DNA from: Candidatus Methanoperedens sp. | GTDB lineage: Archaea; Halobacteriota; Methanosarcinia; Methanosarcinales; Methanoperedenaceae | Length of the DNA: 53,526 nt | Direction of reading: 5' to 3' | Assembly: GCA_028715885.1 (NCBI GenBank) | Contig: JAQUQX010000009.1 | Coordinates: 1 to 53,526 of the forward strand | Part shown: in pieces, positions 1 to 53,526 of the stretch | Layout: each line of letters opens with the position of its first letter | Numbering within the stretch: position 1 is the first letter of the stretch | Notes under the pieces: generated by a model | What the model was told of the DNA's origin: nothing | Database searches by the model: none | Seen by the model: only the letters and a program-made list of their open reading frames with translations | Position numbers and translations under genes: made by a program

Positions 1-362
1 TTTCTTTCAACAAAGTCAGGGGAAACGAAAAACCCTCTGTATGCGATTTTGTTTCTCGTTTGCCTCAGGTTATCTGCAAGCAAGATTTCCGCATCTGAAA
101 ACCGCGGATAGAATTCCTTCAGATATGCTATCAGCACCTCATGGCTCAGCGTTTTATAACCGTCTATAGCCATCAGAGCCGTCAGCGCTTCCTTTATTAT
201 TTCATAATAATCCTCAACGACGAGGGAGGCAAACTCGCGCCTGCCTTTTAACTCCTCCAGCGCTTTCATCCTGACTTCAATCATGCGAAGTATTGCTGAA
301 GCCATCTGCCTGTCAGGCTTGATTTTTCTGACCTCTTCCTGCGATTCCTTCCAAGATATCAT
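1..362 (-). CDS. HEPN-domain protein, partial (3' end beyond left edge)
   Basis: The frame is open to the left edge; 120 residues are visible from an ATG that overlaps the stop codon of the preceding gene as ATGA, so the two are translationally coupled. The visible part is mostly helical and carries RNKIAY at residues 103-108, resembling the R-N-x-x-x-H motif of HEPN ribonucleases but with Tyr where His is usual. HEPN proteins encoded next to minimal nucleotidyltransferases are known as HepT/MntA-type toxin-antitoxin pairs or as uncharacterised RNA-processing pairs. The missing His makes nuclease activity uncertain. It could instead be a non-toxic substrate-binding HEPN partner of the nucleotidyltransferase. 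Confidence 0.72.
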   Translation of the reverse strand, partial: MISWKESQEEVRKIKPDRQMASAILRMIEVRMKALEELKGRREFASLVVEDYYEIIKEALTALMAIDGYKTLSHEVLIAYLKEFYPRFSDAEILLADNLRQTRNKIAYRGFFVSPDFVER

Positions 363-883
363 TGAAACACCGTAAGATAACCATAGACCACCACGCCATT
401 GACTATGTTGTTTAATAATTCTTTCGGAATTTGCGAAACATTTTCTTCGAAGTGGAGAGATATTTTCCTTTTGAGCGCAGACTCGAATTTTTTTAGCTCG
501 ATTTCTTTTTCTTTTGCAACCACCAGCAGGTCAATGTCGCTTGTTTCTATATCCTCACCCCTGGCGCACGAGCCAAAAAGCACTATAGTGTCGGGCATGA
601 ATTCTTCCGCGAGATAATCAACCAGCTCGGATTCAGACAGTCTGAACAAGATGTCGTTTCTCCTGTAAATCCTGAACAGGTCATTTCTTCCCGAAACATA
701 GCTCTCATAGACCCCTCTTTTCTCTTTTTTGATTAAGCCCTCTTTTTCAAGTTTCTTTACGTGGTTTATCACGGAGGGCATTCCGAGCTTGAGCATCCTT
801 GAAATCTCCCTGAGCTGGAAGTGCCTTGTGGGCTGGTCAAAAAACAGCGTGAGGACGCGATAGGTGGTATATTCTTGTAGCAT
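359..883 (-). CDS. HTH-nucleotidyltransferase (MNT-type) protein
   Basis: 174 residues. Residues 1-60 form a winged helix-turn-helix (MarR/ArsR-like: HFQLREISRMLKLG then a recognition helix), and residues 95-165 form a minimal nucleotidyltransferase with GSCARGE at 104-110 and the S-D-I-D metal-binding pair at 115-118. Fusion of a DNA-binding domain to the MNT domain suggests it represses its own promoter while modifying its HEPN partner. It is the first gene of the pair; its stop overlaps the HEPN start as ATGA. Known MNT antitoxins AMPylate their HEPN toxins; whether this one does so is inference. Confidence 0.82.
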   Translation of the reverse strand: MLQEYTTYRVLTLFFDQPTRHFQLREISRMLKLGMPSVINHVKKLEKEGLIKKEKRGVYESYVSGRNDLFRIYRRNDILFRLSESELVDYLAEEFMPDTIVLFGSCARGEDIETSDIDLLVVAKEKEIELKKFESALKRKISLHFEENVSQIPKELLNNIVNGVVVYGYLTVFQ

Positions 884-916
884 GTGATATTATTTTGTAT
901 CAAGTGATATATAAAG
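884..916 (-). promoter_or_regulatory. Promoter/operator of the MNT-HEPN pair
   Basis: Read on the minus strand, a TATA-like TTTATATATC (907-916) lies about 25-30 bases upstream of the ATG at 883, which fits a nearly leaderless transcript. The heptamer GTGATAT occurs twice on the plus strand, at 884-890 and 904-910, exactly 20 bases (two helical turns) apart, flanking the expected transcription start. These direct repeats could be operator half-sites for the HTH domain of the gene they precede. Confidence 0.45.
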
Positions 917-992
917 TTATCAGTTGCTTCGCTCCATGTTGAACTGTATCCGAAAATGCTTATCTGCCGGACTATGGAGGAGGGAAAGAAAG

Positions 993-1067
993 ATGAAGCT
1001 GCTGACGAAAGAGGAGGAGCTGGCGGGTTTGAATGAGATGATACGCATGGGTGGGGCATTCGATTGA
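993..1067 (+). pseudogene. 24-codon gene remnant with good ribosome binding site
   Basis: ATG at 993 follows a strong GGAGGAGGG eight bases upstream and opens a 24-residue frame beginning MKLLTKEEELAGLNEM and stopping at TGA 1065-1067. The string LLTKEE-LAGLNE is repeated in frame near 1790-1828, where no start or RBS is left. The good RBS plus the abrupt end suggest the truncated front of a larger gene rather than a functional peptide, although a real 24-residue protein cannot be excluded. I do not recognise the family. Confidence 0.35.
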
Positions 1068-1108
1068 GTTATATTCGGAGAGGTTGATGGCGGTGAGGTA
1101 ATGTAAGC

Positions 1109-1399
1109 TTATGCAGTTGCCCTGGATATTATTATCTTTTTATCTTGCACAGCGAAGTTCACTTCTGTTCCTTCTCTTATGGAAAGAGCATCGGCTATTT
1201 CCTTGGGTATCCTGACAGCGATACTGCCTCCGAGGTTGAAGGTTTTGCGCTTGAAAATATCTACAAGCATGTCATGTTCTTTTTCATCTATCCATTCATC
1301 TTTGCACTGGGGGCAGACCTCAACAGTAACCCATACGCCTTTTTCTATCTCCTTACGTTCTTTTCTCATCTCTGTTTCGCATAGGGGGCATTTTGTCAT
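1109..1399 (-). CDS. YgiT-type zinc finger / AbrB-MazE antitoxin-like protein
   Basis: 96 residues. Residues 4-34 hold two CxxC pairs (CPLCE and CPQC), the YgiT/MqsA-type zinc finger, and residues 50-96 form an AbrB/SpoVT swapped-hairpin DNA-binding domain (GGSIAVRIPKEIADALSIREG). This two-domain layout is typical of antitoxins that pair with a small RelE- or DUF4258-type toxin encoded just upstream. A remnant of such a partner ends four bases before this ATG. An AbrB dimer would be expected to bind an inverted repeat, and a perfect one lies at 1646-1670 upstream of the pair. Confidence 0.75.
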   Translation of the reverse strand: MTKCPLCETEMRKERKEIEKGVWVTVEVCPQCKDEWIDEKEHDMLVDIFKRKTFNLGGSIAVRIPKEIADALSIREGTEVNFAVQDKKIIISRATA

Positions 1400-1402
1400 A
1401 TT

Positions 1403-1624
1403 TTATTCCTCTATTGTCAATATATAAATCGTCCCGCTTCTAACGGTGTAAACGAAGCGTATTCTTGCATCTCCAATCTCGCTCTGAATGATCCCAATCT
1501 CTCCATCTTTATTGCACTTTTTTATTTGTTTACCTGTTTTCAGGTAATGCCGCATCAATCGGTTTTCATCTGGAAACGTTCTTTTAATCGATTGGAAGCA
1601 TGTATTTTGTATTTTATGGGAGCT
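1403..1624 (-). pseudogene. Possible toxin partner, truncated at its 5' end
   Basis: A 73-codon open frame ends at TAA 1403-1405, immediately upstream of the zinc-finger/AbrB gene. The first in-frame Met is only at residue 24 (position 1555) and an in-frame TAA at 1625-1627 closes the frame upstream, so a full-length start is missing. The last 40 residues (GDARIRFVYTVRSGTIYILT) resemble the closing beta-strands of RelE/DUF4258-type toxins, which are the usual partners of such antitoxins. Either a 50-residue short form is made from 1555, or the front of the gene has been lost. Family assignment is tentative. Confidence 0.42.
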
Positions 1625-1645
1625 TTATGAAAGTCAATCAATTAG

Positions 1646-1670
1646 TATCAGTATTAATTGGATACTGATA
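1646..1670. promoter_or_regulatory. Perfect inverted repeat, operator candidate
   Basis: TATCAGTAT (1646-1654), seven-base spacer, ATACTGATA (1662-1670): a perfect 9-base inverted repeat in AT-rich DNA just upstream of the toxin-like remnant and its AbrB-type antitoxin gene. Position and symmetry fit an autoregulatory operator for the AbrB domain. It is also weakly usable as a hairpin, but no T-run follows. Confidence 0.45.
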
Positions 1671-2165
1671 GTATATTAATTTATTCTATCGGTTAAGTAA
1701 GGCATCGGCGTGAAAGCTTGAGGGTGATTTGCTTGAATTGCGCCATTCACTTCCCACCCTCATTTCTTTATTCAGCATAAACTCCCTGTCTGCTCACAAA
1801 AGAGGAGGCGCTGGCAGGGTTGAATGAAACCTCTACGTGCAGATACCTACACGTGCAGGCTCGTTCCATAAATAATTTCAGCAAAAACACAATCAGCACC
1901 CACTCTTTCCCCCATACCGTACAGGCTTACGCTATTTTTCTCTGAAAGTAAAATAAAAATAAACCATGATTGAAAATAATCGTAATCGTCGAGGCTTGTC
2001 TGCACATACATTCGCATTGCAGAGGTTTGAGAGTATCGGGGGAAGCTATAAGCTTTGCTGATATTTTTAAAAATGGATACTATTGTATCCCACTAATATA
2101 TAGTATTCTGTATATAGCAATCTTTATATCATGTTGTGTATATTTAGATATACAGGTGATAAATT
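1671..2165. other. Gene-poor stretch with repeat remnants
   Basis: No convincing gene is seen. At 1790-1828 an in-frame LLTKEEALAGLNE repeats the front of the remnant at 993, without a start codon. The octamer ACGTGCAG occurs at 1835-1842 and 1851-1858, 16 bases apart. From about 2090 the DNA becomes very AT-rich with TATA-like strings (for example around 2096-2110 and 2140-2150), which probably include the promoter of the gene at 2166. The rest looks like decayed coding sequence. Confidence 0.5.
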
Positions 2166-2636
2166 ATGAAAATAGGACAATTAATATTTATAATTGTGAT
2201 AGTGTTGTTCGTGGTTATTGTTATTAATAAAACATCAACTCCAGCTCCTAAAGTATCTACTCCCGAAGTGTATGAACCTAAACCTTATTTTGAAGTATCA
2301 CCTACCGCAATAAATGTAACCGATAATCAATTTTCAGGAATTATTGAAATTAACGTTACAAAATTAGATGATATGAAAGTACCAACAAATTTTACTTTGA
2401 AATTTATCTCGTCTAATCCTGAATATGTTTACCCTGTTGATGCAAAATCATATCAAAAAATCTATGAAAGAGGAACCGGAAATCTAACATTAAAAGACTC
2501 GAAAGATATATATGATTTTATAGTTTTTGGTAAAAAAATGTCTGGACAGGATTACTCTCCTTGGAATATAAATATCGAATTGTATTACAACAATACAAAA
2601 ATAAACGAGCGTAGATTAAACGTCACTGTGAGATAA
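2166..2636 (+). CDS. Membrane-anchored extracytoplasmic protein, unknown
   Basis: 156 residues; not recognised. Residues 5-22 form one strongly hydrophobic segment (IGQLIFIIVIVLFVVIVI) that would act as an uncleaved signal anchor, followed by a Pro-rich linker (residues 27-45) and a beta-rich domain of about 110 residues with several N-x-S/T sequons (NVT, NFT, NLT, NNT), which fits an N-glycosylated outward-facing domain. RBS AGGTGAT lies six bases before the ATG. Base composition is much more AT-rich than the neighbouring operon, which together with the decayed flank suggests acquired DNA. It stands alone between the toxin-like remnants and the marker-protein operon. Confidence 0.7.
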   Translation: MKIGQLIFIIVIVLFVVIVINKTSTPAPKVSTPEVYEPKPYFEVSPTAINVTDNQFSGIIEINVTKLDDMKVPTNFTLKFISSNPEYVYPVDAKSYQKIYERGTGNLTLKDSKDIYDFIVFGKKMSGQDYSPWNINIELYYNNTKINERRLNVTVR

Positions 2637-2681
2637 AGCTCGATTTTTATTTATAGACGAACTATTGTTCAAATACGAGTC

Positions 2682-2954
2682 TCACTTCCCCTTCCTCACC
2701 CTCTCCACTTCCTCCTTCCCCGGAATCCGGAGCACAAAACATCCATGGCACGGCTTCACATACGGCATGACGATAAAATCCCCATCCACCGCAATCGGAA
2801 TCGGTGACACTCCTATCAAATAATTATCAAAAATCTTGAAACCCGCATCCACATAATAAATCTCCTTGAAATTCTTCTTTATGTACTCCGCGCACTCCTT
2901 AAAAGAACTGTTGGGCAGCAAAATCTCATAATTCATCTCGTCAATGCAGCCCAT
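2682..2954 (-). CDS. DUF1894 family protein (methanogen-associated)
   Basis: 90 residues; resembles the DUF1894 family, small proteins restricted to methanogens and relatives, of unknown function. Visible features are an early Cys (MGC), ECAEYIKKNF, and a second Cys pair in VKPCHGC near residues 67-71. It is the last gene of an operon with DUF1890 and marker 14. The start at 2954 overlaps DUF1890 by 22 bases; an internal ATG at 2936 would give an ATGA overlap and lose MGCIDE. I kept the longer form because the early Cys looks like part of the family. Family from memory; function unknown. Confidence 0.72.
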   Translation of the reverse strand: MGCIDEMNYEILLPNSSFKECAEYIKKNFKEIYYVDAGFKIFDNYLIGVSPIPIAVDGDFIVMPYVKPCHGCFVLRIPGKEEVERVRKGK

Positions 2955-3385
2955 GACTTCACCCCGTCGATTTGCGCCCGCAGCGGCGTGGGATTATGCA
3001 CAGCCCTTGCTGCAATAATAACCGAATCCCCGCTTGCCTCAATGAGCGGCTCGATTTCCTTCCCGAAGATGACAGCCACGGTCTTTGCTTTTGAGAGGGA
3101 TTTCACTGTGGCAAGATACGATATGCCGCTGTCGCTGTGTATGAACACGAAGCACAGGTCGAAGTCCATTTTTTTCTCGGCAAGCGCGCCGATGCACCTG
3201 TCAAGGTCCATCACTTTTTTGATGTAATGTTTTTCAGGATCTGAATTCAGGAGCAGGCTGATAGCAGCCTTGTTGCCCGCTGATGTAACCTCAAAACCTT
3301 CACTGTTCAATTTATTCGCAATATAAAGCGCCGATGCCGTCTGCACGGGCAGTTCGGGGCATCCCATCAATAGAAGCGCCTTCAT
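2933..3385 (-). CDS. DUF1890 family protein (methanogen-associated)
   Basis: 150 residues resembling DUF1890, a Rossmann-like family found in methanogens. It opens with MKALLLMGCPELPVQ, where the Cys and Pro look like a ligand-binding loop, and has alternating strands and helices throughout (FDLCFVFIHSDSGISYLATVK, AKTVAVIFGKE). The start overlaps the stop of the marker-14 gene as ATGA and the stop overlaps the DUF1894 gene, so all three are probably made together. No biochemical role is known to me; the constant companionship suggests a shared complex or maturation step linked to methane metabolism. Confidence 0.75.
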   Translation of the reverse strand: MKALLLMGCPELPVQTASALYIANKLNSEGFEVTSAGNKAAISLLLNSDPEKHYIKKVMDLDRCIGALAEKKMDFDLCFVFIHSDSGISYLATVKSLSKAKTVAVIFGKEIEPLIEASGDSVIIAARAVHNPTPLRAQIDGVKSWAALTR

Positions 3386-4893
3386 GTTGTGTTCCTCTCT
3401 TTTGATTTCTTATAATATTCGATGCGCTGGTTCAGCACACAGCCGCCTCCCCTTATTCCTCCGATAGGATTTTTCGGTACACCCATCGAGTTCATGCAGC
3501 GCGACATCACAGCCGCGCCGCGCGCCAGCCCGTCGTCCACGAATACCACGTGGTCTTTGGGTTCTTTGAAAATCCCGAGTTTTTCAATGCTATTCAGGAT
3601 CAGGTGAGGTTTGCAGCCAGTGATTGCAGCTCTTCCTGTCAATCCTATGGATGTTTTATCTGAGATGAGGTTATTATCCATACCAAGTTTCACGAGCCTT
3701 TCAACCATCATAGCCGAAACAAGATCAAGTGTAGCAAACATTGTTTTTAATCCGTGCTTTGAGTATATTTCCGAACCAATATCTGTCAGTTCTGGCATAA
3801 GGCTTCCGTTCACGCCCACATCGCATCCGATAAGTATAACACCGATTTCTTTTGCAGCGGCAGGGTCCACGGGCACGCTCCCGTACCTGTCCCTGTCCTC
3901 AGGCACGACTTCAATCGTTATCAGCGCATGAATATCCTTTGCGTATTTTTTAATGACACCACTTTTTGTAAGCCATATAGTTCGTTCTTTGGTGTCATGA
4001 AATAGATCAAGCGCAGCGCCGTATCTTTTATCCACAAGCCCGGTGCCTTTTATAACGGCGTCGGGAATCGCGCCTGCATAACCGCACAGGTTTGCGATAG
4101 TCCTGGCATACGGTATATCGCCATTGGTAATCCGCCCTTTCAGCGTTGTCCCGAAGTCCATGGAAAAAACAGGATTCCTGAAATCCACGCCCGCCCATTT
4201 CGCCCCTTCTTTGATACCCGCTGTTGAAAGTTCCCCTTCCATTTCGTTTGCCACGATTTCCACGCCTGTCGAGCCTACCGGGGGAAGAACGCCGCCTACT
4301 GCGCCTGTGAATACAATCTTGTCAATAAGAGTGTGGTCTTTAAATTTTATGGGTATGTTATCGATGGACATGGCAGGAACCATCTTTTTTGGCGGGATGC
4401 CTGCAATAAGACACCCGTCAGCAAGCGCTTTTATAAATTCCCCGACTTCATGCGGGGAAGAGAAACCCGCAACGACACCGGTTGACCTTACCGCGAAATC
4501 CAGGTCTGTTGTTATATCAAGATTGACAGCGTTATGCGCTTCAAGGAGAGTGTCGCGGACTAATTCCGCAATAGATTCCCGTGTTAGCGATACGCCGCTC
4601 AAGGTGGTGCCGAAAATCCTCTCATCCGGTTTGGGTTTCCTCACGTCGCGGGTCATTTTCACGGTCTTGTTCAAAAGCCGCGTGCGTCCGTCCTTCATGT
4701 TCGTGGCGGTCAGTATGCATTTGGTGGTGGTGTTTCCAACCTCGATGGATGCGACAATAAAATACGAGATGACCTCAGCCATTCTTGGGTCCCCTTTTAG
4801 TTCGGCAGGACGAATGGGCAGGCTTTCCGCTATCCTTGGTTTTGTGCCGAAAAAGCAGCCGAGTATGAATTTAATCGGGTTTTGCATATTCAC
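3382..4893 (-). CDS. Methanogenesis marker protein 14 (DUF2114)
   Basis: 503 residues, matching methanogenesis marker 14, an actin-like ATPase-fold family found almost only in organisms with methyl-coenzyme M reductase. Recognisable features are IEVGNTTTKCILTATN near residues 51-66 (the phosphate-binding strand of the ASKHA fold), FSMDFGTTLKGRI (second phosphate loop) and FVDDGLARGAAVM near the end. It could be an ATP-dependent activase by analogy with BadF-type activators, but that is inference. It overlaps the upstream RNA methyltransferase by 23 bases and the downstream DUF1890 gene by four. A second Met two codons on (MQNPIK) is an alternative start. Confidence 0.82.
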   Translation of the reverse strand: MNMQNPIKFILGCFFGTKPRIAESLPIRPAELKGDPRMAEVISYFIVASIEVGNTTTKCILTATNMKDGRTRLLNKTVKMTRDVRKPKPDERIFGTTLSGVSLTRESIAELVRDTLLEAHNAVNLDITTDLDFAVRSTGVVAGFSSPHEVGEFIKALADGCLIAGIPPKKMVPAMSIDNIPIKFKDHTLIDKIVFTGAVGGVLPPVGSTGVEIVANEMEGELSTAGIKEGAKWAGVDFRNPVFSMDFGTTLKGRITNGDIPYARTIANLCGYAGAIPDAVIKGTGLVDKRYGAALDLFHDTKERTIWLTKSGVIKKYAKDIHALITIEVVPEDRDRYGSVPVDPAAAKEIGVILIGCDVGVNGSLMPELTDIGSEIYSKHGLKTMFATLDLVSAMMVERLVKLGMDNNLISDKTSIGLTGRAAITGCKPHLILNSIEKLGIFKEPKDHVVFVDDGLARGAAVMSRCMNSMGVPKNPIGGIRGGGCVLNQRIEYYKKSKERNTT

Positions 4894-5593
4894 CTGTTCT
4901 CAATTTCCACTGTATGCGGCGCAGTATTCCACGAAGGATCTGGACTTCGCGCCCTGTCAATTCTGCACGTCCTAATATTCTCCGTAGCATAAGTTTTGTC
5001 TTATCTTCTTTATGTTCCTTATATTCGACATCATCAAGCACCTCATCAATGTGCTCATATAAAAGCTCGATATCAGAATGGTCAGCCAGATACCTTTCCC
5101 CGCCCTCAACATCGCTCAACTCGTAAAGCACAACGGCGACCGCATGTGATAGATTCATGCTTGGATATTCCGGGCTTGTAGGGATACTCACAATAATATC
5201 ACACATTTCAAGCTCCTCGTTACTAAGACCGGCGTCCTCCCTCCCGAATACAAGCGAGATGACACCACCTTTTCCCGATAGTTTATCTTTTAACTGTCGC
5301 GGATTATAAGCAGGCATTCTGAAGTGTTTGTTATCGGTTTTCCCGTGAAGTCCTGTCATTCCCACGATGATATTTGAGCCTGCAAGTGCATCTTTAAAGG
5401 ATAATTCAATCCTTGCATTCTCTATTATATCATACGCATGCACCGACATCACGCGGGCAGGCATGTCAAGCTCACATGGGTTCAGGAGGACAAGCTCGCA
5501 AAATCTGAAATTCTTCATTACACGTGCTACCGAGCCTATATTGCCGCTGTACAGGGGTTCCACGAGGACGACACGAAAGGTAAGTGAGGGCAT
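4871..5593 (-). CDS. trmJ: TrmJ-like SPOUT RNA 2'-O-methyltransferase
   Basis: 240 residues. The alpha/beta-knot methyltransferase core shows N-x-G-S/A-V-A-R (GNIGSVARVMKNF at 14-26), the SAM-binding loops LVFGREDAGLSNEE and SIPTSPEYPSMNLSHA in the second half, all typical of the TrmH family subgroup TrmJ, which methylates the ribose of residue 32 in tRNA. A C-terminal helical extension of about 75 residues follows, as in TrmJ. It is the first gene of the operon that continues into marker 14, DUF1890 and DUF1894. The match is good at family level; rRNA as substrate is an alternative. Confidence 0.82.
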   Translation of the reverse strand: MPSLTFRVVLVEPLYSGNIGSVARVMKNFRFCELVLLNPCELDMPARVMSVHAYDIIENARIELSFKDALAGSNIIVGMTGLHGKTDNKHFRMPAYNPRQLKDKLSGKGGVISLVFGREDAGLSNEELEMCDIIVSIPTSPEYPSMNLSHAVAVVLYELSDVEGGERYLADHSDIELLYEHIDEVLDDVEYKEHKEDKTKLMLRRILGRAELTGREVQILRGILRRIQWKLRTGEYAKPD

Positions 5594-5734
5594 GTATTGA
5601 GACTTAATCGTTTTTTGAACACTTTTATGTTTTGCTCACTCTTCATTTTGCGCCTGAGGATTCCCTCCCCCCGGATAATTATTTATGCAAGCATGTATTC
5701 TTTTAATGCAGGAGCGTGTTGCTCCGGAGGAAAT

Positions 5735-6167
5735 ATGGATATCAAGAAAGGTGCGGTAGCAGGATTTTTAGCTGGAATAGCTATGGTGGTGGCAGATATG
5801 GCAGTGTGGGGGCGCAACGCAGGGTTACCTCCTCCCGCTTTACCTGGCAAGCGCTGCGGTATGGAAGCCCATGGAACCGCTGGGCGTATGGCTTGCGCAG
5901 ATGTGGGCTGTGACGATTGCGGATGGTATCCTTTTTGGCATTGTGTACTCAGTGCTCTATAATGGAATTCCGGGGAAGAACAACCTTAATAGAGGACTCA
6001 ACTACGGCGTGATTCTCTGGCTTGTTGGAATTGTTCCCGGTATGGCAGTCACGTACCTTATGATGAATGTGCCAACGCCGATAGTTACTTCATGGCTATT
6101 CGGGGGGCTTATCGACGTGCTTGTGATGGGCGCGGTGCTTGCGGTTATTTATGAGAGGATGAAATAA
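5735..6167 (+). pseudogene. Small four-helix membrane protein, frameshifted
   Basis: A GGAGG Shine-Dalgarno precedes the ATG at 5735. The frame reads MDIKKGAVAGFLAGIAMVVADMAVWG and then breaks. Removing one G from the run of five at 5808-5812 joins it to the frame ending at 6167, giving GATQGYLLPLYLASAAVWKP and a 143-residue protein with four hydrophobic segments and a conserved-looking MEPLGVWLAQMW. Both halves show good coding character, so this is either a sequencing error in a homopolymer or a recent inactivating insertion. Function is not recognised. It is transcribed divergently from the RNA methyltransferase operon. Confidence 0.72.
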
Positions 6168-6294
6168 GCGGTGATTCAGACGTAAAACAGGGCTTATTTT
6201 AAAAGTTTCTTGAATTTTCTAACGGCTTGAGAGGTTGGAGCTGCCTGATCAAAATTTGCAGGGAAAACAATAATCAAAAATCAACTGTCTAATT

Positions 6295-7224
6295 TCAGAA
6301 AAGCTTCGATTCCAGCAGCGTCAGCGACCGTATCCACTCTCCCTTCGCTTCCCTCGTAGTCCCTACGACCAGCCGCTTCATATTCCCGAGCACTTCCACC
6401 ATCCCCCGCGCCTCAATCCTCTCTCCTCCCAGCGCCTGCCCCGCATACGTATGGGTATAGGACAGCACGTAGCTTATCTCAGGATGATCTGTTTTATAAA
6501 TTGCAGGGCTATCAAATGCAAAATCCGCATTCGTCACGGTCGCCTCGATTGTCCGAACGCCTGTATCCCGCCCCCGCTGGCATGGCGCAATATCCTCCCA
6601 GTCCCGGACGTACAGGAGGTCAAAATACGTATCCCCTACCATGCCCCTGTTTCCCTTCCTGGTTTCGTGGACAAGGAATTCATCAAAAGACAGCTCTGGC
6701 TTGCGTTTCTTATAAATATCCCGCCACATTTCATCGCTTATCTCCGTGATAGGATTTTTTTCTTTCTTGGCGCGCCCGATAATATCCCGCGCAATGAACC
6801 ATGACCTTCCGTACACAATGAAATCAATGTCCGACGACTCGTTTTCAAGACCTGCGAGCAATGAACCCGTCACCCCCATTTTGTCAAGGGACACGGTTTT
6901 TTGAAGCGCGCTCACTATCGCCTTTACCTTGTTGTTTTTCTCAACAAGCATCGGCAATTTCTTGTCGGGCGCGAGTATCTCTTTAACCGAATCCCAGGGC
7001 ACTATATGGACATCGCCCAACCATTCCGGGCGGGCGGTCTTCATAAACCTAAACGCCTCATCGAAATCCAGTTTCCTGTATTTCTTATGCGTGCCTCTTT
7101 CACCCATCGGGTCGGGTACGTACCTGAGAATCGAACGGATGCCTCCTTCATGGCAATAATCCGCCACAGCAAATATCCAGTCGTCGTGTGTAATTATAAA
7201 ATCCCGCAGGCGTGTTCTGGGCAT
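6295..7224 (-). CDS. Archaeal nucleotidyltransferase-domain protein (COG1665-like)
   Basis: 309 residues. The middle holds a nucleotidyltransferase signature GVTGSLLAGLENESSDID (about residues 117-134), with the D-x-D pair needed for metal binding followed by FIVYG. The N-terminal third (RDFIITHDDWIFAVADYCHE and a HKKYRKL stretch) is characteristic of an archaeal family annotated only as predicted nucleotidyltransferase. The C-terminal 90 residues look like a beta-barrel RNA-binding extension. Substrate is unknown. It is a single gene with its own TATA box and seems to be transcribed almost without leader. Confidence 0.72.
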   Translation of the reverse strand: MPRTRLRDFIITHDDWIFAVADYCHEGGIRSILRYVPDPMGERGTHKKYRKLDFDEAFRFMKTARPEWLGDVHIVPWDSVKEILAPDKKLPMLVEKNNKVKAIVSALQKTVSLDKMGVTGSLLAGLENESSDIDFIVYGRSWFIARDIIGRAKKEKNPITEISDEMWRDIYKKRKPELSFDEFLVHETRKGNRGMVGDTYFDLLYVRDWEDIAPCQRGRDTGVRTIEATVTNADFAFDSPAIYKTDHPEISYVLSYTHTYAGQALGGERIEARGMVEVLGNMKRLVVGTTREAKGEWIRSLTLLESKLF

Positions 7225-7245
7225 GATTTACTCTACTGAATCAGG

Positions 7246-7255
7246 TTTATATAAA
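7246..7255 (-). promoter_or_regulatory. TATA box of the nucleotidyltransferase gene
   Basis: TTTATATAAA, a self-complementary archaeal TATA box, is centred 26 bases upstream of the ATG at 7224. That spacing puts the transcription start at or within a few bases of the start codon. Confidence 0.6.
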
Positions 7256-7448
7256 GAATATGCATCTATTGCCCCTACATTTCCTAAATTTTATTTAATT
7301 TTAGCAAAGTTTTATATATTCTAAAAATAGTAAACACTTAGATTTGAAGCTGTTTTGGCAGCAAAATTTACGGCAGTAAAAAGTTTAACTATTTCTGCGG
7401 TTATGTATGCCATGCCAGATGATAATCAAATGTTAAGGATGTGTAATA

Positions 7449-7655
7449 GTGGCAGAATATCAGGAAAGAAATGCCCCGGTAACAGTCGGGCAAACGTATG
7501 ACGTATCGATTACAGACATAGCAAAAGAAGGCGACGGCATCGCCAGGATAGAAGGTTTTGTTATCTTCGTGCCGGCGACAAAAGTCGGAGATAACGTTAA
7601 GATAAAGGTAAATAAGGTAATGCGAAAATTCGCAATTGCAGAGAAAGTAGAATAA
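7449..7655 (+). CDS. TRAM-domain RNA-binding protein
   Basis: 68 residues, nearly all one TRAM domain: VGQTYDVSITDIAKEGDGIA and VFVPATKVGDNVKIKVNKVM, a five-stranded beta-barrel that binds RNA. Free-standing TRAM proteins are common in methanogens and haloarchaea; in Methanosarcinales they are known as RNA chaperones, some cold-responsive. The start is GTG at 7449. A TATA-like TTTTATATATTC lies near 7309-7320, leaving a leader of about 100 bases, which is long for an archaeal gene and might contribute to regulation. Confidence 0.87.
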   Translation: MAEYQERNAPVTVGQTYDVSITDIAKEGDGIARIEGFVIFVPATKVGDNVKIKVNKVMRKFAIAEKVE

Positions 7656-7675
7656 TTTTTTTTCTACTTTAATTC

Positions 7676-9850
7676 TCATTTTTTTACTTTACTTTTTCTT
7701 ATATCGTTAAAAAAATTCATTAATGAATACTTGACGCGTTCAGGCGCCACATCAACGATTTCGGCGCGCTCTTCTTCCGGAAATATATTGAATACCGAAT
7801 ACTTTCCCATTTTCTTAACTGATGAGGATGCATAGCGAGCATCAAGCAACACCCTTGCACCATAGTCGTCAGGCGAGCGCACCACCCTGCCAAGAGCCTG
7901 CCTTACTCTTCTTATTGTGGGGATTTCAATCGCATAATCCCAGCCGTGCCCGAATTCTGCTTCGTAAGCAGATTCAATCGCCCGCATCCTGTCGTTAAGA
8001 GCCGGGTATCCTACGCCAACGATTACCACAGTCCTGCCTCGTCCGTTCTTGTAATCAACCCCTTCTGTGAGCGTGCCCCACATATAGGAAATAAGCACAG
8101 CCTTCTTTCCCGCTTCCCCTATCCTGAAGAATTCATCCCTGATTTGCTGCGCCGAAACTCCGACCTCGTCAAGGAAAACAGGAACATCGCATTTAAGCCT
8201 GTTTTTGTACTGTACGGCTTCATTGAAGCTCGGGAAAAAGATAAGCACATTCCCGTCCGACTGCTCTATTATATCGCCCAGAACTCTTGTTATCAGCTCC
8301 TTTGTTTCCTGGGTGTCCCTGTCCCGGGCAAACAGTGGAGGAACCTGGACTGCAATGGTCTGGCGCCTTTCCCTGGGGAAACTCAGACCGAAAGCCAGTT
8401 CACGGGTTTCGCGCGCTATGCCCAGCGTTGTTTTGATAGTCTCAAACGGCGCAAGCGTGGCAGACATCAGCACGCCTGCATGGACTGAATTAAATATGGG
8501 CGCTGTAACATTCTTTGGTATGCAGGTGAATAATTCAAGCCGCCCGTAAATCTCGGTATTCTGCCGCCTGACGCTTAAAACCGGGTAATAAGCCCTGTCG
8601 TTTGAGAATTTTAAGTAACTGGATAAGAAACCCGCCGTTACAAGCACGCTGGATGTTTTTTTGACAGGGCTTTTCCCTTCGGTGAATTGTTTCTCATAGA
8701 AAGCATCAATGGTTAATCCGAAGCTCCTCATGTGTTCAACCGATTCTTGCGGTTTTTTAATTCCCGCATTGCCCAGAGCCTTGAGAAGCTTAATCCTGAA
8801 CATATCAACCCGTTCCTCGGGGTCTGCTATACGAATGTCGTACCAGTCGCCACCCACCCTCTCGCGCTCCCCGAACCTTGTATTAAACCTGTTATTGTAT
8901 GTGGATTTCAATGTCTCCAGAAAAACGCTAAGAAGAAGTTCAATATCCTGAGAAGGCGCTGTATCCATATTTGCCTCGTACTCGTCAAGCGCCCTGTTTA
9001 CTGTCAGCTCCGTGAGGGTCATTGATGAATGCGAACGCGCGGCAGATTCGATGTTATGCGCCTCATCAAAAATCACTATGAGATCGCTCAGGCTTTTATC
9101 CATCCATCCCAGCACATTGGTGCGGATGTCTTCATTGAGAAAATGATGGTAATTACATATCAGGAGATCCGCTTCTTTCATGAAGCGTTTTAACAATTCA
9201 TACCCGCAGCTATTATTTGATAATGCCCACTCAGCCACCTCTTCTGGAGTGCGCACACCGGAAAAAAGCCATTTTCTAAAATCATCATTGTCGCTCTTTA
9301 GAAGTTCAAGAAGCATATCGCATGAATTTTTCCTGGTATCATTGAGCTTTTGCTCTTCCTTATCAAATTCCCTGCCCAGCTCCCTCTGGACCTCGATTAA
9401 ATCTGTATCTTTAGAGCGCTTCAGTTTGTCTTTAACCGATTTAATTTCGTTTTTCAAATGTCCTATGTCTTTTTCCTGTTCAACCAGTTTGTACGTATTT
9501 TCCCTGAGTAAACTGCATGTGTCGTAATCCATGTTCGGTCTGGGACACATCAGCATCTTACCTTTGAGGACGACGACTTTAATATCTGTCTGTTTTTTTA
9601 TTTCCCGCGCCTCTTCAATGAACTGCGCCATCTGCTGGTGGACGTTGGTGGCAATTACCACCGTCTTTTTCTCGGTTTTTGCGATATGCAGCGCAGGCGC
9701 AAGGGCGCTCAGTGTTTTTCCCGTCCCGCATGCGCCTTCAAACAACACAATCTGCTTCTTTATTAAAGCCTCATGGATGGCGTCCATCGCTTCAAGCTGG
9801 TTTGGATAGTACGAACTCTTCGGAAAATAGCGGAGGTAGTCCTGTTTCAT
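7676..9850 (-). CDS. XPD/Rad3-like iron-sulfur DNA helicase
   Basis: 724 residues of superfamily 2. Walker A is GACGTGKT at 39-46, the DEAH box is at 262-265, and motif VI is QALGRVVRSPDDYG near the end. Cysteines at 102, 112, 177 and 215 sit between motifs I and II where XPD-family helicases bind a 4Fe-4S cluster. A long charged coiled-coil insertion (about 118-175) lies inside this iron-sulfur region and makes the protein longer than typical archaeal XPD (550-650). It is expected to unwind DNA 5' to 3' in repair. A DinG-like role is the alternative. Confidence 0.85.
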   Translation of the reverse strand: MKQDYLRYFPKSSYYPNQLEAMDAIHEALIKKQIVLFEGACGTGKTLSALAPALHIAKTEKKTVVIATNVHQQMAQFIEEAREIKKQTDIKVVVLKGKMLMCPRPNMDYDTCSLLRENTYKLVEQEKDIGHLKNEIKSVKDKLKRSKDTDLIEVQRELGREFDKEEQKLNDTRKNSCDMLLELLKSDNDDFRKWLFSGVRTPEEVAEWALSNNSCGYELLKRFMKEADLLICNYHHFLNEDIRTNVLGWMDKSLSDLIVIFDEAHNIESAARSHSSMTLTELTVNRALDEYEANMDTAPSQDIELLLSVFLETLKSTYNNRFNTRFGERERVGGDWYDIRIADPEERVDMFRIKLLKALGNAGIKKPQESVEHMRSFGLTIDAFYEKQFTEGKSPVKKTSSVLVTAGFLSSYLKFSNDRAYYPVLSVRRQNTEIYGRLELFTCIPKNVTAPIFNSVHAGVLMSATLAPFETIKTTLGIARETRELAFGLSFPRERRQTIAVQVPPLFARDRDTQETKELITRVLGDIIEQSDGNVLIFFPSFNEAVQYKNRLKCDVPVFLDEVGVSAQQIRDEFFRIGEAGKKAVLISYMWGTLTEGVDYKNGRGRTVVIVGVGYPALNDRMRAIESAYEAEFGHGWDYAIEIPTIRRVRQALGRVVRSPDDYGARVLLDARYASSSVKKMGKYSVFNIFPEEERAEIVDVAPERVKYSLMNFFNDIRKSKVKK

Positions 9851-9918
9851 CAGCGGCTATAAGAAGCAGGCATGATATAAACAGTGCGATTGGAAAGCAA
9901 ACGTTCCAGTACTAACCG

Positions 9919-9941
9919 AGTAGTACTGAAATAGTACTACT
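9919..9941. promoter_or_regulatory. Perfect inverted repeat in divergent promoter region
   Basis: AGTAGTACT (9919-9927), five-base spacer, AGTACTACT (9933-9941): a perfect 9-base inverted repeat directly before the TATATATATC string at 9941-9950. A further half-site CAGTACT is at 9908-9914. The cluster lies between the helicase gene (start 9850, minus) and the gene at 9981 (plus), so a dimeric regulator here could control both. Confidence 0.6.
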
Positions 9942-9980
9942 ATATATATCAGTGTTACTACCTTCTTTTGATTAAGAAAA

Positions 9981-10403
9981 ATGGACCAGGTTAAAAAAGC
10001 GGTGGAAAACATGAATTCGATGGCTGTGGTTAGGGCAGATGATGCCTCAAAAATCAAGATAGCACTCCATGATCTGGTAAGATACGGTCACATGACTTTC
10101 GCAGACCATGCAAGAAAACTGGAACCTACTTTTGCGGATAATATTCTTATACATATCATGAAAAGCCCGTTAAAAGCATGCTGTTCAGCCGCCGCCATAG
10201 TGCCCCTTGTGGACCAGGCAAGCATCGCAATAGGGAGGCTCCGGAAAATCCACCCGCCAGCGCATGTTATAATCGTAAGCCCAAGACATGAAATATTCCA
10301 CGAACTGGTTAATTACGTGGATATATTGCCCGAGATAGACCTTACATTCGAGCCCAGTGAAGAGTTTCCTGTCGAACAGATGGTTGAAGCACAGGTTTAC
10401 TAA
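9981..10403 (+). CDS. Conserved archaeal protein of unknown function
   Basis: 140 residues; not recognised with confidence. It has a helical front (residues 1-50), a central segment LKACCSAAAIVPLVDQASIA with adjacent cysteines, a beta-alpha unit PPAHVIIVSPRHEIFHELVNY, and an acidic end. The ATG at 9981 lies about 32 bases after a TATATATATC element and has no clear Shine-Dalgarno sequence, so it is probably leaderless. It is divergent from the helicase and upstream of, but separated by 130 bases from, the formylmethanofuran dehydrogenase operon. Confidence 0.65.
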   Translation: MDQVKKAVENMNSMAVVRADDASKIKIALHDLVRYGHMTFADHARKLEPTFADNILIHIMKSPLKACCSAAAIVPLVDQASIAIGRLRKIHPPAHVIIVSPRHEIFHELVNYVDILPEIDLTFEPSEEFPVEQMVEAQVY

Positions 10404-10484
10404 AATATCATTCGTCTTTTTTGTGGTTCCTGACTTTTGCTTACTTTCCGTTTTTGTGAATCGTAACCGAACAAAATCACATAC

Positions 10485-10494
10485 TTTTTAAATA
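10485..10494 (+). promoter_or_regulatory. TATA box of the fwd operon
   Basis: TTTTTAAATA lies about 45 bases before the fwdD start codon, and AAGAGGAT, a ribosome binding site, lies ten bases before the ATG. This gives a short leader of roughly 20 bases. Confidence 0.5.
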
Positions 10495-10536
10495 TGAACG
10501 TAATTACCAATCTTATCATTAAAAAGAGGATATCAG

Positions 10537-10911
10537 ATGACACTAAAAGTAACGCTAATAACAGGACGGACAATCAATCAGGGAGCGACTATTGAAAACA
10601 AGACCTCTTCTGACTATCAGGAAGCAACTGCGTATTGTGAGTTGAATTCGAAGGAGGCGGGGTCTTTAGGCAAACCCGGCAGCCACGTCAGGGTTAAAAC
10701 ACCGCACGGGGATGTTGTTGTGAAATTAAAGGAGAACAACGGCAATCCTGACGGCATTGCATTCATCCCGATGGGTCCCTGGGCTAATGCCGTGGTTGAC
10801 CCCGACACCAAAGGCTGCGGGATGCCGGGGTTCAAGGGAATTCCTGCCGAGATAGAGGCTACCGGCGACAGGATATTGTTAATGAAAGAACTGATTGCGA
10901 GGTATAAGTAA
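10537..10911 (+). CDS. fwdD: Formylmethanofuran dehydrogenase subunit D
   Basis: 124 residues, the molybdopterin dinucleotide-binding beta-barrel subunit that in other oxidoreductases is the C-terminal domain of the catalytic chain. Recognisable stretches are TLITGRTINQG at the front, GSHVRVKTPHGDVVVKL and the family motif MGPWANAVVDPDTKGCGMPGF. With FwdB it encloses the tungsten or molybdenum pterin cofactor. First gene of the operon; its TAA shares a base with the fwdB ATG at 10911, so translation is coupled. Confidence 0.95.
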   Translation: MTLKVTLITGRTINQGATIENKTSSDYQEATAYCELNSKEAGSLGKPGSHVRVKTPHGDVVVKLKENNGNPDGIAFIPMGPWANAVVDPDTKGCGMPGFKGIPAEIEATGDRILLMKELIARYK

Positions 10912-12212
10912 TGTCTAACGTAATAACCGATGCTCTCTGCCCGTTCTGCGGCTGCATGTGCGACGATATTACAGTTGTGGTAGAGAACAACAAAATAATT
11001 GAAGCAAAACACGCATGTAAGATTGGCGCGGCAAAAATAATGGGGCACCACAGGATAAAAGCGCCGATGATGAGAAAAGACAAAAATGCTGATTTTAAAG
11101 AGGTATCCTACGACGAAGCCATTAACGAAGCCGCACGGATGCTCGCGAACTCGAAGAGACCATTGATGTATGGCTGGGCGTCGGTGCTGTGCGAAGTTCA
11201 TAAAAAGGGCATTCTCCTTGCTGAAGAACTCGGCGCAATCATAGACAACACTGCTACCGTGTGCCATGGCCCATCCACGCTTGCGGTACACGAGAAAGGT
11301 TTGCCCACTTCAACTCTCGGTCAGATAAAGAACCGCGCTGATGTTGTGGTATTCTGGGGCAGCAACCCCGTGCATGCCCACCCGAGGCACATGGGGCGTT
11401 ATTCTGTCTTTGCAAAGGGATTTTTCTCGGAAAAAGGAAGAAGGGGGCGCAAGATTATCGTTGTGGATGTCCGCAAAACCGAGACTGCCGGCATGGCAGA
11501 TGAATACATACAGGTGCAGCAGGGCAGCGATTATCTGGTTATATCCGCATTGAGAGCAATACTTGCAGGACAGGCTGCGGTAGTGCCCGATACCGTAGGG
11601 GGCGTCCCGAAAGAGCAGCTTGTGAAACTTGTGGATACCCTGAAAGCAGCAAGGTTCGGTGCCATTTTCTTCGGTATGGGATTAACCCAGAGTATGTCAA
11701 GGTATAAGAATATCGATAATGCCATCTCCCTGACTACAGAATTGAACTCTTTTGGAAAGCATGTAATAATGCCCATGCGCGGACACTACAATGTGACAGG
11801 TTTCGGGCAGGTCTGCGCCTGGGAAACGGGCTATGCCACGGCTGTAGATTTCGCGCGGGGGGCGCCTTATTATAATCCCGGTGAGACCGCCGCCAACGAT
11901 GTGCTTACAAGAAAAGAAACAGACGCAGCTATGATTATAGCAGGAGACGCAGGCGCGCATTTCCCTGCAAATTCCGTGCGCCACCTTGCGAAAATACCTG
12001 TTGTCCAGATAGACCCCTACTGGAATCCCACGACAGAGGTCGCAAACGTGGTGATACCCGTAGCCATCTGCGGCGTTGAGGTGGAGGGTACAGCCTACAG
12101 GATGGACGGCGTATCCCTGCGGTACAGGAAGATGATAGAACCAACGCATCCGACAGACCTTGAAATTCTTGAAAAAATAACAAAGCGCGTCATAGAGATA
12201 AGGGGTGAGTAA
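10911..12212 (+). CDS. fwdB: Formylmethanofuran dehydrogenase subunit B (catalytic)
   Basis: 433 residues. The 4Fe-4S ligands are CPFCGCMCDD near residues 10-17 with C36. The metal-ligating residue is Cys118 in ATVCHGPST, so this is a cysteine rather than a selenocysteine form. The enzyme interconverts CO2 and formate at the W/Mo bis-pterin site; formate is then passed to FwdA for condensation with methanofuran. In methane oxidisers this is the last, CO2-releasing step. It lies between fwdD and fwdA with no gaps. W and Mo isoforms (Fwd/Fmd) cannot be told apart by sequence alone. Confidence 0.95.
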   Translation: MSNVITDALCPFCGCMCDDITVVVENNKIIEAKHACKIGAAKIMGHHRIKAPMMRKDKNADFKEVSYDEAINEAARMLANSKRPLMYGWASVLCEVHKKGILLAEELGAIIDNTATVCHGPSTLAVHEKGLPTSTLGQIKNRADVVVFWGSNPVHAHPRHMGRYSVFAKGFFSEKGRRGRKIIVVDVRKTETAGMADEYIQVQQGSDYLVISALRAILAGQAAVVPDTVGGVPKEQLVKLVDTLKAARFGAIFFGMGLTQSMSRYKNIDNAISLTTELNSFGKHVIMPMRGHYNVTGFGQVCAWETGYATAVDFARGAPYYNPGETAANDVLTRKETDAAMIIAGDAGAHFPANSVRHLAKIPVVQIDPYWNPTTEVANVVIPVAICGVEVEGTAYRMDGVSLRYRKMIEPTHPTDLEILEKITKRVIEIRGE

Positions 12213-12213
12213 C

Positions 12214-13926
12214 ATGGAACTTCTAATAAAGAACGGTGCAGTATTTGACCCTGCCAACGGTATTGCAGGCGATAAAACCGATATTTCAATAAAAGATGGG
12301 AAAATCGTAGATAAGGTGAGCAGCGGCGCTATTGTAATTGATGCAGGCGGAAGGCTTGTCATGCCCGGGGGCGTTGATGCGCATTCCCACATAGCGGGCG
12401 CAAAGGTGAACGTGGGTAGGATAATGCGTCCCGAGGATACCCGCGCCGGGATAAAACCCAGGACAAAAATAACAAGACCGTATACGGGATACACTGTCCC
12501 GAACGTCTATGCCATGGGTTACAGATATGCCCAGATGGGTTATACCACGGTATTCGAAGCTGCGCAGGCTATCATGAAAGCGCGCCACACGCATGAAGAA
12601 CTTGAAGAAATACCGATAATAGACAAGGGCGCTCTCACGCTGTTCGGAAGCAACTGGCCTACAATGGACTATGTCCGCGAGAAGAACATGGATAAGCTTG
12701 CGGCGTATGTGGCGTGGGGTTTGCTTGCAAGCAGGGGATTCGGCATCAAGGTCGTTAATCCCGGCGGCGGCGAGATGTGGGGCTTCGGCAAGAATGTGAC
12801 CGGTCTGGATGATGTAGTCCCGAATTTTGAGGTCACACCGAGAGATATTATAGTATCGCTGATGAAAGTCAATGAGATGCTGGGGCTTCCCCATTCCGTG
12901 CACCTTCACTGCAACAATCTGGGAAAGCCGGGCAATTACAAGACAACGCTTGCGAGCATGGAACTTGCAAAGCAGGTAAAGCCCAGTAAGGACAGGCAGG
13001 TGCTGCATGTCACCCATGTCACATTCAATTGCTGGGGCGGGACTAACTGGGGCGACTTCGAATCAAAAGCAGATGAGATCGCAAATTACCTGAACAACAG
13101 CGAGAATGTTACAACAGATATGGGGCAGCTTATCTTCGGCAGCGCAACTACCATGACTGCTGACGGTCCTGTGCAGTACGCCAATGCGAAACTACTGCAT
13201 GCAAAATGGGCTAACGGCGATGTGGAACTTGAAGATGCATCGGGCGTTGTCCCCATCTTCTATGTAAAACAGGTATCAATCCATGCCATTATGTGGGCGA
13301 TGGGACTTGAACTGGCTCTTCTCACAAAAGACCCGTACAAGGTCCTGCTAACCACAGACCACCCCAACGGCGGACCTTTTGTGAATTATCCTGAGGTCAT
13401 AGCCCTTCTCATGAGCAACAAGAAGCGCCAGGAGGAAATCAAGACGCTCCATGAGGCTGTTCATAAGAGAACAAAGATTCCTGGAATCGAGCGCGAACTT
13501 GGCTTTAACGATATAGCGATAATGACAAGAGCAGGCTCGGCAAAGGTGCTCGGGCTCCTCGATACTAAAGGGCATCTCGGCGTTGGCGCGGACGCCGATG
13601 TCTCCATATACGACATCAAACCCGACCAGACAGACCCCTCTGCGGAGCACGCAAAGATAAAGAGCGCGTTCCAATCAGCAGCCTATACAATAAAAGGCGG
13701 CAATGTTGTGGTGAAAGACGGTCAGATTACCGCCACCCCGATGGGCAGGACTTTCTGGGTAGATGCATCTGTGCCTGATGAACAAAAAGAAATAATGATG
13801 AAAGACATACGTATGAAATTCAAGAATTATTACTCCATAAACCTTGCAAACTACATGGTGCAGGATGCATACCTCACACATCCCTATGTTGTCAGGGCTG
13901 GGGTAATCCCTGTGGAGGTGAGCTAA
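12214..13926 (+). CDS. fwdA: Formylmethanofuran dehydrogenase subunit A
   Basis: 570 residues from ATG 12214, preceded by GGGGTGAG; a GTG three codons earlier is possible but overlaps fwdB. It is an amidohydrolase with a dinuclear metal site: H57-S-H59, the lysine expected to be carboxylated (K179 in FGIKVVNPGG) and D382 in TTDHPNGGP. It condenses formate with methanofuran or hydrolyses formylmethanofuran in reverse. Length and all ligands match the family. It joins fwdC with no spacer. Confidence 0.95.
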   Translation: MELLIKNGAVFDPANGIAGDKTDISIKDGKIVDKVSSGAIVIDAGGRLVMPGGVDAHSHIAGAKVNVGRIMRPEDTRAGIKPRTKITRPYTGYTVPNVYAMGYRYAQMGYTTVFEAAQAIMKARHTHEELEEIPIIDKGALTLFGSNWPTMDYVREKNMDKLAAYVAWGLLASRGFGIKVVNPGGGEMWGFGKNVTGLDDVVPNFEVTPRDIIVSLMKVNEMLGLPHSVHLHCNNLGKPGNYKTTLASMELAKQVKPSKDRQVLHVTHVTFNCWGGTNWGDFESKADEIANYLNNSENVTTDMGQLIFGSATTMTADGPVQYANAKLLHAKWANGDVELEDASGVVPIFYVKQVSIHAIMWAMGLELALLTKDPYKVLLTTDHPNGGPFVNYPEVIALLMSNKKRQEEIKTLHEAVHKRTKIPGIERELGFNDIAIMTRAGSAKVLGLLDTKGHLGVGADADVSIYDIKPDQTDPSAEHAKIKSAFQSAAYTIKGGNVVVKDGQITATPMGRTFWVDASVPDEQKEIMMKDIRMKFKNYYSINLANYMVQDAYLTHPYVVRAGVIPVEVS

Positions 13927-14685
13927 ATGCAGACAGTTGCAATTAAACCCAAAAACGGGATTAAGATTTCAGCAGAGGCGGAAAACATTTCACCTGATAA
14001 ATTCGCCGGGAAATCCGAAAAAGACATACAGTCGCTTGAAGCATGGATGGGAAACCAGAAGACCACGCTTGGTGAGCTTTTCACGATAAAAGCTGAGGGA
14101 ACTGGTGCCGTTGCTGATGTGAAGGTCGTAATGGAAGGAGACTTCTCGCGCGTGAAAAGGATAGGGGAAGGTATGACAGCCGGACTCGTCATGATCAAGG
14201 GCAACGTGGACATGCACCTTGGCGCAAAGATGAGCGGCGGCAAAATATCCGTAAGCGGAAACGTGGACTCCTGGGCAGGGAGGGAGATGAAGGGCGGGGA
14301 GCTTATTATCGAAGGAAACGCAGGTTATTATCTTGGCGCGGGATACCGCGGCGAGACCTGCGGAATGCGCGGCGGCAAGATAACCGTTCTGGGCAGCGCG
14401 CTTGACTTCCTGGGTGAGCACATGTGCGGCGGCGAGATCATCGTGAAAGGCAATGCCGGCATACTTGCGGGATTGAGCAACAACGGAGGCAAGATTGTAA
14501 TCGAGGGCAGCACCAGCAGACCTGGAAGTGAAATGGCAAAAGGGACAATAATAGTCGGAAAAGTGGATGAAATGATGCCGGTATTCAAGCTTGAAGGTAC
14601 CGAAGCAGTGGATGGGGTTTCTTACAGGAAATACACAGGCGATGTTATTGTGAATGGGAAGGGTGTGCTGTACGTGAAGGAATGA
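13927..14685 (+). CDS. fwdC: Formylmethanofuran dehydrogenase subunit C
   Basis: 252 residues forming a right-handed beta-helix, visible as repeated G-x-x-x-x-G-G-x-I turns (HLGAKMSGGKISVSG, WAGREMKGGELIIEG, YLGAGYRGETCGM, FLGEHMCGGEIIVKG, LAGLSNNGGKIVIEG), as in the C domain of glutamate synthase. It is the structural subunit on which FwdA and FwdB/D dock. The start codon follows the fwdA stop directly. No E, F, G or H subunit gene follows; the polyferredoxin and electron-delivery genes must lie elsewhere. Confidence 0.94.
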   Translation: MQTVAIKPKNGIKISAEAENISPDKFAGKSEKDIQSLEAWMGNQKTTLGELFTIKAEGTGAVADVKVVMEGDFSRVKRIGEGMTAGLVMIKGNVDMHLGAKMSGGKISVSGNVDSWAGREMKGGELIIEGNAGYYLGAGYRGETCGMRGGKITVLGSALDFLGEHMCGGEIIVKGNAGILAGLSNNGGKIVIEGSTSRPGSEMAKGTIIVGKVDEMMPVFKLEGTEAVDGVSYRKYTGDVIVNGKGVLYVKE

Positions 14686-14818
14686 GGAAATTTTACTCTT
14701 TTTTGTTTATTTTTTGGTTCACCCAAACCTTTATTTAAGAGTAGTAACAAACATATTCGTAATGGTACGAATTAGTGGTGATAGGAAAGTGTTATAAGTA
14801 CCAGAAACAATATAATAT

Positions 14819-15670
14819 ATGATAGTTATGATAATGATAACTGCAATCGTGACAATGATGGTCACTGCCATCATAACCACTGTGGCACGTTATGTTGCCT
14901 GGCAGATATCCGTTGTAGGTGACCCTTTTTATAGATTTGTAATATGGCATTTAATACTATTTACAATTGTACTGGCTCTTTTCTATGATAGCAGGCAGGG
15001 ATTCAAGAAATCAATATCAATCCTGGGATATATTGCCGAAAAATTCAATACAACAAACCGCACAGCCAAAGTAAACGCAACCATGTCCATATACAGGGAA
15101 CATTCCAAAAAATTCACTCTCAGGGCAGTGTTGATGCCGATTGCGATAACCCTGTTCGTAGCATATATCCTGTCATCACACATGCTATTCTTTGCTATAG
15201 TAACGTCTGGTTCGATGGAACCTACCTTCAAGAAAGGCGACCTTGTCTTTATGCAGAACGTTTTAGTAAAACCAAAGGTAGGGGATATAATTATATTCCC
15301 TGACCCACAGGGATCCATGGTTGGAAGCGGAACTGTTACCGTCACACACAGGGTCGTAGAACTATCGGGAGATATTCTAAGGACTAAGGGTGACAACAAC
15401 CCTACGCTGGATACATGGAAAGTTGACAAAGAGAAGGTACTTGGAAAAGCTATTATTTTGAATAACAAACCTTTTGTTTTAAAAGACGTTGGAGGATATT
15501 TCTTACTGGATTACAGGACTACTCAGTATAGCGCTGAATTCATTGCAATTTCAAAGACGATTCAGAACATGAGAACTATGGGTATTATGATATTCTTTGT
15601 TTGCCTTATAGTCTATTTGTTCCTCTCAATAAAAGATGCTCGTTCTTCACGACATTTTAGAAGCAGATAA
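14819..15670 (+). CDS. Signal peptidase I, archaeal/Sec11 type
   Basis: 283 residues. The S26 catalytic region has SGSMEP with nucleophile S132, the box THRV with H177 (Sec11-type His instead of bacterial Lys) and KGDNN with D192. Two hydrophobic segments precede it (about 5-22 and 38-55), a third leads into the active site (104-128), and one closes the protein (254-275), so it is longer than the usual 150-200 residue archaeal form. It removes signal peptides from exported proteins. It lies 105 bases before a unit containing an exported surface protein and an exported cytochrome, which may be its clients. Confidence 0.88.
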   Translation: MIVMIMITAIVTMMVTAIITTVARYVAWQISVVGDPFYRFVIWHLILFTIVLALFYDSRQGFKKSISILGYIAEKFNTTNRTAKVNATMSIYREHSKKFTLRAVLMPIAITLFVAYILSSHMLFFAIVTSGSMEPTFKKGDLVFMQNVLVKPKVGDIIIFPDPQGSMVGSGTVTVTHRVVELSGDILRTKGDNNPTLDTWKVDKEKVLGKAIILNNKPFVLKDVGGYFLLDYRTTQYSAEFIAISKTIQNMRTMGIMIFFVCLIVYLFLSIKDARSSRHFRSR

Positions 15671-15775
15671 ATACATGAGTATCATGAGTTTTTTTCATAA
15701 GGTTTATTAACCAGTCCAGTGATTTATTTCACAAATGTTTTTAACTTAATAGTTAGGTTAAGCGAGAGATAGAAT

Positions 15776-16774
15776 TTGGCGAATCTAGAGAAAATAATCA
15801 GTAAATTAATCAGCAAACCTGAGTCCTACACGCTCCAGAGGGACACGCTTGATTCATATTTAGAAAGACATAAACTGTTACTCAACCCTTTCGCTGACAA
15901 GATTGTTAATGATAAAATGTTCATCAATAAAGATGAAGTTGTCTGCAACAGGATAATGCGGGCTGCAAGGCATAACCAGTCAAGCCTGATAATACTGATG
16001 GGTCCTACAGGTTCGGGGAAAAGCGAAAATGCCGATTTTATTGTGAGAAACCTGCCCGAAGATTTTGTTTTCTGGTATAACCAGGTGTATGGTCAGAATT
16101 CAGTCCAGCTTGCCACATCGATAATAGGCGACCTTGACCCCAACTATCTGGCAAGATTATCTACGGCTGACAGGGAAATGATTCTTGATATTTATAACGA
16201 TGTATTGAAAGCTATTGTCAGGAATAACAAGAAATTATTCTGTATATTTGACCAGGGAGAGCATTTTTCAAAAGATGCATTTGAACTTGTTACCAATTCA
16301 ACAAATCCTTATTACGCTGCAAACAGGGCATTTACTGGATTGATTCTTGCGGTGCCGCGTTTTGAAAAACAAATCGAAGAATGGACTGAAAACCTTGATA
16401 CCATGTTGAGAAGGGCTCTTATACGCGAATATACCCGACCCTTTACGGTTTCACAGCGTCTTGAATATATTGCCAGAGCTCTCGCATCGAGTAAGAAAGA
16501 AAGCTATCTGGAATTGATGAAAAAGCACGAATTTGACCCATTCGATGATGATGCGATTATATATTTAATAGAAAAGAGCGACGGGCACCCCAGCACTCTT
16601 AATAACCTGTGTTACATTTCTCTGGAATTGGCTTCTGCAATTTCACCGGACGCTATTATAACAGAATCTGTGGTTGAAGAAGCATGGACCAAATTCCCCA
16701 ATAAAAGAATCCATCAGGAAGCTATAAAATGGTATAAGGAAAAAGGTCTATACCAAAAACAAGAAGACATATAG
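15776..16774 (+). CDS. P-loop ATPase, AAA+/TniB-like
   Basis: 332 residues from a TTG start preceded by GCGAGAGAT. Walker A is GPTGSGKS at 76-83 and the probable Walker B strand is KLFCIFDQGEH (153-163), ending D-Q rather than D-E. The C-terminal third is helical, with a lid-like segment around YLIEKSDGHPSTLNN resembling sensor-2 regions of ORC/Cdc6 and ExeA/TniB-type ATPases. No signal peptide or membrane segment. It is the first of four closely packed genes leading to a hexaheme cytochrome; the gap to the next gene is nine bases. Its role there is unknown; energy-driven assembly or gating of the membrane partner is a reasonable guess. Confidence 0.72.
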   Translation: MANLEKIISKLISKPESYTLQRDTLDSYLERHKLLLNPFADKIVNDKMFINKDEVVCNRIMRAARHNQSSLIILMGPTGSGKSENADFIVRNLPEDFVFWYNQVYGQNSVQLATSIIGDLDPNYLARLSTADREMILDIYNDVLKAIVRNNKKLFCIFDQGEHFSKDAFELVTNSTNPYYAANRAFTGLILAVPRFEKQIEEWTENLDTMLRRALIREYTRPFTVSQRLEYIARALASSKKESYLELMKKHEFDPFDDDAIIYLIEKSDGHPSTLNNLCYISLELASAISPDAIITESVVEEAWTKFPNKRIHQEAIKWYKEKGLYQKQEDI

Positions 16775-16783
16775 ACGGTACCA

Positions 16784-18040
16784 ATGGAAAAAGACAATGC
16801 ACGTTATACAAGCAAGAGAATTGATATCGATTCATTATTCAAAAAAGATGGGGCGTATGTCAATAAAAAACTTGACCTGGATAATTTGTTAGGGTCACGT
16901 GTTGTAAAAACTCCGGTATACCAGCCTGTTCATCGGAAGGATGGGGTGGTAAGACACCTTTCCCCGGGGGAATACATCGTCGTAATCAGCATGGTTCTTA
17001 CTTCTTTATACCTGTTGATTACGTCTTTTTTCCCGCTTGTCTATAATATTGCCACATCTTTTGAACCTGTAAATTTCTTAATGAATTTGTTTTACTTTAT
17101 ATTAGGAATCGGAAGCCTGGCCGGGGCTTTTCTGGTGCTAAAAAAAGAGACCCATCTTGAACATATTGCAGACGATACCTTTGACCAGGTGGTTTACAAA
17201 CGCCTTGAGCCTGTGCTGCAAGATGTGGCAGAAGTCCAGGTAGGATTAAGCGATGTTCATAATCAACTGGAAATGATGAACCTCAATATAGAAAAAATCG
17301 GTCATATCCGGGAACAAACCGTTTCTACGGTTGCATCAACCCCGGTTCAGACGTCCATGTATATCAAATATGTCGTGTTAATCAATATCACCCTGGCTAC
17401 ATTTTTATTTATGTTACAATATCCACTGGAATACATACCATACGCAGTTACCGTTGTTTATATTATCTGGTGGGCAGTCATAACGCAGGAGTTTAAGCTG
17501 TGGAATGTAGAGTCGGTATGGATGTGGGTATTTGTCCCCATTCTAATACTTCCTGTATATACCATCATAATGAACGCATATCTGCGTGATTACCAGATGT
17601 TCGGCTCATTGTTTTTAGGGTTGGTTGCTTATGTTATTATATATTATTCATGGTGTTCCAATATGGTACGGGGCGTACTTCCTTTCGACCTTCATATCGC
17701 ACTGGCGGAATTTAAAAAGATGATGAAAGAAAAAACTACTGCCGCCGAGACTCAGAAACCCGTGGTTTCAATGCCCCGTATTGATTTGAAAATAGATTTT
17801 AAATTGAGTTTATACCAGATCGGGATTTCACTGGTAATCGGGTCAATTGTTTTGTTCGCATCCGCATGGTTTGGTTTTTCAATCCAGAATGGTTTGATAC
17901 CGAATGTTACTTGGGAAGCTCTGGGATTTGAAAAGTTCGTATGGAAACCTCTGTATTCATACGCATTAACCTTCCTCGGTATAATTTTGCTGGGAGTGGG
18001 ATATAGTTTAGTCCTGAAATTCAGGAGGAACACTTATTGA
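16784..18040 (+). CDS. Polytopic membrane protein with coiled-coil loop, unknown
   Basis: 418 residues; family not recognised. About 60 soluble residues (two short DIDSLF/DLDNLL repeats) come first, then two membrane spans (about 62-85 and 95-115), a cytoplasmic helical segment (125-185) with heptad-like spacing (VQVGLSDVHNQLEMMNLNIE), three to four more spans (200-300), a Lys/Thr linker and two C-terminal spans (345-365, 388-410). The coiled coil could dock the ATPase encoded upstream. The stop overlaps the TTG start of the next gene as TTGA, so translation is coupled. Confidence 0.75.
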   Translation: MEKDNARYTSKRIDIDSLFKKDGAYVNKKLDLDNLLGSRVVKTPVYQPVHRKDGVVRHLSPGEYIVVISMVLTSLYLLITSFFPLVYNIATSFEPVNFLMNLFYFILGIGSLAGAFLVLKKETHLEHIADDTFDQVVYKRLEPVLQDVAEVQVGLSDVHNQLEMMNLNIEKIGHIREQTVSTVASTPVQTSMYIKYVVLINITLATFLFMLQYPLEYIPYAVTVVYIIWWAVITQEFKLWNVESVWMWVFVPILILPVYTIIMNAYLRDYQMFGSLFLGLVAYVIIYYSWCSNMVRGVLPFDLHIALAEFKKMMKEKTTAAETQKPVVSMPRIDLKIDFKLSLYQIGISLVIGSIVLFASAWFGFSIQNGLIPNVTWEALGFEKFVWKPLYSYALTFLGIILLGVGYSLVLKFRRNTY

Positions 18041-19785
18041 AGAAATTCCTGATCCTTGGTCTTATTCTGATTTTCCTGCCTGTTATATCTGCCGCAGAGA
18101 CGATAAACGGTCTTGACGTTGAATGGGATAGCAGCGCCGACTATACCCTGAGCTGGACGAACCCCGCAATCACTAAAGGGGATTATGTTATAAAGGTAAT
18201 TGATTTTAACTGGAAAGGAGATGCGGTAGTTTCTGTCACGCGAAATGGTGAAACCCAAAAAGGAGTAGTATCCCAGGGTGAAAATTCTATTTTCAATTTC
18301 ACTAAAAACACTATGTATTTTCAAGGAGTGAAGATTTACCCGACAGCAATTTCTAACTTTTCCTTGCCCACAAACTTGGGCACATATCCATGCTGCCCTG
18401 CCGCCCAGGTAACAGTTTCAATTTCAAAAGCAATCACCCAAAAAAAGCCTGTATTGGAGCTTGTCTTAACACCCAACTGGGATGGCAGGTCGGGCATTTC
18501 CTCTCCCATGAACATTGAGATTAAGAATACAGGAGATGCGGATTTTTCAGAAGGGAATGTTTCTGTAAATATAACCGGTCTGCAAATTGCAGACCAGAAG
18601 GAATTATCGGATTTTGCATTAACATATAATCCAAAAAAAGGCATAGTATCCCGCAGGTGGTCTATTCCTCTACTAGCAGATAATTCCTATTCCTTTAATT
18701 TATCTGTAAAACCGCCCCTCCCTCCTGATCCGAATAAATCAACATACACAATCAAAGTAGATAGTTTTTTTAAAGATAATTCCGGTAACGTTTACCCTGC
18801 CTCAGCCTCAGCAACGGTCTCGGTTAATCCTACGACGGAAATTACGAAAAGAATAACAGCTTCGACTATCTTACCTGAAAAAACGTACGGAGAACGACAG
18901 GCTGATACAGGTTTTCTTCCAAAATTTTTTGGTCTCGGGAAGATAACTGTTGTAAACCTGTATGTAAAAAACAGGCAAAGTTATCCTGTAAAGTCATTGG
19001 TTCTCAATGATACTATAATGGAAGGTTTCAGGCTTGATAATACTACCTCTCCTACTCCGGGTTTTAAATTGATGGATACTAACACTAAATTACAGTGGGT
19101 TTTCGATCTTAACGCAAGCGAAACAAAAGAGTTCAGGTACGAGATGAATGCACAAAAAACAGGGTCTTTTACAGCACCTGCAGCGGTTGCACAATGGAAC
19201 GAATGGGGCGCTCCCAAAACCAAATCTTCCGACCAGCCTGCAACCAGGGTATATGGGGTTTTTGTGGTGGTCTCAAAGAAAACGGATAAACTTGCTTTTA
19301 ATTTGAAAGAACGCCTTAATGTAACAACTGTCCTGGAAAACATAGGTGATTTCCCTGTGGGAATAAATGTGACCGACATTCTGCCGGAAAATGCCGCGTT
19401 CATTTCAGGAAATACATCCTACAGCGGTTTTCTGTACCCCAAGGAATCAGTTTCCCTGGCATATACTTTATCCGAGGATAAGCCCGGGGAATTAGAATTA
19501 CCATCACCGCAGGTCACTTTTTGGAGAAAAGAGTATGAGGGGTCATATGGCTTCATACCTGCTAAAAATGTTACAGCCATTGAGCCATCCATAGTTTTAC
19601 CTGCCAATGCTACATCTCTCAGCCAGAATATTACATCAACTCCCGCAGAGACGCCTTTACCGAAAAGCTTGCTTGAAATAATAGGCACAAAGGCTCCCTG
19701 GCTGGAGGGGGCTATCCCGATAATAATGCTATTCATTGCGATTATTTTAATGCTATTGCTGCATGTTATCAACAGGAAACCATGA
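18037..19785 (+). CDS. Exported surface protein with Ig-like repeats, membrane anchored
   Basis: 582 residues from a TTG start. A signal peptide (residues 1-20, FLILGLILIFLPVISAA) precedes an N-terminal domain (LDVEWDSS ... KGDYVIKVIDF) and then several beta-sandwich repeats of DUF11/CARDB type (NIEIKNTGDADFSEGNVSV; NVTTVLENIGDFPVGINVTD). Many N-x-S/T sequons suggest glycosylation. A single membrane span near residues 557-577 ends with a short basic tail, leaving the bulk outside the cell. It is paralogous to the protein encoded at 47721-49463. Coupled to the membrane gene before it and the cytochrome after it, so it probably serves as a scaffold for one or both. Confidence 0.78.
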   Translation: MKKFLILGLILIFLPVISAAETINGLDVEWDSSADYTLSWTNPAITKGDYVIKVIDFNWKGDAVVSVTRNGETQKGVVSQGENSIFNFTKNTMYFQGVKIYPTAISNFSLPTNLGTYPCCPAAQVTVSISKAITQKKPVLELVLTPNWDGRSGISSPMNIEIKNTGDADFSEGNVSVNITGLQIADQKELSDFALTYNPKKGIVSRRWSIPLLADNSYSFNLSVKPPLPPDPNKSTYTIKVDSFFKDNSGNVYPASASATVSVNPTTEITKRITASTILPEKTYGERQADTGFLPKFFGLGKITVVNLYVKNRQSYPVKSLVLNDTIMEGFRLDNTTSPTPGFKLMDTNTKLQWVFDLNASETKEFRYEMNAQKTGSFTAPAAVAQWNEWGAPKTKSSDQPATRVYGVFVVVSKKTDKLAFNLKERLNVTTVLENIGDFPVGINVTDILPENAAFISGNTSYSGFLYPKESVSLAYTLSEDKPGELELPSPQVTFWRKEYEGSYGFIPAKNVTAIEPSIVLPANATSLSQNITSTPAETPLPKSLLEIIGTKAPWLEGAIPIIMLFIAIILMLLLHVINRKP

Positions 19786-20393
19786 AAGCTGAGACTATTA
19801 TCGGGTTAGTTGCTTTAGCGGTAATCGGGCTTGTAATTGGCATATTTTTTTCCATAAACTCAACCGATAAATCTACTCCCGGTGAAGACCTGCAACCTGC
19901 TGAAAAAGAAACTCAAACAAAAGATGCGCAAACCTCGAATTTTACAAAACTCGTGTTAATGGGACAAAACGTATGCGAAGGATGCCATCTTTCAGGAAAG
20001 AAATTCATTCCGCAGGCATACGAAGTAAAACAGCATGTTGAAGGGGGCGCATATTGTCTTGAGTGCCATACAATCGACCATAATGTGCATCCGATGAGCC
20101 CTGCAAATAAAAATGTGACCTGCGAACGATGCCATGGCTCGGCGAAACCGCAGATTCCCGCATTCCGAAACGGCACTATAGAGTGCGCACAGTGCCATGA
20201 TTTCCCGGATGCATTAAAACCGAGTGACGGGAATCTTGCGGTAATACACCGCCCGAGAAATGTGGATTGCACAAGATGCCATATAGGCGACTCGTCCGGC
20301 TCGTGTTTAAAGTGCCATACCAGTGTCAAGAGCGATAAAAAGTGGAACAAAAGGCTTACCCATTTCAATACCGTTTCAAAAACCGTTCAGTAG
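19782..20393 (+). CDS. Membrane-anchored hexaheme c-type cytochrome
   Basis: 203 residues. A single N-terminal span (about 5-24) is followed by an acidic linker and six C-x-x-C-H heme-attachment motifs beginning at residues 65, 92, 114, 135, 163 and 175. Extra His residues (H85, H100, H103, H156) are available as distal ligands, so bis-His hemes are likely. Spacing is reminiscent of NapC/NrfH- and octaheme-type cytochromes but I do not assign a family. The ATG overlaps the stop of the surface protein as ATGA. The domain would sit outside the membrane, where it could pass electrons from the membrane to an external acceptor. Confidence 0.88.
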   Translation: MKAETIIGLVALAVIGLVIGIFFSINSTDKSTPGEDLQPAEKETQTKDAQTSNFTKLVLMGQNVCEGCHLSGKKFIPQAYEVKQHVEGGAYCLECHTIDHNVHPMSPANKNVTCERCHGSAKPQIPAFRNGTIECAQCHDFPDALKPSDGNLAVIHRPRNVDCTRCHIGDSSGSCLKCHTSVKSDKKWNKRLTHFNTVSKTVQ

Positions 20394-20404
20394 CAAAACA
20401 TGTG

Positions 20405-21631
20405 TTATCTGTTGCTGAAACCTGAAAAACATCTCTCAAGAGCTTTCGATTCCAGTAACAACAGGTAGTATATCCAGATAATATGCGATTTTAAAAAATA
20501 ATATACGTCTGAATGAATCCCACTACTTCTGATTTTCCGGATTAATTCTGGTATATGAAGTCCTAACGGGCAGTTCTCCCTGCACTTGCTGCAGGAAAGA
20601 CATAGCTCTAATTTCTCATTTTTTTCATTGTTGCACAGGGAATAATAAGCAATTCCCTTCCCGCCGAGGTAGTTATCTATGGCATACCCATTGCCGATAG
20701 TGTTATACATGGGGCAGTGGAGCAGGCAGTTCCCGCACCCGATGCAGTAAAGGAGTTCTTTAAATCCATTATTTACAAGCCCGCGTCTCCCGTTATCTAC
20801 AAGTATTACAGTGATTTCAGATGGGCTATGGACGCCTTTTATGAATTTCTTCTCCACGTCCGCCGTCTTGCTCACGCCGCTTATTACTTCCACAAAAGAA
20901 GGTATTAATGAACCCGTGGCATTAAAGGACAGGATTTTTATCATGCTCATTGCGGCTTCAATATCTGGATAGAGCTTGTCTATGGAAGTTACAACTATAT
21001 GTTTTTCCTTCCGCATGACCTCGTAGATATTCCCTTCATTATGCGTAATCACAATCGAGCCTTCCTCGGCAGTTATGGCATTGGCTCCTGTGATGCCTAT
21101 CCTGGCGTTTTTGATGTTGGAAATCACATCCTCTCTCACAATCCTTACTATTTCTTCGGGGTTTTCTTTTATGGGTTGAGAATAGTGTGCGGAAAGCCGC
21201 TTTGCAATCTCTTTTGCCGAAAGGTGCGCAACAGGACCTGTGGGGTGGGAGGGATGTGCATCCAGGAGCTGTAAAATCCGGTCACCAATGTCGGTTTCAA
21301 CTACCGTTAATCCTTTTTTTTCAAGGGATTTCGTTAATTCCAGTTCCTTGGTCACGTTGGATTTGGATTTTACAACGAGTTTTTCATCCCCGATTTCAGC
21401 CAGGATTATGTCGATTGCTTCCTGCTTTTCTTTTGCGATATAGACTTTCATGCCGTTTTTCTTAAGATTATCGATTGCTTTTGCAAGAAGTTCTTCATTC
21501 CCAACACAGAGTTCTCTTGATAATTTAAGCCTCTTTTTTCTTTCCTCGAAGTCTTTGGGCTGGTTTTTTGCCTGCTTTTCCTTCACCGAATTGAATGCTT
21601 TTCGAAGGGCTATGACTTCATCGTAGTTCAT
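20405..21631 (-). CDS. LUD-domain iron-sulfur protein (LutB/LdhD-associated type)
   Basis: 408 residues. Residues 60-250 match the LUD fold of LutB/LutC lactate-utilisation proteins (VVVKSKSNVTKELEL, ITGANAITAEEGSIVITHNEGN), followed by two 4Fe-4S clusters: CIGCGNCLLHCP and CLSCSKCRENCP. About 45 residues follow, including a hydrophobic stretch HIIWIYYLLLLES that could touch the membrane. In bacteria such proteins hand electrons from lactate oxidation to the chain; in methane archaea the substrate is unknown. It lies convergent to the cytochrome gene with an 11-base gap, so the link is position only. Confidence 0.82.
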   Translation of the reverse strand: MNYDEVIALRKAFNSVKEKQAKNQPKDFEERKKRLKLSRELCVGNEELLAKAIDNLKKNGMKVYIAKEKQEAIDIILAEIGDEKLVVKSKSNVTKELELTKSLEKKGLTVVETDIGDRILQLLDAHPSHPTGPVAHLSAKEIAKRLSAHYSQPIKENPEEIVRIVREDVISNIKNARIGITGANAITAEEGSIVITHNEGNIYEVMRKEKHIVVTSIDKLYPDIEAAMSMIKILSFNATGSLIPSFVEVISGVSKTADVEKKFIKGVHSPSEITVILVDNGRRGLVNNGFKELLYCIGCGNCLLHCPMYNTIGNGYAIDNYLGGKGIAYYSLCNNEKNEKLELCLSCSKCRENCPLGLHIPELIRKIRSSGIHSDVYYFLKSHIIWIYYLLLLESKALERCFSGFSNR

Positions 21632-21822
21632 GATGTTCTCTTTAGAGATAGTAGAGTTGAGTGGGAATACCCATTCCTGTTTATTCTATAAATAATATTA
21701 CTATGACGTTCAAATTTTGCCTGAAATGCTCATACAAAAGCATCATTTTTTCATGAACTTTTTCTCAATAATCCCGGGCCATCTCAAGGCAGACACAATC
21801 ATGGAAAATAAACAGTTTTGTC

Positions 21823-22620
21823 TTAAGCGATATCCTTTGTAGTATCTATCTGGACACCGTCACCGACCTTGAACCGTATCATTTCTATAGTCGGAGCTCG
21901 CCCCCTTATCTTGGGTATTGAAAGTTTGTTTGAAATCTTATCCCCGGTCTTCTCAAGCTCGACATCAAAAATCACATCGCACGATTTTAAGATTTCGTTT
22001 TCAAGATTCTTGTGGTTCGTTTCCTTGAGACCATATAAAAAAGTCAAACAATTGAGACTCTTTGTGGCCTCGTAGATTATATTCGTCAGCCGTTTAATTA
22101 AGCCGGGATTTACATTCAGATTAAGGTAAAAAGAAAACGAATCGAAAATTATGTTTATATCCTGTTCTCCTTCTCCAAGTATTTTTTTCAAGTTATATTC
22201 CGTGAATTCCACGATCTTGGCATCCACGAATTCATTGCCTATATTATCGACCATTTCACCGTGGGACGTCATATAGTATTCACTATAGATATCCACAAAC
22301 CTAATATCATCGGTTTTAAAGCCGAAATTCTGGATGTCGCCCAAGACGTGTGTCGGGCGCCTTTCGTTTGAGAAATAATAGCTTCTTCGGGCTTGTGTAA
22401 ATTGGTATAAGAACACTTCAGCCATGGATTTGGCATCTGCGTATATATAAGTTACAGAACCTGAAGGCAACCCGCCGCCTAATGTCCTGTCAAGAACTGG
22501 TATCCCTGTAACTCGATTTTGCTTTTCGGGAATCTTATCCGAGAATGTAACCTGGGGTAAAGCTGGGACCTGTTCATTTAGGGATGTTTGCCCTATTAAG
22601 AAATTTATTCCGGTTGACAT
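21823..22620 (-). CDS. RecA/KaiC-like protein with degenerate Walker A
   Basis: 265 residues with the layout of a RecA/RadA/KaiC-superfamily core: TGIPVLDRTLGGGLPSGSV at 38-56, then the expected P-loop strand VTYIY followed by ADAKS (61-65) instead of G-x-x-G-x-G-K-S/T. Later strands are intact (DINIIFDSFSFYL as Walker B-like strand; LNCLTFLYGLKE). The glycine-rich loop is lost while K64-S65 remain, so ATP hydrolysis is doubtful. Similar RecA-like proteins with altered P-loops are annotated in haloarchaea and Methanosarcinales, function unknown. It follows a TPR gene by 107 bases. Confidence 0.72.
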   Translation of the reverse strand: MSTGINFLIGQTSLNEQVPALPQVTFSDKIPEKQNRVTGIPVLDRTLGGGLPSGSVTYIYADAKSMAEVFLYQFTQARRSYYFSNERRPTHVLGDIQNFGFKTDDIRFVDIYSEYYMTSHGEMVDNIGNEFVDAKIVEFTEYNLKKILGEGEQDINIIFDSFSFYLNLNVNPGLIKRLTNIIYEATKSLNCLTFLYGLKETNHKNLENEILKSCDVIFDVELEKTGDKISNKLSIPKIRGRAPTIEMIRFKVGDGVQIDTTKDIA

Positions 22621-22727
22621 TTTTTTCTTTTTCCTATTATATATTGTTGTTTTTTTGACTTAATAAAGCTTACTCATAACGAATGATTTTATAATATATT
22701 GAAATTATAAGCCGATATTTCGCGTTT

Positions 22728-24293
22728 TTATACTTTTTTTCTTTGTTTTATTTGTTTTTTTAAGGAGTTCATGCACATTTCCATGCCTTTTATTGCAGTC
22801 TTACTCTTATGATTCAACTTTAAGGCTAATTCATAGCATTTCATAGCATCTTTAATATTTCCTTTTTTATAAAGCGCATTCGCTTTATTATTAAAAGATA
22901 TATAGTCGTTTGAAGCAATCCGAATCGCCTTATCATAGCAAATTATAGCCTCATCGACTTTTCCCAGCTTAGCAAGTGCAAGCCCTTTATTGTTCCACGC
23001 AATATTATTCTCTTGGTCAATCTGTAGCGATTTATTAAAAGAATCAATAGCATCTTCGTACTTCCCCATGGAATACATGGTATTTCCCATAACCAGATGT
23101 TCCATTAATTTTTTAGCAATTTCCTGCCCGCCTTCCGAATAAGGTTTTGTAACTTTATACTCTTGCAGAGGTTCTGGTTCACGGGTTTCAACGCCGTGTT
23201 CTTCCGCAGGCTGCTCTTCGATAAAAATTATTTTTTTAATGCTTTCTAGAGGAGCTGAACCTGTTTGCCCCTCGGCTGCTTCCGTTATGGGTTCTTGTTT
23301 AATGGTTTCAACAATAGGTTCTTCAGATGGCTGTTTTTGGGTAAATAACGGCTCAATAATGCTTTCAACAGGAGCTGAACCTGTTTTCTCCTCGGGTGCT
23401 TCCGTTATGAGTTCTTGTTTAATGGTTTCAACGTGTTTTTCAGCAGACTGTTTTTCGATGAAAATTATTTTTTTAATGCTCTCCGCTGGAGTTAATACAG
23501 GCTTCTCTTCGGACACTTCCGGTCCTGGTTCGGGTTTACTGGTCTCAGCAACCGATTTTCCTGTTGGCTGATATTCGATAAATGGTTGTGTTTTTCCTTC
23601 TTCCGGTATAGAGGAGGCGATTTGTTGTAAATCAATTTTTTCCAGGTCTTGTCTCATTCTTGCCAGCGCAAGACCTTTATTACTCCAGATTTTTTCAACT
23701 TTTGGATCTATTTCAAGGGCTTTATCATAGGATTCAATAGCCTCAGAAAAACGATTAAGTTTCACAAGGGTTAATGCCTTATTATTCCAGACCGTTTCAT
23801 CCTTCGGGTTTATCTCGATTGATTTGTCATAAGCTTGAAGTGCTTCTTCAAATTTGCCACTCTCGAACAGCACGTCGCCTTTGCCACACCATACAGCAGC
23901 TTCGTTGGGATTTTTTCCCAGCAGTATATCATAACATTGTATGGCTTCTGAAAATCTCCCAATATGTGACAGCGCGAGTCCTTTATTGTACACAACCTCT
24001 TCGTCGTCCGGCTTGAGTTCAAGGGCTTTATCATAGCACTGCACAGCTTCTGCATGACTCCCTGTTCTCGCAAGCGCGAGCCCTTTATTATTCCATACCT
24101 CTGTTGATTTTGGATTTATCTTAAGCGCCGTATCATAGCACTGGATGGCTTCCCCGTACATGCTGCTCTCAACATGTGTATTGCCCTTGTCGACCCATGC
24201 GGAGACATCCCCTGCGCTAATACTCTCGTCGTCTTTTGCTCTGCTGTTGGAAACGGATGGTTTTCTCCTTATGACTTTATCCAAAAATCCCAT
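22728..24293 (-). CDS. TPR-repeat protein with repetitive Glu/Pro-rich linker
   Basis: 521 residues. Five to six tetratricopeptide repeats occupy residues 32-220 (pattern W-x-N-K-G-x-A-L-x-x-x-x-x-x-x-E-A-I-x-x-Y-D-K-A-L-x-I-x-P), and three more occupy about 400-505. Between them lies a Glu/Pro-rich linker of about 180 residues built of 40-residue units (ESIKKIIFIE..., VETIKQE-ITEA). No signal peptide or membrane span. TPR arrays act as protein-binding scaffolds; the partner is unknown. The neighbouring degenerate RecA-like gene is on the same strand and may form a unit with it. Confidence 0.82.
   Translation of the reverse strand: MGFLDKVIRRKPSVSNSRAKDDESISAGDVSAWVDKGNTHVESSMYGEAIQCYDTALKINPKSTEVWNNKGLALARTGSHAEAVQCYDKALELKPDDEEVVYNKGLALSHIGRFSEAIQCYDILLGKNPNEAAVWCGKGDVLFESGKFEEALQAYDKSIEINPKDETVWNNKALTLVKLNRFSEAIESYDKALEIDPKVEKIWSNKGLALARMRQDLEKIDLQQIASSIPEEGKTQPFIEYQPTGKSVAETSKPEPGPEVSEEKPVLTPAESIKKIIFIEKQSAEKHVETIKQELITEAPEEKTGSAPVESIIEPLFTQKQPSEEPIVETIKQEPITEAAEGQTGSAPLESIKKIIFIEEQPAEEHGVETREPEPLQEYKVTKPYSEGGQEIAKKLMEHLVMGNTMYSMGKYEDAIDSFNKSLQIDQENNIAWNNKGLALAKLGKVDEAIICYDKAIRIASNDYISFNNKANALYKKGNIKDAMKCYELALKLNHKSKTAIKGMEMCMNSLKKQIKQRKKV
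23241..23590. repeat. Tandem 120-base repeats inside the TPR gene
   Basis: The segments 23241-23312 and 23361-23432 are nearly identical and exactly 120 bases apart; a third, more diverged copy begins near 23477. The period is a multiple of three, so the repeats keep frame and encode 40-residue units of the linker between the two TPR blocks. Copy number could vary between strains. Confidence 0.75.
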
Positions 24294-24435
24294 ATTTCAA
24301 TTCCGTATATATATTGAAACAATTAATATTGCTTATCCTATTTAATGCTTATTTAATCTCGGAAGGAATAAATATGATAAAAAATCAAATCAGGACAAAA
24401 AATTAGCATTCGTTGTGCCATTAAAATATAAAACT

Positions 24436-24969
24436 ATGACTATCCGGATAGATGACCAAGGCTGGGGCACGCCAGTCGGGGGTGTAGGCATAATAGTCCT
24501 GAGAAAAGAGACTGAGGAGGTATATTACGACATAGTCCCTATCGAGCATTTCAAGACAGACATGTTTAAAAAGAAGAGCTATCTCATCGGCGCCAGAAAC
24601 ATAGTAGAGCAGGGCTTTTTCAAATTAAAAGTACCCAAGGAGGAGGAGATAGAAATATGCTCCGGCTGCATCCATGATAAAACGGTTGAGTGGCTAAAAA
24701 ATGAAGGTTATAAACTAACAATCACGAAAATTGACGGCACAGCCCAGCAGATAGGAGAGAGGCTGTTTGTCGAATATCTTCAGGGGCTTGGCATCCCGAA
24801 TCCACCTCCTATTGTTGAGGAGACGGTCGAAGAATACAAGGCGCAGTTCTTCTATCTCATGGACTGGGTCAGGATAGACCCCATAGGCAGGGCGCATCTT
24901 TGCAAGACCGGATGGAAGTATTTCAAGAAATTCTTTAAAGATATAAAGAAAAAACGAGCGTTAGTATGA
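24436..24969 (+). CDS. Conserved protein with IDDxGWG motif, unknown function
   Basis: 177 residues from ATG 24436; a GTG at 24415 would add seven residues and neither has a clear ribosome binding site. The opening TIRIDDQGWGTPVGGVGIIV looks like a ribonuclease-H-type first hairpin with a conserved Asp pair, and CSGCIHDKTVEWLKNEGY follows a strand as in that fold. I recall a widespread uncharacterised family with the same opening, but cannot name it. The last four bases overlap the start of the ITPase gene, so the two proteins are co-translated. Confidence 0.68.
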   Translation: MTIRIDDQGWGTPVGGVGIIVLRKETEEVYYDIVPIEHFKTDMFKKKSYLIGARNIVEQGFFKLKVPKEEEIEICSGCIHDKTVEWLKNEGYKLTITKIDGTAQQIGERLFVEYLQGLGIPNPPPIVEETVEEYKAQFFYLMDWVRIDPIGRAHLCKTGWKYFKKFFKDIKKKRALV

Positions 24970-25493
24970 CCAAAAAACGAATCTATGTAGCTTCTTTGAA
25001 CAGGAATAAGATACAGGCAGTGCAGGATGTTTTTCCATCCTATCAGGTTAAGGGTGTGGCATGTAAATCTGGTGTGAGGGAGCAGCCCCTGAACCTCGAC
25101 GAAACAATAGAAGGGGCAATTTTCAGGGCAAAATCGGTTTTCAGGAACTGCGAATACTCGGTGGGGATTGAAGATGGGATAGCTCCTGTGCCGCAAACAC
25201 AGAGCAGTTATATGAATTTTTGCTGCTGTGCAGTTTTCGACGGCAAAAGGATATATCTCGGTCTTGGACCTGCTTTTGAGTACCCGCCGCAGTGCACAAA
25301 AAGGGTGGTAGAGGACGGGATAACGGTCTCAGAGGCATTTGTGCCGCTTACGAACAAGCCCGATATCGGGTATGAAGAAGGCATCATCGGCTGGCTTACG
25401 GAAGGAAGGATTAACCGCAAGGATTATACGAAACTTGCCGTGGAAATGGCAAGGTTGCAGATAGACAATGCAGAGCTTTACGCTACTGTTTAG
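24966..25493 (+). CDS. Inosine/xanthosine triphosphatase (YjjX/DUF84 family)
   Basis: 175 residues matching the non-canonical purine NTP phosphatase family. Signatures are VASLNRNKIQAVQDVF at the front, the central SVGIEDGI, and the terminal GWLTEGRINRKDYT. These enzymes hydrolyse ITP/XTP to keep deaminated purines out of nucleic acids. An unusual CCC run sits in MNFCCCAVFDG. The gene overlaps the upstream IDDxGWG gene by four bases (ATGA), suggesting a shared pathway in nucleotide or nucleic-acid quality control. Confidence 0.87.
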   Translation: MTKKRIYVASLNRNKIQAVQDVFPSYQVKGVACKSGVREQPLNLDETIEGAIFRAKSVFRNCEYSVGIEDGIAPVPQTQSSYMNFCCCAVFDGKRIYLGLGPAFEYPPQCTKRVVEDGITVSEAFVPLTNKPDIGYEEGIIGWLTEGRINRKDYTKLAVEMARLQIDNAELYATV

Positions 25494-25512
25494 CCATTGC
25501 CAAACTTTACCC

Positions 25513-25956
25513 TCATTTTAGTGCAAGCATTTCATCCGGAGTCGTTACGGGAATATCTGTCCGTCCTTCAAAATGCTTCACATTCCATGTCACAAATTTG
25601 GAACAATTATGCTCTTCAGCCACATTCAGTATCAGCGCATCCATAAAATTCATTTTTAAGCTGATTTTTACAAACGTTTTATCAAATAACTGTTCCACAA
25701 AGGTTTCAGCAGATTCGTATGCTGTTGAAGGAAACAATATTTTTATATCATATACCTCGGGGAATCCCTTAAGCAATTTTTTCAATTCGGATGTGTTCAG
25801 ATTAAAGGATGCAATGCCAAGAAGCTCAAACAAATTGTAGATCGATGTGCACTTATCCTTTAAATCGCTGTTTAGAAGCCTTTTTGCCATGCCGTACCTA
25901 TCATCCTTTTTGAATAGCTTCTCAATCACAAAAATATCTGTGTCTATGAAAATCAT
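25513..25956 (-). CDS. vapC: PIN-domain toxin, VapC-like
   Basis: 147 residues from the ATG at 25956, which shares one base with the TAA of the upstream antitoxin gene; the longer frame to 26016 would run inside that gene. PIN-domain acidic residues are visible as IDTDIF (D4, D6), NLFELLG (E44), MDALIL (about D102) and TWNVKHF, where Asn replaces the fourth acidic residue as is frequent. VapC proteins are ribonucleases that cut tRNA or rRNA and are held inactive by VapB. The pair is intact as far as can be seen. Confidence 0.85.
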   Translation of the reverse strand: MIFIDTDIFVIEKLFKKDDRYGMAKRLLNSDLKDKCTSIYNLFELLGIASFNLNTSELKKLLKGFPEVYDIKILFPSTAYESAETFVEQLFDKTFVKISLKMNFMDALILNVAEEHNCSKFVTWNVKHFEGRTDIPVTTPDEMLALK

Positions 25957-26270
25957 TATCTTCCCCTGAGTTCTCTCATTACGCTCTCGGCGCTTGTCCC
26001 GAAACGCTCCTTCCACTCTTTTCCCCGCCTGATTTTTTCCCAGAGAGCATCGATGTCTTTGGCAGAGTAACCGCGCTTCATGGTTCTTCCGTGCAGTTCC
26101 TCTCTTATGAACTGAGCCACATCGCTCTCCGCTTGCCTCATCCCTACGAAATGCCGCACTGAATCGATGATTGCCTCGCTTTTATTCTTGTAAAAGCCCT
26201 TTTTGACAAGCTCTTCGATATTCTTCAGTATTGCGGTTGGCATTCTTACCTGTACTACATTGGTTGTCAT
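25956..26270 (-). CDS. vapB: Ribbon-helix-helix antitoxin, VapB-like
   Basis: 104 residues. Residues 1-45 form a ribbon-helix-helix DNA-binding domain (NVVQVRMPTAILKNIEELVKKGFYKNKSEAIIDSV), and the basic, helical C-terminal half would wrap around the toxin. Its TAA overlaps the vapC ATG as TAATG. Two AT-rich TATA-like strings at 26278-26300 precede the start. The antitoxin presumably represses this promoter together with VapC. Confidence 0.84.
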   Translation of the reverse strand: MTTNVVQVRMPTAILKNIEELVKKGFYKNKSEAIIDSVRHFVGMRQAESDVAQFIREELHGRTMKRGYSAKDIDALWEKIRRGKEWKERFGTSAESVMRELRGR

Positions 26271-26323
26271 ACATTATTAGATATAATTTGATATACAAAT
26301 AACTAACGAACGAAAGAAAGCGG

Positions 26324-26823
26324 CTAATCAGAGTCCGCGTTCTGGATTAGTTTGAGCTTCTCTGTAATGTCTACTGCTCCAGTTTTCCAAAAGTTATCGT
26401 TCAACGGGAGTATATGTGCGTTGACGCGTTTCTGCCAGAATACTTTCTTGCGAATCATTTCTTTTGAGAAAATCGCCGACCGCTCCACAGAGAAATCCTC
26501 GCTGAAGAGAACCGCAATTAGAAAGTCAAATTATCCTGTTCGAGTTCTCGGATGGCGCTGAATCTCGTCGGGTGACTCCTACTTGTCAAACGTCTCGCTT
26601 TGATTTCGTACTTGTTACCGTTTGCATCTGTGGCGTCATAACCCTTGGTTGATTTCGGGGTACGTTGAAGTGAAAGAGCACGACAACACAAGTATTCGGC
26701 ATAGTCGGCTGCTGGATTGTTGACGCTTCGGAGAACACCTCTACTGCAAAGTTCTTCAAGAATCTGAGAATAAAGCCCAAGAATCTGAAGGACAGATTTT
26801 GATTTGAGTTTGTCGTCATTCAT
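26324..26823 (-). pseudogene. DUF6998-like/restriction-endonuclease-fold protein, frameshifted
   Basis: The frame from ATG 26823 reads through YEIKARRLTSRSHPTRFSAI and stops at 26518. In another frame the coding sequence continues immediately as FLIAVLFSEDFSVERSAIFS and ends at TAG 26324-26326. One missing base near 26531 explains the break (LEQDN then FDFLIAVLF). The intact protein would be about 166 residues; the GYDATDANGNKYEIKAR segment resembles a PD-(D/E)xK nuclease core (D...E-x-K). Family name is from memory and tentative. Its decay beside VapBC fits an accessory-gene patch. Confidence 0.65.
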
Positions 26824-26871
26824 TTATTTATCCCTTTAGCTTTTAGCTCTTTCTGTTTCCATATTCAATTA

Positions 26872-29800
26872 TCACACCGGGCACACAGGCGCCGGGCACC
26901 CGCCTGCATATTCAGCATCCGCGGATACATATTTATCGGTTATATCCCCGAGATATAACACCTGCTGCGCCTTGCTGCCGTAGCGGTAAACCGTAATCCC
27001 CTTGCATTTCAGTTCGTATGCAAGCATGTACGCCTTTTCCACTTCCTTGATGTCCACGTCATGCGGGAAATTAATTGTCTTTGAGACGGCATTGTCGGTG
27101 TATTTCTGGAACGCAGCCTGCATTTTTACGTGCCACTGCGGCGCAATGTCAAAGGCGGTAACAAAAATGCGCCTGACATCTTCAGGTATTTCTTCGATGC
27201 CTGCAAGAGTTCCGCTCTTTGCGATTTTCATCATCAGCTCCTCGCTGTAAAAACCACGTTCCTTCGCAACAGCCTCAAAATTCGGATTGACCTCAAGGAG
27301 TTTGGTTCCTTCCATGACGTTGCGCACAAAAGAAACCGCAAACAGTGGTTCGATACCGCTTGAACAGCCGGCTATAATACTTATAGTCCCGGTTGGCGCT
27401 ACAGTGGTCACCGTTGAATTGCGTATGGGTGTTTTATAGATGCTGCCTTTGAAATTAGGAAATGCACCGCGCTCAACTGCCAGTCTTTCAGATGCTGCAT
27501 GGGATTTTTCCCGGATGAAACGCATTATCTCTTCCCCGGTTTTCAGGGCTTCTTCGGAATCGTATGGTATGCCAAGCTGCACAAGCATATCCGCAAAACC
27601 CATCACCCCGAGCCCGATTTTCCTGTTCGCAAGTGTGATTTCCTCAATTTCGCGAAGAGGGTATTTGTTCACGTCTATCACGTTGTCGAGGAACTTTACA
27701 GCGGTGTTTATTGTTCTCTCAAGTTTTTCCCAGTTAATCCCCGTATTTAAATACGGGGTCTTATCGCCGTCTTTAACCATTTTTGCAAGATTAATCGAAC
27801 CAAGGTTGCAGGATTCGTAGGGCAGGAGGGGCTGCTCTCCGCAATCGAGCGACACGATTCCATTGGTAATGAAGCTTAATGTCTTTGGTTCTGTTAAGTC
27901 GTAAACAAACTCTTTTCCGTTCTCTTTCACAGATTTTACAGGCTCTTCAAAACTGTCAGAATAAAATGTTTTTGTGAAAAATTTATTTATTTTATCTGCA
28001 TGCATTTCGCACAGGAATCCGATTTCTCTCAAAAATCTTACCGCACTTTCTTTGCTAATTTCAAGCTCATAGCATACGCCACTTGAACCATATTTTCTTA
28101 ATTCGCCTTTCCTGTCAAGATAACTGAATTTATTTTCTTGCGCCGGTCTGCTTCTATCGTATATCCTCGACTTAATCCCTAAATTCAACAAAAGCATTTG
28201 TATATCTTTCAACAGCCTCCGGGATTTCGAAGTCAGTCTTGTGTATGATGATTTATTCTCAATAAAATTAACAGTCCCATCCGCAGTGAATAAACCCTGC
28301 AAGAACCCGATTAAAGCGTCTTTTGGCACAGTGAAAATACTTTCCGGTACTGTTTTGTTCTCGCCATCCACAGGTTTTACACCCAGCTTCTTGAAAAAGT
28401 CAACGAAATATTTCGAATGATATGATAAGTGATAAGCTCCATTCTCTCTTTCCACTTCGTTTATATCAGAGCCATACCATGAGTTTATAATAGGTTTGAA
28501 ATAGTACATTACGTTTTTGTCTTGTTTTGAAAACGTGAACCCGACTCTACAATTTTTATCGGCATCCCTGAGCCATCCGTCACCAAGCAGCCAGCCCAAT
28601 ACCTGACCCAGTTCTTTGCTCCACCTATCCGGTAAATTCAATCTGTAAATTTTTCCGTTCTCTCCAACAAACTCATTCCTGACTTCAAATGGTAGTTCAT
28701 AATTCGCACCAAATCCACCTTCGCCAGATTGAATCGATACTCTGTGCTTCAACGGATTCAGATCTAATGCCTTTACCCAGCCTTCATTTGTCAGAACTTT
28801 ATGGTCAGCAGTGCAGGTTAGCTCATATCCCGACTCGGTCTCAATCCTGTACGTCTCCTTTTCTCCAACACAAAAAGACTTTGATATTTCATTGAAACTA
28901 ACTCTACTTTGCTTTGAGCGCATCAGGCTTATTGTTCCACCGCTATTCATAATCTGGATTGGAATTTTGTTATCCGTGGCAATTTTTATCCCTCCATCCG
29001 GGTATTTTTCAATCAGTTCGCTCATTCTCATCAAGCCATTTTCTGTAGAGATAAGCGTGCTTCCAGCAACGCACGGGTTGGTGCTCTCCATCTCCCCTCT
29101 CTGCGGCGTTGGATTGTGCCTGTTTATCTCGTCGATAAATATAATCCCCGGGTCGCCTGTTCTCCATGCCATGGTTATTATAAGATTCCAGATATCCCTT
29201 GCCCTGACTTTTTTCACTACCTCCTTATTTCGGGGATTTATCAATTCATAGTCACCATCTTCCTTTACCGCATTCATGAATTTATCATCCGCAGCCACTG
29301 AGATATTGAAATTCGCAAGGAAGCCCTCTTTTGTTTTTGCCGTTATGAAATCAATAATATCGGGATGGTCAGCCCTGAGTATGCCCATATTTGCGCCGCG
29401 CCTCTTGCCCCCCTGCTTTATCACGTCAGTTGTGGTATCGAACACGCGCATGAATGTAACAGGACCTGAAGCCACGCCTTTGGTGGACTTTACTATGTCG
29501 CCCGAAGGTCGAAGGCGCGAGAACGAAAATCCCGTCCCGCCACCTGATTGCTGGATGAGCGCCATGTGCTTAACGGCATCGAAAATGCCAACGAGCGAAT
29601 CCTCGACAGGAATCACAAAACAGGCGGAAAGCTGCCCCAGGTCAGTGCCTGCGTTCATGAGCGTGGGTGTGTTGGGGAGAAATTCAAGATTTGCCAGCAT
29701 ATTGAAAAATTCATCTTCGGATTCGGGGTCAAGAGCGACAGCCTTTGCAATACGCCGCAAAAGCCGAAGTGGTGTCTCTATTACGTTCCCGTGCTCGTCT

Positions 29801-30168
29801 TTTAACAGGTAGCGCCTCTCAAGAACCCTTGCAGCATTAACGCTTAACTTTAATTCATCACTGACACCTAAGAACTGTTTGGCTTTTCGTATCTGGGCGC
29901 GCTTCTCCCTGTACAGGATGTATGCTTTTGCCACTCCAGCATAGCCGTTTTTAATCAGAACTTCTTCTACGATGTTCTGGACGTCTTCGACGCCGGGTAT
30001 CCCTGCGATTCTTTCCTCTATGGTTTTTTCGACCTCTGCCGCTATTTCCTCAGCTTTTTTGCCGTCTTTGGTCTTTGTGGCGATAAAAGCCTTGAGAACA
30101 GCTTTTGCTATCTTTGACCTGTCAAATCCTGCAAGACTTCCGTCTCTTTTGCGGATTTTTTGCACCAT
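26872..30168 (-). CDS. nrdJ: Adenosylcobalamin-type (class II) ribonucleotide reductase with intein
   Basis: 1098-residue precursor; 688 residues remain after removing a 410-residue intein. Residues 1-90 are an ATP-cone (IRKRDGSLAGFDRSKIAKAV). The barrel follows with SACFVIPVEDS (C183 is a redox-active Cys), QSGGGTGFSFSRLRP, and the active-site motif N-P-C-G-E, split by the intein between N364-P365 and C776. After it come PYESCNLGSINL and, at the end, CPAPVC as the C-terminal redox pair. The class II call rests on the single-gene, nrdB-less context and the family feel of the sequence. It makes deoxyribonucleotides and needs vitamin B12; a B12-loop-type gene lies at 50861. The C-terminus is shorter than in many relatives. 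Confidence 0.9.
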   Translation of the reverse strand: MVQKIRKRDGSLAGFDRSKIAKAVLKAFIATKTKDGKKAEEIAAEVEKTIEERIAGIPGVEDVQNIVEEVLIKNGYAGVAKAYILYREKRAQIRKAKQFLGVSDELKLSVNAARVLERRYLLKDEHGNVIETPLRLLRRIAKAVALDPESEDEFFNMLANLEFLPNTPTLMNAGTDLGQLSACFVIPVEDSLVGIFDAVKHMALIQQSGGGTGFSFSRLRPSGDIVKSTKGVASGPVTFMRVFDTTTDVIKQGGKRRGANMGILRADHPDIIDFITAKTKEGFLANFNISVAADDKFMNAVKEDGDYELINPRNKEVVKKVRARDIWNLIITMAWRTGDPGIIFIDEINRHNPTPQRGEMESTNPCVAGSTLISTENGLMRMSELIEKYPDGGIKIATDNKIPIQIMNSGGTISLMRSKQSRVSFNEISKSFCVGEKETYRIETESGYELTCTADHKVLTNEGWVKALDLNPLKHRVSIQSGEGGFGANYELPFEVRNEFVGENGKIYRLNLPDRWSKELGQVLGWLLGDGWLRDADKNCRVGFTFSKQDKNVMYYFKPIINSWYGSDINEVERENGAYHLSYHSKYFVDFFKKLGVKPVDGENKTVPESIFTVPKDALIGFLQGLFTADGTVNFIENKSSYTRLTSKSRRLLKDIQMLLLNLGIKSRIYDRSRPAQENKFSYLDRKGELRKYGSSGVCYELEISKESAVRFLREIGFLCEMHADKINKFFTKTFYSDSFEEPVKSVKENGKEFVYDLTEPKTLSFITNGIVSLDCGEQPLLPYESCNLGSINLAKMVKDGDKTPYLNTGINWEKLERTINTAVKFLDNVIDVNKYPLREIEEITLANRKIGLGVMGFADMLVQLGIPYDSEEALKTGEEIMRFIREKSHAASERLAVERGAFPNFKGSIYKTPIRNSTVTTVAPTGTISIIAGCSSGIEPLFAVSFVRNVMEGTKLLEVNPNFEAVAKERGFYSEELMMKIAKSGTLAGIEEIPEDVRRIFVTAFDIAPQWHVKMQAAFQKYTDNAVSKTINFPHDVDIKEVEKAYMLAYELKCKGITVYRYGSKAQQVLYLGDITDKYVSADAEYAGGCPAPVCPV
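27844..29073 (-). other. Intein with LAGLIDADG homing endonuclease in RNR
   Basis: Residues 366-775 of the precursor (410 residues). The N-terminal splice block starts with C366 (CVAGSTLIST), block B has T453-x-x-H456 in CTADHKVL, and the two endonuclease motifs are LGWLLGDGW (about 524-532) and LQGLFTADG (about 623-631). The C-terminal junction reads FITNGIVSLD then Cys776. Inteins usually end His-Asn; here the pair is Leu-Asp. Asp-ending inteins at this RNR site are known to splice in a few bacteria as far as I recall. The endonuclease would cut intein-free alleles at this site. Confidence 0.93.
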
Positions 30169-30242
30169 TTTTAACCCCGTTCAATATTTCCGGATACCAT
30201 AATATTAATAGTAGTGGTTAATAACTTAAATCTATTACCTTA

Positions 30243-30362
30243 CAAGTGACAACCCGTGTGCGGGTTCCAGAAGCAAATCCCGCAGATTCACAAAACTATT
30301 CATGTTTGATTGACTTCAGGTTTCTATTTTTCAGGTGATTTGCGGGAGTCCATAATCACTTG
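30243..30362. other. Nested inverted repeats, possible structured RNA leader
   Basis: Between the divergent ribonucleotide reductase and homospermidine synthase genes: an outer 7-base stem CAAGTGA (30243-30249) with TCACTTG (30356-30362) encloses a perfect hairpin AACCCG-TGTG-CGGGTT (30251-30266) and a second long arm TCCCGCAGATT (30278-30288) with GATTTGCGGGA (30337-30347, two G-U pairs). All three stems can form at once as a junction. It would lie in the 5' leader of whichever gene is transcribed through it. A palindromic mobile element is the other explanation. Confidence 0.5.
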
Positions 30363-30434
30363 CAGAACTACTGGAATAAGGAAAAATTTAAAAGCGATGA
30401 ATAATTATTAGTCCTCTTGCGGATTGAAAAAAAA

Positions 30435-31883
30435 ATGAAGAAAAAATTTAACAATAAAATCCTTATTATTGGCTATGGCTCAGTTTCACAATGCACCCTC
30501 CCAATTTTAATAGACAAGGTCGATGTTCCGTTAAGTGACATTACTCTCATTGATTTTGAAGAGAAATCAAAAGCCCTGAAAAAATATACTGATCAGGGAT
30601 TAAAATATGTTCGTGAAAAAATTACCCCGGAAAATTTAGATCAAGTTTTGTCAAAATATCTGGATAATGGGGGCTTACTAATTGATCTGGCGTGGAACAT
30701 CGGCGCCAATGATATTATAAAATGGTGCCATGATCACGAAGTATTGTACGTTAATACTTCGGTCGAACTCTGGGATCCTACCGAGGGAATTTTTACGAAG
30801 AGCCCATTTGAAAAATCACTCTATTGGCGGCAAATGCAATTGCGTGAACTTTCCCGTGATTGGAAAGATGCGACAACCGCTGTTATCGACCATGGCGCTA
30901 ATCCCGGCTTGATATCTCACTTCGTAAAGCAAGCCTTGCTGGATATTGCTGCGCGCATCATTTTTGATAAAAAAGTGTCTGTGCAAGATGAAGAAGAAAT
31001 TGCCAACCTTGCAAAAGAGAGGGATTTTGCCAGATTGGCAAAGAAATTAGGAATTAAAGTGATCCATTGCAGCGAGCGAGATACACAAATTGCCAGCAGA
31101 CCAAAGGAGGTTAATGAATTTGTAGGGACGTGGAGTATTGAAGGATTGCGGGAAGAAGGTACGGCTCCGGCTGAAATAGGCTGGGGCACGCATGAGCAGA
31201 AGCTTCCGCCCCTGGCAAATATACCTCCATGCGGACCTAAGAATCAGATATTTTTGCCCCAGATGGGCATTAACACATGGGTCAGGTCGTGGATACCGGA
31301 TGAAGAAATTATCGGTATGATGATCCGTCATGGTGAAGCATTTGGCCTTTCAGACCGGTTGACCGTCTGGGAAAACGGTAAGGCGATTTACCGACCTACC
31401 GTAAATTATGCTTATATGCCCTGTCACGATACGCTTTCCTCGCTCTGGGAATTGCGCGGAAGGAATTACGAACTCCAGCCCAGAATCCGGATCATGACAA
31501 ATGAAATTATTTCTGGCGAGGATACTCTGGGTGCGCTCTTGATGGGGCACACTTATAATTCCTGGTGGACGGGAAGCTCTTTGAGCATTGACGAAGCCAG
31601 GTCTCTTGCTCCCGGTCAGAACGCTACTACCCTTCAAGTAGCGGCAGGTATTGTTGCTGCTATACTCTGGATGATCGAAAATCCGCGTGAAGGTATTAAA
31701 TTGCCAGACGACCTGCCTCATGATTTTATTCTGGATATTGCTAAGCCATATCTTGGAAAATTTATTTCCACTCCGTCGGACTGGACACCGCTTAAAAACC
31801 GCAAAATATATTTCAAAGAAAATCCGGCAGCGAAATACAATCCTGATCCATGGCAAATTGAAAATTTTCTTTTCATAGGTTAA
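30435..31883 (+). CDS. hss: Homospermidine synthase
   Basis: 482 residues from ATG 30435 (a TTG at 30417 would add six). The Rossmann front KILIIGYGSVSQCTLPIL and the stretches LLIDLAWNIGANDIIKWC, DHGANPGLISHFVKQAL and ENPREGIKLPDDLPHD match bacterial homospermidine synthases of the saccharopine-dehydrogenase superfamily. The enzyme joins two putrescines, or putrescine and spermidine, with NAD, giving homospermidine. It is more AT-rich than the flanks, and such genes are mainly bacterial or viral, which suggests transfer. It forms a two-gene unit with the decarboxylase that makes its substrate, 34 bases downstream. Confidence 0.88.
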   Translation: MKKKFNNKILIIGYGSVSQCTLPILIDKVDVPLSDITLIDFEEKSKALKKYTDQGLKYVREKITPENLDQVLSKYLDNGGLLIDLAWNIGANDIIKWCHDHEVLYVNTSVELWDPTEGIFTKSPFEKSLYWRQMQLRELSRDWKDATTAVIDHGANPGLISHFVKQALLDIAARIIFDKKVSVQDEEEIANLAKERDFARLAKKLGIKVIHCSERDTQIASRPKEVNEFVGTWSIEGLREEGTAPAEIGWGTHEQKLPPLANIPPCGPKNQIFLPQMGINTWVRSWIPDEEIIGMMIRHGEAFGLSDRLTVWENGKAIYRPTVNYAYMPCHDTLSSLWELRGRNYELQPRIRIMTNEIISGEDTLGALLMGHTYNSWWTGSSLSIDEARSLAPGQNATTLQVAAGIVAAILWMIENPREGIKLPDDLPHDFILDIAKPYLGKFISTPSDWTPLKNRKIYFKENPAAKYNPDPWQIENFLFIG

Positions 31884-31917
31884 TAAATAATAATTGTTAA
31901 TAACATTGGATACAACA

Positions 31918-33096
31918 ATGATCGAAAAGCAAAAAAAAATGTTAGAAAAGATTGTGCAAGAGCAAGGAACGCCGGTTTTTATCATAGACCATGAAAAAAT
32001 CAGGGAGAATTATCGTGAATTCAGGGAAAAATTGCCTGGTGTGCAGGCATATTTTGCTGTTAAGGCAAATTCCAATCCTGAAATTATCAAAACTATGTAT
32101 GATATGGGTGCAAGTTTTGACGTGGCTTCTTTCCCTGAATTTATGCTGGTTCATGAAAATATCAAACATTTGCCAGAGAAAGAACGGCAGGATTTTATCT
32201 GGGATAAAATTATCTATGCTAATACCATTAAGCCTGCCGAAGTCCTGGCTAAGTTAAATGATTATAAGATTTTAGTTACTTTTGATAATATTGAAGAGTT
32301 AAGAAAGATAAAAAAACATGCCCCGGATGTTGGTCTTGTTTTAAGGATACGCGTGCCTAATACAGGTTCTATGGTTGAGCTTTCTTCAAAATTCGGGGCC
32401 CATCCCGGAGAGGCGGTTGATCTTATCGCCGAGGCGGTGAAATTAGGGCTTGGAGTTGAAGGCATTAGTTTCCATGTCGGCAGCCAGTGCAATAATTTTG
32501 ATAACTATTCGCAGGCTTTGAATTTCGCCTCCTCGATTTTCAAGGAAGCAGAATTAAGAAATTATCAAATCGGGTTTATTGACAAACAAGGTAAAAAAAG
32601 AAAGGTTTTGGATATTGGCGGCGGGTTTCCGGTAAAGTACACCCCTGACGTAAAATCTTTTGCCGCCCTGGCTAAAAAATTGAATTCGGAAATCAAGCGT
32701 TTGTTCCCCAAAGATGATATTCAGGTTATTGCCGAACCGGGGAGATTTATGGTAGCGACCGCCTGCACCTTGATCACGAAAATTATTGGTAAAGCTGTTC
32801 GGGATGGAAAAACATGCTATTATCTGAACGATGGTGTTTATCATACGTTTTCCGGGCAGGTTTTTGATCATCAGCACTATCCGCTACATTCCTTAAAGGG
32901 CGGTGAGAAAAAAATTTGCGCTACGTTTGGACCCACCTGCGACGCTTTTGACACTATTTCCCTTGCCGATGAGCTGCCGGAAGATCTGCAAATTGACGAT
33001 TTGCTTTATGCTGAAAATATTGGCGCCTATACGATCGCTTCAACCACCTATTTTAATGGTTTCCCGCCTCCGAAAGTGGTGCATTTGAATAAATAA
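31918..33096 (+). CDS. Ornithine/lysine decarboxylase, PLP fold type III
   Basis: 392 residues from ATG 31918. PLP-Lys lies in AYFAVKANSNPEI, the substrate pocket in SFHVGSQCNNF, the phosphate loop in LDIGGGFPVKY, and the C-terminal active-site Cys with an Asp in FGPTCDAFD. This is the ornithine decarboxylase branch of the family; the last motif favours ornithine to putrescine, though lysine is possible. It lacks a clear Shine-Dalgarno. With the homospermidine synthase before it, it forms a complete ornithine-to-homospermidine route. AT-rich and bacterial-like, as its partner. Confidence 0.86.
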   Translation: MIEKQKKMLEKIVQEQGTPVFIIDHEKIRENYREFREKLPGVQAYFAVKANSNPEIIKTMYDMGASFDVASFPEFMLVHENIKHLPEKERQDFIWDKIIYANTIKPAEVLAKLNDYKILVTFDNIEELRKIKKHAPDVGLVLRIRVPNTGSMVELSSKFGAHPGEAVDLIAEAVKLGLGVEGISFHVGSQCNNFDNYSQALNFASSIFKEAELRNYQIGFIDKQGKKRKVLDIGGGFPVKYTPDVKSFAALAKKLNSEIKRLFPKDDIQVIAEPGRFMVATACTLITKIIGKAVRDGKTCYYLNDGVYHTFSGQVFDHQHYPLHSLKGGEKKICATFGPTCDAFDTISLADELPEDLQIDDLLYAENIGAYTIASTTYFNGFPPPKVVHLNK

Positions 33097-33099
33097 CGT

Positions 33100-33678
33100 T
33101 CACTTCCATATTTTCCCGTTATAGCTGCCGGTCACAGGGCAGCCAAGGCACCTGTTAGATATGTGGTGCGTGCATTCCCTGCAGTTGCAGCCATGACCGC
33201 ACGGCGGCTTGCTGCCCGTATCAAAGCTCATCTTCACTGGCATGACAAGGTCTTTCATCGGCGCTATAACAATGCTCACTTCGGCGCCCCTGACCAGAGG
33301 ATTACTTCGCAGGTGCCCGTCCACAATCGCCTCCAGTGTGGCTATGTCCTCGCCCACGAAAAAAAGGCAGAGATTGTGCTTTCCCGACACGATAAGACCA
33401 TTTAAGAAATACGGGCAGTCCTTGAAAATCTCAAGCACGGACGAAGTATTGTTTGCTATCACATCCACTTTTGCCATGTAAAGAGCCACCTTTTTCAGGT
33501 TCATGCCCACGACATGGGAAAGCGCTCCCTTTTGTTTTAGCTTGTGAATCCTTGCGCTTACGGATGGCTGGGATATTCTGAGTTTTTCTGCCATGTCATT
33601 CTGGGACAATTCGGGGTTCTGCTCAAGCAAAGATAATATTTTCCGGTCTCTTTTATCAAGGTCTAGAAATTCTTTCAT
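33100..33678 (-). CDS. Lrp/AsnC-family regulator with Cys-rich C-terminus
   Basis: 192 residues. Residues 5-60 hold the AsnC-type helix-turn-helix (DKRDRKILSLLEQNPELSQ... PSVSARIHKLK), followed by a ligand-binding-like domain. The last 35 residues are Cys/His rich: CGHGCNCRECTHH and RCLGCP, a TRASH-like metal-binding tail. The regulator probably responds to a metal or redox signal. It ends four bases from the decarboxylase stop but on the opposite strand, and is divergent from the ferredoxin-like gene at 33804, which it may control. Confidence 0.82.
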   Translation of the reverse strand: MKEFLDLDKRDRKILSLLEQNPELSQNDMAEKLRISQPSVSARIHKLKQKGALSHVVGMNLKKVALYMAKVDVIANNTSSVLEIFKDCPYFLNGLIVSGKHNLCLFFVGEDIATLEAIVDGHLRSNPLVRGAEVSIVIAPMKDLVMPVKMSFDTGSKPPCGHGCNCRECTHHISNRCLGCPVTGSYNGKIWK

Positions 33679-33803
33679 ATTTCCTGATATTCACACGATT
33701 GTTAAATAATTTTCTATCATTTACAAGCAAATCTCAATTTTTTCCTATAGAGTATAATAATTAAGTTTATAAATTATAAAGTACATATTCAATACGATAG
33801 AAC

Positions 33804-34517
33804 ATGAAACGAAGTATAGTATCCATTGATGAAGAAAAATGTAACGGCTGCGGCTTGTGCATCCCCAACTGCGCCGAGGGGGCAATAAAAATAATAGATG
33901 GTAAGGCAAAGCTTGTGGATGACAGGTTTTGCGACGGTCTTGGCGCATGCCTGGGGCACTGTCCACAGGATGCAATCACGATAATTGAAAGGGACGCTCC
34001 AGATTTTGACGAGAAAGCGGTAAAAAGGCACTTTAAGCCTGAAATTACCGAGAAAAAAGTAGAAAAGAGCCTGCCCTGTGGATGCCCTGGCAGCATGGAA
34101 ATGGATTTCAGACGTGAAAAAAAGAGTGTGGGAGTGGCTTCAGCGCGCCAGAAGCCTGAATTGAGGCAATGGCCTGTGCAGCTTACGCTTGTCTCCCCCG
34201 AAGCATCTTATTTCAGGGAGGGTGAACTTCTCGTGGCTGCGGACTGCGTTCCGTTCGCATACCCGAATTTCCATTCGGATTTCCTTGCCGGCAAATCATT
34301 GATTATAGGGTGCCCCAAGCTGGATGACGCGGCATTTTACACGGATAAACTTACCGAGATCCTGAAGAAGAATAACATCAAAAGCATCACACTTGTGAAT
34401 ATGGAAGTGCCCTGCTGTTTCGGGCTGCAGAGGATAGTTGAGGAAGCGGTGGCAAGGGCAGGGAAGATTGTGCCCATCAGGCAAACCGTGATAACGATAA
34501 AGGGAGAAAAACAATAG
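33804..34517 (+). CDS. Ferredoxin-like protein with extra Cys-rich domain
   Basis: 237 residues. Residues 1-62 carry two 4Fe-4S motifs, CNGCGLCIPNC and CDGLGACLGHCP, the second with a three-residue spacing variant typical of certain anaerobe ferredoxins. A second region (95-237) holds LPCGCPG and a mixed alpha/beta segment with CC in VEVPCCFG-like NMEVPCCFGLQR. Proteins of this arrangement are common in strict anaerobes, often beside hybrid-cluster genes, and carry electrons in unknown reactions. The intergenic region shared with the Lrp regulator has AT-rich, TATA-like stretches at 33766-33785. Confidence 0.83.
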   Translation: MKRSIVSIDEEKCNGCGLCIPNCAEGAIKIIDGKAKLVDDRFCDGLGACLGHCPQDAITIIERDAPDFDEKAVKRHFKPEITEKKVEKSLPCGCPGSMEMDFRREKKSVGVASARQKPELRQWPVQLTLVSPEASYFREGELLVAADCVPFAYPNFHSDFLAGKSLIIGCPKLDDAAFYTDKLTEILKKNNIKSITLVNMEVPCCFGLQRIVEEAVARAGKIVPIRQTVITIKGEKQ

Positions 34518-34603
34518 TACCGAAAAGAATGCCATGACACTGTTTTAGGAAATGTTATTAACAAAGAAGGCTATTTATAAATTGCAAGCACAGGAGCGGT
34601 AGT

Positions 34604-34840
34604 ATGGCAAAAAAACCCAAAGACAATATCGAGCCGAAATACAAAATGAATGATTCGCCCGATATCATGGCAAAAGATTACAAATCCAAGACAAAATATA
34701 CGGTTATAGTCCGGGAGCTATCCGATGGCGATATGATTGAAACGGATGGAATAATAGAAGGACTTACCACGGTCATTCTTAAAGACGGTAAATTGAAAGT
34801 GGGCGGCGTGGTAAGACATACTCACGGGGAGATTTTTTAA
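34604..34840 (+). CDS. Small conserved protein, unknown
   Basis: 78 residues; not recognised. The first 30 residues are Lys/Asp rich and probably flexible; the rest is a small beta-rich fold (YTVIVRELSDGDMIETDGII, TTVILKDGKLKVGGVV) ending in RHTHGEIF. It has a good TATA box (TATTTATAAA at 34571-34580) and GGAGCGG before the ATG. No operon partner is evident. Confidence 0.6.
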   Translation: MAKKPKDNIEPKYKMNDSPDIMAKDYKSKTKYTVIVRELSDGDMIETDGIIEGLTTVILKDGKLKVGGVVRHTHGEIF

Positions 34841-34943
34841 ATTTAAATCTCATAAAACAATAAAATATTGCTCACCGAAGCTCTGGAACTTTGCCACATA
34901 CGAATCAAAACATTTATCAGGTTTATTACCAAATCTTAAGCTG

Positions 34944-35510
34944 ATGTCCGAATATTACAATGCCCTTACTGAAATACTTGCTAACAAGCAGATGTCAATA
35001 AGCAGTATAGCGAGGGAATTAAAAAAAAACGGGTACGACCAGCACAGGTTGATACTCACGGGCTACCTTCGGGCACTGCACGATATGGGGTATCTTGATG
35101 AAATCGACATCCCTCCTTCGATAGTATATACATTCAAACAGGGCACAAAACGGGATATCTATAGTATTGTAAAAGAGCACCTGAAAGAGTTCGACATCTC
35201 CGAGAGGCTTGAAATTGCTGTTTTTATCTTATCCTCTCTTTTCCACAGACCATGTTTCAAATACGAACTCGGGCTTATGGGAATTGAGGCGCGAAAAACC
35301 GCTGCAGTAAAGGAATCAAAAGACCCGCGCCTGAAAGAGCACAGGGCGGCTGCAACTCGTATCAAAATACCGCAGGATGACCCGGCTTTTGAGATAAGCA
35401 GGGAGAGCGATGTATTGCAGAAGGGAAATGATGTTCTTATTGCTATTATAAACGAAATAATTGACCTTGACGGGTTAAAGGCAAAATTCCAGCAAACCAA
35501 ACTTGCCTGA
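34944..35510 (+). CDS. Winged-helix archaeal protein, unknown
   Basis: 188 residues. Residues 1-65 look like a winged helix-turn-helix (NKQMSISSIARELKKNGYDQHRLILTGYLRAL), followed by a helical region with repeated charged stretches. It may be a transcription factor, but there is no ligand domain that I recognise. Single gene, convergent with the APS reductase gene by 26 bases. Confidence 0.63.
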   Translation: MSEYYNALTEILANKQMSISSIARELKKNGYDQHRLILTGYLRALHDMGYLDEIDIPPSIVYTFKQGTKRDIYSIVKEHLKEFDISERLEIAVFILSSLFHRPCFKYELGLMGIEARKTAAVKESKDPRLKEHRAAATRIKIPQDDPAFEISRESDVLQKGNDVLIAIINEIIDLDGLKAKFQQTKLA

Positions 35511-35535
35511 GTTTTAACTTATTCTCCCCATAATT

Positions 35536-36255
35536 TTAAATGCGCTTCACATTCCCTGCATGCAGCCCGCACTCTTTCTTCGTGGCATCCTCCCACCACC
35601 AGCGCCCTTCGCGCTCATGCTGCCCGGGCAGCACTGGTTTCGTGCACGGCTCGCATCCGATGCTGACAAACCCTTTTTCATGCAGTTTGTTGTAAGGGAC
35701 GTTGTTCTCCCTGATATAATCCCATACCTGTTTTGAAGTCCAGTTTGCAAGCGGGTTGAATTTTATGAGTTTGCCTGTTCCGAACGTCGGGTCTTTCTGT
35801 ATCACAGGCACATCCGCTCTCGTTCCGGGGCTCTGGTCTTTGCGCTGCCCGGTTATCCATGCATCAACAGTATTGAGGGCGCGCTTCAGGGGGTCCACCT
35901 TGCGAACATCGCAGCATTCCTTGTGACCGTCTTTTTTGAAAGAGAACAATCCTTTCTCTTTGACCAATTTTTCCGTGGCGTCGCGGTTGGCAAAGAACAC
36001 CTCGATATTGATATTGTACGTATTCCTGACCTCTTCGATAAACTGGTAGGTCTCGGGATGAAGACGCCCTGTATCGAGTGTAAAAACCCTGAAATTTTTG
36101 CCTGTCTTTTTCGCCATGTCAATTAAGACCACATCTTCAGCCCCGCTGAACGATATTGCGATATTTTTGAATTTTCCCAGAGCCAATCCTATGATTTCCT
36201 GCGGCGAGCTATTCCCGTATTCCTTTGCCAATTGTTCAATATTAATTTCTGACAT
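35536..36255 (-). CDS. cysH: APS/PAPS reductase (CysH family)
   Basis: 239 residues. The phosphosulfate-binding SFSGAEDV (35-42), [12 protein letters not shown] (59-70), the C114-C115 and C201-x-x-C204 ligands of a 4Fe-4S cluster, and the catalytic ECGLH (C229) all match the iron-sulfur APS reductases. The cluster signature favours APS over PAPS. It makes sulfite from activated sulfate; the next gene reduces it. The gap to the siroheme reductase gene is eight bases and both are on the minus strand, so they form an operon for assimilatory sulfate reduction. Confidence 0.92.
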
Positions 36256-36263
36256 TGTTATCC

Positions 36264-37121
36264 TTATCCGATTATTTCTTTCCTGAACTTTTCAAATCCC
36301 ACGCGGTCAATGCAGTCCCCGAACCTCTCCCCGGTATTGGTGTTTTTCTTTGACCAGTTGATTATCTTCCTGAAAATAACGACTGCTTCCTCGGCAGACT
36401 TTGCATCTGTCAATTCCACTCCGAGCTTCGGGTGTTTTCCGATTTTCCCGCCCACAAATAGCTTATAGCCTTTCCATTCCTCTGTAATAAGGTCGGTCGG
36501 GCATGCTCCAACGCACGCGCCGCACAGGTTGCATTTGTCCCAGATTATTTTGGCTTTATCATTCTCCACGACTATGGCTTTTTCGGGGCACATGAACGTG
36601 CATGTCCCGCAGCCTGTGCAATCCTCTGTATTGATGGCAGGTTTGAGTATCCCCATCACGCCAAGGTCGTTTTCCTGGGGTTTGGCGCAGGCGTTCGGGC
36701 ATCCCGTCACGGCGAATTTTATCTTTACAGGCATATCCTCGCCGAAGAATTCCTTATCCAGTATTCCTGCAAGCCCATATGTATCTATGATACCGTAATT
36801 GCATTCGAGGTTTCCCGGACATGAAATGATATTGCGCACGCGGGGCCCGCACGAGCCGGGAGGCGTGCCGTTGTCTTCAAGCTCTTTTGTGATGGCGTCA
36901 AGGTTGTGAATATCCACATTGGGAATCTGTATTCCCTGGCGCGTGGTGATATGAATATAGCCAGTACCGTATTTTTTGGCAATCCGGCTGATTCCCAAAA
37001 GCTGCTCGCAAGTAACATTGCCGCAGGGCATGCGCAGCCTGACCACGAACAGGTCTTTCTGCTTCTGCTTCATATAACCGGATTTTTTCAGTGATGCTAC
37101 GTCAAGTTTTTCTAAGGTCAT
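36264..37121 (-). CDS. Siroheme sulfite/nitrite reductase-like protein with two ferredoxin clusters
   Basis: 285 residues. Siroheme/4Fe-4S ligands are the pairs CPGNLEC (101-107) and CPNAC (141-145). A ferredoxin insert of two 4Fe-4S clusters follows: C168-x-x-C-x-x-C-x-x-x-C and C197-x-x-C-x-x-C-x-x-x-C ([24 protein letters not shown]). It resembles the small Dsr-like proteins of methanogens. Operon with the APS reductase indicates sulfite as substrate, though nitrite is possible in an ANME-2d background. Good TATA at 37147-37157 just upstream. Confidence 0.86.
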
Positions 37122-37146
37122 TGTTTCACCATGATATTCAGAATGA

Positions 37147-37238
37147 TATTTAAATATGAGGTGCTTAACTCGATTGGGGTTTAAATATACCTGATGGATG
37201 CGGCAAGATTTGTTAATAAAATACGAAACATATATGTT
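37147..37238. promoter_or_regulatory. Divergent promoters, sulfite reductase / alanine dehydrogenase
   Basis: The minus-strand gene (start 37121) is preceded by ATTTAAATAT at about 37147-37157, 25-35 bases upstream. For the plus-strand gene (start 37268), the palindrome AACATATATGTT (about 37226-37237) lies 30-40 bases upstream. Between them GTTTAAATATAC at about 37179-37190 is a third AT box. Confidence 0.45.
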
Positions 37239-37267
37239 AAGAGCAGGTTATTTAAAATGGGGTTTTT

Positions 37268-38254
37268 ATGGAAAATCAGATTCTCTGGCTAAACCGGAAA
37301 GAGGTCGAATCGCTTCTTGACATGAAAGGAACGCTAAAAGTGGTGGAAGAGGCATTCAGGCAGCACGGGCTAAAGAAAGTCCAGATGCCTTCCAAATTAT
37401 ATCTTTATTTCAAAAAGCATAACGGCGACCTGCGGACAATGCCCGCTTATCTCGAAGAGCAGGATATTACAGGCGTAAAAATAGTGAATGTCCACCCCGA
37501 TAATCCTAAAAAAGGTCTTCCCACGGTGATGGCTCTTGTTATCCTGAACTCAACCGAAACAGGTGCGCCGATTGCAATAATGGACGGCACTTACCTTACA
37601 GATATGAGAACAGGAGCCGCCGGCGGGGTGGCTGTGAAATATCTGGCACGAAAGAACTCCAAAACGGTCGGTTTCGTGGGAACGGGAAACCAGGCAAAGA
37701 CGCAACTGCTTGCGATAAGTGAAATCATAGACATCGGGGAGATAAAGGCTGCAAGCGCTTCGGAGAAGGGCACGCTCGCTTTCAGGGACGATATGGAAAA
37801 AAAGGTCGGCTGCGATATCATTGTCAAAAAAAGCATAAAGGATGTTTGCGACTGCGATATTCTTGTTACAACAACGCCTTCAAGAGAGCCGGTAGTAAAA
37901 GATGAGTGGATTTCTGAGGGCACCCATATCAACGCAATCGGAGCAGATGCCAAGGGAAAAGAAGAGCTTGACCCGATGATATTGAAACGCGCCAAAATTG
38001 TTGTTGATGATATCCCGCAGGCTTCGCATTCAGGCGAGGTAAATGTGCCCCTCTCAAAAGGATTGATTTCGAAAAATGATATTTTTTGCGAACTTGGTGA
38101 AGTAATTACAGGTAAGAAGAAAGCACGAACTAGCGATTCCGATATCACGGTTTTTGATTCGACAGGGCTTGCGATACAGGATGTTGCGACTGCGGATATG
38201 GTGTACCGGAAGGCGTTAGAAGCAAACATGGGTATGAAATTGCAGCAATTTTAA
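37268..38254 (+). CDS. Alanine dehydrogenase / ornithine cyclodeaminase family
   Basis: 328 residues matching the archaeal alanine dehydrogenase branch of the ornithine cyclodeaminase/mu-crystallin family. Visible features are MPSKLYLYFKKHNGDLRTMPA, the substrate-binding AIMDGTYLTDMRTGA (K and D/R residues) and the NAD-binding Rossmann turn VGFVGTGNQAKTQL. The protein either converts alanine to pyruvate and ammonia, or cyclises ornithine to proline. Both fit the organism; context does not decide. Confidence 0.87.
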   Translation: MENQILWLNRKEVESLLDMKGTLKVVEEAFRQHGLKKVQMPSKLYLYFKKHNGDLRTMPAYLEEQDITGVKIVNVHPDNPKKGLPTVMALVILNSTETGAPIAIMDGTYLTDMRTGAAGGVAVKYLARKNSKTVGFVGTGNQAKTQLLAISEIIDIGEIKAASASEKGTLAFRDDMEKKVGCDIIVKKSIKDVCDCDILVTTTPSREPVVKDEWISEGTHINAIGADAKGKEELDPMILKRAKIVVDDIPQASHSGEVNVPLSKGLISKNDIFCELGEVITGKKKARTSDSDITVFDSTGLAIQDVATADMVYRKALEANMGMKLQQF

Positions 38255-38481
38255 TCCTTAACTCTCCATTTTTTAGGTAATACTCTATAAAGATTTCACT
38301 TTGCTTTGACGAGTTCCAAAAAAATAGTGCGTAAATCAGGCGGAGTTAAGGTTTAAACAAAATTTCAAACAGGCTATGAATACTTTATCCGTATTCTTAC
38401 CATACAGTTTTTCATTAAACCTGGCGCAACGCAGAGACTTTTATTACTCTTGTTTTCCAAAATAAGTATGGTGAATAACAA

Positions 38482-38700
38482 ATGCCCTTCGTAAAAATAA
38501 TCGATACCGTAGGCTCGTCCCCCGAAAGCTGGGAGCAGGCAGCGAAAAATGCAATCGAGGAAGCCTCAGACCTCCCGATTTTCAAACGGAAAGGCGTAAT
38601 TACAAAAGCCACAATCAAAGGCTTTGACGTGGAAATAAAGGACAATAAGATTGCCGCCTACCTATGCAGGGTGGAGATGTTCCTGAGCGGTGCTGAATAA
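38482..38700 (+). CDS. Dodecin-like flavin-binding protein
   Basis: 72 residues with the beta-alpha-beta-beta layout of dodecins: VKIIDTVGSSPESWEQAAKNAIEEAS and VEIKDNKIAAYLCRVEMFL. Dodecins assemble as hollow dodecamers that store riboflavin or FAD. The stop abuts the ATG of the following winged-helix gene with no spacer, so the pair is expressed together. Confidence 0.85.
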   Translation: MPFVKIIDTVGSSPESWEQAAKNAIEEASDLPIFKRKGVITKATIKGFDVEIKDNKIAAYLCRVEMFLSGAE

Positions 38701-39009
38701 ATGCCTGAAATAAGCGACGACGAGCTTGAAGCCATGCTTGAGCGCCGCCCCACCGTGCGAGAAGCGAAGGTCGCAGACCACGAACTCATGGTCAAAGCGC
38801 TTGAACATCCCGTGCGGCGCAAGATGATTAAATCCATAGGAGTGTTCGGAAAAGCAAAAAGTGAACTGCAAAAGGAGGTGGACGTTAACGAGGCTGTGTT
38901 CAATTTTCAGACTGATTTTTTGATTAAGGGGAGTTATCTCAAAATTGAAGGCGATACCTTCAGGCTGACAGACAGGGGACTTGTGCTGCTATCAAATATC
39001 CCCAAGTAG
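38701..39009 (+). CDS. Winged-helix protein coupled to dodecin
   Basis: 102 residues. Residues 28-95 look like an ArsR-type winged helix (HELMVKALEHPVRRKMIKSIG ... LTDRGLVLLSNIP, split here by lower-similarity residues). The start abuts the dodecin stop, and the last 18 bases overlap the convergent cofD gene. It may regulate the dodecin gene, but I see no second operator motif. Confidence 0.62.
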   Translation: MPEISDDELEAMLERRPTVREAKVADHELMVKALEHPVRRKMIKSIGVFGKAKSELQKEVDVNEAVFNFQTDFLIKGSYLKIEGDTFRLTDRGLVLLSNIPK

Positions 39010-39903
39010 CCCAAGTATCGAGCTAGCAAGCGCTTCACTTTTTTTAACCGATTTCATCATAGTATCGCATCGTGCTGTTTGCACCGGGAATTCCTTTTCA
39101 TCCGCTGTATCCCTTTCATCAATCACCATAACATCCAGAATATCATGATAACACTCAGCAACACCCGGCGACGAAACCGCAAATCCGCAGGCTTTCATCA
39201 ATTTCCCTGCAGGTCCGCTCACAGGTGAATCCCCGATTATCGGGCTTACTGCAATTACTTTTTTCTTTGCCAGTATTTTCCGCATCCCTTTTAACGCAAG
39301 AATAGGTCCTATACTGGTAATGGGGTTACTCGGTCCGATAATCACGCTTTCCCCGGATTCCAGCGCCGCCAACACCTCTTTTGAGGGTTTTGCTTTTTTG
39401 ACACCCGAAATATTAACATCCAGAACATCAGGTTCGCCGCGGGCGCCAACCCAGAAATCCTGGAAATGCATAAGCCCCTGCGGCGTATTTATCATCGTAT
39501 CCACTTTTTCATCGCACATGGGAAGAATACGGGCTTTTATTCCCATTGCTGCTGATAGCCGCTGCGTTGCTTCGGTGAGGCTTGCTCCCTGCCTCATCAA
39601 TTCCGAGCGGAAAATACATGTTGCGCGGTCAATATCGCCTATCATAAGCCGTTCATTAATGCCGATTTTTTTTAAAGCCGCGTGAGTATGAAAGGTATCA
39701 TTCTTAATCCCCCACCACCTTGCATCATCCAGCGCCCCCGAAAAAAGATATAAAACAGTATCAAGGTCAGGCGAAACAAGATTCCCGGAAATAGAAATAT
39801 CCTCCGCAGTATTCACTATTACCGTAATTTCCTCATCCGGGATAAGCCTCCGCATGCCCTGGATAAGTTTTGGCGTGCCTGTCCCGCCGGATAGGACAAT
39901 CAT
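38992..39903 (-). CDS. cofD: LPPG:Fo 2-phospho-L-lactate transferase
   Basis: 303 residues. The opening MIVLSGGTGTPKLIQGM, NTAEDISISGNLVSPDLDTV, and GPSNPITSIGPILALKGM are diagnostic of CofD, which transfers lactyl-phosphate to the deazaflavin Fo in coenzyme F420 synthesis. F420 carries electrons in the methane pathway. The stop overlaps the wHTH gene on the other strand by 18 bases. An ABC transporter precedes it on the same strand, one base away, which is unusual for cofD. Confidence 0.93.
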   Translation of the reverse strand: MIVLSGGTGTPKLIQGMRRLIPDEEITVIVNTAEDISISGNLVSPDLDTVLYLFSGALDDARWWGIKNDTFHTHAALKKIGINERLMIGDIDRATCIFRSELMRQGASLTEATQRLSAAMGIKARILPMCDEKVDTMINTPQGLMHFQDFWVGARGEPDVLDVNISGVKKAKPSKEVLAALESGESVIIGPSNPITSIGPILALKGMRKILAKKKVIAVSPIIGDSPVSGPAGKLMKACGFAVSSPGVAECYHDILDVMVIDERDTADEKEFPVQTARCDTMMKSVKKSEALASSILGLLGDI

Positions 39904-39904
39904 A

Positions 39905-40669
39905 TCAAACCCTCATTTTCCCGAACATTTTCCCGCCAATTGCTGTCATTACAAGAGCAAATAATACCAGTACCGTAATGCTGAGAAATATCGGGATGGC
40001 AGAGCCGCCGAGCAAACAGTACCTGAGCGCTTCAACGCCGTATGTAAGAGGGTTTGCATACACCAGAGCAGAAAGCCATGCCGGAAGGTTTGAAATCGGG
40101 AAAAACGCCCCGCTAAGAAGAACTAACGGCATTGTAAGGAAACTCATGACCATCTGGAATCCCTCGTGGCTTTCGATTCTTGAGGCAAGCGCAATGCCAA
40201 GCCCGATAAATCCTATGCCGGAGATGAACATGATGATAATGCTTGCCAGCACGCCCCATATCGAGACGTACTGAACCCCTATCAGCCATGCGATAATCAT
40301 AATCAATACGCCCTGTATCATGGCTGTCGTGACCCCGCCGACGGCTTTTCCCAGCGCAACAAAGAAACGGCTTACAGGCGCAATCAGGATTTCTTTAAGG
40401 AACCCGAACTCCCTGTCCCATATAATGGAAACGCCCCCCATCAAGGATGCGAAGAGGACTGACATGCCAATTAAACCCGGCGCAAGATAACTTTTATTGA
40501 ACGCACCCCCTCCTTGCATTTGAAAGGACGAACTGAAGCCTGCCCCCAGAATTATTAAGAAAAAAAGCGGGGTTGCAAGAGCGCCGATGATGCGCGATTT
40601 GGAACGCCAGAAACGCAGCATCTCCCGAAGCCACATGGTATATACAGTGTTGAGGGCTTTTTTTACCAT
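39905..40669 (-). CDS. ABC-2 type transporter permease
   Basis: 254 residues with six hydrophobic segments, the ABC-2 family signature (SKSRIIGALATPLFFLIILG, ASLMGGVSIIWDREFGFLKEILIAPVSR, FPISNLPAWLSALVYANPLTYGVEALRY). It pairs with the ATPase gene upstream as a daunorubicin-type exporter (DrrAB). Substrate unknown; lipid or hydrophobic drug export is typical. The start shares one base with the ATPase stop. Confidence 0.9.
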   Translation of the reverse strand: MVKKALNTVYTMWLREMLRFWRSKSRIIGALATPLFFLIILGAGFSSSFQMQGGGAFNKSYLAPGLIGMSVLFASLMGGVSIIWDREFGFLKEILIAPVSRFFVALGKAVGGVTTAMIQGVLIMIIAWLIGVQYVSIWGVLASIIIMFISGIGFIGLGIALASRIESHEGFQMVMSFLTMPLVLLSGAFFPISNLPAWLSALVYANPLTYGVEALRYCLLGGSAIPIFLSITVLVLFALVMTAIGGKMFGKMRV

Positions 40670-41667
40670 TATTTCCTCCTTGAGCGTATGATATATCCCA
40701 CGCGTTCCACTTCGCCTGCCTCTTTATCCCTGATTGCTTTGCCGGTATGATGGAGAAATACGTCATCGAGAGTGGGTTTTCTAAGGCTGACTGAAATGAT
40801 GGGGATACCTGCATTAGAAGCAAGAGCCAGCACATGAGGTATCTGGCGCTCACCGTCCCTGACTGTAATAAAAACCTCATTGTTTTTTTGTGAAACTATA
40901 TTTGCGCATCCGTTTTTCTGATAAGCGCTGCATAATCCTGCGATATCGCCGGGTTTTTCCAATTCAAGGGTGATTACATCCCCGCCGAGTGAGTTTTTCA
41001 TGGCTTCGGGGGAATCAAGCGCCACAATCTCGCCGTGGTCAATAATCGCAATCCTGTCGCAAAGATGGTCAGCCTCCTCCATATAATGCGTGGTGAGCAT
41101 GATGGTTACGCCTTCCTCTTTGTTCAGGGTTTTTATGTATTCCCATATATGAATCCGGGTCTGCGGGTCAAGACCGAGCGTAGGCTCGTCAAGAAACAGA
41201 ACATGGGGGTGGTGCATAAGCCCGCGCGCAATTTCAAGACGCCTCATCATCCCCCCCGAATATGTCTTGACCAGAGCGTCCGCCCTGTCCGTGAGTTCCA
41301 CAAGGGAAAGTACCTCTTCAATCCTTTTTTTCCTGGTTTTGCCGTCAAGACCATAGAGCCTGCCGTGAAGGTCAAGATTCTCCCTGCCTGTGAGGCGGTC
41401 ATCCAGTGTGGTATCCTGGAACACCACCCCTATGCTCTGCCGCACCATATCTGCGTTTTTTACCACGTCAAACCCCCATACAGCGGCGCTTCCGCCAGAG
41501 GGGTCGGTCATTGTGGAGAGCATGTTTATGAGTGTGGTCTTCCCAGCCCCGTTCGGACCGAGTAGCCCGAATAATTCCCCGGGTTTGACTGATATGCTGA
41601 CTTTATTTACAGCAGTAATATCATCGAATTGCTTTGTTATTCCTGATGTTTCGATGGCATAGAGCAT
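40669..41667 (-). CDS. ABC transporter ATP-binding protein, DrrA-like
   Basis: About 332 residues from the ATG at 41667 (MLYAIETSGITKQF); the frame is open to 41742 but the extra 25 residues do not match the family. Walker A GPNGAGKTT, Q-loop VFQDTTLD, signature YSGGMMRRLEIA and Walker B VLFLDEPTLGLD are intact. The C-terminal 100 residues carry the extension seen in daunorubicin-resistance ATPases. The transport unit is a two-gene exporter. Confidence 0.9.
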   Translation of the reverse strand: MLYAIETSGITKQFDDITAVNKVSISVKPGELFGLLGPNGAGKTTLINMLSTMTDPSGGSAAVWGFDVVKNADMVRQSIGVVFQDTTLDDRLTGRENLDLHGRLYGLDGKTRKKRIEEVLSLVELTDRADALVKTYSGGMMRRLEIARGLMHHPHVLFLDEPTLGLDPQTRIHIWEYIKTLNKEEGVTIMLTTHYMEEADHLCDRIAIIDHGEIVALDSPEAMKNSLGGDVITLELEKPGDIAGLCSAYQKNGCANIVSQKNNEVFITVRDGERQIPHVLALASNAGIPIISVSLRKPTLDDVFLHHTGKAIRDKEAGEVERVGYIIRSRRK

Positions 41668-41774
41668 GATGGTCTTTTTATTAATTTGAAAGATTATAGA
41701 ACTATTCCCAAACCCTTCACCGATGACTTTATCAATTATCATTCATATTATAGGCTCGCTATTTTTACTCCAGC

Positions 41775-41849
41775 AGCGGGGTAGGGTAGTCAGGATATCC
41801 CGACGGGCTCATAACCCGTAGATCAATGGTTCGAATCCATTCCCCGCTA
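41775..41849 (+). tRNA. Initiator tRNA-Met (CAT)
   Basis: A 75-base cloverleaf: acceptor AGCGGGG/CCCCGCT (41775-41781, 41842-41848) with discriminator A; anticodon stem ACGGG/CCCGT with loop CTCATAA (anticodon CAT at 41810-41812); T arm AATGG-TTCGAAT-CCATT. Three G-C pairs next to the anticodon loop and an A1-U72 pair are archaeal initiator features, so it is the start tRNA rather than elongator Met. No CCA is encoded and there is no intron. TATA-like TTCATATTATA lies near 41742-41752, and a T7 run (41864-41870) follows as a terminator. Confidence 0.93.
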
Positions 41850-41863
41850 TACGCGAATTACTA

Positions 41864-41870
41864 TTTTTTT
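41864..41870 (+). terminator. Poly-T terminator of the tRNA gene
   Basis: Seven consecutive T residues 15 bases after the tRNA, the normal transcription stop signal for archaeal RNA polymerase. Confidence 0.55.
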
Positions 41871-41931
41871 GTGATTGATAGCTTTAAACTGTCGATAATT
41901 TTATATACAATTATTATCAAACTTAAAGATT

Positions 41932-43530
41932 ATGAGGTGGTTAAATACAGGTCTGATATTTTTAATTTTATTCTCTTTGTTCATTCAGCCTACTTACGGG
42001 AGTGCCAATCCTGCAATCCAGATCGATGTGAACGGCACTAATGATTTGCCGGTCAAAGAAGCAACAATCGAGGTTTTTTCCTTTAATGTGTCTAATGCAT
42101 CCAGTTTGTACCTTTATTCAAATGAAAACGGGACTGCATTTTTCCAGGGCGAACAAAATCAAACATACACTTTCAAGATCACAGCTGAAAACTATGAACC
42201 TGTATCTAAGAACATAACGATTTCACCGTTTAGTACTGAGAATAAATTAAAGTTTAGTTTAACTCCACTCAAAAGCCTGAAAGACTCCGGATTTTTTCCT
42301 GTTTTAATACCGGCATTATTGGGACTTTTAATGTTTATATTCTGGGCTTATAGATTTTATAATAACCATGTATCTCCCCCGTGGTATGAAAAAGGCATAA
42401 GAAATTCTTTACTCTTGCTATCATTATTTTCATGGATTCCTGTGATTATATATTTGCTGTACAAACAAAAAGACTATATCGTATTATCAGATAATCTTCG
42501 CTTTCCTGTATATATACCAGTAGCTGCGCTAATTGGCGTTCTTTCCTATTTGCTAATGAGCATCGAAGAGATTTTTTCTCAAAAAATACATGTATATAAG
42601 AAGAAAAGTATCGTGTATGGCTACCTACGACGAATCATTATTGCCCCATATATTGCTATTTTGGGAGTTTATATTTTGCTGGATGCTGTTAAAATACAGA
42701 ATTTATGGTTCGTTTTGTTTTTTTCGTTTTTTACCGGTATGTTCACTAAAACGATTGAGGTTTGGTTATATAAATCAGTTCAGGGATTATTGCCTGAAGA
42801 ATTACGAAACGAAGTTAAAGAACGTGATAAATACAATGTTGAAAATTCCGAACTTGTGGTTCGGCTTAGTGTAGAAGAAGATGTTGCCAATCATTTGTAT
42901 CTTTACAACAATATAGACACTGTGGAACAACTTGCTGTCGCCGATTTTCATAAACTAAAAAATAAGGAAGGGATAATTGAAAAATATTTCGACAATATTG
43001 TTAAAAAAGCTAGTATCCAAATCGCAAAAATAGACGAATTAAAAGAATATCTAAATTTGACCTCATCTGAATTAAACTTGCTTACAGATAAGGCTAAAGT
43101 CTATTCAATAAAAGATTTTGCAAATGTGGATATTGATTCAATTAATTGGGAAGCGGAAGTAGCTACTGAAAATACGAAAATATCAAACCGATTTAATCAA
43201 AAACAAATAAAAGCAAAAGAATTTGCAAAATATGAAGACTTCAAGCTCCTTACCTTGGAAGATTTAATAAAATCGCGTGACATTTCAACGGAAAAGGCGG
43301 ATTATTTTGATATTTTAAGTTTGCATTCAGATATCAGAGCGGTTGGGATTTCAAATTGGACCGTTGAATACACAAAGAAATTATTAGACCTACAGATTAA
43401 GACATTAGATGAATTAAAAACTCGGTGCATCAACCAAGGCAAAGATAATGTTAAGAAAGAATTACATGATATTTCTGTGATTTCTGAGTTAATAGATAAA
43501 ATAATAGAATCTAAAATTCCATCTTCATAA
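41932..43530 (+). CDS. Membrane protein with extracellular domain and helical cytosolic repeats, unknown
   Basis: 532 residues; family not recognised. A signal peptide (about 1-24) is followed by a beta-sandwich like carboxypeptidase-regulatory domains (LPVKEATIEVFSF, residues 28-110, with sequons), five spans (about 120-142, 158-178, 192-212, 233-252, 257-275), then 255 soluble residues with four copies of a short helical motif of form I-x-T/S-x-E/D-x-L-A/K (YNNIDTVEQLAVAD, VYSIKDFANVDID, FKLLTLEDLIKSRDI, LQIKTLDELKTR). That pattern is like helix-hairpin-helix units. AT-rich and directly after the tRNA, so possibly an inserted gene. Confidence 0.72.
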   Translation: MRWLNTGLIFLILFSLFIQPTYGSANPAIQIDVNGTNDLPVKEATIEVFSFNVSNASSLYLYSNENGTAFFQGEQNQTYTFKITAENYEPVSKNITISPFSTENKLKFSLTPLKSLKDSGFFPVLIPALLGLLMFIFWAYRFYNNHVSPPWYEKGIRNSLLLLSLFSWIPVIIYLLYKQKDYIVLSDNLRFPVYIPVAALIGVLSYLLMSIEEIFSQKIHVYKKKSIVYGYLRRIIIAPYIAILGVYILLDAVKIQNLWFVLFFSFFTGMFTKTIEVWLYKSVQGLLPEELRNEVKERDKYNVENSELVVRLSVEEDVANHLYLYNNIDTVEQLAVADFHKLKNKEGIIEKYFDNIVKKASIQIAKIDELKEYLNLTSSELNLLTDKAKVYSIKDFANVDIDSINWEAEVATENTKISNRFNQKQIKAKEFAKYEDFKLLTLEDLIKSRDISTEKADYFDILSLHSDIRAVGISNWTVEYTKKLLDLQIKTLDELKTRCINQGKDNVKKELHDISVISELIDKIIESKIPSS

Positions 43531-43541
43531 GTAAATCATTC

Positions 43542-43778
43542 CTAATCTTCGCGCGTAATCCAGTAAACCGCCTTGTACTTCTCTGCAAAACCGAAGATAT
43601 TTTTCGCCATTACCGCCCTTCCATATTCCTTAAGGTCGCCACCCTGGTCGTATATGAAAGTATTTTCACCCAGTTTTGTTACTTTAAAGATTTCCCCTTT
43701 TTCTTCTGTTCCGACATGCAGAACATCCCCTATTTTTAAATCCTTGATCTTTGGTCGAACTGTTGTTTTCTCTACCAT
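43542..43778 (-). CDS. Small conserved archaeal protein, unknown
   Basis: 78 residues; not recognised. A beta-barrel-like pattern (KIGDVLHVGTEEKGEIFKVT, NTFIYDQGGDLKEYG) suggests an SH3-like fold as found in small RNA-binding or assembly proteins. It is convergent with the large membrane-protein gene and 54 bases from the tyrA stop, with its own AT-rich upstream region. Confidence 0.6.
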   Translation of the reverse strand: MVEKTTVRPKIKDLKIGDVLHVGTEEKGEIFKVTKLGENTFIYDQGGDLKEYGRAVMAKNIFGFAEKYKAVYWITRED

Positions 43779-43831
43779 TCTATCACTTTCACCGCTTTCC
43801 TATGTTGCCTTGTATTCATAACTAATAAACC

Positions 43832-45133
43832 TTACCTGATTGTGCAGCCGATTCCCCTAAGAAGTTTCTCTACACCTTCCTGCACCGATGCTGCATCATT
43901 ATCCCCGAATATTGTGAGCCTGTATGTCACACTTTGTGTGTTTTGTTTATTATAAACATCAATAATCTTGACTGAAACCACTCCTTCAGAGCTGCTGATT
44001 ATGTTTTTAATAATCTCCATATCAGACCCAGCCGGAATTATAACTGAGATGTCTCGTGTCACATTTTTTAAATTTGCAGCTTTCCATGCATACAATTCCT
44101 TTTCATTTAAAAGCCTCACATTCTCTATCAAAAGCTCGGTCGTCCTCCCTCCGCGCTCAAGGATAACAGTCCTGGGAGTTACCTTCTTTACGCTCCCGAA
44201 ATGAACAACGCCTGAATATATATGCGAAAGCGCCCGTTCACCGCCGATAGAGCGCACAAGTTCCTCATGTTCCGCTATTTTTGTGCCGATAAGCTTCTCC
44301 GAGCGCCGCAGGGCTGACTCGGTATCCCCGAAATGAACAGCCGCTTTTTTCATCAGGGATACGAAGCCTTCAATATCTTTCTTTTTGACAATGTCAGCCA
44401 TGAGATTGCACTGTGCGATGTAAGCCTTATGCACCCTTGCCACCTCGGGATTCATCTGAATCATGGCATACAGGTAGGGATTCTGCCCCAGTATCCTTCC
44501 CACAAGGTCAAGCATAATATCATACATGGGACTCATGAATCTCCTGGATTTTGCCACATCGAATTCAAGCTCCCTGAAAACCGCTCCTATCGAGATATAT
44601 GCAAAATGTGTTAGCCCCTGTATCACAGCCATCATTTTGTCATGCTGCGCAGCATCCATTATCTCGATATGCGCGCCGTTATCCCCGTACAGGCTTCTGA
44701 TTATAGGGAACCACCTCTGGCATCTTCCCTCAACAGGGGTGAAAATGACTATCTGCCCCCTGATATCGGGGATGGATGGACCGAACATGGGATGCGTTCC
44801 CAGAACCTCAACACCCGGAGGCGTGTACTTCAGCATTGCTTCCAGTGGACCTGTTTTAATTGAAGTTATATCCATGAGCAGGCTCCCTGCCTTCAGTTTC
44901 GGGGCGATTTCCTGTATGGTCTTTTCCGTGATATTTATGGGCACGGAGACCATGACGATGCCGCTTGTTTTTATCTCATTATCGAGGTCGTCTGCAAACT
45001 GCACGCCTAATTCTTGCGCAATGTCTTTTCTCTTATTGACGCCCCAGATGACCACGTCAAAACCGTGTTTCTTATAAAATTTCGCAAACCACCTGCCCGT
45101 TTCGCCAGTGCCGCCGATTATCAGTATTTTCAT
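43832..45133 (-). CDS. tyrA: Prephenate dehydrogenase with ACT-like domain
   Basis: 433 residues. The Rossmann front KILIIGGTGETGRWFAK and LLMDITSIKTGPLEAM are TyrA signatures (as in archaeal T-proteins), VLGTHPMFGPSIPDIRG is the substrate loop with the conserved His. The last 85 residues resemble an ACT domain (DMEIIKNIISSSEGVVSVKI), expected to bind tyrosine for feedback control. It oxidises prephenate to 4-hydroxyphenylpyruvate in tyrosine synthesis. The ATG overlaps the aroE stop as ATGA. Confidence 0.9.
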   Translation of the reverse strand: MKILIIGGTGETGRWFAKFYKKHGFDVVIWGVNKRKDIAQELGVQFADDLDNEIKTSGIVMVSVPINITEKTIQEIAPKLKAGSLLMDITSIKTGPLEAMLKYTPPGVEVLGTHPMFGPSIPDIRGQIVIFTPVEGRCQRWFPIIRSLYGDNGAHIEIMDAAQHDKMMAVIQGLTHFAYISIGAVFRELEFDVAKSRRFMSPMYDIMLDLVGRILGQNPYLYAMIQMNPEVARVHKAYIAQCNLMADIVKKKDIEGFVSLMKKAAVHFGDTESALRRSEKLIGTKIAEHEELVRSIGGERALSHIYSGVVHFGSVKKVTPRTVILERGGRTTELLIENVRLLNEKELYAWKAANLKNVTRDISVIIPAGSDMEIIKNIISSSEGVVSVKIIDVYNKQNTQSVTYRLTIFGDNDAASVQEGVEKLLRGIGCTIR

Positions 45134-45945
45134 TCCAGCCTCTCCCTTACAGCCTTTTCCATAACCTCAAGAGGCGGCGTCTTTCCCGTCCAGATTTTGA
45201 AGGCACATGCTCCCTGGTACACAAGCATCATCACGCCGTCTATTGTTTTTGCGCCTGCTTTTTTAGCCTCCTTAAGCAAAACGGTATTTACCGGGTTATA
45301 AACAATATCGAATACCACAAGGCTGCTGTGCATCATATCCGAAGTCACGAGCGTTTCGGATATTTTTGGAGACATGCCTGACGCAGTCGAATTTATTAGA
45401 ATGTCGCTATTCTGGATAAGGCTTTTAAGCTCGCAAAAATCCGCAGCTTTTGCCTTCCCGACCCTTTCAACCTCTTTTGCAAGGGCAACCGCCCTGCCAT
45501 GAGTCCTGTTGGCGATAGTAACGCTTGCGCCGTCTGCTGCAAGCTGATGGGCAATCGCCCGTGCAGCGCCTCCTGCGCCAAGAAGAAGCACGTTCTTCCC
45601 CCTGATTTTAACACCGCCGCCTTCAAGCGCCATTTTAGCTCCAAGACCATCGGTATTATACCCCACTATCCCATTTTTAAAATCCACCGTGTTTATGGCG
45701 CCTATCTTTTTTGCAATTTCCGAGGGCTCCACTATTTCAAGGGCTTTCTCCTTCAATGGTATGGTCAGGTTCAGCCCCCCGAATCCAAGGGCATATGCGC
45801 CGCGTATCGCATCGCATAGAGAGTCAGGGCTCACCCTGAATGCATGATATTCGCAATCCATCCCGAGCGCCTTGAAAGCTGCGTTATGCATCACTGGTGA
45901 AAGGCTGTGGGATACCGGGTCGCCAAGAACGCCAAAAAGCTTCAT
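45130..45945 (-). CDS. aroE: Shikimate dehydrogenase
   Basis: 271 residues. DPVSHSLSPVMHNAAF (shikimate-binding), NLTIPLKEKAL with catalytic Lys, and NTDGLGAKMAL match AroE; the NADP loop is LLGAGGAARAIA. It reduces dehydroshikimate in the shikimate pathway. Translationally coupled to tyrA, forming a short aromatic amino-acid operon. Confidence 0.94.
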   Translation of the reverse strand: MKLFGVLGDPVSHSLSPVMHNAAFKALGMDCEYHAFRVSPDSLCDAIRGAYALGFGGLNLTIPLKEKALEIVEPSEIAKKIGAINTVDFKNGIVGYNTDGLGAKMALEGGGVKIRGKNVLLLGAGGAARAIAHQLAADGASVTIANRTHGRAVALAKEVERVGKAKAADFCELKSLIQNSDILINSTASGMSPKISETLVTSDMMHSSLVVFDIVYNPVNTVLLKEAKKAGAKTIDGVMMLVYQGACAFKIWTGKTPPLEVMEKAVRERLE

Positions 45946-45989
45946 ACCATCTTAATTAAATGTGATGGTTAAAAAGTATTTTGATAAAA

Positions 45990-46160
45990 TTAGGGCCATA
46001 TGCCATAGTACGCATTTAAAGCCAGGATAACAAGCCCTGCTGCAATTGCTATGGAAACTACGGTCTTCGGGTCTACCAGCGTCGCCGTCTCCTCTGCATC
46101 GTAGTACCTCATCAAACCTGCCGAGGACATGAGACCGCTGCCTTCTTTCTTTTTTGCCAT
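45990..46160 (-). CDS. secG: Preprotein translocase subunit Sec61-beta
   Basis: 56 residues: MAKKKEGSGLMSSAGLMRYY, then DAEET and one hydrophobic span (about 33-50) ending NAYYGIWP. Front motif (K-rich, SGLMSSAGL-R-Y) and single C-terminal span are those of the archaeal Sec61-beta subunit, which sits beside SecYE. Too short for standard ORF limits; found by reading the minus strand. The gene follows engB by 47 bases and precedes aroE. Confidence 0.93.
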   Translation of the reverse strand: MAKKKEGSGLMSSAGLMRYYDAEETATLVDPKTVVSIAIAAGLVILALNAYYGIWP

Positions 46161-46207
46161 GCGCACTCCTAATGTTTTTATTGCATTTTAATGTATCGCA
46201 AAAGAGA

Positions 46208-46786
46208 TCAATCCTGCCTCTTTGCTTCAATTTTCTTCTGGATTAGCTTTTTCAACTCCCCGATATTTCCTTTCCTGGCGCTCACGGGCACTATGGTATC
46301 AAGCCACTGCCTCCAGGGAGGCGACATGCCGAGCCGTTCTGCAATCCCATCAAGCGTCCCGTCCACATCCTTCACTTTATCTATTTTATTTGCAGCCACA
46401 ACCACACCTATGTTCAGTTCATGCAAAAACTCGAAAAGTTCAACCTCCACAGGTATTTCGTTCCTTCCCGCCCACCTGTCCACTATTTCGGAAAAGGAGG
46501 TAGCATTCACCACCAGCACCGCAAGCGCTATATTCGCGGCGTTATCCTCTATGTAATGGACGATATTGTCCTTTATTGCCTCAACCCCGTCTTCACTTAC
46601 CCCGCTCATGAATCCGAACCCTGGCATATCCGTAATATGCAAATTCTGGTAAGGAACCTGCTGTGGTTTTCGTGTCACTCCCGGGCGTTTTCCCACTCTT
46701 AGCTTCTCTCCTGTAAGCTCCCTGATAAGAGTAGATTTGCCCACGTTTGAGCGCCCAACGAATATTATCTCTTTTTTAGACTTCAT
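46208..46786 (-). CDS. engB: GTP-binding protein EngB
   Basis: 192 residues of the TrmE-Era-EngA-EngB GTPases: G1 GRSNVGKST (11-19), G2/G3 region DMPGFGFMSG, G4 NKID and G5 SARKG. EngB proteins help assemble the large ribosomal subunit. The start overlaps the DHH gene stop as ATGA. Confidence 0.92.
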   Translation of the reverse strand: MKSKKEIIFVGRSNVGKSTLIRELTGEKLRVGKRPGVTRKPQQVPYQNLHITDMPGFGFMSGVSEDGVEAIKDNIVHYIEDNAANIALAVLVVNATSFSEIVDRWAGRNEIPVEVELFEFLHELNIGVVVAANKIDKVKDVDGTLDGIAERLGMSPPWRQWLDTIVPVSARKGNIGELKKLIQKKIEAKRQD

Positions 46787-47724
46787 GAGCCTATCGCATC
46801 ATCCAGGTCATATAAAAATGCTTCCAGCTCTTTTCCGGGGATGCGTGCTCCTCCTGCAAAAGGATGACCTCCTCCTGTCCCGCCATGGTTTGGCGCCACA
46901 CGGCGCAGTATTGTATTTAAATCCGCATCACCGTCACGCAGGCGGATGCTTATGTCATAAACATGTTTATGCGACCTGTACTCGCAGGACACGCCCACAC
47001 GCGCATTTCCGTAAGAGGCAGCATATATCGCCGCTTTTGACATATACCCGTTAATATCCACAACATAGGCAAGGTTTCTTAATTTCACTACTTTCCGCCT
47101 TACATGGTCCTTTATTTCCTCTTCCTTTCTTGAGGCAATTATAGCCGATTCAAGAAGACCCTCGATATCATGAGGCGGGATATCCTCTGAAAGCGCATCC
47201 AATATCCTTCTTTTGTAATCATAATCCCTGCCTGCGTATGTTATTCCCTGTATCAACGTCCCTGCGTAAAAATAGAGTGTTCTCTTATCCCAGTCCCGCT
47301 CCCATTTATTTACAAGGGGAGTTTCACTGAAATCACCTATGGCGCCGTAAATCGCAACCCTTCTCATGTCGCGGCTGAGTTTTTTCTCAAAAATACGGTA
47401 CGCCTGTTCCGAGGCTGAACAGTTATCGTGGTGAAACCAGATTTTATTATACCTTTTTTCAGGCATGGGGTGGTGGTCCATATACGTTATATTTGATTCC
47501 ATCGCAAGTTCATTTAATTTTATTTTCAATTGGGGGAATGTTTTTTCGTCGATTGCGATGTCGCATATCACAATGTTGTCATAATTTTCGGTTATGCTGT
47601 TCAATTCACCAAGCAGACTCACAGGGCTTGTAAAAAATACTGTTGAACCTGGAAGCGCGCTTTTAACGATAGCGCCTGCGCATATCCCATCGCAATCGCC
47701 ATGAGTGAAAATTATCGAACTCAT
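46783..47724 (-). CDS. DHH/DHHA1-family phosphoesterase
   Basis: 313 residues. THGDCDGICAGAI (D10 etc.) is motif I, CDIAIDE motif II, YMDHHPMP the D-H-H motif, and GGTGGGHPFAGGARI the DHHA1 nucleotide-binding loop. The subfamily is a cytosolic nanoRNase/pAp phosphatase or c-di-AMP hydrolase type; which one cannot be read. The start overlaps the upstream surface-protein gene by four bases (ATGA), and the stop overlaps engB. The unit of surface protein, phosphoesterase and GTPase is unusual. Confidence 0.9.
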   Translation of the reverse strand: MSSIIFTHGDCDGICAGAIVKSALPGSTVFFTSPVSLLGELNSITENYDNIVICDIAIDEKTFPQLKIKLNELAMESNITYMDHHPMPEKRYNKIWFHHDNCSASEQAYRIFEKKLSRDMRRVAIYGAIGDFSETPLVNKWERDWDKRTLYFYAGTLIQGITYAGRDYDYKRRILDALSEDIPPHDIEGLLESAIIASRKEEEIKDHVRRKVVKLRNLAYVVDINGYMSKAAIYAASYGNARVGVSCEYRSHKHVYDISIRLRDGDADLNTILRRVAPNHGGTGGGHPFAGGARIPGKELEAFLYDLDDAIGS

Positions 47725-49463
47725 CTTCGCCTGAATGCTATAAATAACAGGACAATGATGGCAAACACGCTTTCAAAACCCGGCGTAACATACTCTTCTG
47801 GCGTAGGTGTTGGCGCTGGGGCTACGGTTGAGTTCTGTTGGAATAATTCCTTAACCTTGTTGAGTACTTTCTGTGTAAATGAAGGTGTTTCCTGCGGTTG
47901 CGGCGCAGGTGTTGTCTGGTTTGGAGTGGCGGTTATGGTTGGTGTCGGGGTCGGCGTCTCTGTTTGGGCTGGAGTCTCGGTAGGTGTAATTGTAATATTG
48001 CTCGGGTCAATAACTGTAATCACAGGTCGCTCCGAGCTTAAAACGGCGCGTGTCGTCCCCCTGTACTCAACGCCTGTATAATTAGCAACGGCTGGAGGTA
48101 ATGTAATATTCCCCTCCTTGTCCATCCTGATGGTATAACTGAATCCTTGGGGGGTATTCAATTCCAAAAATGTGGAGGGAAGATTGGTCGAGCCGCTTAC
48201 AAGGCTTACGCCATCTGGCAGGTAGTCCTTTACTTCAGCCCGTGTGGCAATATTCCCAATGTTATCGATACTTACAGTCACTGTTACATCCTCGGTTATA
48301 TTAACAACCTGCTTATTCACAGTCTTGTTCAGGATTGTTTTCGGTCCGTTTACTACCACCGTAACCGTATTCGAAGTGGCGGTGTATGGTTTGTTATTAA
48401 CTGTGAACTGCGCTGTGGCTGCAGGCATGGTGAAACCGGAAAGGCTTGCTTCAAGAGGTTTGATAGAATATACCCAGCTCCGTTCCTCTCCGGGTTTGAG
48501 AATGGGTACATCCCATTGAAACGAGGTGTTGGTTTTCAGTTCAAAATTTTCAATCATCTTATCAGTGACATGGATATTGTACACATCAAACATGCCTCCA
48601 TTCCCAACAGAAACCGTAACCGTTGCAGTATTCTGGAGATACATTCTGTCTTTTATGCCCTTGCTTATCACAAAATAATTCTGTCTTGGCGAAACCGTTA
48701 CGCTTACCGAGCTTTTTGCTGCCTTGTATTCAAGGTCTTTGACATCGAAACCCTTTGCTTCAGCGCTCAGGGCATATGATTTTGGGTCAATGAGTTCAGG
48801 AACGACCAGTATTATCTCAAAACTGTTGCTTTCGCTCTTTTCCATCTTATTATAATACTGGTGGAGCTGGCTCGTATCGCCCCCGCGAAGAGCCAGTTCG
48901 CCGATAGTCAGGTAAACATCAATATTTTTTGCTCTTGCTTCGCCTGTATTTGATACTGTAACCTTTACGGTAATTGCCCTTTCATTATATGATATGTATT
49001 CGCTTTTATCTGTTGTAACCGTAACTTCGATTTTCGGTTTTGCTCTTAACTGTATTGATATGGTCGCAGAAGGACTATAGTACTCAAATACCCACACTTT
49101 ATCATTCTTTGCAGGTAGACCGGTAGTAGATATTTTTACTTCATAATCAGGGTCAATATAAGCCTCTGTTTGCAGATTCATAACAAGCTCTTTTATGAGA
49201 ACGCCGTTTCTATAGACCTCAAGAAAAACCGACGGCTCAACATCCGTTTCGGGAACAATATTTCCCTTTATGTCCTTCACTCCCGGCACAGGAGAAGGAA
49301 ATTGCACGGCTTTGACCATATATTCCCCGCTGGTCATTGTGCCGCCTTTACTGAGTGTGTTCGATACGGCACCTGCCCATTCTATGTCGTTCGGGCTGAA
49401 ACTTGCCGCTGATGCCAGATTTACATAACCGAGAATTATAATTAAAACTGCTAACCTTTTCAT
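47721..49463 (-). CDS. PGF-CTERM surface protein with DUF11/CARDB-like repeats
   Basis: 580 residues. Signal peptide 1-19 (AVLIIILGYVNLASA), an N-terminal domain (FSPNDIEWAGA...GEYMVKAVQF) related to the surface protein at 18037, several beta-sandwich repeats (VTVSNTGEARAKNIDVY; VSIDNIGNIATRAEVKD), a Thr/Pro-rich glycosylation-type stalk (about 498-560) and the C-terminal TPGF signal (P561-G562-F563) followed by a span and RRR. This is the PGF-CTERM tag that archaeosortase removes when lipid-anchoring S-layer proteins. Function at the surface is unknown. Confidence 0.85.
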   Translation of the reverse strand: MKRLAVLIIILGYVNLASAASFSPNDIEWAGAVSNTLSKGGTMTSGEYMVKAVQFPSPVPGVKDIKGNIVPETDVEPSVFLEVYRNGVLIKELVMNLQTEAYIDPDYEVKISTTGLPAKNDKVWVFEYYSPSATISIQLRAKPKIEVTVTTDKSEYISYNERAITVKVTVSNTGEARAKNIDVYLTIGELALRGGDTSQLHQYYNKMEKSESNSFEIILVVPELIDPKSYALSAEAKGFDVKDLEYKAAKSSVSVTVSPRQNYFVISKGIKDRMYLQNTATVTVSVGNGGMFDVYNIHVTDKMIENFELKTNTSFQWDVPILKPGEERSWVYSIKPLEASLSGFTMPAATAQFTVNNKPYTATSNTVTVVVNGPKTILNKTVNKQVVNITEDVTVTVSIDNIGNIATRAEVKDYLPDGVSLVSGSTNLPSTFLELNTPQGFSYTIRMDKEGNITLPPAVANYTGVEYRGTTRAVLSSERPVITVIDPSNITITPTETPAQTETPTPTPTITATPNQTTPAPQPQETPSFTQKVLNKVKELFQQNSTVAPAPTPTPEEYVTPGFESVFAIIVLLFIAFRRR

Positions 49464-49585
49464 CTCAAATAATGATTACTTCAGTACTAATATATTTTTC
49501 TAACTTTTAAGCTTGAATTTCCAGCTATCGAATGAATTTGCAGACAGCATTGGCTATCACATAAAAAAAAGTAAAAAAGAAAAGT

Positions 49586-50092
49586 TTAGATTAACGCTGC
49601 GGTAATACCCTGGACGCCTGACTGTATGATAATTGCTGTGGTGATTATTACACCAGCCATTTCCAGCGCTACTGCCACGTTTCCTTTCTTGAGTTCCTCG
49701 AATTCCTCGATTCCCTTGGTCAGTTTATCAAGTATGTTCAGTGCGAGATATATTGCTGCGATTGCAAGCACGATTCCGAGTATTAACTGGAGTACGCTCA
49801 ATCCGATTGCTGTCAAGCCGCCTGCGGACAGGAGACCTCCAGCCGATGCCTGGGCTGCTTTAATGCCTCCGGATATTCCCGAAACGCCTGACTGTACCAC
49901 GATACCTATTGCAAAAAACACCGATGCAATAAGGATGCCTATTGCAGTATTACCTTTAGCGATCTCTTTTTCTTCATCTATTCCTTTAGTTATCTTTCCA
50001 AACACAGAAAAACCAATATACAGCGCAGCTACTGCAAGTATAATGGAGATAACTAACTGTATAATCCCTACAATTGCGTTTACCAATTCCAT
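49586..50092 (-). CDS. Membrane protein with duplicated DUF350 domain
   Basis: 168 residues. Two similar halves: ITKGIDEEKEIAKGNTAIG... and LTKGIEEFEELKKGNVAVA..., each two spans with a cytoplasmic loop of the form G-I-[DE]-E-x-x-E-[IL]-x-K-G-N. This is the DUF350 pattern, found here as a fused tandem. DUF350 is of unknown function; bacterial relatives include YjfL. An AT-rich promoter precedes it on the minus strand. Confidence 0.8.
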   Translation of the reverse strand: MELVNAIVGIIQLVISIILAVAALYIGFSVFGKITKGIDEEKEIAKGNTAIGILIASVFFAIGIVVQSGVSGISGGIKAAQASAGGLLSAGGLTAIGLSVLQLILGIVLAIAAIYLALNILDKLTKGIEEFEELKKGNVAVALEMAGVIITTAIIIQSGVQGITAALI

Positions 50093-50161
50093 AATTTCAC
50101 CTCACGCTTATAGCGTAAGTCTTTATAATGGTAACAGGGTGATATAAAATTATTGTGAACT

Positions 50162-50338
50162 TTATTCAAGAAACCTGAGGGCTTTATTAGGGCAAATTAT
50201 AATGCATCGCATACATTCCGTGCATCTGTCGTAATCTATTCTCACAACACCGTCGATGCTCTCCAGAGCGCCGGCGTTACACACGCTGTCGCACCTGCCG
50301 CATTTCATGCACCCGATAGCTGTTATAAAACCATTCAT
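50162..50338 (-). CDS. Small two-cluster ferredoxin
   Basis: 58 residues with eight Cys at 10, 13, 16, 20 and 39, 42, 45, 49: CMKCGRCDSVC and CTECMRCIIICP, two 4Fe-4S clusters. GAAGGG lies four bases before ATG 50338. Below the usual ORF length limit. It may act as a general electron carrier. It is divergent from the TrmB-like gene. Confidence 0.88.
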   Translation of the reverse strand: MNGFITAIGCMKCGRCDSVCNAGALESIDGVVRIDYDRCTECMRCIIICPNKALRFLE

Positions 50339-50425
50339 TGCCCTTCATAAGTTATTTATGCTTATAGATATTTAGATAGGTTTTGTCTAAATTGTGCAAA
50401 AGTCGTGCTTTTACACGGGATTAAT

Positions 50426-50803
50426 ATGCCAAGATCAATTCCAGAAATGATCCGGGGAAATTTCAAATGCGATGATATCGCAAAGTGTATTCTCGGAATC
50501 AAGAATATCGACATAGAAGCCTATAAGGTACTTGTCACAAAAGGTCCCATGACGGCGGAACACCTCGGGGAGCTTCTAAACAGGGAACGCAGCACAGCTT
50601 ACAGGTCATTACAGAGCCTGATGGTATGCGGTCTTGTTCACCGCGAGACAAAAACAATCAGCTCCGGTGGATACTATTATGAATATATCGCCCTTGAACC
50701 TGAGAGTATGAAGAACATGGTACAGGCGAACATAGATGAATGGTATAATAAAATGAAGAAGCTGGTTGCCGATATTGATAAGGATATTATGAAAAAACTT
50801 TAA
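50426..50803 (+). CDS. TrmB-like winged-helix regulator
   Basis: 125 residues from ATG 50426; a GTG at 50405 adds seven. The winged helix is residues 26-85 (IEAYKVLVTKGPMTAEHLGE and RERSTAYRSLQSLMVCGLVHRE), and a C-terminal helix (85-125) probably dimerises it. It resembles TrmB and phosphate-regulator-like archaeal factors but lacks the sugar-binding domain. It could control the divergent ferredoxin. Confidence 0.78.
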   Translation: MPRSIPEMIRGNFKCDDIAKCILGIKNIDIEAYKVLVTKGPMTAEHLGELLNRERSTAYRSLQSLMVCGLVHRETKTISSGGYYYEYIALEPESMKNMVQANIDEWYNKMKKLVADIDKDIMKKL

Positions 50804-50860
50804 TAACGTTTTATCAAAAACTGTTGCGGCAGTTTACATCACGTAAACTTGGGTATCGGT

Positions 50861-51895
50861 TTATGAAATAATGCTGCCAAAGATACTATCGCAAACCTCT
50901 TCCGCCTTCTCCCTGAACTCTTTCTGGGAAAAACCCATCATGGCTGCCGCGAACATCGCCCCGCCTGCCCCCACGCCTTCTTTTACATCGCCATTTTCGT
51001 ACATCCGAAGTCCGGGAAACTTTGAATTTCCAAAACCCGGGTCTGCCGCAAACGCCTCATATCCCAGCGCATCGGTCATTTCCCTGAAATTGGCACTTAC
51101 ATCATCGGCAACGTAACGGGTAGTGGCGATTGAGACATCCCTGTTCAGCCCGAGGTGTTTAATTATTGCCAGTACCGAGACCATCTGCGTCCCGCCAGCC
51201 AGTACGGTCTTTGTGTTAAGCCCGTCTGCCAGTCCCGCCGCGGCTGCCATCATGGGATCGCCGAGACATTCGACGGCGCGAAGGGGCTGGTTTTTTAAAC
51301 CGCCAAAAGATATTCCAGCCTGCTTCATTCCTTCACTTATCACTTCGTTTTTAAGGCGTAGTGGGTTTTCAGGAAAGCTGGACGAAACCCTGCTATCATA
51401 ACCCAGCGCCTTCATAACACCCATGGCTGTTGTTGTACCGCCGGGCACGCTTTCGCCTATCATCACAAAATCCGAGAGTTTCCCGAGCTTTTTTCCAAGA
51501 GCAGCGGATTTTTTGTAAATATCCTGCGCATCGACAACAGCATGTCCTCTCCTGATATCCCCGCCTGGCTGGGCATTAATGTCGATAGCAGGCACCTTCG
51601 GGCGAACGCGCAGCCCTGAGTTGATAAAAATACAGGGAATCCCTGTAAGAAGCATTGACGCCCTGGTTAAAACCGCAGGCGTAGGAGCGCCAGAAGGCGT
51701 CATCGCCGGCTCGCTGATGCTTATGGCATTTCCTGTTTCTACAAGTTCCGCGTCTGCGGCAGGGGTATAATCCGTAAGCTTGGGAGACTTTCCTGCTGCG
51801 GATATGTTTGGGATTTTAGCCGTCTCCGTATTAGCGAGGATGCATAAGAACAGGGGTTTTTTGGGGCTAAAATCCGGGTGCGGCTTAACCCACAT
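50861..51895 (-). CDS. CobT-like nicotinate-nucleotide phosphoribosyltransferase family
   Basis: About 344 residues from ATG 51895; the frame opens earlier but would overlap dnaG. INSGLRVRPKVP and MIGESVPGGTTTAMGVM, DPMMAAAAGLADGL, and GVGAGGAMFAAAMMG are typical of the archaeal branch of the NaMN:dimethylbenzimidazole phosphoribosyltransferases (TIGR00303-type). These help form the lower ligand of cobamides; the archaeal substrate is not settled. This fits the B12-dependent reductase elsewhere in the window. It follows dnaG by four bases. Confidence 0.85.
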   Translation of the reverse strand: MWVKPHPDFSPKKPLFLCILANTETAKIPNISAAGKSPKLTDYTPAADAELVETGNAISISEPAMTPSGAPTPAVLTRASMLLTGIPCIFINSGLRVRPKVPAIDINAQPGGDIRRGHAVVDAQDIYKKSAALGKKLGKLSDFVMIGESVPGGTTTAMGVMKALGYDSRVSSSFPENPLRLKNEVISEGMKQAGISFGGLKNQPLRAVECLGDPMMAAAAGLADGLNTKTVLAGGTQMVSVLAIIKHLGLNRDVSIATTRYVADDVSANFREMTDALGYEAFAADPGFGNSKFPGLRMYENGDVKEGVGAGGAMFAAAMMGFSQKEFREKAEEVCDSIFGSIIS

Positions 51896-51899
51896 GCAC

Positions 51900-53204
51900 T
51901 TATAACTCGCTTGATGTTTCAATATGTATAGATGTCGGGCTTTTTACCAGGCTTCCCATTTTTGCGCCTATAAGGGTACCAATTCCTTTTTCCGCCGCAA
52001 TGTCCACTATGCGCTGGGTTATCACGCCGTCAAATACAACGCTCTTAACATTACCGTTTGAGTCCTTCAGTGCATTTGCGAGGTCGCGCACAGGCACTTC
52101 GTTTATGATATTATTCTGTTCATCTATCATGCGCGCGCTGAGCGTTCCGCTCAACTGGGATATATGTTCCTGGAACGGACTCTCTTTGACCTCTTTTTCC
52201 TTTTCCTCTCTTGGTTCTACCCGTGCTCGGGGTTTTTCAGCTTCAGGGGCTTCAAACTCTGCAAGCTCTTCCCTGGCAGGTTTCAGTTCAACTTCTTCAG
52301 AAACTGCCGGTTCAACAACCTTGCCATCTGTCTTTTTCTTCGTTGCAGCCACGATGGCAATTCTTCTCTTTTTACCTACCTGGTAATAATCAAGCGCCTG
52401 CTCAACAGGTATTTTCTGCCTTAATGATTTTACAATCTCTTTCTGGACAAGTTCCTCTACGCCTTTCCCATCCGGAGCGCGCGAGATATAATCGATATCA
52501 GCGACCTGGAGCAGTTCTTTGATTATCAGTTCTCCTCCCCTGTCGCCGTCGGTAAATGCCGTAACTGTTTTTTTCTTGCAGAGGTCCACCACAGCCTGGG
52601 GAACGTTTGTCCCGCCAACAGCGATAGAGTTCTTGATTCCATACCTTAGAAGATTCAGCACATCAGCCCTGCCCTCGACAACGATTATAGCATCTGAATC
52701 AAGTACGTTAGGTCCCATGGGAATATTGTCCTTCCCATATGTGGTCATCTCTTCAATCCTGACGGACTGCCGAACCTCATCTACGATCTCCTGGCTTTCC
52801 GGGAGCATTTCATCAAACATTGCGGTAAGGATATGTTTTGCACGGTCAACGACCTGTTTCCTTTTTGATGACCTCACATCTTCTATTTTTTGAACACTGA
52901 TGTTGGAAATGCACGGACCAATCCTGTCAATCGTTTCAAGACTGGCTGCAAGTACTGCAGTCTCGACCTTGTCAAGACTTGATGGGATTTCAATAGTTCC
53001 GCCTGATTTACCCATATTTGATTTAATATTGACTTCAAGCCGCCCTATTCTTCCGCTTTTTTGTAATTCCCGCAGGTCAAGGTCGCTTCCGATTAGTCCC
53101 TCGGTCTGTCCGAATATCGCCCCTACAACGTCCGGGCGTTCTATAACTCCATCCGCCTTTATTGTAGCGTGAATGATGTATTTTGTAGTATCTGAATTTT
53201 GCAT
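51900..53204 (-). CDS. dnaG: DnaG-type primase, archaeal
   Basis: 434 residues. The TOPRIM domain (about 170-255) contains VVEGRADV with E177 and the metal pair D219-G-D221; N-terminal 165 residues are the archaeal DnaG-specific part. A highly charged Glu/Lys-rich linker (about 300-350) leads to the C-terminal domain ([14 protein letters not shown]). In archaea DnaG is linked both to primer synthesis and to the exosome as an RNA-binding subunit. It is read from an upstream AT-rich promoter. Confidence 0.93.
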
Positions 53205-53526
53205 ATTTAGTACCCTCCCTAAGAATAGTGTTAGAAAAAGAATTTCACAGTTTGGGCTTTGCTCTTTTTGGTGTTTTTTTATCCTGAACTAACAAATAGT
53301 ATGTTATTCTTCAGGCTATTTATTTTGTATCCCAGACCGCAAATGACAAGTAACATTGATATATCAGGTCACGATTGGTTTTGTGACCCCCATGTGATTA
53401 TGATTATCTTATCCTAACTACTTTCCTTTGGATGATTGTTGCATGGATGTCTTTCTTATTGCATCTATGCAATCTATACTATGATTGTGCGAATCCCTTA
53501 AAAACATTGTGGTTTCAAAATTGCAG
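53205..53526. other. Intergenic right edge with operator-like repeats
   Basis: No supported gene. GGTCAC (53367-53372) and GTGACC (53383-53388) form an inverted repeat with a ten-base spacer, and ATTGCAT (53458-53464) and ATGCAAT (53467-53473) form another with two bases between. A short open frame begins near 53431 and runs off the edge but has no RBS and is not called. Confidence 0.4.

Follow-up and report, generated by a model that had tools for sequence, protein, structure and literature searches.

Five plus-strand open reading frames at positions 14819-20393 of the window (the whole stretch of 53,526 nucleotides from Candidatus Methanoperedens sp. analysed here) encode, in this order, a signal peptidase, an ATPase, a membrane protein, a surface protein and a cytochrome, and form a unit that is real and conserved. 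On balance, this unit would appear to be a platform in the membrane for processing and assembling nanowire cytochromes of the ECN/AvECN type, with an added AAA+ ATPase, and from its sequences it seems to be a variant, tied to cytochrome nanowires, of a gene pair already described though not characterised. New here are the co-occurrence of the membrane protein (8x TMH) with ECN, the motif [AS]-x-F-x-GQH, the coupling of the ATPase to a tail of the 8x TMH protein, and the matching of the ATPase to an ECN subtype. Archaeal extracellular cytochrome nanowires (AvECN, 8e5g, from Archaeoglobus) were reportedly solved by Baquero and colleagues in 2023, and we know of no described route for their assembly. 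A strict genomic partner of nanowire cytochromes, together with a precise cleavage-site prediction, makes the assembly question directly testable, and this bears on electron export from methane-oxidising archaea to minerals, electrodes and partners.

The open reading frames agree with the positions given in the initial annotation, including the 105 bases between the peptidase stop and the ATPase start, the 9-base gap between the ATPase and membrane protein genes, and the TTGA and ATGA overlaps through which the surface protein gene joins its upstream and downstream neighbours; family searches and the CXXCH count likewise bear out its domain calls and six haem motifs (Table 1). The genes that it listed are thus real, but it left unmentioned the formylmethanofuran dehydrogenase (fwd) operon, which is the immediate upstream neighbour of the unit and is kept beside it in eight genomes, with the unit directly 3' of fwdC. 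On the 3' side lies a convergent LUD/4Fe-4S gene on the opposite strand. Elsewhere in the window (26872-30168), a 1098-aa ribonucleotide reductase-like open reading frame looks by eye as if it contains an intein (HINT-like CVAGSTLISTENG ... SLDCGEQPLL).

Table 1. Features of the unit and its upstream neighbour, in window coordinates
Feature	Position	Strand	Basis
fwdD-B-A-C (formylmethanofuran dehydrogenase) operon	10537..14685	+	ORFs; gene names from sequence and order only
Dedicated SipW/Sec11-type (archaeal family) signal peptidase I, 283 aa	14819..15670	+	TIGR02228, catalytic motifs
AAA+ ATPase, 332 aa, TTG start	15776..16774	+	AAA_22; nearest folds ORC/Cdc6, CED-4, MuB
ATPase Walker A, GPTGSGKS	16001..16024	+	Invariant in 8 relatives
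ATPase Walker-B-like, LFCIFDQGEH	16235..16264	+	Invariant in relatives
8x TMH membrane protein, 418 aa, predicted N-in/C-in; TM2 and TM3 joined by a long helical rod in the cytoplasm	16784..18040	+	Family HMM, AF2, charge pattern
N-terminal cytoplasmic tail, residues 1-49 of 8x TMH protein	16784..16930	+	Alignment, tree
Tail motif copy 1, KRIDIDSLF	16814..16840	+	Alignment
Tail motif copy 2, KKLDLDNLL	16865..16891	+	Alignment
Exported Ig-like protein (DUF11/BatD, weak CARDB), C-terminal span, TTG start	18037..19785	+	Pfam; HHalign
Hexahaem c-type cytochrome, N-terminal anchor	19782..20393	+	Cytochrome_C7; six CXXCH

The synteny that the initial annotation had proposed to look for is found in 10 of the 34 Methanoperedenaceae genomes. 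The order peptidase, ATPase, 8x TMH protein, surface protein is kept in all 10 genomes with the ATPase and, since it recurs in the nine other than that of the window, the unit is more than a chance arrangement. Its named relatives occur in Ca. Methanoperedens, M. nitroreducens Mnv1 included, and one of these nine (L109) has no cytochrome at the corresponding position.

The cytochrome can part from the other genes. At L119 (G017) and L120 (G032) a hexahaem cytochrome stands beside fwdC, directly after it with an ATGA overlap in the former and near it in the latter, and the other four genes of the unit are gone. In the cytochrome tree both copies fall inside the fwd-linked clade (support 90/93) and one of them pairs with its own genus-mate that retains the unit, for which the simplest reading would be that the four-gene block was lost twice and the cytochrome retained. 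Because the cytochrome stays by fwdC without the other four, the core module consists of peptidase, ATPase, membrane protein and surface protein. The position of the cytochrome at L119 and L120 is also what speaks for a local electron-transfer unit built around it, tied to fwd or to an acceptor response, with the ATPase as a regulator outside assembly; however, the cytochrome persists alone where the other four genes were lost as a block, and units without fwd exist (L108-L118), so that we regard such a unit as very improbable. In G017, the overlap of the cytochrome start with the fwdC stop suggests translational coupling of the cytochrome to formylmethanofuran dehydrogenase.

The window cytochrome, with six CXXCH motifs and an N-terminal hydrophobic segment, is not of the AvECN type: it has six haems as opposed to four and neither the LPxTxxxFxGQH N-terminus nor the GQH motif, and a PDB search with it returned NrfB only, at 0.007. 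Nanowire cytochromes with genes elsewhere in the genome are likelier clients of the platform than this protein is. The window itself encodes no ECN, and the window genome (G000) carries its ECN genes on contigs 4 and 53 and its sole 8x TMH gene in the window.

Genomes were scanned with a profile of ECN, i.e., extracellular tetrahaem nanowire cytochromes of the AvECN type, and tetrahaem cytochromes encoded next to the module are homologous to AvECN 8e5g (2.4e-14, 4.2e-28 and 1.9e-41). Among the 34 genomes of the family, the 8x TMH protein and ECN-profile cytochromes are both present in the same 29 and both missing from the same 5, a co-occurrence that is phylogenetically clumped (Fisher 3.6e-6, unweighted and with relatedness ignored). 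At the level of the class (238 genomes), the two occur together in 59; the 8x TMH protein stands without ECN in one genome and ECN without the 8x TMH protein in five, and none of these six discordant genomes is more than 78% complete. In the 151 high-quality Methanosarcinia genomes the two sets are identical (29 with both, 122 with neither). Gene neighbourhoods point the same way: marine ANME loci show the order ECN, peptidase, 8x TMH and giant 34-35-haem multihaem cytochrome (MHC) (L176, L179, L187-L189), and Methanoperedens loci L108-L110 the order unit, ECN, MHC. The tie that the initial annotation drew to extracellular cytochromes and to electron export has support both from neighbouring genes and from co-occurrence with nanowire cytochromes. 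Larger Methanoperedens clusters (L131, L137, L138) hold an 11- or 8-haem MHC, ECN, peptidase, 8x TMH and surface protein, as well as a trio of ATPase, CARDB and HTH genes, and the AglB oligosaccharyltransferase in L131 and L138.

The 8x TMH protein is recovered by one family HMM both in the window and in marine ANME, between peptidase and giant MHC. Its AF2 model, with a pTM of only 0.33, shows eight helices in the membrane and a long one in the cytoplasm; no fold match to this model was found, the AF2 models being weak overall (pLDDT 63-65), and no convincing solved membrane-protein relative was found by sequence. Charges, together with this low-pTM model, suggest an N-in topology, and by the charge pattern most conserved tryptophans would face the cytoplasm, whereas Chadwick et al. 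2022 placed them outside (PMC9012536). This matters for their proposal (PMC9012536) of a role in MHC maturation, which in general form would have the 8x TMH protein handle haem and the peptidase trim many MHC signal peptides, and for which one may cite the conserved tryptophans and the location of 8x TMH genes beside giant MHCs and, at L181 and L183, beside CcmF (which lies upstream of 8x TMH, with one small gene between). Besides the cytoplasmic placement, what counts against such a role is that 8x TMH-negative genomes keep MHCs and Ccm-type proteins: family genomes without 8x TMH and ECN have 13-41 matches to Cytochrome_C7 (a single genome of 77% completeness has 4), very large MHCs included as in G009, G017, G023 and G028, and still encode Ccm-type (Cytochrom_C_asm) proteins. 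Some Archaeoglobi units, moreover, have no haem proteins nearby, and we consider general maturation unlikely. A longer branch of the 8x TMH family (~440 aa) occurs in L178, L180 and L190 (ANME-3-like genomes) and in L133 (G033), where it adjoins tryptophan-synthesis or other housekeeping genes, not cytochromes.

The surface protein has a signal peptide and a C-terminal span, scores above cut-off for DUF11 and BatD and weakly for CARDB, and is homologous to its counterpart in ECN-type clusters (HHalign 99.9%). A distant relative, another DUF11/CARDB/BatD protein that likewise has both a signal peptide and a C-terminal span, is encoded on the minus strand of the window (47721-49463) beside DHH, GTPase and shikimate-pathway genes.

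The 8x TMH family extends to other classes of the phylum, among them genomes that we take to be Archaeoglobi-like. Loci L251, L259, L260 and L262 of this group encode peptidase and 8x TMH protein together with an exported protein of two spans (Pfam CARDB in L262). None of them has a neighbouring ECN, except that one partial match to the ECN profile lies at the outermost edge of L260; L262 also adjoins VWA/PKD genes. Given the lack of a neighbouring ECN, the platform may be broader, with ECN as one client. It could then serve the export of surface filaments or surface proteins in general, with pilin-like proteins as another client, since at L260 and L262 the peptidase, 8x TMH and CARDB protein adjoin pilin-like genes (DUF7287/7288/7289) and SipW serves TasA fibres in Bacillus (PMC10269814). 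We nonetheless give little credence to so general a platform: 8x TMH matches ECN exactly across the high-quality Methanosarcinia genomes, the pilin-like genes are divergent and may be mere neighbours, and no homology was found between the window surface protein and the Archaeoglobi CARDB protein (HHalign 2.7%). Small predicted wHTH proteins (87-115 aa) with one C-terminal span lie beside the peptidase and 8x TMH genes in L251, L253, L259, L260 and L262, and are possibly a membrane-bound regulator.

The peptidase matches the archaeal model TIGR02228 (69.1 bits, cut-off 51.9) and, weakly, the SipW model (2.4e-10; 40 bits, far under the cut-off of 190), and its Ser/His/Asp catalytic motifs are intact (SGSMEP130, HR177, KGD190). 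ECN precursors have in common [AS]-x-F-x-GQH after a hydrophobic segment, and AvECN carries the same LPSTTSLFLGQH motif. Cleavage after the small residue would put Phe at P2', and it is this position that makes TasA dependent on SipW (PMC10269814). By analogy, ECN would be cut at [AS]-x-F-x-GQH, at a site resembling the aromatic-P2' site of SipW and TasA.

The ATPase just exceeds the cut-off of AAA_22 (28.7 bits against 27), and its AF2 model (pLDDT 63) resembles ORC/Cdc6, CED-4 and MuB in Foldseek with modest confidence; a sequence search for solved relatives gave none that convinced. It adjoins an 8x TMH gene in all 10 genomes that have it, and no further copy was found in the rest of the 238 class genomes (E 1e-12). 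The ~50-residue tail, which holds two copies of [KR][KR]-hydrophobic-[DN]-hydrophobic-x-x-L-hydrophobic, is present in the alignment in 10/10 8x TMH proteins with the ATPase and in 0/18 family members without it, and the 8x TMH tree is compatible with a single gain of ATPase and tail and a single loss of both together in the sister lineage L110/L111; as the DNA of the two is adjacent, one deletion could take both, so that the pattern counts for less than two separate losses would. ATPase and tail are seen to occur together, and the ATPase may act on the 8x TMH protein by touching this tail. All 10 ATPase genomes also carry ECN of one clade (support 91/95), which in the window genome, with its ECN on other contigs, is a subtype match without linkage. 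The same clade holds G008 and G016, from lineages that lost the ATPase, and G018 (84% complete) and G020 (81% complete), where the ATPase was not found despite the ECN subtype.

A transposition helper (MuB/TniB), which the initial annotation had named as a possible unrelated origin, was looked for and rejected, the ATPase having no TniB/MuB family match, no adjacent transposase and constant neighbours in 10 genomes, with MuB appearing merely as a weak fold match. A defence origin was rejected as well (no PHROG match of note, weak PADLOC matches), and two scans of viral contigs gave no relative that would indicate viral or extrachromosomal copies. At L103 (G029) the ATPase gene has a single in-frame TAA near its 3' end, through assembly error or recent inactivation; in L195/L104 the start is apparently CTG, so that standard ORF callers shorten the protein by 33 aa there.

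Gene content, synteny, co-occurrence, tail-ATPase coupling and subtype matching are the observed part of the mechanism that we favour for the nanowire platform. ECN precursors would traverse the membrane and receive haem from the ordinary Ccm machinery, a known pathway for haem loading. The dedicated SipW-like peptidase would then cleave them at [AS]-x-F-x-GQH, and the 8x TMH and anchored Ig-like proteins could hold the subunits and feed the growing filament. The ATPase may dock on the duplicated motif of the cytoplasmic tail and switch or power the platform, its ATP driving assembly or regulation, and the anchored hexahaem cytochrome might take electrons from the carrier pool of the membrane and pass them on to the base of the filament. 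More speculatively, peptidase, 8x TMH platform and Ig-like anchor could make up an assembly machine for archaeal nanowires in which, in one Methanoperedens lineage, an ORC/MuB-type ATPase on the duplicated tail motif controls the build.

The initial annotation knew of no named system with this gene set; this fails for peptidase and 8x TMH, a pair that Chadwick et al. 2022 reported both upstream of CcmF2/ANME MHC-B and in other settings (PMC9012536), and stands for the ATPase arm and the specific nanowire-cytochrome tie, of which no description was found in the literature searched. Like that pair, the window unit combines the same membrane-protein family with an adjacent archaeal-type peptidase, which in marine ANME loci stands beside ECN-type and giant MHC genes. 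Unlike it, the unit continues with an Ig-like anchored protein and a hexahaem cytochrome, has gained ATPase and tail, and follows fwd, with a LUD/Fe-S gene downstream and no adjacent CcmF2/MHC-B; the difference concerns the variant, not the family. With ExeA/PEP-CTERM ATPases, ORC/Cdc6 and MuB (AAA_22-type AAA+) the window ATPase shares the P-loop and fold class, but it falls far under the cut-offs of these families, passing only the general AAA_22, and differs in its fixed membrane-protein partner and in having no DNA-mobility genes beside it. The SipW-TasA system of Bacillus is similar in its dedicated archaeal-type peptidase, an aromatic residue at the would-be P2' of the client and a surface fibre; it differs in that the proposed client here carries haem and does not have the TasA fold (no TasA/camelysin-type Pfam or NCBIfam match within the unit), and to our knowledge it includes no 8x TMH protein, ATPase or Ig-like protein. 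Finally, as regards AvECN nanowires, the module is found in the same genomes as AvECN homologues with the AvECN N-terminal motif, and often lies beside them.
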